Positions 1-35,144 of a stretch of DNA of 35,144 bases are shown piece by piece. The position numbers were made by a program, and so were the translations under genes. Every line of letters starts with the position of its first letter. The first letter of the stretch is position 1. Origin of the DNA: Syntrophomonadaceae bacterium. Its GTDB lineage: Bacteria > Bacillota > Syntrophomonadia > Syntrophomonadales > Syntrophomonadaceae. The stretch lies in NCBI GenBank assembly GCA_028706315.1, contig JAQWBP010000022.1, forward strand, positions 1 to 35,144. The letters are read 5' to 3'. Below the pieces are notes generated by a model that was given only the letters and a program-made list of their open reading frames with translations, was not told where the DNA came from and searched no databases.

Positions 1-13
1 TCAGTTTACATCC

Positions 14-46
14 AAACCTCCTCTTTACGAGGAGGTTTGTTTTTTT
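14..46 (+). terminator. Rho-independent terminator of an upstream gene
   Basis: A perfect 10-bp stem (AAACCTCCTC at 14-23 with GAGGAGGTTT at 29-38) and a 5-nt loop are followed by a run of T. It ends a gene lying left of the window. Confidence 0.85.
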
Positions 47-115
47 CAGCCTAATTTCTATAATCTAATCTTCCACGCCTTTCTTACGGCCCACAGCCCC
101 AAAATTAAGCGCGAT

Positions 116-300
116 TCGCACACAGATGTATTGACGCAGACTAATATGACTAACGCAGAATTTTTTAGACGCAGATTAACGCTGATTTATATGATCGAAG
201 CAGATCTTTTTTTTATATTTTTGAAAAGTGCAAAGCACTTTTCAATAGAAGAATAAAATCAGCGATAATCATAATGATCAGCGTAAATCTGCGTCCAATT
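116..300. repeat. Intergenic inverted-repeat unit, copy 1
   Basis: The left half carries several direct repeats of the type GACGCAGATTAACGCTGATT. The right half carries the same words in reverse complement (AATCAGCG, ATCAGCGTAAATCTGCGTC). The centre is a perfect hairpin, TTGAAAAGTGC-aaa-GCACTTTTCAA (221-245). Related units lie at 1090-1405 and 6724-6895. No coding potential is seen in this 360-bp leader of cwlD. Confidence 0.7.
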
Positions 301-318
301 AACTTTCTTAATAAATAG

Positions 319-360
319 CCGTTTTATTGCATATATAATAACTAGATTTTAATAAAACGG
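319..360. promoter_or_regulatory. Inverted repeat around the probable cwlD -10 region
   Basis: CCGTTTTATT (319-328) and AATAAAACGG (351-360) are perfect 10-bp inverted arms 22 nt apart. A TATAAT at 334-339 lies between them. No good -35 hexamer sits 17 bp upstream, so an alternative sigma factor or activator is possible. The right arm touches the cwlD ribosome binding site, so the structure could act as an operator or an RNA hairpin. Confidence 0.45.
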
Positions 361-369
361 GTGATATTA

Positions 370-1083
370 TTGAAACCTATATTTATTCCCAGAAAAAAAG
401 CTAGTGTAGCAGTGGCGATGGTACTGTTATCATTTTTATGCTTGGTGGTGGTCATTACCGGAAACGAACAAGAAGAATATGTTTTGTCGTATATGCTAGC
501 TAACAAGGTAATAGTCATAGATCCTGGGCATGGCGGGCTTGACCAGGGTGCAACCCGGGGTGACATTATTGAAAAAGATATTACCCTCGAGATAGGGAAA
601 AAGCTAACCCAGAACCTCAGTCAGGCAGGAGCGATGGTAATTCTTCTGCGGGAAAATGAAAGCGACCTGGCGGGAGATGAATTTACCGGAACTATTGGCG
701 AGCATAAAAAAGCTGATATGAAAAAGCGGGTTGATAAGGCTAATAAGGCTGGTGGCGAGCTGTTTGTCAGTATACATGCTAATGCTGTTCTTAACAATAC
801 CTGGTCAGGTTCTCAAGTCTTTTATCAGGAGGGCAGCGAGGAAAGCAAAATTGTGGCTGAATCTATTCAGGAGGAATTAAGCAGGATACTGGGGAATACT
901 AAGCGTAAGCCTAAAGCCGGAAATTTTTATGTACTCCGTAATTCTAAAATGTCTGGAGTATTAGTAGAAGTAGGGTTTATATCTAATCCCAGAGAAGGCC
1001 GGCTCTTAATGAACGATGAATACCAGGCAAAAATTGCCTACGCTATAATGTCCGGCATAGCCAAAGCCCAACTAAATGAATAA
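370..1083 (+). CDS. cwlD: N-acetylmuramoyl-L-alanine amidase CwlD (Amidase_3)
   Basis: This zinc-dependent amidase cleaves the N-acetylmuramoyl-L-alanine bond of peptidoglycan. In spore formers CwlD acts in making the muramic lactam of the spore cortex. An N-terminal hydrophobic stretch (about residues 12-30) is a signal anchor. The zinc-ligand motifs are visible: DPGHGG, the Glu of IEKDITLEI, SIHAN, and the catalytic Glu of LVEVGFISNPREG near the C-terminus. I place the start at TTG 370 because GGGTGAT (359-365) is spaced well for it; the in-frame GTG at 361 overlaps that site and has no Shine-Dalgarno sequence of its own. Length (about 237 aa) is normal for CwlD. The assignment to this family is firm; the sporulation role is inferred from the family. 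Confidence 0.88.
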   Translation: MKPIFIPRKKASVAVAMVLLSFLCLVVVITGNEQEEYVLSYMLANKVIVIDPGHGGLDQGATRGDIIEKDITLEIGKKLTQNLSQAGAMVILLRENESDLAGDEFTGTIGEHKKADMKKRVDKANKAGGELFVSIHANAVLNNTWSGSQVFYQEGSEESKIVAESIQEELSRILGNTKRKPKAGNFYVLRNSKMSGVLVEVGFISNPREGRLLMNDEYQAKIAYAIMSGIAKAQLNE

Positions 1084-1089
1084 ATACAG

Positions 1090-1405
1090 AGCCTTTTTAG
1101 ACGCAGAATTACGCAGACTTATATGACTAACGCAGACTTTTTAGACGCAGATTTACGCTGATTTATATGATTTACGCAGATCGTTTTATTCAACGCGGGT
1201 TCGCTAACGCTCACACGCGGATTTTTTTATTAATTATGTATATGAAAGTGCAAAGCACTTTCATATACTATTTAAAATATTAAGGAAAAATCAGCGGTAA
1301 TCATATAAATCAGTGAAAATCAGTGTCCGAAATCCCTATGATTCACGTAAAGGCTATCAAACTAGTCTGCGTAAGTCATAATAGTCTGCGATAGTCTGCG
1401 TCTAA
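1090..1405. repeat. Intergenic inverted-repeat unit, copy 2
   Basis: This fills most of the 353-bp gap before the amrBA fusion. Left-half words (GACGCAGATTTACGCTGATT, ACGCAGACT) recur inverted in the right half (AATCAGCGGTAATCA, AGTCTGCGT). The centre is a perfect 14-bp hairpin, GTATATGAAAGTGC-aaa-GCACTTTCATATAC (1238-1268). A further word, GCGGGTTCGCTAACGCTCAC (near 1195), appears inverted in copy 3 at about 6870-6890. Confidence 0.7.
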
Positions 1406-1439
1406 TATAATTACGAATACAGGAAAAGGAGATGATTTG

Positions 1440-2834
1440 ATGATAACGTATGCGGCTCTTTCTCCACATCCGCCCATAATTGTGCCTTATATTGGCGGCG
1501 AACGGCTTAAGGATTGTGAGCAAACGGTGAAGGGTATAAAACAAATGGCTCGGGAACTGCTGGCAACTTCACCAGATACTATAGTTTTCTTGACCCCGCA
1601 TGGCAATGTTTTTGCTGACTGTATTAGCTATTTAAGCGACCCAGTACTTGAAGGGGATTTTTCTAATTTCGGCAGCCGTGTAGAGGGGACAAGCATGAGT
1701 AATGATATAGCTCTTCTGGCCGAAATAGAAAAACAGGCTCGCCGCTCTGCGCTTAACTTTATTGGACTAGACAGAGCTACTGCCCGAGAACATCACCTTA
1801 ACCCGCATTTAGACCACGGGATTCTCGTACCTTTGCATTATTTGCAGGAAGCAGGTATGGGAAGTATTGATATCGCTGCCATAAGTATCGGCTACTTATC
1901 AATATTAGAATTATATACTTTGGGTCGCCTAATTAGTGGGGCAGCTGAGCAATTGGGTAAAAAAGTAGCTATAGTAGCTTCCGGGGATATGTCGCACCGC
2001 TTGAAAGACGAAGGCCCTTATGATTACCATCCTGATGGTCCCCGATTTGATGCAACAGTTAAAGAATTAATCGCAGCAGGGGATGCAGTTTCAATACTTA
2101 ATATTCCGGAAGATTTACGGGATAATGCTGGCGAGTGCGGCTACCGCTCAATAGTTATTATGCTCGGAGCGCTGGATGGAAAGGCCTTTAAAGCTACGGT
2201 GTTTAGTTATGAAGGACCTTTTGGGGTAGGTTACCTGATTGCCGGGTTTATCCCCGGAAAAAAGAATGATAGCCTCCTAGAAAAACTCCAGCAGATAAAA
2301 AAGAGTGAAATGGAGCAAAACCGCAGGGAGGAGAGCCTGCCAGTAAAATGGGCACGTAGGATACTCGAAGATTACGTTAAAACCGGGAAACTACCAGAGC
2401 TGCCTCTAGAAATGGCGGAACTAAAAGAGCAAAAAGCCGGGGCTTTTGTTTCCTTGAAGAAAAATGGTCAACTCCGAGGATGTATAGGAACAATTATGCC
2501 GGCTTATGGGGACTTATCAGAAGAAATAGCAGGTAATGCAGTAAGTGCAGGAACCCGCGATCCTCGTTTTGCGCCGGTAACTGAGAATGAACTTAATGAG
2601 CTAGTTTATTCGGTAGATATTATGGGTGAGCCAGAGCCTTGTACCCTAGAAGATCTTGATCCCTGTAAATATGGTGTGATTGTCAGTCGTGGAAACCGAA
2701 GAGGATTACTCCTGCCAGATTTGGAAGGAGTAGATACGGTGGATGAGCAAATATCCATAGCTTTACAAAAAGCAGGAATTTCACCGGGGGAAAAATATAG
2801 CTTAGAGCGTTTTGAGGTAACCAGATATAAATAA
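1440..2834 (+). CDS. AmmeMemoRadiSam system fusion protein, AmrB (MEMO/LigB-like) + AmrA (AMMECR1)
   Basis: This 464-aa protein joins two parts of the widely conserved but functionally unsolved AmmeMemoRadiSam system. Residues 1 to about 270 are the Memo-like, class III extradiol-dioxygenase-fold domain, with HPPIIVPYIGG near the start, TPHGNVF, and ASGDMSHRL. Residues about 285-464 are AMMECR1, with the hallmark LRGCIGT at about 345. The start is ATG 1440 after AAGGAGAT (1426-1433); a TTG immediately before it is less likely. The third partner, the radical SAM protein, is the next gene, 292 bp downstream. The fusion supports physical interaction of the two domains. The substrate is unknown. 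Confidence 0.9.
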   Translation: MITYAALSPHPPIIVPYIGGERLKDCEQTVKGIKQMARELLATSPDTIVFLTPHGNVFADCISYLSDPVLEGDFSNFGSRVEGTSMSNDIALLAEIEKQARRSALNFIGLDRATAREHHLNPHLDHGILVPLHYLQEAGMGSIDIAAISIGYLSILELYTLGRLISGAAEQLGKKVAIVASGDMSHRLKDEGPYDYHPDGPRFDATVKELIAAGDAVSILNIPEDLRDNAGECGYRSIVIMLGALDGKAFKATVFSYEGPFGVGYLIAGFIPGKKNDSLLEKLQQIKKSEMEQNRREESLPVKWARRILEDYVKTGKLPELPLEMAELKEQKAGAFVSLKKNGQLRGCIGTIMPAYGDLSEEIAGNAVSAGTRDPRFAPVTENELNELVYSVDIMGEPEPCTLEDLDPCKYGVIVSRGNRRGLLLPDLEGVDTVDEQISIALQKAGISPGEKYSLERFEVTRYK

Positions 2835-2857
2835 CTGAAAAAAGTCATAGGGCGTTA

Positions 2858-3067
2858 GTTTGAATGCACAAATATTCCGGCTCCAATCTCCGCATGGGAA
2901 ACACCAACTGCTTGTCTTGCGGCTACAGGGGTACCGGGCAAATTCACATCCGTGTTCACTGCCCGCTCGCGACGTCCGTGTCGCTCGCCCCCTTCCGCCA
3001 CTGCGCCTTCGCAGGGTGTTTCTACCATGCTCCGCTAACGTCGCTCTCCATATTTATGCATTCAAAC
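2858..3067. mobile_element. MITE-like GC-rich element with terminal inverted repeats
   Basis: GTTTGAATGCACAAATAT (from 2858) and ATATTTATGCATTCAAAC (3050-3067) are near-perfect 18-bp terminal inverted repeats, with one mismatch, bounding 210 bp. The interior is far more GC-rich than the flanks and full of short palindromic words such as GCGACGTCCGTGTCGC. Both strands have open frames of 70-80 codons, but they show no family features and one end lies in the terminal repeat. I therefore read it as a non-autonomous or palindromic repeat element between amrBA and amrS. No clear target-site duplication is visible. Confidence 0.55.
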
Positions 3068-3126
3068 AGGATAGTCTAGGTTTGCAGGGAAACCATTGTT
3101 AAAATATTCTAATAGGTTGTGATATT

Positions 3127-4125
3127 ATGCCTAGAGTAGAAGCACGTTTTTATGAAAAAATGGATGACAATCGGGTAAGATGTGTTTTATGTCCTCACCA
3201 TTGTCTGCTGAAAGAAGATCAAAGAGGATTATGCCGGGTAAGAGTTAACCAAGAAGGCAGGCTATATAGTCTAAATTATGCGGAACTGGCTTCTCTGGCG
3301 CTAGATCCCATCGAGAAAAAACCTTTGTTTCATTTTTTCCCTGGGAGCCTCATATTATCTACCGGGACTTTTGGCTGCAACCTGGCCTGTGCTTTTTGCC
3401 AGAACTATGCTCTGGCGCACGAAGAGCCGGTGACACGAAGGGTTGATGTTTCTGGACTGGTAGATGCGGCTTTGCAGTGTAAACCGCAAGGTTCAGTAGG
3501 AGTGGCTTTTACTTACAACGAACCTTCTATATGGTATGAATATGTGCGTGATGCAGCCGTAAAGTTAAAGGAAAATGATTTAAAAGTAGTTCTAGTTACC
3601 AACGGCTATATTGAGAAACAGCCTCTGGAAGAGCTTTTACCTTATATTGATGCAATGAATATAGATGTTAAAGCTTTTACTGACGAGTTTTACCGGAGAA
3701 ACTGCCGGGGAAAATTAGACGCGGTTAAGGCTACAGTAGAAACTGCAGTAGGGAAAACTCATGTGGAAATTACTAATCTGGTAATTCCGGGTGAAAATGA
3801 CGCTCCAGGTGAAATCGAAGGATTAGCGCGCTGGCTGGCGTCCTTAGATCCTGATATACCATTACATTTATCGAGATACCACCCAGCTTACCAGTTTCAA
3901 AAGGAAGCTACACCAGAAGAGACCCTGGAAGTAGCTCGGGATACAGCTGGGCAGTATTTAAACTTTGTCTACCTGGGTAATCTGGGCGGGGAGAATAATA
4001 ATACCTTTTGCCGCGCATGCGGAAAACTTTTAATCAGTCGAAATGTATATCATACGCATATTACTGGATTAGAAAGAGGAAACTGTACTAATTGTGGCAG
4101 CAAAATTGCATATATTATCAGCTAA
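3127..4125 (+). CDS. amrS: AmmeMemoRadiSam system radical SAM enzyme
   Basis: This radical SAM protein of 332 aa belongs to the pyruvate-formate-lyase-activase-like branch that accompanies AmrA and AmrB. The [4Fe-4S]/SAM motif CNLACAFC has cysteines at about 84, 88 and 91. An N-terminal Cys cluster (CVLCPHHC with a further Cys at 36) and a C-terminal zinc-ribbon-like set (CRACG and NCTNCG) flank the core. AFTYNEPSIWYE and ITNLVIPGEND are typical of the family. The ribosome binding site is weak (AGGTTGTGAT before ATG 3127). It sits with the amrB-amrA fusion, so the whole three-domain system is encoded here, interrupted by the MITE-like repeat. The reaction is unknown. Confidence 0.9.
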   Translation: MPRVEARFYEKMDDNRVRCVLCPHHCLLKEDQRGLCRVRVNQEGRLYSLNYAELASLALDPIEKKPLFHFFPGSLILSTGTFGCNLACAFCQNYALAHEEPVTRRVDVSGLVDAALQCKPQGSVGVAFTYNEPSIWYEYVRDAAVKLKENDLKVVLVTNGYIEKQPLEELLPYIDAMNIDVKAFTDEFYRRNCRGKLDAVKATVETAVGKTHVEITNLVIPGENDAPGEIEGLARWLASLDPDIPLHLSRYHPAYQFQKEATPEETLEVARDTAGQYLNFVYLGNLGGENNNTFCRACGKLLISRNVYHTHITGLERGNCTNCGSKIAYIIS

Positions 4126-4150
4126 TGGGGAACTAAATTTCAGAAAGAAC

Positions 4151-4190
4151 AGAAGGGGAAGGAGCAAAAGCTCTCTCCCCTTCTTTATAT
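4151..4190 (+). terminator. Terminator after amrS
   Basis: AGAAGGGGAAGGAG (4151-4164) pairs with CTCTCTCCCCTTCT (4171-4184), with minor mismatches around a short A-rich loop. A weak TTTAT tail follows. It closes the amr unit 25 bp after the stop codon. Confidence 0.7.
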
Positions 4191-4323
4191 GAAAGCTACC
4201 GGGAAGTCCCGGCCAGCTGTTCAAGCTAGTACCTATATATTACCCATAATCTAGGTTATGAATACATCATATTTAATGTTACTAGGGCGGATACTTTTTC
4301 GGTTGTATTTCTTATTTTTATTC

Positions 4324-4352
4324 TTGTAAAATTATACACTAGGATGTATAAT
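4324..4352 (+). promoter_or_regulatory. Promoter of the arginine operon
   Basis: A -35 hexamer TTGTAA (4324-4329) and a -10 TATAAT (4347-4352) are separated by 17 bp. The promoter lies about 77 nt before argC. A perfect inverted repeat, ATTATACA-6-TGTATAAT (4331-4352), covers the -10 region. Confidence 0.7.
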
Positions 4353-4358
4353 TATTAA
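4345..4358. promoter_or_regulatory. Probable ArgR/AhrC operator (ARG box)
   Basis: TGTATAATTATTAA matches 12 of 14 positions of the palindromic ARG box core TGAATAATTATTCA and overlaps the -10 element. Repression by arginine-bound ArgR would fit the operon behind it. This is inferred from the motif only. Confidence 0.55.
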
Positions 4359-4428
4359 TGTTTACTACAACAGTATTGCTTGCCGGCACAAATTAGTTAG
4401 TGCCCTTGATTAAAGGAGGATTACGCTA

Positions 4429-5466
4429 ATGTTTAAAGTAGGAATAGTTGGCGATGGATATACGGCAGCAGAGTTACTTAGGCTTTTAGCCGGTCACGAT
4501 GAATTAGAACCAGTTTGTATATTATCTACCGATAATGTAGGTAAAAGAATAGATGATATTTATCCCCAGCTTACCGGGTTTAGCAGTTTAACTTGTGAAG
4601 AGAGTAAGATTGAAAATATAATAGGCCGCTGTGATGCGGTATTTCTTGCTTTGCCCCACGGGCTATCAGTTACCATGGCTATGGAGCTGCTGCCTGCCGG
4701 CATTAAATGTGTTGATCTGGGGGCAGATTTCCGCTTGAAAGATGCCGCCCTTTATGAGAAATACTATGAGAAAGTGCATGAAGCACCAGAGATGTTAAAA
4801 GAGGCAGTTTACGGCCTGCCCGAATTATACCGGGAACAGGTTAAAAAAACGGATTTGGTTGCTAACCCCGGATGTTTTCCCACCAGCGCTATCTTACCAC
4901 TGGCGCCGCTTTTAGGGGCAGGTATAGTAGAACCTGCTGGGATAGTGATAGATTCAAAGAGTGGAGTAACTGGTGCCGGGCGGACAGCTAAAGCCAGCAA
5001 TCATTTTTGCGAGGTTAATGAAGGTATCAAAGCATACGGAGTAGGGACACACCGGCATGGACCGGAAATAGCTCAGGAGTTAAGTTTTGCCGCTGGTAGT
5101 CAGGTAGAAATGATATTTACCCCGCATCTGGTGCCTATGAACCGGGGTATACTGACTACAACTTATGCCCGGCTATGTTCTGGAGCGAAGGCAGAACAAG
5201 TTAGAGAAGTCCTGGAAGGTAAATACGGCAAAGAAGACTTTATTCGGGTGCTGCCTGATGGTCGCATACCGCACACCAAATGGGTATATGGCAGCAATCT
5301 TGTGGATATTGGTATTTATGCTGATGATGCCAGCGGTCGGGTGGTATTAATATCGGCCATTGATAATCTTACTAAAGGTGCGTCCGGTCAGGCCATACAA
5401 AACTTGAACCTGATGTTAGGCATTGCCGAAGATAAGGGCCTAAAATTCCCGGGTGTGCACCCATAA
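4429..5466 (+). CDS. argC: N-acetyl-gamma-glutamyl-phosphate reductase
   Basis: This enzyme makes the NADPH-dependent reduction of N-acetylglutamyl-5-phosphate to the semialdehyde, the third step of arginine synthesis. An N-terminal Rossmann fold (GIVGDGYTAAELLRLL, residues about 4-19) leads to the catalytic cysteine in ANPGCFPTSA (C149). GVTGAGR and the C-terminal IDNLTKGASGQAIQN are family signatures. Length (345 aa) is standard. A strong AAAGGAGG precedes ATG 4429. It is the first gene of argCJBDFG, directly behind the ARG-box promoter. Confidence 0.97.
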   Translation: MFKVGIVGDGYTAAELLRLLAGHDELEPVCILSTDNVGKRIDDIYPQLTGFSSLTCEESKIENIIGRCDAVFLALPHGLSVTMAMELLPAGIKCVDLGADFRLKDAALYEKYYEKVHEAPEMLKEAVYGLPELYREQVKKTDLVANPGCFPTSAILPLAPLLGAGIVEPAGIVIDSKSGVTGAGRTAKASNHFCEVNEGIKAYGVGTHRHGPEIAQELSFAAGSQVEMIFTPHLVPMNRGILTTTYARLCSGAKAEQVREVLEGKYGKEDFIRVLPDGRIPHTKWVYGSNLVDIGIYADDASGRVVLISAIDNLTKGASGQAIQNLNLMLGIAEDKGLKFPGVHP

Positions 5467-5490
5467 ACGCTAAAATTGGAGGCAAAAGGA

Positions 5491-6696
5491 ATGAAAGTAG
5501 TCGATGGCAGCATAACTACTCCGCGGGGATTTCTCGCTCAGGGAGTATGTGCAGCAATTAAAAAAAAGGATAAAAAAGATGTAGCTATTATTTTTTCACC
5601 GGTAAAATGCACGGCTGCCGGGGTATATACAACCAACAAAGTAAGGGCAGCATGTATTGATATTAGTGTAAATCACCTAAAAGATGGGCTAGCCCAGGCA
5701 ATTGTAGCTAATAGTGGCAATGCTAATGCTTGCACTGGTGAGCAAGGATTTGAAGATGCCATTACTATGGCGAACCTAACGGCTGAACTTTTGCATATTG
5801 AACCATCTGAGGTATTAGTCGCCTCTACGGGTGTAATTGGCGTTTTTATGCCGATGGATAGAATTGAAGCTGGCATAAGCCAGGCAGCCCGGAGTCTTGC
5901 TCCTGATGGAGCCCATAACGCAGCTCTGGCTCTTCTGACTACCGACCTGGCTACTAAAGAGATAGCGGTAGAAATAGAACTGCAGGGTAAAACTGTGTAT
6001 ATCGGGGCGATAGCCAAAGGTTCAGGTATGATACATCCGAACATGGCAACTATGCTGGCTTTTATTACTACTGATGCTGCTATTAGCAGTCAGTGTTTAC
6101 AAAAACTTTTAAAAGAATCGGCAGCTAAGTCTTATAACATGATAAGTGTTGATCGTGATACTTCGACTAATGATATGGCTATTATCATGGCGAACGGATT
6201 AGCAGGTAATCCTTGTATAGATGATGTTACATCAGAAGATTATCAGATACTTAAACAGGCCATTGATTTTATAAATATCTCTTTGGCTAAAATGATTGCC
6301 CGTGATGGTGAGGGTGCTACTCATCTAATCGAAGTAAGGGCTATAAATGCTCCTGATTACGAAACAGCCCGCCTGATAGCTCGTTCTATTACTGGCTCTA
6401 ATCTTACTAAGGCAGCAGTTTTCGGCGCTGATGCTAACTGGGGCAGAATCCTGGCTGCAGCGGGTTATTCAGGAGCTGATTTTGATCCTTACCAGACTGA
6501 TATTTATCTGGGGGAAGAAAAGATGGCTGAAAATGGCATGGGGCTGAATTTTGACGAAGATAATGCCCGCCAGGAATTAGAGAAGGAAAATGTAATTATA
6601 ACCGTTGACCTCAAGTCAGGAGATTGCCATGCTACTGCCTGGGGTTGTGACTTAACTTATGACTACGTAAAAATAAATGCCGACTACAGGACTTAA
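5491..6696 (+). CDS. argJ: Glutamate N-acetyltransferase / ornithine acetyltransferase
   Basis: ArgJ moves the acetyl group from N-acetylornithine to glutamate, giving a cyclic pathway. Bifunctional forms also use acetyl-CoA. The precursor self-cleaves before the Thr of HPNMATMLAF (about residue 187), which becomes the N-terminal nucleophile of the beta chain. KGSGMIHPNMATML and the ANWGRILAAAGYS signature are present. The start is ATG 5491 with GGAGG at 5478-5482; an in-frame TTG at 5476 overlaps that site. It follows argC by 24 bp. No separate argA-type synthase is in the window, so a bifunctional enzyme is plausible but cannot be read from sequence. Confidence 0.96.
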   Translation: MKVVDGSITTPRGFLAQGVCAAIKKKDKKDVAIIFSPVKCTAAGVYTTNKVRAACIDISVNHLKDGLAQAIVANSGNANACTGEQGFEDAITMANLTAELLHIEPSEVLVASTGVIGVFMPMDRIEAGISQAARSLAPDGAHNAALALLTTDLATKEIAVEIELQGKTVYIGAIAKGSGMIHPNMATMLAFITTDAAISSQCLQKLLKESAAKSYNMISVDRDTSTNDMAIIMANGLAGNPCIDDVTSEDYQILKQAIDFINISLAKMIARDGEGATHLIEVRAINAPDYETARLIARSITGSNLTKAAVFGADANWGRILAAAGYSGADFDPYQTDIYLGEEKMAENGMGLNFDEDNARQELEKENVIITVDLKSGDCHATAWGCDLTYDYVKINADYRT

Positions 6697-6723
6697 CCAA
6701 ATTTTGAATTTTGAATTAATGTG

Positions 6724-6895
6724 GAAATGCTGCGCATTTCTTATATTTCGGTAATTCAACGCGGATTGACGCGGATTTAATATGATTTACGCAGATCTTT
6801 CTTCTTTAATAAAAAGTGCTTTGCACTTTTTTTAGATCAGCGGTAATCAGCGTCTTAAAATCTGCGTGTGAGCGTTAGCGAACCCGCGTTTAATT
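6724..6895. repeat. Intergenic inverted-repeat unit, copy 3, inside the arg operon
   Basis: The 235-bp argJ-argB gap holds hairpin GAAATGC-tgc-GCATTTC (6724-6740) and words ACGCGGATTGACGCGGATTT and GATTTACGCAGATC. A central hairpin AAAAAGTGC-ttt-GCACTTTTT (6811-6831) is followed by inverted words (ATCAGCGGTAATCAGCGTC, AATCTGCG). The last part, GTGAGCGTTAGCGAACCCGC, is the reverse complement of a segment of copy 2. It lacks a T-tract that would make it an obvious terminator. Confidence 0.7.
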
Positions 6896-6931
6896 TAAAA
6901 ATTGCCCAACGGGGCGCGAGGGGGGATTTAG

Positions 6932-7795
6932 ATGGTTTTATCAGCTCTGGAAAAAGCGGAAATACTAGTAGAAGCGCTGCCTTACATAAAACAGTTTTAC
7001 GGTAAACGGGTAGTTATTAAGTATGGCGGGGCAGCTATGAAAGACTGTCAACTAAAGAAAAAGGTTATGCAGGATATCGTTTTGATGAAATACGTGGGCA
7101 TGCACCCTATAGTAGTGCATGGTGGCGGCCCGGAAATAAACCGTATGTTAGAAAGGCTTAATATAAACAGCCACTTTGTCAACGGGCTAAGGGTAACTGA
7201 CCGGCAGACTATGGAAATTGTAGAAATGGTCTTAGGGGGAAAGGTTAATAAAGAAATAGTTGCCGGTTTAAATGCCAGTGGTGGCAAAGCTATAGGCTTA
7301 TCTGGAAAAGATGGCAGCCTGATACAGGCACGTCCAGTTGATGATAAGGAAGAACTAGGTTTTGTTGGTGACGTACAGCAGATAAACCCAGAAGTAATAG
7401 AAACAGTAATAGAAAATGGTTATATTCCAGTTATAGCTCCTATAGGGATTGATGATAAACATGAAAGCTACAATATTAATGCTGACCTGGCGGCTGCAGC
7501 TATCGCGGTAGCGCTAAAAGCAGATAAGCTAGTTTTGCTTACTGACGTGCCCGGGCTTTTAATGGATGCGGATGATAGTGACAGCCTGATTTCGGTACTA
7601 AAATTAAGTCAGATTGACGGGTATACTGCAGAAGGCATTATAGCCGGAGGCATGGTACCAAAGATTGATTGCTGTAAAGAATCAGTACTGGGAGGAGTAG
7701 GACGGACCCATATTATTGACGGACGAGTGCCGCACTCGATACTTTTAGAGATATTCACTAATGAAGGTATAGGGACTATGGTGGTTGATGAATAA
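6932..7795 (+). CDS. argB: Acetylglutamate kinase
   Basis: This enzyme phosphorylates N-acetylglutamate, the committed and usually arginine-inhibited step. The amino-acid-kinase fold is clear: VIKYGGAAM near residue 30, [13 protein letters not shown] near 70, and the C-terminal [14 protein letters not shown] and [10 protein letters not shown]. Length (287 aa) is typical, and the N-terminal extension [20 protein letters not shown] resembles the helix used for hexamer assembly in arginine-sensitive forms. The start is ATG 6932 behind GAGGGGGG. It is separated from argJ by a repeat unit, so its transcript may depend on reading through that structure. Confidence 0.96.
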
Positions 7796-7826
7796 AATTA
7801 ATTGTTGGCCGAAGGGAGACTTTTTT

Positions 7827-9023
7827 ATGACTGAAAAAGATGTTATTAGTCGGGGACAGCAGTATATTATGAATACTTACGGACGTTTTCCCCTGGTTCC
7901 TGTTAAAGGTAAAGGGTCATATATTTGGGACATTAATGGTAAACAGTACCTGGATTTTGTAGGCGGAATTGCCGTATGTATCTTAGGCCATAGTAATAAT
8001 GAACTTAACCAGGTGCTTAAGGAACAGGCCCAGACTCTCTGGCATGTTTCCAACTTGTACTGGATAGAGCCCCAGGTAGCAGCTGCAGAGAAATTAGCCA
8101 CTGCCACCGGTATGGATAAAGTGTTCTTCTGTAACAGTGGAGCTGAGGCTAACGAAGCAGCTATAAAACTGGCACGGAAATATTTTTACCGTCAGAATGA
8201 AAATAAATACGAAATAATTACTTTTAAAAAGTCTTTTCATGGTCGCACTATGGCAGCAGTGACTGCTACCGGCCAGGATAAATATCATGAAGGTTTTGCT
8301 CCGTTGCCGGGAGGTTTTAGTTATGCAGAATTTAATAACCTGGATTCAGTAAAAGAGGTTATTAATGAAAATACTTGTGCTATTATGGTAGAGCCGATAC
8401 AGGGCGAAGGTGGTATACAGCCTGCTGACCCGGTTTTCTTAAATGGGTTAAGAAAGCTATGTGACCAGGAAGGGATATTCCTAATCTTTGATGAAGTACA
8501 ATGCGGCATGGGCAGAACTGGCCAGCTTTTTGCCTGGCAGGATTATGTAGTGAAGCCGGATATTTTTACCACCGCCAAAGGCCTGGGGGGAGGAATTCCC
8601 ATCGGAGCTATGATAGCTACCGAGAAGGCTGCCAGCGGTTTTGCTCCCGGAGATCATGCGTCAACTTTTGGTGGCAACCCGCTAGCTACTGCAGTAGCTA
8701 GCAAGGTACTAGATATTGTTAGTGATAATACTTTTCTGGATAATGTAAAAGCGATGGGAGAATATCTCTATCAAGCTCTGAAAAAAATCGGTGATAGACG
8801 TATAGTAGATGTGCGCGGTAAAGGCTTAATGTTGGGCATGGAGTTTAACACACCAGTTAAAGAACTAATTGAAATTTGTATCCAAAAAGGACTTCTGCTA
8901 GTTGGTGCCGGGACTAATGTAGTACGTTTTGTTCCTCCGTTGACTATCAATGAGACCGAGGTAAACCAGGCAGTAAATATCCTTAAAGAGGCCCTTAGGG
9001 AATGGAAGAACGGACTATCCTAA
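7827..9023 (+). CDS. argD: Acetylornithine aminotransferase
   Basis: This PLP-dependent class III aminotransferase converts N-acetylglutamate semialdehyde to N-acetylornithine. Motifs include FCNSGAEANEAAIKLAR, SFHGRTMAAVTATGQ, LIFDEVQCGMGRTG, and the PLP lysine in TTAKGLGGG (about residue 251). I chose ATG 7827 because GAAGGGAGA lies 8 nt upstream; earlier in-frame ATGs at 7785/7788 would overlap argB and add 14 unrelated residues. The resulting 398 aa matches the family. It lies 31 bp after argB. Confidence 0.96.
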   Translation: MTEKDVISRGQQYIMNTYGRFPLVPVKGKGSYIWDINGKQYLDFVGGIAVCILGHSNNELNQVLKEQAQTLWHVSNLYWIEPQVAAAEKLATATGMDKVFFCNSGAEANEAAIKLARKYFYRQNENKYEIITFKKSFHGRTMAAVTATGQDKYHEGFAPLPGGFSYAEFNNLDSVKEVINENTCAIMVEPIQGEGGIQPADPVFLNGLRKLCDQEGIFLIFDEVQCGMGRTGQLFAWQDYVVKPDIFTTAKGLGGGIPIGAMIATEKAASGFAPGDHASTFGGNPLATAVASKVLDIVSDNTFLDNVKAMGEYLYQALKKIGDRRIVDVRGKGLMLGMEFNTPVKELIEICIQKGLLLVGAGTNVVRFVPPLTINETEVNQAVNILKEALREWKNGLS

Positions 9024-9084
9024 ACATGCTTTACCGTCCCTGGTCCCTTTATTTAACTAAAATAAAACCTGAAAAGGAGTGGGA

Positions 9085-10029
9085 ATGATGTTTGCTATAA
9101 ATGATAGTTTACGCGGCCGGGATTTTATAAGTATTCATGATTTCAGCCGGGAAGAAATAGCTTATATGTTGGAAGTAGGTGCTGAGTTAAAGCGTATGCA
9201 GAAAAAAGGCATTCCCCATCAGTGCCTGGCCGGCAAAACCCTAGGAATGATATTTCAGAAATCTTCTACCCGTACCCGAGTCGCCTTTGAAGTGGGCATG
9301 TATCAACTGGGAGGACATGCGTTGTTTTTAAGTCCGCGTGATATCCAAATAGGGCGCGGTGAGAGTGTACCAGATACTGCTCGGGTATTATCACGGATGC
9401 TGGATGGAATCATGATTAGGACTTTTGCCCATGAAGAAGTCTTAGAATTGGCTAAATGGGCTGATATTCCTGTTATCAACGGGTTAACTGATCTTTTACA
9501 TCCTACTCAGGTAATTGGCGATTTAATGACTATAAAAGAGCATAAAGGTGAGTTAAAAGGTTTAAAATGTGCTTATATAGGTGATGGAAATAATATGGCT
9601 CATTCCCTGCTTTTTGGGGGAGCTAAAGTAGGTATGGATGTTGTTATTGCGGCACCGCAAGGGTATGAACCAGATGAGAAGGTAATGCAGCTAGCTTTAG
9701 AAGATGCTAAAGAGACTGGTGCCAACTTATGGGTGGTAAAAGATCCACTTGCAGCTGCAAAAGATGCTGATATAATTTATACTGATGTCTGGGCTAGTAT
9801 GGGCCAAGAAGAAGAAGCTGCCGAAAAAGAGCAGCAGTTCTTACAGTACCAGGTTAACAGCCAGCTGATGAGCGTGGCTAAAAAAGATGCCATAGTTTTA
9901 CACTGCCTGCCGGCCAAGCGGGGTAAAGAAATTACCGATGAAGTTATGGACGGCCCGCAGTCAAAAGTTTTTGATGAAGCAGAAAACCGTTTGCATGCCC
10001 ACAAAGCAATAATGGCAGTAACAATGTAA
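9085..10029 (+). CDS. argF: Ornithine carbamoyltransferase
   Basis: This enzyme joins carbamoyl phosphate and ornithine to give citrulline. The carbamoyl phosphate site SSTRTR, the HPTQ motif (LLHPTQVIGDLMT), the ornithine-binding region, and HCLPAKRG near the C-terminus are all present. Length (about 314 aa) fits. AAAAGGAG (ending 9079) could serve ATG 9085 or ATG 9088, and the GTG at 9079 is unlikely. It lies 61 bp after argD. Carbamoyl phosphate synthetase genes are not in the window. Confidence 0.96.
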   Translation: MMFAINDSLRGRDFISIHDFSREEIAYMLEVGAELKRMQKKGIPHQCLAGKTLGMIFQKSSTRTRVAFEVGMYQLGGHALFLSPRDIQIGRGESVPDTARVLSRMLDGIMIRTFAHEEVLELAKWADIPVINGLTDLLHPTQVIGDLMTIKEHKGELKGLKCAYIGDGNNMAHSLLFGGAKVGMDVVIAAPQGYEPDEKVMQLALEDAKETGANLWVVKDPLAAAKDADIIYTDVWASMGQEEEAAEKEQQFLQYQVNSQLMSVAKKDAIVLHCLPAKRGKEITDEVMDGPQSKVFDEAENRLHAHKAIMAVTM

Positions 10030-10033
10030 TACA

Positions 10034-10078
10034 CGGGGTCAATCATTAACTTGGCTATAAGGTTAATAATCCGCCCCG
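10034..10078 (+). promoter_or_regulatory. Hairpin in the argF-argG gap
   Basis: CGGGG (10034-10038) and CCCCG (10074-10078) enclose ATTAAC (10045-10050) and GTTAAT (10062-10067). The result is a two-part stem just before the argG ribosome binding site. There is no T-tract. It could influence argG translation or mRNA processing. Confidence 0.35.
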
Positions 10079-10096
10079 ATAAAGGAGAGAAAAATC

Positions 10097-11299
10097 ATGG
10101 AAAAAGTAGTACTAGCATATTCTGGAGGATTGGATACATCAATAATTATTCCCTGGCTGAAAGAAAACTATGGGTATGAGGTTATTGCCTACTGTGCCGA
10201 TGTAGGACAAGGAGAGGAATTAGACCCCGTCAAAGAAAAAGCGCTCAAATCCGGGGCATCAAAAATATATATTGATGACCTTACTGAGGAGTTTGTAACT
10301 GATTATGTTTTCCCCGGCGTAAAAGCGGGAGCTATTTATGAGAAAAAATATCTCCTGGGAACTTCTTTTGCCCGCCCGCTGATTGCTAAAAGGCTGGTAG
10401 AAGTAGCGGAAAAAGAAGGCGCTATTGCTATCTGCCATGGTGCTACTGGTAAAGGTAATGACCAGGTACGCTTTGAGCTGGGTATTAAGGCTATTAATCC
10501 TGATATAAAGATTATTGCGCCCTGGCGCGAATGGGATATAAAATCACGTGAAGATGCGATTGACTATGCTAAAGCACATGGCATAGAAGTACCAGTAAGC
10601 AAAGAAAAAATCTACAGCCGTGATAGGAATATCTGGCATATTTCTCATGAAGGCGGAGACCTGGAAGACCCGGCTAATGAACCCCAGGATAATCTGTATG
10701 TTCTGACAGTACCCCCGGAGAAGGCTCCAGACAAACCGACTTATGTAGAAATAAGTTTTGAAAAGGGAATACCCGTAGCTTTAGATGGCAAGAAATTGGG
10801 ACCAGTAGAGCTATTAACTGAGCTAAACCGCCTGGGTGGCGAAAATGGTGTTGGCATTACCAGTATGGTAGAAAACCGTCTGGTAGGCATGAAGTCCCGT
10901 GGTGTTTATGAAACTCCTGGTGGTACTATACTTTACCGCGCCCATGAAGAACTGGAAAGGCTGACTCTGGACCGGCGCACCCTGGAGTTCAAAGAAGTGT
11001 TAGCACTTAAATATGCGGACCTTGTTTATGATGGTAACTGGTTCTGCAAATTAAGAGACGCTATGGATGCTTTTGTAGATGAAACTCAAAAAACTGTAAC
11101 TGGTACCGTTAAAGTAAAACTTTACAAAGGCAGCTGTGAAGCAGTAGCTTCAAGTTCTCCTTATTCACTCTACAGTGAAGAACTAGCTACTTTTAGCCAG
11201 GATGAGATTTATAGCCACAAAGATTCTGAAGGCTTTATTAATCTTTTCGGCTTACCGCTTAAAGTCCAGGCCCTGTTAAACCGGAAAATAAAAGAATAA
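10097..11299 (+). CDS. argG: Argininosuccinate synthase
   Basis: This ATP-dependent enzyme joins citrulline and aspartate to give argininosuccinate. The PP-loop AYSGGLDTS lies at residues 8-16. [14 protein letters not shown] and the STDRN-like [15 protein letters not shown] region are typical of bacterial type I ArgG. Length (400 aa) is standard. AAAGGAGA precedes ATG 10097. It is the last arg gene of this operon; argH, which completes the pathway, is 7.8 kb away. No clear terminator follows argG. Confidence 0.97.
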
Positions 11300-11377
11300 C
11301 CCTTGGCTATAATTGGGATAACGGAAATATGCCGCAACAGATGCCGATAAAATTAGAAATAAGGCATTAATTAAATA

Positions 11378-11405
11378 TTGACATATCACGAGGGTATATT
11401 ATACT
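11378..11405 (+). promoter_or_regulatory. Promoter of the DUF2294-ADH operon
   Basis: A consensus -35 TTGACA (11378-11383) and -10 TATACT (11400-11405) are 16 bp apart. The promoter lies about 40 nt before leader RNA copy 1. Confidence 0.75.
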
Positions 11406-11419
11406 CTTATTAAGAGTAT
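11401..11419. promoter_or_regulatory. Perfect palindrome over the -10/start site, probable operator
   Basis: ATACTCTTA-T-TAAGAGTAT is a perfect 9-bp inverted repeat overlapping the -10 element and the likely transcription start. Its position suggests a repressor site. The protein is unknown, and no regulator gene lies beside it. Confidence 0.55.
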
Positions 11420-11445
11420 TAATAAAATTTGTATTGTTATATGCT

Positions 11446-11545
11446 GGTGGATTGCGGAGAAACCATACGGTGGCTCCTTAAGAGACCAATATTCATATCA
11501 GAATACCTACTATAGGGGTTCAGTGGATATTGGTTTTTGTTTTAT
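11446..11545 (+). promoter_or_regulatory. Structured leader RNA, copy 1 (riboswitch-like, class not recognised)
   Basis: The conserved order is GGTGGATTG, then the hairpin GGAG-AA-ACC-loop-GGT-GG-CTCC (11456-11477), then AGACCAATAT (from 11483). The hairpin has a possible tandem A-G internal pair. The ACCAATAT strand is also the 5' arm of a terminator-like hairpin, so two mutually exclusive folds are likely. Alternatives include GGT with ACC or ATTG with CAAT. A second copy at 12054 shares nearly all these positions. I do not recognise it as a known riboswitch family. Confidence 0.6.
11485..11545 (+). terminator. Leader terminator/attenuator, copy 1
   Basis: ACCAATAT (11485-11492) pairs with ATATTGGT (11527-11534), followed by TTTTGTTTTAT. 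An inner stem (GAA..CC with GG..TTC) lies in the loop. It is placed 60 nt before the DUF2294 start, as expected of an attenuator. Confidence 0.65.
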
Positions 11546-11607
11546 AGATAAAGTGAAACATTTCACTAAGTACTCTTCTTGTCTTAAAAAGAGGAGGGAA
11601 TGAGTTT

Positions 11608-12030
11608 GTGAGCAAGAGTGAAGAAAGCTTAACAGTCAACAATAATGTAACTGCATTTAAAAAAATTAAATTAAATGATCAGCAAAGACGACAGATGCAG
11701 CACGAATTTAAAATTTACATGGAAAAGTATTTTAAGCGTACCTTGGGTAAAGGTGTGGATCATACCAAAATAATCATATGGGAAGATATGTTAGTTGTCA
11801 GGGGAGAAGGTTTTTTAACTGAGCCGGAGAAATTCATAGTTGCTACTGATTCTGGTAAGGATGTGGTAAATGCAGCTCGTATGCAAGTGGCCAGACAGCA
11901 TTCCATTGATAATCTGACTTACTTTGAGGAAAGGCTGGGAGCTAAGGCAATTCATCAGGTTTATGTTATAGAGGCGGATAAAGATTTTTGGATGCATGTA
12001 GTAATTTTTGACCGGGTTATAACCGAATAA
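11608..12030 (+). CDS. DUF2294 domain protein
   Basis: This is a 140-aa soluble protein of the DUF2294 type, of unknown function. I recognise the pattern QFKIYMEKYFKRTLGKG...TKIIIWEDMLVVRGEGFLT followed by a conserved ARRQ-like segment (ARMQVARQHS). No signal peptide or membrane segment is visible. The start is GTG 11608 behind GAGGAGGG; nearby ATG 11600 runs into a stop after three codons. It is the first gene behind the promoter and leader RNA copy 1, and a second leader copy follows its stop by 23 nt. Shared control with the downstream dehydrogenase suggests a common signal. Confidence 0.75.
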   Translation: MSKSEESLTVNNNVTAFKKIKLNDQQRRQMQHEFKIYMEKYFKRTLGKGVDHTKIIIWEDMLVVRGEGFLTEPEKFIVATDSGKDVVNAARMQVARQHSIDNLTYFEERLGAKAIHQVYVIEADKDFWMHVVIFDRVITE

Positions 12031-12053
12031 ATATTAAAAAAACTTAATATAAA

Positions 12054-12153
12054 GGTGGATTGAGGAGAAACCCCTAAGGGTGGCTCCGAAGCAGACCAAT
12101 ATTTTTATGAAGAAACTCAAGGGTGAAGCATAAAGATATCGGTCATTTTTTTT
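12054..12153 (+). promoter_or_regulatory. Structured leader RNA, copy 2 (riboswitch-like, class not recognised)
   Basis: This has the same architecture as the copy at 11446: GGTGGATTG, then GGAG-AA-ACCC-loop-GGGT-GG-CTCC (12064-12087), then AGACCAATAT. Compared with copy 1 the upper stem is one pair longer, a change that keeps pairing. It sits between the DUF2294 and dehydrogenase genes without an obvious promoter of its own, so it probably controls read-through into the second gene. Confidence 0.6.
12094..12153 (+). terminator. Leader terminator/attenuator, copy 2
   Basis: GACCAATAT (12094-12102) pairs with ATATCGGTC (12136-12144) with one mismatch, followed by eight T within ATTTTTTTTG. 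It overlaps the conserved 3' strand of the leader RNA in the same way as in copy 1. Confidence 0.65.
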
Positions 12154-12249
12154 GTCAGGGGAGGTGTGTAATAAAAAGATATACCTGGATATGAATTTTT
12201 ATGTAACAAGTAAGTATTTGGAGAGATAAGAAGGAGAGGGGAACTTTAA

Positions 12250-13305
12250 ATGAGTGATACTATGAAAGCGCTGGTTTATAATGGTCCTGAGAAAATTGCT
12301 TTACAAGACGTGCCAGTACCAAAAATAATTGAGCCGGATGATGCTATCGTCAGAGTTACTACCTCCACAATTTGCGGCACTGACATACACATATGGCATG
12401 GAGGGATGCCAGAAACAGAAGCACCACGGATTCTGGGTCATGAATTTGTAGGGGAAGTAGTAGAAATAGGTCCGGCAGTAAGAAATGTTAAAGTAGGAGA
12501 TAAAGTAGCTGTTTCTTGCGTTACCCAGTGTGGAGAGTGTTTCTACTGCCGCCGGGGCATCTATTCCCACTGTACTACTGGAAGCTGGATTTTTGGCTAT
12601 ATGATTGATGGATGCCAGGCAGAATTTGTCCGGGTTCCTCATGCTAATCTGGGTATGTTCCATATTCCGGAAGGATTAACAGAAGAAGATGTCTTATTTG
12701 TTGGTGATATTCTTTCTACCGGATACCTGGGCGCAGAAAATGCCAAGATCGAACCTGGTGAAACTGTAGTTGTAACTGGTTGTGGGCCAGTTGGCATGTG
12801 TGCTATGACAAGTGCCAGACTATGGGGACCATCCCAGGTTATTGCCGTTGATTTAAACCAGGAAAGACTCGACTTTGCCGTGGAAAAAGGAATTGCTGAT
12901 ATAGGGCTTAATCCGCTTAATGTAAATGTTCCGGAAAGAGTTAGAGAATTAACTGAAGGCCGTGGTGCAGACAGAACTATAGAAGCTTGTGGAGCTAAAG
13001 GAACTTATGAACTGGCGCTTGATGCAGTAAGGCCGGGCGGCAATGTATCATTAATCGGTGTTTTTGAGGACCCGCAAATATTGGCACTAAACGAATTATG
13101 GATTAAAAATATTAACTTGAGTATGGGATTAGTTAATGCTAACCGTATCCCGGAATTAATAAAACTTATCCAAACAGGAAAAATTAATACTAATCATCTA
13201 ATAACTCATCGTGCCCCTTTGAATGATTTATTAACCGGCTACGATGTGTTTGGCAATAAGAAAGATAATTGTATCAAATGGGTAGTTACCCCTTATGAAA
13301 AGTAA
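12250..13305 (+). CDS. Zinc-dependent alcohol dehydrogenase (MDR family)
   Basis: This is a 351-aa medium-chain dehydrogenase. Catalytic zinc ligands are C42 (ICGTDIH) and H64-E65 (GHE). The structural zinc lobe is complete (C94, C97, C100, C108). The Rossmann motif GCGPVGMCA is followed by AVDLNQERL; the Asp at the end of the second strand suggests NAD rather than NADP. It resembles the threonine/secondary-alcohol dehydrogenase branch, but the substrate cannot be named. AAGGAGAGGGG precedes ATG 12250. It is the second gene behind the duplicated leader RNAs, which points to regulation by a small molecule, perhaps its substrate or a cofactor. Confidence 0.88.
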   Translation: MSDTMKALVYNGPEKIALQDVPVPKIIEPDDAIVRVTTSTICGTDIHIWHGGMPETEAPRILGHEFVGEVVEIGPAVRNVKVGDKVAVSCVTQCGECFYCRRGIYSHCTTGSWIFGYMIDGCQAEFVRVPHANLGMFHIPEGLTEEDVLFVGDILSTGYLGAENAKIEPGETVVVTGCGPVGMCAMTSARLWGPSQVIAVDLNQERLDFAVEKGIADIGLNPLNVNVPERVRELTEGRGADRTIEACGAKGTYELALDAVRPGGNVSLIGVFEDPQILALNELWIKNINLSMGLVNANRIPELIKLIQTGKINTNHLITHRAPLNDLLTGYDVFGNKKDNCIKWVVTPYEK

Positions 13306-13343
13306 AAGTAATACCTAACCTAACATCTCCATCTCATTGTAAA

Positions 13344-13407
13344 GCCAGATGGTGGTGAGCAGCAAATAGCTTATTTAGTGGACTAATCTAGCTCACCACA
13401 ATTTGGC
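13344..13407 (+). other. Long intergenic hairpin after the dehydrogenase
   Basis: GCCAGATGGTGGTGAGC (13344-13360) pairs with GCTCACCACAATTTGGC (13391-13407) over most of 17 nt, with a 30-nt loop. There is no T-tract. It lies in a 475-bp gap with no gene. Confidence 0.5.
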
Positions 13408-13489
13408 CGTTTAGTTTGGCGGCAGGTAAAAATTAATTTAGCTGGAGTTATGGTGAATAGCCATATTTACTACAGGATTCATGCTCAAA

Positions 13490-13536
13490 GACAGGAGGCC
13501 TTCTTCTTATACGGGAGAAGGTCTCTCGTCTTTTCT
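13490..13536 (+). terminator. Terminator upstream of nrdD
   Basis: GACAGGAGGCCTTCT (from 13490) pairs imperfectly with GAGAAGGTCTCTCGTC (13515-13530), followed by TTTTCT. It probably ends the dehydrogenase transcript. Confidence 0.65.
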
Positions 13537-13676
13537 GAGGGGCTTAATCCTTACAATTCTCATTCCTGTATATAAAAAATTATTTAAAATATTTTCTTAT
13601 TTGGCAAAAAAGATGCTAAGCGAGTAATATTTATTATATTCTATGCTAAGTGCAATTTTTGTCACTGACAACTTGT

Positions 13677-13705
13677 TTGCTGTAAGTGAAACAAAACTAT
13701 ATAAT
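13677..13705 (+). promoter_or_regulatory. Probable nrdD promoter
   Basis: TTGCTG (13677-13682) and TATAAT (13700-13705) are 17 bp apart and about 75 bp before nrdD. Two NrdR-type boxes follow at once. Confidence 0.55.
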
Positions 13706-13709
13706 AATC

Positions 13710-13725
13710 ATACTGAATATAGTAT
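13710..13725. promoter_or_regulatory. NrdR box 1
   Basis: ATACTGAATATAGTAT is a 16-bp palindromic match to the NrdR box type ACACTATATATAGTGT. It starts exactly 31 bp (three helical turns) before box 2, the usual spacing for paired NrdR sites. Confidence 0.65.
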
Positions 13726-13740
13726 TATGACAATTATATA

Positions 13741-13756
13741 CCACTACATATTGTGG
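13741..13756. promoter_or_regulatory. NrdR box 2
   Basis: CCACTACATATTGTGG closely matches the NrdR consensus. It is paired with the box at 13710, just upstream of the nrdD ribosome binding site. Confidence 0.75.
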
Positions 13757-13780
13757 TTACTTGAGGAGGATATATTTTAG

Positions 13781-15898
13781 ATGGTTACTAAGATACAAAA
13801 AAGAGATGGCAGAACTGTTCCCTTTGAAAGGGAAAAAATTGTTAAAGCAATTTATAAAGCAGCGAGAGCAGTAGGGGGAAGAGATTACGCTACGGCGGAA
13901 AAGCTGGCTGATAAAGTTGTGGAATTGCTCGAATACCAGTACCTGGATGATTATGAGGTAGCTAATGTTGAAGAGATTCAGGATCTGGTGGAAAAAGTAT
14001 TAGTAAAAAACGACCACTACAAAACTGCTAAAGCCTATATATTATATAGAAAACAGCACGAAAATATCCGGTCAGGGCGCCAGCTGATTGAAAATAACGA
14101 GATTATAACTAACTATCTGGATAAAAGCGACTGGCGGGTTAAAGAGAATTCTAACATGAACTACAGCCTGCAGGGCATGAATTTCCATATATCCTCCATT
14201 GTAACTAGTCAATACTGGTTAAATCAAATATATACGCCCCAGATTAAAGCAGCTCAGGAAAGTGGTGACTTCCATATACATGACCTGGGAATTCTGGCTG
14301 TCTATTGTGTAGGCTGGGACTTGCAAGATCTTATCCGGGAAGGCTTTAAAGGCGCCCGGGGCAAAGTAGTCAGCAAGCCGGCCCGCCACTTTAGAACTAT
14401 CCTGGGCCAGATCGTAAACTTTTTCTATACCCTACAGGGTGAAGCAGCGGGTGCCCAGGCATTTTCTAATTTTGATACCCTCTTAGCCCCTTTTATTTAT
14501 TACGATAAGCTGGACTATAATCAGGTTAAACAGAGTCTGCAGGAATTTATATTTAATGTAAATGTACCTACTAGGGTAGGATTTCAAACCCCATTTACAA
14601 ATATTACCATGGACCTTAAAGTACCTAACCATATGAAAAATGAGTCGGTTATCATAGGTGGAGAAATACTGGATAAAACTTATGGTGAGTTTCAGGCTCA
14701 GATGGACATGTTTAACCAGGCCTTTACCGAAGTTATGATGGAAGGGGATGCAGAAGAAAGAGTCTTTACTTTTCCTATTCCCACCTACAACATAACGAAA
14801 GAATTTGACTGGGAAAATCCCGCTTACGATAGAATATGGGAAATGACAGCTAAATACGGTATCCCTGGTTTTGCTAATTACATTAATTCTGATATGGATC
14901 CGGAAGATGCCCGTAGTATGTGCTGCCGCCTACGTCTGGATAACCGGGAACTGAGAAAACGCGGGGGTGGGCTGTTTGGCTCTAATCCCTTAACTGGTTC
15001 TATTGGGGTTGTAACTATAAATATGCCGCGTATTGGCTACCTGGCTAAGGATAAAGAAGATTACTTTAACCGGCTGGCTGATGTTATGGATCTGGCTAAA
15101 GACAGCCTAGAGATAAAACGTAAAGTACTGGAAAGCCTTACTGAGTCCGGGCTTTATCCTTATTCACAATTCTACTTACGCGGAGTAAGAGAAGCCATGG
15201 GTAGATTTTGGGTTAACCATTTCTCTACTATTGGGTTGATAGGCATGAATGAATCCTGCCTTAATTTCGTGGGGAAAGATATCGGAAGTGATGAAGGGCA
15301 TGCCTTTGCTATGGAAGTACTAGAGTATATGAATAACCGGATTCGCACTTATCAGGAAGAAAGTGGCGACCTTTATAATCTGGAAGCAACTCCGGCAGAA
15401 GGGGTAAGCTATAGCATACCTAAGAAAGATAGAGTTAGATATCCCGGTATAATTTTTGCTAATAATGATGATGTTACCAATAATGGTGCTGAACCATTTT
15501 ACACTAACTCTACCCACCTGCCAGTTGGCTATACGGATGATTTATTTAAGGCCATGCAGTTGCAGGATCCGCTGCAGAGCATTTATACCGGAGGGACTAC
15601 CTTCCATATATTCCTGGGCGAGGCCGTGCCTAATTTTGAATCAGTTAAACGCCTGGTCAAAAAATCTTGTGAAATGTTTAAAATGCCCTATTTTTACGTA
15701 ACTCCAACGTTCAGTATTTGTCCGCAGCACGGGTATTTAACTGGTGAACACCATGCTTGTCCGACCTGTGCAGATAATGGGGTGGACACCCATTGTGAAG
15801 TATATTCTCGCGTAGTAGGGTATCTCAGGCCAGTTGACCAGTGGAATGAAGGTAAACAGCAGGAATTTAAGAACCGCAAAACTTATAGAGTTGGTTAA
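13781..15898 (+). CDS. nrdD: Anaerobic ribonucleoside-triphosphate reductase
   Basis: This class III glycyl-radical enzyme makes deoxyribonucleotides without oxygen. The N-terminal ATP-cone (residues about 3-95, starting VTKIQKRDGRTVPFEREKIVKAI) gives allosteric control. The C-terminus has a zinc site (CPQH and CPTC within about 20 residues) and the radical loop RVVGYLRPVDQWNEGK, with the radical glycine near residue 681. Length (705 aa) is normal. GAGGAGG precedes ATG 13781. Two NrdR boxes upstream indicate repression by NrdR. The activase gene nrdG follows. Confidence 0.97.
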   Translation: MVTKIQKRDGRTVPFEREKIVKAIYKAARAVGGRDYATAEKLADKVVELLEYQYLDDYEVANVEEIQDLVEKVLVKNDHYKTAKAYILYRKQHENIRSGRQLIENNEIITNYLDKSDWRVKENSNMNYSLQGMNFHISSIVTSQYWLNQIYTPQIKAAQESGDFHIHDLGILAVYCVGWDLQDLIREGFKGARGKVVSKPARHFRTILGQIVNFFYTLQGEAAGAQAFSNFDTLLAPFIYYDKLDYNQVKQSLQEFIFNVNVPTRVGFQTPFTNITMDLKVPNHMKNESVIIGGEILDKTYGEFQAQMDMFNQAFTEVMMEGDAEERVFTFPIPTYNITKEFDWENPAYDRIWEMTAKYGIPGFANYINSDMDPEDARSMCCRLRLDNRELRKRGGGLFGSNPLTGSIGVVTINMPRIGYLAKDKEDYFNRLADVMDLAKDSLEIKRKVLESLTESGLYPYSQFYLRGVREAMGRFWVNHFSTIGLIGMNESCLNFVGKDIGSDEGHAFAMEVLEYMNNRIRTYQEESGDLYNLEATPAEGVSYSIPKKDRVRYPGIIFANNDDVTNNGAEPFYTNSTHLPVGYTDDLFKAMQLQDPLQSIYTGGTTFHIFLGEAVPNFESVKRLVKKSCEMFKMPYFYVTPTFSICPQHGYLTGEHHACPTCADNGVDTHCEVYSRVVGYLRPVDQWNEGKQQEFKNRKTYRVG

Positions 15899-15907
15899 TA
15901 AAATTAA

Positions 15908-15938
15908 CTGGACAAAGGTGCCGAGCACTTTTGTCCAG
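15908..15938 (+). repeat. Hairpin between nrdD and nrdG
   Basis: CTGGACAAAGGTGC-cga-GCACTTTTGTCCAG is a 14-bp stem with one G-T pair and a 3-nt loop. No T-tract follows. Its core (AAAGGTGC/GCACTTT) matches the hairpins at 221, 1238 and 6811, but its outer arms differ and still pair. It may stabilise nrdD mRNA or lower nrdG expression. Confidence 0.65.
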
Positions 15939-15959
15939 CTATTATAGAGGAGACATTAG

Positions 15960-16670
15960 ATGAAAATTGCCGGCCTAATTAAACAGAGCTTGGTCGATTA
16001 CCCCGGGAGGATAGCTGCTGTGCTGTTTACCCGGGGCTGTAATTTTCGGTGCCCTTTTTGCCATAATGGGCATCTAGTTTATCGGCCGGGTAGTGCAGAA
16101 AAATCGCTTACAATGGAAGAAATTTTGCCATTCTTACAAGAAAGGCAGGGCTTTCTCGATGCTGTTGTTATCAGCGGCGGGGAGCCTACTCTTAACGAGA
16201 GCCTGCCTGATGCCTGTCGGTCCATCAAAGACCTGGGCTACCTGGTTAAACTCGATACTAACGGGACTAACCCCGCCATGCTGGAAAAACTTTTAGCTCA
16301 GGGACTTCTCGATTATGTCGCTATGGATATAAAAGCGCCGCTAGACTACCGGAAATACCTGCGGGTTTGTGGTAAACTGAGCTCGGAGGACTTTTTTAAT
16401 GTCAGGAATGCGATTCATTTACTAAAGAACTCTAGCATAAAAGTAGAATTCAGGACTACGGTTGTGCCGTCTTTGCATACTGAAACAGATATTATAAATA
16501 TCGCCTGCTCCATAGAAGGAGCTGAGCTTTATTCGCTACAACAATTCCGGCCAGAAAACACCCTGGATCCTGAATTAGGCAAAGTAGCACCTTACACTAA
16601 AGAAGAGATCGAGAGCATGGCTCAACAGTGCAGGTCTTATATTAAAAAGGTGCAGGTATTAAACGTGTAA
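15960..16670 (+). CDS. nrdG: Anaerobic ribonucleotide reductase activating protein (radical SAM)
   Basis: This radical SAM activase installs the glycyl radical on NrdD. The cluster motif CNFRCPFC (C27, C31, C34) is clear, followed by ISGGEPTL and KLDTNGTNP. Length (236 aa) belongs to the longer clostridial and archaeal form (TIGR02495-like) rather than the roughly 155-aa E. coli type. AGAGGAGA precedes ATG 15960. It lies 61 bp after nrdD with a hairpin in the gap, and is probably co-transcribed under NrdR control. Confidence 0.93.
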   Translation: MKIAGLIKQSLVDYPGRIAAVLFTRGCNFRCPFCHNGHLVYRPGSAEKSLTMEEILPFLQERQGFLDAVVISGGEPTLNESLPDACRSIKDLGYLVKLDTNGTNPAMLEKLLAQGLLDYVAMDIKAPLDYRKYLRVCGKLSSEDFFNVRNAIHLLKNSSIKVEFRTTVVPSLHTETDIINIACSIEGAELYSLQQFRPENTLDPELGKVAPYTKEEIESMAQQCRSYIKKVQVLNV

Positions 16671-16708
16671 TATCCTCTGAAAAGTAGTAACTATGCAACT
16701 AGCTTAAT

Positions 16709-16750
16709 TAAACGCGGAACCCGCGGAGTTTTTAAGGAACAACGCGGCTC
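16709..16750. repeat. Fragment of the intergenic repeat family
   Basis: AACGCGGAACCCGCGGAG and AACGCGGCTCTG resemble the outer words (AACGCGGGTTCGC, ACGCGGATT) of the large intergenic units. It lies in the nrdG-recQ gap, which has no other clear feature. Confidence 0.4.
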
Positions 16751-16855
16751 TGTTTAAAAATTGTTATAGCAAATTCCAGTATATATTCATTAGTTTGCAT
16801 TAGAATAAGGTTTTCGTAGGAGAATTATTTAAAAATAGTTTTATGGAGGGCAGCA

Positions 16856-19009
16856 GTGAAGGAAAAGGTAGAACTCGTATTAAAAAAATATTTTGGCTAT
16901 GATGCATTTAAACCTGGACAAGACAAAATAATCTCTAACATTCTTGACCAGCGCGATACTCTGGGAATTATGCCTACCGGTGGCGGCAAATCGCTTTGTT
17001 ACCAAATACCAGCCTTAGTTTTACCGGGAACCAGCATTATAATCTCCCCCCTGATCGCCTTAATGAAAGACCAGGTAGATGCTCTGACTAGCCAGGGGAT
17101 AGCTGCTGCCTATATTAGCAGCATATTGACCCCTAAAGAAGTACAGGAGACCTTAATAAATGCTGCCCACGGCCAGTATAAACTACTATATATAGCTCCG
17201 GAAAGACTCGCTTCCGAGAGCTGCAGTAACTTGCTGCTTAACTTACAAGTGCCTCTCATTGCTATTGATGAAGCCCACTGTGTTTCCCAGTGGGGACATG
17301 ATTTCCGCCCTAGCTATGAGGCTATTGCCCCCTGGATAAAGCAGATGCCCCGGCGCCCCGTTGTGGCTGCATTTACTGCTACTGCTACTCCTCGGGTGCA
17401 GGAAGATATTGTCAAACTGCTGCACCTGGAAAAGGGCACCACCTTTATTACTGGTTTCGACCGAAAAAGCCTGCATTTTTCAGTACTTAAAGGCGTAGAT
17501 AAAAAACAATATATTGACCAGTATGTAAAGGGGCATGCCGAACAGGCGGGAATAATATATGCTGCCACCCGCAAAGAGGTGGATGATCTTTATAAATACT
17601 TAAGTTCGCAGGGCTATAAAGCGGGCCGCTACCATGCCGGCTTAAGCAATGAAGAGAGAAACTACAGCCAGGATGCCTTTATTTATGATGAACTTCGGGT
17701 AATCGTAGCAACTAATGCTTTTGGTCTCGGTATTGATAAATCTAACATACGTTATGTAATTCATCATAATATGCCCCGCAGCCTGGAGTCTTACTACCAG
17801 GAAGCAGGCCGCGCCGGACGCGATGGCGATGCGGGCGAGTGTATCCTCCTATTTAGCCCGGCAGATGTACATATTCAGAAATTTTTAATTGAACAAACAG
17901 TAATGGCAGAAGAACGAGAGCAGGAAGAATACAGGAAACTGCAGGATATGATTGATTACTGTCATACTACCCGCTGCCTGCGCCAGTATATTCTGGAATA
18001 TTTTGGGGAGAAAAATATTGCGGACAACTGTGAAAATTGTGGTAACTGTACCGGTAAATATGAGCTAAAAGATATTACCATAGAAGCGCAGAAGATATTT
18101 TCCTGTATGATGAGAATGAACCAACAATATGGCAGTACTATGGTATCCTCAGTTCTTAAAGGCTCCCGGGCTAAAAGAGTCAGAGAAATGGGCTTTGACA
18201 AACTATCTACTTATGGAATTATGAGTGATTTAACCTTGGCTGCCATCGTTGATCTTATCAATCTACTAGCAGCGGAAGACTATATCCATATTACCGAAGG
18301 GAAATACCCGATACTACGCTTGACTCGCAAAGCAGTACCAGTTTTAAAAAGCCAGGCCGAGGTTACGATAAGGATTCAAAAAGAACCAGAGGCTGCTGTG
18401 ATTGACAGCCAATTATTCCTGAGGTTGCGGGATCTACGGCATGAAATTGCCGAAAAAGAACAGGTGCCGCCTTATGTAATTTTCCACGATAGTACTTTAA
18501 AAGAAATGAGTGCCCGTTTACCAGCTGATTTAAATCAGATGTCATCGATTCCCGGGGTAGGAGAAATAAAACTAGCCAAATACGGCCAGCAATTTCTCGA
18601 CGTTATCATTAACTTTGCCAGTGAAAACGAGCTGACAGCTAGTTTGACTGGTGGAGAAAAACCTCCGGGTCGAGTGGCAGCAGCTAAGCAACCGGTTAGT
18701 AAAGAAAAAAATAAAATACCCAGTTATATAATAACGTGGGAAATGTATAATGAAGGCAAATCTATCGAGGATATAGTTAACGAGCGGGAGCTAAAAGAAA
18801 TTACCATACAAGACCACTTCCTGCGCTGTGCCCGGGAAGGGCTTAAAATTGAATGGGATGATTTTCTTAGTGAAGAAGAAGAGGCAGAGATACTTGCCGT
18901 TATTAATGAAGTAGGTACGGAAAAATTAGCTCCGATTAAAGCGGCCCTGCCTGAGGAAATAGGCTATATGGCCATCAAGGCAGTAATATGTAAAAATAAA
19001 CTGGCATAA
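16856..19009 (+). CDS. recQ: ATP-dependent DNA helicase RecQ
   Basis: This 3'-5' DNA helicase works in recombination and repair. Walker A is TGGGKSLCYQIPA (near residue 43), the box is DEAHCVSQWGHDFRPSY (near 137), and motif VI is QEAGRAGRDG. A zinc-binding Cys set (CLRQYILEYFGE then NCENCGNC) follows the helicase core, then winged-helix and HRDC domains (HRDC about 515-595). A C-terminal helix-turn-helix extension (IITWEMYNEGKSIEDI) is typical of longer Firmicute RecQ forms. The start is GTG 16856 with GGAGGG upstream. It is flanked by nrdG and argH, with no obvious shared function. Confidence 0.95.
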   Translation: MKEKVELVLKKYFGYDAFKPGQDKIISNILDQRDTLGIMPTGGGKSLCYQIPALVLPGTSIIISPLIALMKDQVDALTSQGIAAAYISSILTPKEVQETLINAAHGQYKLLYIAPERLASESCSNLLLNLQVPLIAIDEAHCVSQWGHDFRPSYEAIAPWIKQMPRRPVVAAFTATATPRVQEDIVKLLHLEKGTTFITGFDRKSLHFSVLKGVDKKQYIDQYVKGHAEQAGIIYAATRKEVDDLYKYLSSQGYKAGRYHAGLSNEERNYSQDAFIYDELRVIVATNAFGLGIDKSNIRYVIHHNMPRSLESYYQEAGRAGRDGDAGECILLFSPADVHIQKFLIEQTVMAEEREQEEYRKLQDMIDYCHTTRCLRQYILEYFGEKNIADNCENCGNCTGKYELKDITIEAQKIFSCMMRMNQQYGSTMVSSVLKGSRAKRVREMGFDKLSTYGIMSDLTLAAIVDLINLLAAEDYIHITEGKYPILRLTRKAVPVLKSQAEVTIRIQKEPEAAVIDSQLFLRLRDLRHEIAEKEQVPPYVIFHDSTLKEMSARLPADLNQMSSIPGVGEIKLAKYGQQFLDVIINFASENELTASLTGGEKPPGRVAAAKQPVSKEKNKIPSYIITWEMYNEGKSIEDIVNERELKEITIQDHFLRCAREGLKIEWDDFLSEEEEAEILAVINEVGTEKLAPIKAALPEEIGYMAIKAVICKNKLA

Positions 19010-19092
19010 AGATGTAGCATTGTGCCAAAATAACATTAGAACTAGCCAACTAGTAATAAGATATGAATTAAATCTAGTAAGAGGTGTAACAA

Positions 19093-20487
19093 ATGAAATT
19101 ATGGAGTGGAAGGTTTACTAAAGCAACTGATAGACTTACTGAGGATTTTAACGCTTCGATAGCTTTTGATGCCCGCATGTACCGGCAGGATATAGCCGGC
19201 AGCATTGCTCACGCTAAAATGCTGGCCCGGCAGGGAATTATAAAAGCAACCGAAAAAGATATGATAGTAAAAGCACTGGAGGAAATAAGAGAGGAACTAG
19301 AAGAAGGCCAGCTGGAATTTACTGTTGAAGCCGAAGATGTACATATGAACATCGAGACCTTCCTGATAAATAAAATTGGCGAAGTAGGGAAAAAACTGCA
19401 TACTGCTCGCAGTCGTAACGACCAGGTAGCCCTCGATATCCGTCTCTACTTAAGAGATGAAATTCACGAAATACGGGAGCTAATTTTAACCCTGCAGGAA
19501 ACCCTGCTCGACCTGGCGAAAGAACATCTAACCACGATTATGCCTGGCTATACTCATATGCAAAAAGCACAGCCCATTAGCCTGGCTCACCATTTGATGG
19601 CTTACTTTGAGATGTTACGCCGTGACTTAGAAAGGCTGGATGATACTTTTAAACGGCTTAACTATATGCCGCTTGGTTCCTGCGCGCTGGCAGGCACCGG
19701 ATTTAACCTGGACCGCGAATTTGTCAAACAGGAACTTAATTTTGACTACATAACCCGTAACAGTCTGGATGGAGTTAGTGATAGAGATTTTGCCTTGGAA
19801 TTCTGTAGCTTTGCCAGCATTCTGATGATGCATTTATCCAGGTTTTCCGAAGAAATTATCCTCTGGTCAAGTGAAGAATTTTCCTTTATTGACTTAGATG
19901 ATGCCTTTTCTACCGGTTCCAGCATTATGCCGCAGAAAAAGAATCCGGACTTAGCCGAACTAGTCCGGGGAAAAACTGGCAGAGTTTATGGCGACTTAAT
20001 TACCCTCTTAACTCTGATGAAATCTCTGCCTTTGGCATATAATAAAGATATGCAGGAGGACAAAGAGGCTCTTTTCGATGCAGTAGACACAGTCAAAAAA
20101 TCATTACTAGTCTTTGCTCCCATGTTAAGAACCGCGAAATTTAACCAGGAGCGGATGGCCAAGGCAGCCCGGGGAGGTTTCACTAATGCAACTGACCTGG
20201 CCGATTATCTGGTCAATAAAGGCATGGCATTTCGCGATGCTCATGCGGTAGTAGGACAGGCAGTACTATATTGTATCGAAAATAAATTAGTCTTAGAAGA
20301 ACTTGATATAAGTACATACCAAGAATTCTCCCCCCTTATTACCGAAGATGTCTATAAATATCTGGATGTCTTAGAGTGTGTCAACCGGAGAAAAGTACCT
20401 GGAGGACCAGCTCCGGAAGTAGTAACCAGGGCACTGGAAGCAGCTGGTGCCTGGATAAGGAGTGTGAAGGATGTACAGCGTAAGTAG
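19093..20487 (+). CDS. argH: Argininosuccinate lyase
   Basis: This enzyme splits argininosuccinate into arginine and fumarate, the last step of the pathway begun by argCJBDFG upstream. The fumarase-superfamily signature [12 protein letters not shown] is intact, as are [11 protein letters not shown] and [10 protein letters not shown]. Length (464 aa) is standard. AAGAGGTG precedes ATG 19093. It is separated from argG by 7.8 kb and lies 83 bp after recQ. I see only weak ARG-box-like sequence upstream. The next small gene overlaps its 3' end by 17 bp. Confidence 0.97.
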
Positions 20488-20755
20488 GTTCAAATGTATT
20501 GATGGCAAACCAGATGAAATGGAAATTGAAACCTGGGCCGAAGCTTATTTTGGCAGTATGATGAACATATTTAATGGTTTCTTCTGCCACGTTGATATTA
20601 ATGATGCTTTATCCAGGATGGTTAAAATCCCTTTTGAAAAACTAGTCCAGGAGCAGCTAGATGGTGAAAGCCAGGAAGTCATAGATATTGCCGTTGCCAA
20701 AGTAAAAGACCTGGCCGATATTGAAATCGAACATATAAAGGCCTATGCAGAATAG
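20471..20755 (+). CDS. Small acidic protein of unknown function
   Basis: This is a 94-aa soluble protein with no family I recognise. It is rich in acidic residues and probably largely helical, with no signal peptide or membrane segment. ATG 20471 overlaps the last 17 bp of argH in another frame, with AGGAG (20458-20462) upstream, which suggests translational coupling. A clear terminator follows 40 bp after its stop. The coupling and good ribosome binding site make it a real gene, possibly linked to argH expression or just to its transcript. Confidence 0.7.
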
Positions 20756-20795
20756 GGGACCATTAACTCAGAAAAAAATAGTGCAATAGGTAGAT

Positions 20796-20825
20796 AGCCG
20801 GTAATAATATACCGGCTTTTATCTT
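20796..20825 (+). terminator. Terminator after the argH unit
   Basis: AGCCGGTA (20796-20803) pairs with TACCGGCT (20810-20817), followed by TTTATC. Confidence 0.8.
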
Positions 20826-20914
20826 GCCCAATATTAGGGCTATGTTACCCGGACCTATAGTGATAGAATAACCCTGTACTTTAAATAAAGCTAGAAATCG
20901 GGAGGGTAACGATA

Positions 20915-21100
20915 ATGGATAAATGCAGCACCTGTGGCCAGCAGTTCCCTGAAACTATTTTAAAGAAAATGATACAGATAATAGATCGAAAAGCCTACTT
21001 AAATAAAATCTGCCCCTCATGCCAATCAATAGTACTTAATAATCCTAATTACTATTATTTCATCGAGCCCAAAGAACCAATAAACCTACAAAAAAGCTGA
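20915..21100 (+). CDS. Small zinc-ribbon-like protein
   Basis: This 61-aa protein has two CxxC pairs (CSTCG at residues 4-8 and CPSCQ near 34) that could bind zinc. GGGAGGG precedes ATG 20915 and a terminator overlaps the stop region, so it forms its own transcription unit. I do not recognise a named family. It could bind nucleic acid or a partner protein. It is the last chromosomal gene before the tRNA that carries the island. Confidence 0.65.
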   Translation: MDKCSTCGQQFPETILKKMIQIIDRKAYLNKICPSCQSIVLNNPNYYYFIEPKEPINLQKS

Positions 21101-21127
21101 TTGCAATAATCGGCTTTATTTTTTTAT
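21095..21127 (+). terminator. Terminator of the zinc-ribbon gene
   Basis: AGCTGATT (21095-21102) pairs with AATCGGCT (21108-21115), followed by TTATTTTTTT. It overlaps the last codons of the gene. Confidence 0.8.
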
Positions 21128-21225
21128 CCCCCTAACCACTTGATTCTTTCCCCAGACAACTTTATAATTTATGAGTATCGACATAAACTAAAATAGTACT
21201 AATATGACATTATCCTAACAATCAC

Positions 21226-21300
21226 GCCGATGTGGCTCAGTGGCAGAGCAGCTGATTCGTAATCAGCAGGTCCGCGGTTCGAATCCGCGCATCGGCTCCA
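21226..21300 (+). tRNA. tRNA-Thr (anticodon CGT)
   Basis: The acceptor arm GCCGATG/CATCGGC is perfect and is followed by TCCA, so CCA is encoded. The anticodon stem GCTGA/TCAGC holds loop TTCGTAA, giving anticodon CGT. The T-arm CCGCGGTTCGAATCCGCG is intact. The 3' part from 21255 is duplicated at 34403, which shows that an element integrated here and restored the gene. Confidence 0.95.
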
Positions 21301-21301
21301 G
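21255..21301 (+). other. Left attachment site (att) in tRNA-Thr
   Basis: These 47 bp, from the anticodon loop through the CCA end, are identical to 34403-34449. Together they bound a 13.1-kb island. Confidence 0.9.
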
Positions 21302-21313
21302 TGTGAAACAAGT

Positions 21314-21345
21314 AACCGCGCGGGTTTGCGCGGTTTGTTATTTTT
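21314..21345 (+). terminator. Terminator after tRNA-Thr
   Basis: AACCGCGC (21314-21321) pairs with GCGCGGTT (21328-21335), followed by a T-rich tail (TGTTATTTTTC). Confidence 0.8.
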
Positions 21346-21503
21346 CTGGCAAATCCAATTTTCGCCCTGTCGTCGCCAAATCGCCGCCATAATTTGAAAC
21401 TAGTAGTTCTTCGATATGGCCTGTGATATCAAAAACTTTTCTCTGAGACACATTATAAGTATGTTAAAATACCTAAAAGTCAACGAAAAGGTGCTAGCAA
21501 AAA

Positions 21504-22240
21504 ATGATAAATCAAATAATTATAAAACCTACTGCAAGTGGCTTTGGACAATATGTATACTGTGGTTTTAAGTTTTTTATACAGAACAATCCGAAACTAG
21601 ATGGTTTTAGAAGACTCGTACGTAATAGCTACGAAGAAAGTCAAAAAGCCCAATCGCTGAAAATCGGCAAACAGAACGAACATAAATGTATTGAGTGGAT
21701 TATGGGTAGACATAAGAAAGGAAGCATCCTTCTTGATGGCACTGGGCAAGACAACTATCAGACATTACGGCGAACATTCAACCGTTAAAGACCGCTCTCC
21801 AATGCAGACCTGATCTACTTATAAAACATGAGTATAAAACGATTTTATATGAGTTCAAAGCTGTCGGGGAAAAGCATTATTTAACATACCCAGAATATGA
21901 TTCTACGCATGCACAAGTCTGGTGCTATCGTTTTATTGAAGACTTCAAAATAGATAAGTATTATTTATTTCGGTATTATAAAGATCCTTCTATGTATGGT
22001 GCATTTCGCCGGATTACTGAATTACAAAATACTGAATTGAGCGATTAAAAATTCATACCTCTCTTTAAACAATATATAGATGCAATTAAAATAATAAACA
22101 GAATAAGAACAGCACCAATGAGGCCTTACTCCAACAGTATTTTATCCAAATTCAACAAGCCTATTAATGAGCCGGAAAAATGTAATAATTGTATATACTC
22201 GAGGTATGAATACTGTGACCCCAAATATCGACCAAGATGA
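21504..22240 (+). pseudogene. Broken PD-(D/E)XK nuclease, Cas4-like
   Basis: The first part (21504-21788, from ATG) has YCGFKFFIQNNP, a Cas4-like N-terminal Cys. The reading then shifts frame (somewhere in about 21740-21785) to RPDLLIKHEYKTILYEFKAVG, which carries the D...ExK nuclease motif. It continues past a TAA (22046) in the same frame to CNNCIYSRYEYC near 22190-22230, a CxxC...C set like the C-terminal iron-sulfur ligands of Cas4. One frameshift and one stop break an ancestral protein of about 245 aa. The family assignment comes from these motifs only. No CRISPR array or other cas gene is nearby. Confidence 0.6.
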
Positions 22241-22313
22241 TTTTTAGATATTATCTCGAATGTTATTGATCAACGTTGGGTTCCTATACTGAAAATTTAT
22301 AGATATTCCGCCT

Positions 22314-22714
22314 CTATTCAATCAAAAGCTTAACCGTTTTATGAAATTCATAGGGTTCTAGCAAAGGCAGGTTAGATTTTGCAAGGCCTAGGCCCCATTC
22401 TGGTTTGTTATCAGGCCAGGGACGTTCCCAGCGGGAAGGGACCGGAGCCAGTGGCGTCCGCTGGTTTCTGGAATATTGATAATGTAGGTACTTAACTACC
22501 GAACAGCTAGTATAGGGTGCATGATTGCCCGATATACCCTTTCTTCGTAAGCTATAGTCCAATCCCAGTTAGCAAAGGGAACCGCAAAATAGAGGTGCCC
22601 GTAAGCTAGGGCGCAGCTTAAACAGAGCGGTAGGCTACGGGAATATTTCTTTCCCGAAATAACCTGCTTAGATGACGTTTGCATCATCGGCATTAATGAG
22701 CTCCTTTCCACCAT
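22314..22714 (-). pseudogene. Possible decayed gene, not recognised
   Basis: On the minus strand an AAAGGAG lies just upstream of ATG codons near 22690, opening a 65-residue frame. An overlapping frame (22314-22562) continues to a stop after LLEPYEFHKTVKLLIE. The pair looks like one frameshifted gene, but neither part matches a family I know. It may be chance open frame. Confidence 0.3.
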
Positions 22715-22964
22715 CCGACCAATTACAATACTACTCTGGCCATACTGCCATAATTGTAAAAAGTATAAAAGAAGGTATTAATACGGGAGGAATGCACAGT
22801 ATCTGATAAAGGATATGTAGAAATTTAAGGAAGTATAGTTAAAATAAAGAAGGTTTAAGTGATTTTAAGTAGAATCATTAGTTAAAAGAAGGCAAAATAA
22901 ACTGCCACTGGGAGAGGGCAAAAAAGTCAACCTCCTTAGAGAACTAATGTTCTTATAAGTATGC

Positions 22965-23560
22965 GGTACGTGGGGAACGTGTGGAGCGGAGCGAAACAGG
23001 TTCCCTTTGCCTACGCCAAGCTCATAGATTCGTCAAAGGTCGTGTTATCCACCAATATTAAAGGTATAAGACGACCGTACCTGTAATCTTCGGTGGAGGT
23101 TTGCGTAAACCACTAACCTATCGCCGGGGACACGCTGCGATTTGGAACTTAGGGTAGGGTATTCCACGACCACGGAGCGAAGGGGGATGTCCGGAGCAAT
23201 TATGCGCAGCAGTTTGCGCAGGACATAACCCGTAGCGGGGTTGCCCCGATGCAACGGGGGACACAGCACTCACTAACCTTTCACCCGGGAGCCATCCTGT
23301 CAGAGTGAGTGAGTAATGTCGAGCGCATGGAGCGAAGCCAGTAAAGCGAGAAGAAACCGAGCGCTCGAAGCAGGAGGGCGGGCGGCCACGGAGCGGAAGG
23401 CGATGCCCGGGAACCGGCTGGCCCACATCCATCCCCGGTGCCAGCCAACAGGGTACCGGTGAACGGGCATGGCCTGGAGCGGGGTAGTCACCTTCAGATA
23501 ATAGAGATTATGTAGGCGTAGCGAACCCGAAGGGCTACATAATCCTCTGTTATCGAACGG
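22965..23560. other. GC-rich hairpin-dense segment, possible structured RNA or repeat element
   Basis: This segment is much richer in GC than its surroundings. It contains strong stems: CCCGT..GGGG-ttg-CCCC..ACGGG (23229-23258), CACTCACT (23267-23274) with AGTGAGTG (23304-23311), and GATAATAGAGATTATGTAG (23497-23515) with CTACATAATCCTCTGTTATC (23535-23554). The word GGAGCGAA or a close form recurs at 22988, 23174, 23329 and 23390. Minus-strand open frames up to 134 codons lack any family features and probably result from GC content. With the rest of 22241-23698 it makes a 1.4-kb stretch without a convincing gene. Confidence 0.5.
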
Positions 23561-23698
23561 TGGCGGTGGGGAGGAAGTATTTATTGGACCTTTAGAATTT
23601 ATGCAGAGACAATAGTTTATTGTATTAAGTTCAAGGATTTTGTAATGGAAGTAGAGAAGCAATATGGATAACTGAACTCTAACGAGGTGGTTTTGCCC

Positions 23699-26600
23699 AT
23701 GCATAATGATTTAACCTTTTTCACAAATGAACCCGGAAGGACACTTTTAAATCGGTTTACTATTAGTCTCGAAAACAATACACAGTTTTTTGATGTCCTA
23801 GTTGGATATTTTAGAACCAGTGGCTTTTATAAACTATATGCATCTTTGGAAGATGTGGACAAAATACGCATTCTAGTTGGCATCAGCACCGATAATAAGG
23901 TTATTGAGCTTATAGATTCAGCTCGAATAGAACAAATTGAATTGCAGTTTTCTTCCAAAGAGATAAAAGACCAGTTTCAAAGCCTAATTAACAATGAATA
24001 TGATAGCTCTGATGACAGCTATGAAGTGGAGCAGGGAGCTAGAAAGTTTGTTGAATTCATTCGTAATGGAAAACTGGAAGTACGAGCCTATCCGCATGGG
24101 AAAATACATGCCAAGGTATATATTATTCGTAAACGCAGTCAGGAGGATTTCGGTAAGGTCATTACTGGATCCAGCAATTTTACTGAAGCCGGGCTTAAGG
24201 ATAATTTGGAGTTTAACGTAGAACTAAAAGATGCTCGAGATGTACGCTATGCTTTGGAAAAATTTGGGGAACTTTGGGATGAAAGCATAGAAATAACCCG
24301 CGAATATGTGGATACTGTTAGTAATACTTGGGTTAGGGATGATATAACTCCATATGAGCTCTACTTAAAGTTCCTTTACGAATACTTTAAAGAAGAGATT
24401 AACCATGATAAAAGCATGATTAAAAATCGCTACCTTCCACCTGGATTTAAGAAGCTTCAATACCAGGAGGAAGCGGTTATTGATGCTAAAAAGAAGCTGG
24501 AAGCGTACGGTGGAGTTTTCCTGGCTGATGTCGTTGGCCTGGGTAAAACCTATATCTCCGCCATGTTGGCTCAACAGCTGGAGGGCCGTAAGCTAGTTGT
24601 TTGTCCACCGGTTTTGGTTGATTACTGGGATGACACATTTAAAGACTTTAATCAGGTGGCTACCGTCGTATCGATGGGTAAACTGGATCAAATCATTGAA
24701 AAAGACTATACCCGCTATGATTATATTTTTATTGATGAAGCCCATCGTTTCCGTAATGAGAATACCCAGAGCTATGAAATGATTCATCAGATCTGCGCGG
24801 GTAAAAAAGTTATATTAATATCTGCAACCCCTTTAAACAATTACCCCAAAGATATCGCCAGCCAACTATATTTGTTTCAAAAACGCAATGATAGTTCTCT
24901 GGCGGTCAAACATCTGGATTCATTCTTCGCAAAAATAAACACTCGTTTAAGGAAACATGAAAAAGGAACCAATGCCTATAATAAAGAGTTGAAAGCAGCC
25001 TCAAAAGAGCTGCGTGAACGGGTGCTTCAGGATGTAATGGTACGGCGGACTAGATGCGATATTATTGAAAACTACGCTGAAGATCTTGAGGCCCAAAATA
25101 TCACTTTCCCTGAGCTGGAAATACCTTGTAAGCTGGTCTATGAAATGGATACTAGGACTGAACGCCTTTTTAATAATATTTTAACGGGAATTAAAAGTCT
25201 GACCTATGCTCGTTATAAATCGCTGGTTTATCTGAAAAATCCCTCTAATATTCAGGCTACGTTGATGGTTGGGCAGATGAATATGGGTGGCTTTATGAAG
25301 TCCATATTGATTAAACGCTTAGAAAGCAGCTTTTATGCCTTTAGTAAGACCCTGGATCGTTTTGTTACCTCGCATGAGCACTTTATCAGAATGTATGAAG
25401 AAGGAACGATTTGGATTTCTAAAAACCCAAACATCTACGACTATATCGATAGTGGTGATGATGAAGCACTGCTGGATCTTCTGGAGCAGGAAAAGGCACA
25501 TAAATTTAATAGCAAAGAGTTTAAAGATGAATTTATAACTGATTTAATCAGTGATTACAATATACTATGTGATTTACAGAAACAAGCCGCTAAAATCACA
25601 CAAGATCCGAAATTTGAAAAATTTCAATTAGAATTAAGTAAGGACCAGGTTTTAAAAGATAATAAAATTATTATATTTACTGAAGCTGCTGATACAGCCG
25701 AATATTTAAGTAAGAAATTCAAAGCAATCTACGGCGATAAAGTTCTTCATTATAGCTCTTCATCCGGCAAAGCACTTAAAAAGCGAATCCAAGCTAACTT
25801 TGATCCCGGAGAAAAGAAGCAAAAGGATGACATCAAGATTTTAATAACTACTGATGTTCTGGCAGAAGGTGTGAACTTGCATCGCTCAAATGTGATAGTA
25901 AACTATGATTTGCCCTGGAATCCTACCCGGGTTATGCAACGCCTGGGACGAATAAACCGTATTGGTAGCCCGTTTGATAAAATCTATGTTTACAATTTCT
26001 TCCCATCCAGCCAGGGGGAAAGCGCGATAAACCTCGAGGCCAATATCGTGTCTAAGATTCAGGCCTTTCGTGAGACCTTGGGTGATGATATCAAGTATCT
26101 TAGTGATAATGAAGAGATAACTTCATATGGACTTTACCAGGCCTTAAATGATAAGGCTGTTTTAGAAGGCAGTGAAGAAGAAATCCGTTCTCCTCTGCAT
26201 TATCTATCTATTATTAGAAAAGTTCGTGATGAAGATCCGGATCTATTTGAAAAAATCAAAAAACTACCCAAGAAATCGCGAACCGGAAGAAATACTACTT
26301 TAGTTAATGGTACCCGGACGCTGAGCTTTTTTAAGAAGGGACTATTACGCAAATTTTATATATCCGGTGATTACGGACCCGAGGAAATGAGCTTCTTCCA
26401 GGCAGCAGACTTATTCGAAGCAGATCCACAGGCCATATCCCAAAAAATCAATCGGGAGTTTTATGAGCAACTAAACCAGAATAAGAAGAGTTTTTTCCAG
26501 GGTATAGTGCAGGAAGAGGAAGAAAAGCCGGAACTTAGTGGGAAAAGTGCTAGCCTGGTCAAGTATTTAAAAGCCTTATATACCGAAAAATGTTTTGCGG

Positions 26601-26830
26601 ATTTTGAAGTGGAATATTTACGTTCAATTGAAACAGCGGTTCGAGAAGGGGTAGTAGCCAAAAGCCTTGTAAATCAGTTACTAAAGAAGATTAACGGTAA
26701 AAAGCCTATTGAAATACTTAATATTTTACAGGAAGATTTACCAGATGTTTACCTACAAGTACAGCCGGATGACAAGAAAGACAATGTTCGGGCCGAAATA
26801 ATTCTATCCGAATATCTAATTGGAGGCTAA
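23699..26830 (+). CDS. PLD-nuclease-SNF2 helicase fusion (defence/restriction type)
   Basis: This is a 1043-aa protein. Residues about 10-180 form a phospholipase-D-like nuclease domain: HAK at 137-139 and GSSN at 157-160. The Asp of the classical HxKx4D is absent, as in BfiI-type PLD restriction nucleases. A SNF2/superfamily 2 helicase follows: ADVVGLGKT (about 276-284), DEAH (346-349), ISATPLNN, and the C-terminal lobe ending NPTRVMQRLGRINRIG. I chose ATG 23699, with GAGGTGG 8 nt upstream, over the GTG at 23687. Only 3 bp separate it from the methyltransferase, so the pair probably act together: helicase-nuclease as restriction arm, methylase as self-marking arm. It recalls DISARM and BREX helicases but without their other genes. 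Confidence 0.85.
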   Translation: MHNDLTFFTNEPGRTLLNRFTISLENNTQFFDVLVGYFRTSGFYKLYASLEDVDKIRILVGISTDNKVIELIDSARIEQIELQFSSKEIKDQFQSLINNEYDSSDDSYEVEQGARKFVEFIRNGKLEVRAYPHGKIHAKVYIIRKRSQEDFGKVITGSSNFTEAGLKDNLEFNVELKDARDVRYALEKFGELWDESIEITREYVDTVSNTWVRDDITPYELYLKFLYEYFKEEINHDKSMIKNRYLPPGFKKLQYQEEAVIDAKKKLEAYGGVFLADVVGLGKTYISAMLAQQLEGRKLVVCPPVLVDYWDDTFKDFNQVATVVSMGKLDQIIEKDYTRYDYIFIDEAHRFRNENTQSYEMIHQICAGKKVILISATPLNNYPKDIASQLYLFQKRNDSSLAVKHLDSFFAKINTRLRKHEKGTNAYNKELKAASKELRERVLQDVMVRRTRCDIIENYAEDLEAQNITFPELEIPCKLVYEMDTRTERLFNNILTGIKSLTYARYKSLVYLKNPSNIQATLMVGQMNMGGFMKSILIKRLESSFYAFSKTLDRFVTSHEHFIRMYEEGTIWISKNPNIYDYIDSGDDEALLDLLEQEKAHKFNSKEFKDEFITDLISDYNILCDLQKQAAKITQDPKFEKFQLELSKDQVLKDNKIIIFTEAADTAEYLSKKFKAIYGDKVLHYSSSSGKALKKRIQANFDPGEKKQKDDIKILITTDVLAEGVNLHRSNVIVNYDLPWNPTRVMQRLGRINRIGSPFDKIYVYNFFPSSQGESAINLEANIVSKIQAFRETLGDDIKYLSDNEEITSYGLYQALNDKAVLEGSEEEIRSPLHYLSIIRKVRDEDPDLFEKIKKLPKKSRTGRNTTLVNGTRTLSFFKKGLLRKFYISGDYGPEEMSFFQAADLFEADPQAISQKINREFYEQLNQNKKSFFQGIVQEEEEKPELSGKSASLVKYLKALYTEKCFADFEVEYLRSIETAVREGVVAKSLVNQLLKKINGKKPIEILNILQEDLPDVYLQVQPDDKKDNVRAEIILSEYLIGG

Positions 26831-26833
26831 GAA

Positions 26834-29800
26834 ATGGACAGAGCCAAAAGAAAACTATTGGAAACTACCATACAAAGCCGTTTTGATTTGCAAAAGTTTA
26901 TTCTGTTAACCAGGGAACTATTGAAAAGTCCTAAAATTAAAAGCAACCCTGTATTTACGGACAAAGTAAAGGCCCAGTTTAGAGATAGTGTTAAGCAATT
27001 TACAGACTTTGGGCGTTATCGGGATAGTGAAAACAAGGTTCTACTCTTGGTGGCAGTTGAATTAAAATCATACAAATCTGTTGCCCGCAGCCGGGCCATG
27101 CAAAGAAACTTTATTAAGGACCTGTTACAACGAGAAAGTGCTGATGCAGCCCTGGTAGCTTTTTATGAAGAAGACCATAGCGACTGGCGGATTTCCTTTG
27201 TAAAGATAGACTATAATTTTGTCGGCAGCACCTTGGAAGAAGATCTCACTCCAGCCCGGAGGTATTCCTTCTTGGTGGGTAAAAACGAAAAAAGCCACAC
27301 AGCTATGCAGCAGCTTGCAATTATCATGTTTGATGACACAATCAGTCCAACTGTTTCCCAGATTGAAGAGATTTTTAATATAGAAAAGGTAACCAATGAA
27401 TTCTTCCTGATATATAAGGATAAATACCTGGAACTAAAAGAGTGCCTGGAAAGCCAAGCGGAATTTCTTAGCATGGCCGAAAAGCTCAATTTTACTGCAG
27501 AAGAATTTGCTAAGAAGTTAATGGGACAGCTTAGCTTCTTATATTTTCTGCAGCGCAAAGGCTGGCTAGGGGTTACCGCTAATCCTAGATTCATCCCGGC
27601 TGCAGTAGCAGAAGAACTGCTGGTAAACAAACCCTCTAACCTACGAGATTTATTCAAGAAAGTTTATACCTTAAATAAAGACCAATATGTACGTAGTACT
27701 ATAGCCTTAAGAGATTTGACCGATCAGCAGATCATGACGCTAAATTTTATTTTTACTAATACCCCTTATGAAGGGAAATGGGGTACCGGCGATAAGAACT
27801 TTATCAGGAGAATTTTTACGAATGCTGATAGGAACGGCAAAAATTTCTACAGCGATTATCTGGAACCACTGTTTTATAATGCGCTAAACGAAGAACGCGG
27901 GGGAAATACCTACTATCGGCCGTTTAATTGTATGATTCCATTCCTAAACGGTGGTCTTTTTCAGCCCATCGTAGAAGAATATGATATGGACCAGGTTACC
28001 TTCGAGATACCGAATGAGCTCTTCTCCAATGAAAACCTTACCAAAGAAGGAGATAAAGGTGATGGCATCCTTGATATCTTTGATCGCTATGCCTTTACAG
28101 TAAAAGAAGATGAACCGCTTGAAAAAGAAGTTGCGGTGGACCCGGAAATGTTGGGTAAGGTTTTTGAAAACTTATTGGAAGTAAAGGACCGCAAATCCAA
28201 AGGAGCCTTTTATACTCCCCGCGAAATCGTACACTACATGTGCCAGGAAAGCTTGATCAATTATTTAATGACTGAGACAGGAATTAGCTATGAAGATATC
28301 AATATATTAATCCGTTATGGTGATATTATTGCTGATGCCGATAATAGTAAAGCTGCAGCCCAGAGCGGAAAATTCCTAATGCCGGAAAGTATCCGTAAAA
28401 ACGCCAAAAAAGTAGATGATGCCCTGGATGACATACGTATTGCTGATCCGGCTGTAGGGAGTGGAGCCTTCCCACTGGGGATGATTAATGAAATTGTACG
28501 AGCCAGGATGAATCTTACCCTGTATCTCTTGCCAGACGAGTATGTGCTTAACCGGAATTATGCCCTACCGGAGCAACGTAAGCCCTATAATTTGAAGCTA
28601 CGGACCATTCGCCACTCTATTCATGCTGTGGATATAGAGAGAAGTGCTGTAGAAATTACCAAGCTGCGTCTTTGGTTATCTCTTATAGTTGATGAAGACA
28701 ATTTCAGTAATATACGCCCTCTGCCAAACTTGGAATATAACATTATGTGTGGTAATAGCCTGTTGGAAGAGTTTGAAGGAATTAAACTTTTTAACGAAAC
28801 GCTTCTGGAGAAACATATAGAAATAGCAGCTACAAGAGAACCTAATATTGAGCAAATGGATATCTTTACTCCGCAGTCACAGAACATTTTGGATGAAATA
28901 TATGCTTTGCAAGAGAAAGTTTTCGCGACCAGCGATATTAAACAAAAGATTGCTCTAAAGAAACAGATTGATGAGTATGAGTGGGATTTGATTGAGAAAA
29001 GCCTGATAGAAAACGGTAAGGCACGTGAAATCCCTAAAATAAGGGAAATTAAGCGATTGAATTCAAAACCATACTTCTTGTGGAAATTAAATTTTGCCAA
29101 AGTATTTCGGGATAAGGGTGGTTTTGATGTAGTTATTGGGAATCCGCCTTATATCTTTTCTAGAGAAAAGATTAGTTCGAAAGAAAAGGAGCTTTATTAC
29201 AAGTTTGAAACTGCCGAATATCAGTTAAATACCTTTGTTCTTTTTATTGAAAAAGGTATCAAACTATTGAAACAGAATGGTGTATTATCATTTATCGTCC
29301 CCAATTCCATTCTTAAGGTTACTTCAATGTCTAAATCGAGGAGGTTTATGCTTGAGCAAGGTGAATTGTTAAATATCTTACAAATCTTTGGCTATTCCTT
29401 TGAAAATGTGAATGTTGAAGCAGTTGTTTTGGTTTTTCAGAAGCACTTAACTGGTAATAAACAGGTTAAAATAATCAGTGTAAATGAGCCGCGTAATTTT
29501 TATGAGCGAAACAATTTAATTATAGATTATAGTAAATGGCTTGCTGATGAGGAATGTCGTTTTCAAGTAAGTATCGATGCAAAAACTGATCAACTGCTTG
29601 ATAAACTGAGGGAAAACGCCAAACCACTGGAAGATATGTTTGACGTTAAAGCAGGGCTTCAAGCCTATGAGACCGGTAAAGGGAATCCAAAACAAACAGC
29701 TGAAGATGTAAAAAGTCGGCCTTACGACGCTACTTTTAAGGTGAATAGTCATACTTATCCTTATTTAGAGGGAAGGGACGTTCAAAGGTATTCATATATT

Positions 29801-30301
29801 TGGTCAGATAGTTGGTTACAATATGGTGAAATGTTAGCTGCTCCTAGAGAGTTTTCTATTTTCTCAGTACCACGATTGTTAATTAGGGAAATTACATCTA
29901 CTCATCCAAAATCTATTTTGTGTTGCTATTTTGAAGATGTTTATTTAAATAATCGGAGCATAATCAATGTCTTGAGTAAAAAGCATGATAGTGATGAATT
30001 GAAATGTTTACTTGTTTTATTAAACAGTAAGTTAATATCATATTATTTCAATAAGACAACACCTAAATCAGAAAGGAAAATGTTCCCAAAGTTAATACTA
30101 AAGGATCTTAGAAAATTCCCTATTATTATTCCAGGGGATAAAACTAAAATGGTAAAACTTGCAGATGAAATAATGAGTTTATACAAACAGGGATATGAAT
30201 CATCTATTGAAGAATTGGAATACCAGGCGAATCAAATGGTATATCAATTATACGGACTTAACCATGAAGAAATAGAGATTATTGAGAATTTGAATAAATA
30301 G
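26834..30301 (+). CDS. Eco57I-type DNA adenine methyltransferase, large
   Basis: This 1155-aa protein has SAM-binding motif I IADPAVGSGAF (near residue 537) and the N6-adenine catalytic motif NPPY (VVIGNPPYIF, near 769). The N-terminal part has the LVAVELKS...RSRAMQRNFIKD pattern seen in large Eco57I-class methylases of defence systems. LGKVFENLLEVKDRKSKGAFYTPREIV precedes the methylase core. The last 300 residues probably recognise the target. GGAGG (26822-26826) precedes ATG 26834. No separate specificity subunit exists. It probably methylates host DNA to protect it from the upstream helicase-nuclease. PglX of BREX and DrmMI of DISARM are the nearest comparisons I know, on architecture only. 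Confidence 0.87.
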   Translation: MDRAKRKLLETTIQSRFDLQKFILLTRELLKSPKIKSNPVFTDKVKAQFRDSVKQFTDFGRYRDSENKVLLLVAVELKSYKSVARSRAMQRNFIKDLLQRESADAALVAFYEEDHSDWRISFVKIDYNFVGSTLEEDLTPARRYSFLVGKNEKSHTAMQQLAIIMFDDTISPTVSQIEEIFNIEKVTNEFFLIYKDKYLELKECLESQAEFLSMAEKLNFTAEEFAKKLMGQLSFLYFLQRKGWLGVTANPRFIPAAVAEELLVNKPSNLRDLFKKVYTLNKDQYVRSTIALRDLTDQQIMTLNFIFTNTPYEGKWGTGDKNFIRRIFTNADRNGKNFYSDYLEPLFYNALNEERGGNTYYRPFNCMIPFLNGGLFQPIVEEYDMDQVTFEIPNELFSNENLTKEGDKGDGILDIFDRYAFTVKEDEPLEKEVAVDPEMLGKVFENLLEVKDRKSKGAFYTPREIVHYMCQESLINYLMTETGISYEDINILIRYGDIIADADNSKAAAQSGKFLMPESIRKNAKKVDDALDDIRIADPAVGSGAFPLGMINEIVRARMNLTLYLLPDEYVLNRNYALPEQRKPYNLKLRTIRHSIHAVDIERSAVEITKLRLWLSLIVDEDNFSNIRPLPNLEYNIMCGNSLLEEFEGIKLFNETLLEKHIEIAATREPNIEQMDIFTPQSQNILDEIYALQEKVFATSDIKQKIALKKQIDEYEWDLIEKSLIENGKAREIPKIREIKRLNSKPYFLWKLNFAKVFRDKGGFDVVIGNPPYIFSREKISSKEKELYYKFETAEYQLNTFVLFIEKGIKLLKQNGVLSFIVPNSILKVTSMSKSRRFMLEQGELLNILQIFGYSFENVNVEAVVLVFQKHLTGNKQVKIISVNEPRNFYERNNLIIDYSKWLADEECRFQVSIDAKTDQLLDKLRENAKPLEDMFDVKAGLQAYETGKGNPKQTAEDVKSRPYDATFKVNSHTYPYLEGRDVQRYSYIWSDSWLQYGEMLAAPREFSIFSVPRLLIREITSTHPKSILCCYFEDVYLNNRSIINVLSKKHDSDELKCLLVLLNSKLISYYFNKTTPKSERKMFPKLILKDLRKFPIIIPGDKTKMVKLADEIMSLYKQGYESSIEELEYQANQMVYQLYGLNHEEIEIIENLNK

Positions 30302-30314
30302 AGGAGTGAGTTTT

Positions 30315-30554
30315 ATGGCTGAAATTAAATTCGAAGTTACCGAAAGTTTGGGTGTTCTCTCGGAAGGCTCCAAAGGCTGGCAAAAGGAAATCAACCTAAT
30401 TAGCTGGAATGACCGTAAACCTAAAGTAGATATCCGCGATTGGGCACCGGAGCATGAAAAAATGGGTAAAGGGGTTACCCTGAATAAAGAAGAATTAAAG
30501 AAGTTAAAAGAGCTGCTAGAAGGTGTAGACCTGGAGGCTTTGGAGATGGAATAG
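30315..30554 (+). CDS. YdbC/PC4-like ssDNA-binding protein
   Basis: This 79-aa protein matches the YdbC (PC4-like, transcription coactivator p15) pattern: IKFEVTESLGVLSEGSKGWQKEINLISWN then KVDIRDWAPEHEKMGKGVTL. Such proteins are dimers that bind single-stranded DNA. GAGGAGTG (30301-30308) overlaps the methyltransferase stop and serves ATG 30315; an in-frame GTG at 30306 is less likely. Tight coupling to the methyltransferase is unusual and suggests it works on the single strands that the helicase makes, or controls the system's transcription. Confidence 0.82.
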   Translation: MAEIKFEVTESLGVLSEGSKGWQKEINLISWNDRKPKVDIRDWAPEHEKMGKGVTLNKEELKKLKELLEGVDLEALEME

Positions 30555-30599
30555 AGGCCTTAAATAATTCAAATTTACGTAAGCAGAGCAGGGCATTTT

Positions 30600-31499
30600 A
30601 TGAGTCAAAGTGTTTATAATATCGTAATCCATACTAACGAAGGAATCTATGATCCAACTGAATTAGAAACAAATCCACCGGTAGAATCAAAGATTTTAAT
30701 AGTTCCTGATATATGGATTGAAAAATTGAATACTAGCGAAGCTCAGAAAATAATGGATGCATGTGAACCTAAAGGATTCAATTATTCGGAAAAACGTCAG
30801 TATGCACAGATGTATTCTATTGTTAGGTGTATTTCAGATGATCAAGAATGGGATTCAGATGGTATTTTGCAGACAGTTATAACCCTTTCCCACATAATTC
30901 ATCCTACTACTATTTCATATAAATATTCCGCAATTGTTACCAGGGATTCTCAAGAAAATATAATTCGGGTTGTTCCAGGGCCGGTTTCCGGACCGGGAGC
31001 GGAAGCATTCATTGCGGATAATACGCGCAACTGGTTAACTGAGAGTGAAGTAAATGAATTAAAGAAGTTATTTGCCGATTATCAAAGGAACAGTCTCTTA
31101 CGGCCTGTTAGTACATGTTTATGGTATTACGAATATTGTTGTTGGCAGAAATATATTGATATTAGATGGATGCTGGTTTCTACTGCTCTGGAGTCTATAG
31201 TACATACAGATAGGCATCATTCTACAAAGCAGTTTACTGTGAGAATACCTAAGCTGGCCGAAACAGTAGGTATGATTATTCTGGAAAAGGAAGCTGAGCA
31301 GTTCTATGACTTACGCTCAAGCCTGGTTCATAGTGGCCTGGGAGACCTAAGCACCGATAACAAACAACTATATTGTTTAATGGAGGAACTGTTGCGCCGG
31401 GTAATCAAATATTCTATTATCAACCCTAAATTTTCAGCTTTTCTGGCTGATAGTAACCAGATACAAAACGCCTGGCCTCTCCGAAGTGCAACTAAATAA
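30600..31499 (+). CDS. Apea-like HEPN domain protein
   Basis: This is a 299-aa protein. The C-terminal half resembles the Apea-like HEPN domain: WMLVSTALESIVHTD, then a helix ending LRSSLVHSG with the Rx4H pattern (R239, H244) typical of HEPN RNases. The N-terminal half (about 1-160) is unrecognised and could sense a trigger. The ribosome binding site is modest (AGGG). It starts 45 bp after the PC4-like gene on the same strand and is probably in the same transcript. HEPN proteins in defence loci often cut RNA when triggered and cause abortive infection; that role is inferred here. Confidence 0.65.
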   Translation: MSQSVYNIVIHTNEGIYDPTELETNPPVESKILIVPDIWIEKLNTSEAQKIMDACEPKGFNYSEKRQYAQMYSIVRCISDDQEWDSDGILQTVITLSHIIHPTTISYKYSAIVTRDSQENIIRVVPGPVSGPGAEAFIADNTRNWLTESEVNELKKLFADYQRNSLLRPVSTCLWYYEYCCWQKYIDIRWMLVSTALESIVHTDRHHSTKQFTVRIPKLAETVGMIILEKEAEQFYDLRSSLVHSGLGDLSTDNKQLYCLMEELLRRVIKYSIINPKFSAFLADSNQIQNAWPLRSATK

Positions 31500-31583
31500 G
31501 GTGAAAATCGATGGTTATCTTTAAAAATAACTTACGGAGTTGGTTCATTAGTTGTGGGTTTTTTAGTGGGAGGGTTAATACAT

Positions 31584-31973
31584 ATGGAGAATGACGAGAT
31601 AAAATTACCGAGCAAGCCACCTCTCGTGTTTCCTGAGCCACGGGTTCTGGCAGGTGTGGCTGGATATAATAATAAAATCCCCTATGCTGGTCTATTATCT
31701 TCAGCTAAATGTATTTTTGGCGCCGTATACGGGGTCGATGATGATGGGGCCGCCTGGTTGGAAAAACAATTATCTGATAATCCTGCAATACAGTGCCGCA
31801 TAATATTAATGGTTTATCCTGCCTGTCCCACCCGAGAAACTACATTGATGAAACTATTAGAACTACAAAATACTATGGGAGATAGGATTCGTCTTGCTAT
31901 TCATCCAGTCCGGTTTTTTGCAGGTCACCCGGTTAATGCCCTATTAATTGCCTGTGCTGAAGGGAAGAATTAA
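31584..31973 (+). pseudogene. N-terminal fragment of a PLD-like protein (probable)
   Basis: This is a 129-aa frame from ATG 31584 (GGGAGG upstream). Its pattern, LLSSAKCIFGAVYGVDDDG then RIILMVYPACPTRETTLMKLLELQ and IRLAIHPV, resembles the first strand-helix units of PLD-like domains. No HxK motif is present. The same frame after the stop reads about 31 more sense codons to 32069, including MNNQDKCQALLDIIHGKSWE, which suggests erosion. It could instead be an intact small gene. Confidence 0.4.
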
Positions 31974-32103
31974 ACAGAAAAAGTGCACGAAATAGTAGAA
32001 GGTGAAATGAATAACCAGGACAAGTGCCAGGCCTTGTTGGATATAATACACGGCAAGAGCTGGGAGTAAAAAGTAAGCGACTAGATTAAGCGGGAGTTAC
32101 AAG

Positions 32104-32283
32104 ATGAAGTTAGGGGATGAACCCATGTTTATGCTAGACAAAGAATCCAATAAAATAACCAAAGTAGAAAGTAAAACCTTTCATGATTTTGGTTTTAAGG
32201 AACGTGTAGAGATTAAAGGGTATGGTCAATTAGTCTATGTTGCCGAGAATATGATAATAATAATGAATATTACTAAAAAATGA
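32104..32283 (+). pseudogene. Truncated N-terminus of a KER-motif defence/nuclease-like protein
   Basis: This 59-aa frame starts at ATG 32104 with GGGAG upstream. The text MFMLDKESNKITKVESKTFHDFGFKERVEI matches the start of a family whose members usually go on with an EWI...GE and nuclease-like part. After KERVEI the sequence no longer fits and soon stops, so it is probably a remnant. I am sure only of the N-terminal pattern. Confidence 0.4.
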
Positions 32284-32378
32284 CGGGAAAAGCATAGATT
32301 TGGCTTCATTTGACACAAGGAAATTATATGCCATAAAACGAAACTAACAGGTAAAACATCCAAGAAAGAAGGGTTAAC

Positions 32379-34049
32379 GTGAATGATTTAGAATTAGAGA
32401 GGTTGCTTGATGAGTTGAGAGCTTTGCCACATGAAACGGAATGGGTAGAGTTCAAACAAGATAGATATGATCCGCAGGAGATTGGGGAATATATTTCTGC
32501 TCTCTCTAATTCGGCCTGTTTACACGGAAAGGATCTGGCCTATCTTATTTTTGGGATTGATGATGAGGATCATTATATAAAAGGGACAACGTTTAATCCT
32601 CTGATAGCCAAGAAGGGTAATCAGGAGCTGGAAAACTGGTGGGCAACCCAGCTAAGTCCTAGGGTGGATTTTAAGATATTAACGCTTAATGTTCAGAACA
32701 AGAATGTAGTTATTGTTGTCATTGATTCGGCCAAAGAACGTCCAGTAGCCTTTAGAGGAATCGAGTATATACGAGTGGGATCGAATAAGCATAAGTTAAA
32801 AAATTTCCCGGAGAAAGAACGGAAAATCTGGAGACAGGATAGACAGTACGACTGGTCTGCCCAAGTTTGTGTAGGAGCCACGATTGATGATCTTGATATG
32901 AAGGCAATCGCTCGGGCCAGGATTGAATATAAGAATAAAAATCTACGATTAGCAAGTGATGTTGACGCATGGGATAATCGGACCTTTTTAAACAAAGCCA
33001 GGCTCACGATCCAGGGCCAGATTACTCGCAGCGCAATTATTCTGCTGGGCAAAGAAGAGTCAGAACATTTTATTAGTCCGGCTGTGGCCAAAATTACCTG
33101 GGTACTAAAAGATGATCAGGGCATTGAGAAGGATTATCAGCATTTTGGGCCACCCTTCCTGCTAAAAACGGATGAAGTATATTCTAAGATTCGGAATCTT
33201 AATTATCGCTATTTACCGGATAATTCATTGTTTCCCACTGAGATCAAGCAGTACGAGCCCTATCTGATAAGAGAGACTTTACATAACTGTATTGCTCATC
33301 AAGATTATGAACTAGGAGGCCGAATCAATGTCGTTGAACGATCTGATGAATTACTCTTTACTAACCTGGGCAATTTCCTCCCGGGATCAGTTGAAAATGT
33401 GATTGCCACCGATGCGCCTCCTGAAAAATATCGTAATTCTTTTTTAGCTAATGCGATGGTAAATTTGAACATGATTGATACCATTGGTAGCGGTATAAGA
33501 AAGATGTTTAATTTACAACGCCAAAGATATTTTCCTTTGCCTGATTATGATTTAAGTGAAACAAATCGGGTTAAAGTGAGGATTCTAGGTAAAATTATTG
33601 ATGAAAACTATACCCGTTTGCTTATTAAAAGGCCTGACCTGGACTTACAAACGATAATGGACCTTGACAAGGTACAGAAGGGGATTCCATTGGCTGTGCA
33701 GGATATTAAGAAACTACGTTCCTTAAAACTCATTGAGGGAAGCAAACCTAAAATATATATATCTGCCCAAATTGCTTCTCTTACCGATAGCAAATCAGAT
33801 TATATAAAAAATAGAGCCTTCAATGACGAGTACTATAAGGATCTAATTATTTCCTATCTCAAAAAATACGAAAGGGCTAGTCGAAAAGATATCGATGAGT
33901 TGTTGCTGGATAAGTTATCGTCGGCTCTAGATCAAAAACAAAAAAGAAACAAGGTTAGAAACCTTTTGTACGCAATGTCAAAGAAAGAGGGTACTATTCA
34001 AAACAACGGTACTTCTCGCAATCCAATTTGGGTTTTGAAAGAAAGATAA
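32379..34049 (+). CDS. Schlafen AlbA_2-type protein with GHKL-like domain
   Basis: This is a 556-aa protein. The N-terminal AlbA_2/Schlafen-like domain (about 15-135) shows ETEWVEFKQ, YISALSNSACLHGKDLAYLIFGIDD and the IEYIRVGSNKHKL end. A C-terminal ATP-binding domain of the HATPase_c_4 type lies around 280-400 (LIRETLHNCIAHQDYELGGRI and LLFTNLGNFLPGSVENV). A winged-helix-like tail follows. Such proteins are common in mobile and defence islands, as regulators or RNA-cleaving effectors. The start is GTG 32379 with a weak AAGAAGGG upstream. It is intact, unlike its left neighbours, and has no operon partner. Confidence 0.8.
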   Translation: MNDLELERLLDELRALPHETEWVEFKQDRYDPQEIGEYISALSNSACLHGKDLAYLIFGIDDEDHYIKGTTFNPLIAKKGNQELENWWATQLSPRVDFKILTLNVQNKNVVIVVIDSAKERPVAFRGIEYIRVGSNKHKLKNFPEKERKIWRQDRQYDWSAQVCVGATIDDLDMKAIARARIEYKNKNLRLASDVDAWDNRTFLNKARLTIQGQITRSAIILLGKEESEHFISPAVAKITWVLKDDQGIEKDYQHFGPPFLLKTDEVYSKIRNLNYRYLPDNSLFPTEIKQYEPYLIRETLHNCIAHQDYELGGRINVVERSDELLFTNLGNFLPGSVENVIATDAPPEKYRNSFLANAMVNLNMIDTIGSGIRKMFNLQRQRYFPLPDYDLSETNRVKVRILGKIIDENYTRLLIKRPDLDLQTIMDLDKVQKGIPLAVQDIKKLRSLKLIEGSKPKIYISAQIASLTDSKSDYIKNRAFNDEYYKDLIISYLKKYERASRKDIDELLLDKLSSALDQKQKRNKVRNLLYAMSKKEGTIQNNGTSRNPIWVLKER

Positions 34050-34060
34050 TCGAATTTTTT

Positions 34061-34100
34061 AGATAAACTTAGATGAATTTAGATGAACTTAAGATGAACT
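34061..34100. repeat. Tandem 10-bp direct repeats near the right att site
   Basis: Four units of the AGATGAACTT type stand in exact 10-bp phase: AGATAAACTT, AGATGAATTT, AGATGAACTT, AAGATGAACT. Looser copies occur near 34202-34225 and at 34310 (AGATGAAC). No gene lies in 34050-34400, and the spacing matches one helical turn. Confidence 0.65.
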
Positions 34101-34266
34101 AGAAAAACAAATAGTTACCTAAAAGGCTGATATATTGGGATTAGAGCCTTAAAAGATAATCATCTAAGAAAGTTCAAATTCGATGTTCTACGTTGACTTT
34201 TAAGATAAACTAGATCAACTTTGGAAGTTGGTTAAAAATGAATTGATTTAGTTTTCCTTTTTTATA

Positions 34267-34289
34267 CGTCGCCAAAACATCGCCATAAT
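34267..34289. repeat. Sub-terminal repeat shared with the left end (21371-21392)
   Basis: CGTCGCCAAAACATCGCC followed by ATAATT resembles the sequence from CGTCGCCAAATCGCCGCC at the left end, with further loose similarity downstream (GGTAGTATTT and TAGTAGTTCTT). The two are in the same orientation, about 70-115 bp from their att sites. Confidence 0.45.
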
Positions 34290-34402
34290 TAAAAAAAAGG
34301 TAGTATTTTAGATGAACAAGGCCTCCGGAGCTAAACACAAAAACCCCTTAATATAGGGATTTTCTGGTACTACACCACCCCCAAAAAACACCCCATGATG
34401 AA

Positions 34403-34449
34403 ATTCGTAATCAGCAGGTCCGCGGTTCGAATCCGCGCATCGGCTCCAG
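34403..34449 (+). other. Right attachment site, partial tRNA-Thr copy
   Basis: These 47 bp are identical to the 3' part of the tRNA-Thr gene at 21255-21301. Only the anticodon-loop-to-CCA portion is present, so it is not a functional tRNA. It marks the right end of the island. Confidence 0.9.
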
Positions 34450-34764
34450 AAAAAATAGCCGCGTGGTTAAGCCGTTTTTGGCCGCCACGCGTTTTTTACT
34501 TTCTGAATTAATTTGTCTAAAAGCGGCCTGGCTGCGTGCCAATGAATTCACCAACATATATATCGGCTTATCCATAATGTCTTCTACTAGATCACTATGG
34601 CAGCCGTTATTATCAATTAGTTCCTTTTTGGCCTGTTCATATTTCCTCATATATTTGCTGATTGTTTTCCTGGATATCCCTGTATCTCTATGGATTTTTC
34701 GTTGGGACTCTCCATTATGATAATGACGTAGGATTATTTGCTGCTTTTCCAACAGGCTGATCAT
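34411..34764 (-). pseudogene. Truncated IS21-family IstA transposase
   Basis: The N-terminal helix-turn-helix (MISLLEKQQIILRHYHNGES then GISRKTISKYMRKYE) and SDLVEDIMDKP fit IstA of IS21-type elements, with GGAGG upstream of the ATG at 34764. The similarity ends after about 70 residues, and the frame then runs by chance through the terminator and into the att copy. The catalytic DDE domain is missing and there is no istB. It lies just outside the island. Confidence 0.6.
34460..34497 (+). terminator. Terminator beside the right att site
   Basis: CGCGTGG (34460-34466) pairs with CCACGCG (34485-34491), followed by six T. It was probably the original terminator of the tRNA-Thr gene before insertion. 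Confidence 0.75.
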
Positions 34765-34904
34765 TTCCCCAGAACCTCCTATATATCATGCCGGCAACCT
34801 TTGCTATGTCATGCTGAGGCTTAAATGAATTTCTGATATATTCAAGTTATTGTTTATATCATAAAGGGTATAATTGATAATAACTAAACCCAGAGGTGAG
34901 AGAA

Positions 34905-35114
34905 ATGACTAACGCCCAAAAAATCAAAATGGCTCTTGCATTCAAGGGAAAAAGCGAGGCATGGCTAACTAGGGAGGTAGGAAAGACACCGCAGGCTTTT
35001 AACCAGCGGATGAAAATAGATAAGTTTTCGACATCAGAGCTTGAAACTATCGCCGCTGTACTGGGAGCTGTTTACTCAGCGGTTTTCGAATTCCCAGATG
35101 GCACGAAAATTTAG
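34905..35114 (+). CDS. XRE-family helix-turn-helix regulator
   Basis: This is a 69-aa protein with a Cro/CI-like fold: MTNAQKIKMALAFKGKSEAWLTREVG is the helix region before KTPQAFNQRM. The start is ATG 34905 with AGAGGTGA upstream; the in-frame GTG at 34896 overlaps that site. The next gene starts 15 bp after its stop with a strong ribosome binding site, so it opens an operon. Small XRE proteins of this type are common in prophages and integrative elements. Confidence 0.8.
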   Translation: MTNAQKIKMALAFKGKSEAWLTREVGKTPQAFNQRMKIDKFSTSELETIAAVLGAVYSAVFEFPDGTKI

Positions 35115-35129
35115 AGAGGAGGCGAGCAA

Positions 35130-35144
35130 GTGAACATATACGAG
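35130..35144 (+). CDS. Start of a gene cut by the window edge
   Basis: GAGGAGGCGAGCAA precedes GTG 35130, and five sense codons (MNIYE) are visible. It probably shares the transcript of the XRE regulator. Nothing about its product can be said. Confidence 0.5.

What the first reader, a model, noticed from the sequence alone, without database searches (positions are those of the whole stretch)
11446..12153. Two copies of an unrecognised structured leader RNA in one operon
The same RNA architecture (GGTGGATTG, a GGAG-AA-ACC/GGT-GG-CTCC hairpin, then AGACCAATAT) precedes both the DUF2294 gene and the alcohol dehydrogenase gene. The upper stem gains a base pair in copy 2 (ACC/GGT versus ACCC/GGGT), which keeps pairing. 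In both copies the conserved 3' strand doubles as the first arm of a terminator-like hairpin with a T-tract. That is the layout of a transcription-attenuating riboswitch used twice in series. It does not match the consensus of the riboswitch families I know.
Basis: partly seen in the sequence, partly recalled or inferred. Interest (0 to 1): 0.85.

Follow-up and report, generated by a model that had tools for sequence, protein, structure and literature searches.

The report
Antiterminator RNA flanking the DUF2294 gene
In syntrophic anaerobic bacteria, a previously undescribed RNA switch sits before an alcohol dehydrogenase gene and always just after (often also before) the gene of a small uncharacterised protein, DUF2294, which is probably the protein that flips the switch; if so, this is an unknown way for bacteria to turn on alcohol metabolism.

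Summary
Two copies of one structured leader (11444-11494 and 12052-12104, +) flank a DUF2294 gene and precede an MDR alcohol dehydrogenase. Each overlaps a U-tracted terminator. Rfam has no match. A covariance model finds over 120 copies in syntrophic Bacillota, with clear compensatory changes.

A metabolite riboswitch is not the best reading. Loci chosen by DUF2294 protein similarity alone carry the RNA in 53 of 54 cases. All 61 genes of one monophyletic DUF2294 subfamily have a copy just downstream, 39 also one upstream; 40 other DUF2294 genes have none. No RNA-bearing genome examined lacks the protein. RNA-regulator-RNA-enzyme is the plan of the E. coli bgl operon, where BglG antiterminates at two sites flanking its own gene. 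I conclude this is an undescribed antitermination element, most likely read by the DUF2294 protein itself. The attenuator part is well supported; DUF2294 as the RNA-binding factor is inferred. A small-ligand riboswitch remains possible.

The parts
11378..11405 (+). promoter-like site TTGACA-16-TATACT (11 of 12) that would start the DUF2294-ADH transcript about 35 nt before copy 1
   Evidence: consensus scan only; 3 sites found against 3.8 expected in shuffles, so weak on its own
11444..11494 (+). copy 1 of the RNA element (model hit, 66 bits with R1, 62 with R2)
11445..11488 (+). copy 1 antiterminator hairpin: P0 UGGU 11445-11448 / ACCA 11485-11488; internal loop with UU 11452-11453; P1 GGAG 11456-11459 / CUCC 11474-11477; 2x2 AA/GG loop; P2 ACC 11462-11464 / GGU 11469-11471
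   Evidence: covariation over 120 copies; minimum-energy structure of the nascent RNA until the terminator's 3' arm is made
11481..11543 (+). copy 1 intrinsic terminator: arms 11481-11496 / 11523-11538, T-tract to 11543; its 5' arm contains the ACCA of P0
11608..12030 (+). DUF2294 / PF10057 protein (140 aa, GTG start), proposed RNA-binding antiterminator regulator
   Evidence: Pfam PF10057 6e-23; AlphaFold mean pLDDT 87.6; subfamily link to the RNA
12052..12104 (+). copy 2 of the RNA element (70 bits with R1, 68 with R2), starting about 20 nt after the DUF2294 stop codon
12054..12098 (+). copy 2 antiterminator hairpin: P0 GGU 12054-12056 / ACC 12095-12097; P1 GGAG 12064-12067 / CUCC 12084-12087; P2 ACCC 12070-12073 / GGGU 12078-12081
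12094..12153 (+). copy 2 intrinsic terminator (12094-12144) and T-tract 12146-12153, before the dehydrogenase gene
12250..13305 (+). MDR zinc alcohol dehydrogenase (351 aa), the controlled enzyme gene; closest solved relative 5yln, zinc-containing alcohol dehydrogenase
   Evidence: Pfam ADH_N and ADH_zinc_N; PDB sequence search; its cluster c1 has 32 members among the fetched loci

Best explanation
Each copy is a transcription attenuator with two mutually exclusive folds. The nascent RNA first forms a long irregular antiterminator hairpin (P0 UGGU/ACCA, a purine-rich internal loop, P1, a 2x2 AA/GG loop, P2). When the terminator's 3' arm emerges it takes over ACCA, and transcription stops. A factor that binds the two internal loops holds the antiterminator together and lets polymerase read on. 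The factor is most likely the DUF2294-subfamily protein encoded between the copies: it antiterminates its own mRNA at copy 1 (positive autoregulation) and the dehydrogenase message at copy 2, in the manner of BglG, which is unrelated. It probably senses a small signal, perhaps linked to alcohol, aldehyde or redox state. Shown here: the element, both folds and their covariation, and the strict RNA-protein association. Inferred: that the protein binds the RNA, that binding turns expression ON, and the signal.
For: (1) Covariation over 120 unique copies: 88% of cells paired against 79.5% shuffled, covariation score 0.308 against 0.174, 0 of 500 shuffles as high; sliding the 3' partner drops pairing to 36-57%. 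Of the ten strongest covarying column pairs, six are P1/P2 pairs; the others include non-canonical 19-41 in the 2x2 loop and 6-56 and 10-51 in the 5'-strand/linker helix. U9-A53 and U10-A51 change to C-G together. (2) 119 of 120 copies overlap a terminator stem that itself covaries (-1: GC 54, AU 42; +3: AU 93, GC 11). (3) The antiterminator is the minimum-energy fold until the terminator's 3' arm is made; the terminator then wins by 4-6.5 kcal/mol. (4) Protein-to-RNA: of 54 loci found by DUF2294 protein alone, 53 carry the RNA. 61 of 61 subfamily genes have a copy downstream and 39 also one upstream. DUF2294 genes scoring 55 bits or less against the subfamily profile have none. (5) RNA-to-protein: 18 of 18 RNA-bearing genomes in the phylum sample have PF10057 against 97 of 378 others (Fisher p 8e-11). 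(6) The RNA-linked proteins are one clade (100/100) on a long stem, with their own invariant set including Q31 H32 K35 Y41 K48 G66 E67 H98 N102 H116 W128. (7) Same layout as bgl: BglG sites lie before and after bglG, each overlapping a terminator (PMC8836124). (8) In the one locus without the RNA (L176) the DUF2294 gene is truncated and the deletion also removes the RNA before the dehydrogenase.
Against: No binding or termination data. The DUF2294 model has no clear match to a known RNA-binding fold (best Z 7.1, in the noise range). The subfamily is not basic (median pI 7.0, net charge 0). In genomes with two cassettes, copies within a cassette are no more alike than copies across cassettes (0.69 against 0.70), so there is no sign of cassette-specific recognition. 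The association test is not independent of phylogeny. P0's GG/CC core is invariant, so its own covariation is silent; support comes from its flanks.
Confidence: 0.62

Rival explanations
1. A transcriptional riboswitch: the 55-nt hairpin with two conserved internal loops is an aptamer for a small ligand (for example an alcohol or aldehyde metabolite or a cofactor), and DUF2294 is simply an enzyme or chaperone in the same pathway.
For: Conserved unpaired purines, an embedded terminator and use before non-homologous dehydrogenases (MDR cluster c1 and SDR cluster c2), a thioesterase and an ABM monooxygenase are typical of riboswitches; the RNA is used several times in one genome, including away from DUF2294 (L096, L101, L106, L097).
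Against: In the genomes examined the RNA never occurs without the DUF2294 subfamily, and that subfamily practically never without the RNA; even orphan copies are in genomes that have the protein. Known riboswitches are not tied one-to-one to a single small protein gene sandwiched between two copies (general knowledge). The aptamer would be small and hairpin-only.
Confidence: 0.25
2. An antiterminator read by some other trans factor (another RNA-binding protein, a tRNA or an sRNA); DUF2294 is one target of the regulon.
For: In the Thermacetogenium/Syntrophaceticus group DUF2294 lies in an operon with an ACT-domain protein and has no upstream copy, so there it is not autoregulated.
Against: Even there the copy lies directly between DUF2294 and the dehydrogenase, and no other gene is conserved with the RNA across families.
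Confidence: 0.09
3. An unregulated terminator with a conserved shape, or a repetitive element (REP/MITE-like) spread by transposition, with no regulatory role.
For: Occasional tandem copies 110-180 nt apart (L088, L111, L115, L116, L137) and copies with duplicated dehydrogenase starts (L233, L234, L240).
Against: Two alternative covarying folds sharing ACCA, mostly in sense orientation directly before genes, not scattered (2 per genome here), divergent loops but conserved internal-loop purines.
Confidence: 0.04

Closest known systems
BglG/LicT/SacY ribonucleic antiterminator (RAT) systems, E. coli bgl operon
   Same: A hairpin with internal loops that overlaps the 5' arm of an intrinsic terminator; regulator gene flanked by two such sites; enzyme genes downstream (PMC8836124 for the two sites flanking bglG; the RAT hairpin with two internal loops is from general knowledge).
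   Different: No PTS and no CAT/PRD domains: the protein is DUF2294/PF10057. The RNA is about 55 nt with a different sequence, and the controlled genes are alcohol dehydrogenases, not sugar genes.
Guanidine-IV riboswitch and its Gd4v variant (PMC7736828, PMC9788692, PMC11611296)
   Same: A first hairpin followed by a terminator hairpin in Firmicutes leaders; presumed ON switch by competition with the terminator.
   Different: There the conserved binding residues are in the terminator loop, joined by a kissing loop to hairpin 1. Here the terminator loop is variable and the conserved parts are the 5' strand, the internal loops and the terminator base. Gene contexts also differ (sugE, MATE, GNAT, transaminase).
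HMP-PP (thiS) riboswitch (PMC6478431) and other terminator-embedded aptamers
   Same: Conserved nucleotides overlap an intrinsic terminator.
   Different: No Rfam match to any family, and here there is a strict partner protein gene.
ANTAR antiterminators (PMC8934654, PMC3369936)
   Same: A protein stabilises an antiterminator over a terminator.
   Different: ANTAR targets are paired hexaloop hairpins (general knowledge); none is seen here and the protein has no ANTAR domain by Pfam.

Membership tests
Any Rfam 15 family | covariance-model score above the family's gathering threshold | tested here: not met
   Window and 42 further loci scanned at gathering threshold: no family hits any copy; nothing meaningful up to E = 10 on the window copies
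BglG/LicT antiterminator family | hairpin mutually exclusive with an intrinsic terminator, sharing its 5' arm | tested here: met
BglG/LicT antiterminator family | regulator gene flanked by two such sites, enzyme gene downstream | tested here: met
   39 of 61 genes flanked on both sides, 61 of 61 downstream; dehydrogenase next; bgl layout in PMC8836124
BglG/LicT antiterminator family | regulator with CAT RNA-binding and PRD domains | tested here: not met
   Pfam gives only PF10057 MpsC
BglG/LicT antiterminator family | regulator binds the antiterminator RNA and raises read-through | not testable with these tools
   needs gel shift and in vitro transcription
Guanidine-IV / Gd4v riboswitch | highly conserved nucleotides in the terminator loop forming a pseudoknot with loop 1 | tested here: not met
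   The terminator interior is variable in length and sequence; loop 1 (P2 loop) is variable
Guanidine-IV / Gd4v riboswitch | genes for sugE, MATE, GNAT or PRK07324 transaminase | tested here: not met
   Controlled genes are MDR/SDR dehydrogenases and DUF2294; a MATE gene lies near L096/L101 but on the other strand
Metabolite riboswitch (general) | direct small-ligand binding without protein | not testable with these tools
   in-line probing needed
DUF2294 / PF10057 (MpsC) | Pfam gathering score | tested here: met
   81.5 bits against a cut-off of 23
DUF2294 / PF10057 (MpsC) | part of a Na+-translocating membrane-potential system, as the Pfam name says | not tested
   Neighbours were not systematically screened for the other Mps proteins; the model is a small alpha/beta domain

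The most novel reading that the evidence does not exclude
A clade of DUF2294 proteins is a new family of RNA-binding transcription antiterminators, unrelated to BglG/LicT, ANTAR, PyrR, TRAP or HutP, that reads a previously undescribed two-internal-loop antiterminator hairpin and switches alcohol dehydrogenase genes in syntrophic anaerobes. It would give PF10057 its first regulatory function.
Probability: 0.6. Interest if true: 0.78.

Novelty: new variant of a known kind. Interest (0 to 1): 0.68.

Why it matters
It gives a directly testable function to part of an unstudied protein family whose Pfam name may mislead, adds a well-supported regulatory RNA class absent from Rfam and from the papers searched, and shows how syntrophic bacteria may switch alcohol dehydrogenases. 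If it is instead a riboswitch, it is a new class with over 120 known copies.

Tried and rejected
Guanidine-IV/Gd4v was the first suspect because of the hairpin-plus-terminator layout; rejected because the conserved positions and gene contexts do not match. Other Rfam families: no hit. A pairing of the 5' GATTG with CAAT of the terminator arm was considered and dropped because GATTA variants break it. Competition of the P2 GGT with the terminator ACC was dropped because P2 covaries with its own partner (CG, UA) while ACC stays fixed. A test for cassette-specific RNA recognition in genomes with two or more DUF2294 genes gave nothing. Protein charge gave no support for RNA binding. Fold comparison in the PDB was uninformative: the best VIA-align Z was 7.1 (BcsD, TRAPP-like), within the noise stated by the tool, and no homologue is solved. 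Literature: no paper links DUF2294 with RNA, and none links Syntrophomonas alcohol dehydrogenase with a riboswitch.

Full report
CHECKING THE OBSERVATION. GGTGGATTG, a GGAG-AA-ACC/GGT-GG-CTCC hairpin and AGACCAATAT occur at 11446 and 12054 on the + strand. ViennaRNA gives the hairpin plus a downstream terminator as the minimum-energy structure of both leaders. Rfam 15 finds nothing at gathering threshold or, meaningfully, up to E = 10. The genome holds only these two copies as far as the searches reach. With all filters off, the window's two copies score 68 and 62 bits and the next best site 12 bits.

SURROUNDINGS. Upstream is an arginine operon ending in argG (10097-11299). A promoter-like site lies at 11378-11405. 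Then come copy 1, a 140-aa DUF2294/PF10057 protein (11608-12030), copy 2, an MDR zinc alcohol dehydrogenase (12250-13305), and an anaerobic ribonucleotide reductase. The nearest relatives of the DUF2294 protein are from Syntrophomonadaceae.

RELATIVES. A two-mismatch pattern search of 101 related genomes already gave many sites with compensatory stems, such as GGAG/CTCC to GAAG/CTTC and CAGAG/CTCTG. A covariance model from 13 copies (R1) found matches in 24 of 54 family genomes and 18 of 398 phylum genomes, very often in pairs 560-640 nt apart on one strand. Reading 41 loci gave 88 copies, the two of the window included, and one architecture: RNA, DUF2294, RNA, then an MDR dehydrogenase (cluster c1, 32 members) or a non-homologous SDR dehydrogenase (cluster c2, 6 members). 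In the Thermacetogenium/Syntrophaceticus group the DUF2294 gene follows an ACT-domain gene and one more gene, and has copies only downstream.

STRUCTURE. In register with these, U2-A61, G3-C59, G4-C58, U5-A57 and U9-A53 also pair. The full model has 88% of cells paired; covariation score 0.308 against 0.174 for shuffles, 0 of 500 as high; all slid controls pair 36-57%. The 5' UGGU therefore pairs with the ACCA that is also the base of the terminator's 5' arm. The terminator is itself supported by paired changes and is present in 119 of 120 copies. The two folds exclude each other. For both window copies the antiterminator is the minimum-energy fold for every nascent length tested until the terminator's 3' arm is made; the terminator is then better by 6.5 (copy 1) or 4 (copy 2) kcal/mol. 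This is the anatomy of an attenuator that terminates by default and needs a factor to hold the antiterminator.

WHO READS IT. Searching 84,980 species genomes with the DUF2294 protein alignment alone gave 54 loci. The RNA is present in 53 of them. In the exception, L176, the DUF2294 gene is broken after about 63 residues and the deletion also removes the downstream RNA, leaving only a GGTCTTTTTT remnant before the dehydrogenase; this is one metagenome assembly and only suggestive. All 61 subfamily genes in hand have a copy just downstream (median 22 nt after the stop codon) and 39 also have one upstream. Other complete DUF2294 genes split cleanly by profile score: at or above 120 bits the RNA is always there, at or below 55 bits never. 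In the phylum sample 18 of 18 RNA-bearing genomes have PF10057 against 97 of 378 others (p 8e-11). The RNA-linked proteins form one clade with 100/100 support and share invariant residues absent from other DUF2294 proteins, among them Q31, H32, K35, Y41, K48, G66, E67, H98, N102, H116 and W128. Orphan copies before other genes (L096, L101, L106, L097, L233, L234, L240) are all in genomes that also have the subfamily. A small protein gene tied one-to-one to an RNA and sandwiched between two copies of it is best explained as the gene of the RNA's reader. The bgl operon is the known precedent: BglG binds two sites, one before and one after bglG, each overlapping a terminator (PMC8836124).

HOW IT WOULD WORK. 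Transcription from the promoter near 11378 meets copy 1. Basal read-through makes some DUF2294 protein. When active (signal unknown), it binds the internal loops of the antiterminator, blocks both terminators, and raises DUF2294 and dehydrogenase output together: a positive-feedback switch. Shown: element, folds, association. Inferred: binding, polarity (ON), signal. A hint on physiology: in L130 a molybdenum/tungsten-cofactor riboswitch precedes copy 1 in the same leader.

WEAK POINTS. The predicted DUF2294 fold (pLDDT 87.6) gives no clear match to an RNA-binding protein and the protein is not basic. Genomes with several cassettes show no cassette-specific RNA similarity. Phylogenetic relatedness inflates the p-values. 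A riboswitch for a shared ligand, with DUF2294 as a co-regulated enzyme, remains possible (about 25%).

VERDICT. Real and conserved, and not in Rfam or in the papers searched. It works like a BglG-type antiterminator but is not a member of that family (no CAT/PRD domains, different RNA). It is also not a guanidine-IV relative by the features tested. Rated a new variant of a known kind, with a 60% chance that it reveals a new family of antitermination proteins.

Noticed in passing
L233, L234, L240 (Desulfallaceae genomes G468, G471, G431): An orphan copy of the RNA precedes an ORF made of the first ~20 residues of the dehydrogenase joined to a ~210-residue stretch that looks like a LAGLIDADG endonuclease (no Pfam hit): a possible mobile element inserted in, or carrying, the ADH start.
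   Followed up: partly
L130:4595-4714: A molybdenum/tungsten cofactor riboswitch (RF01055, 74 bits) lies directly upstream of copy 1 of a DUF2294 cassette, in the same leader: two different RNA controls in series. L140 has tandem Moco riboswitches before a formate dehydrogenase-like gene further downstream.
   Followed up: partly
L176:4947-5250: In Peptococcaceae bacterium 1109 one deletion removes the C-terminal half of DUF2294 and the downstream RNA, leaving a terminator remnant right before the dehydrogenase.
   Followed up: partly
L088, L111, L115, L116, L137, L174: Tandem RNA copies 110-180 nt apart stand before a single gene, suggesting stacked attenuators for a tighter OFF state.
   Followed up: no
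L096, L101, L106: Divergent copies (29-35 bits with R1, 42-48 with R2) precede an ABM monooxygenase-like gene and a 4HBT thioesterase: possible wider regulon.
   Followed up: no
L084, L085, L086 (divergent copy near 2500-2745): A divergently oriented copy precedes an operon of a ~396-aa protein with no Pfam family and a DUF7408 protein.
   Followed up: no
window 23687-30301: A large helicase-like protein followed by a ~1155-aa protein that looks like a DNA methylase: a restriction/defence-like island downstream of a tRNA gene at 21226 (judged from the translation only).
   Followed up: no
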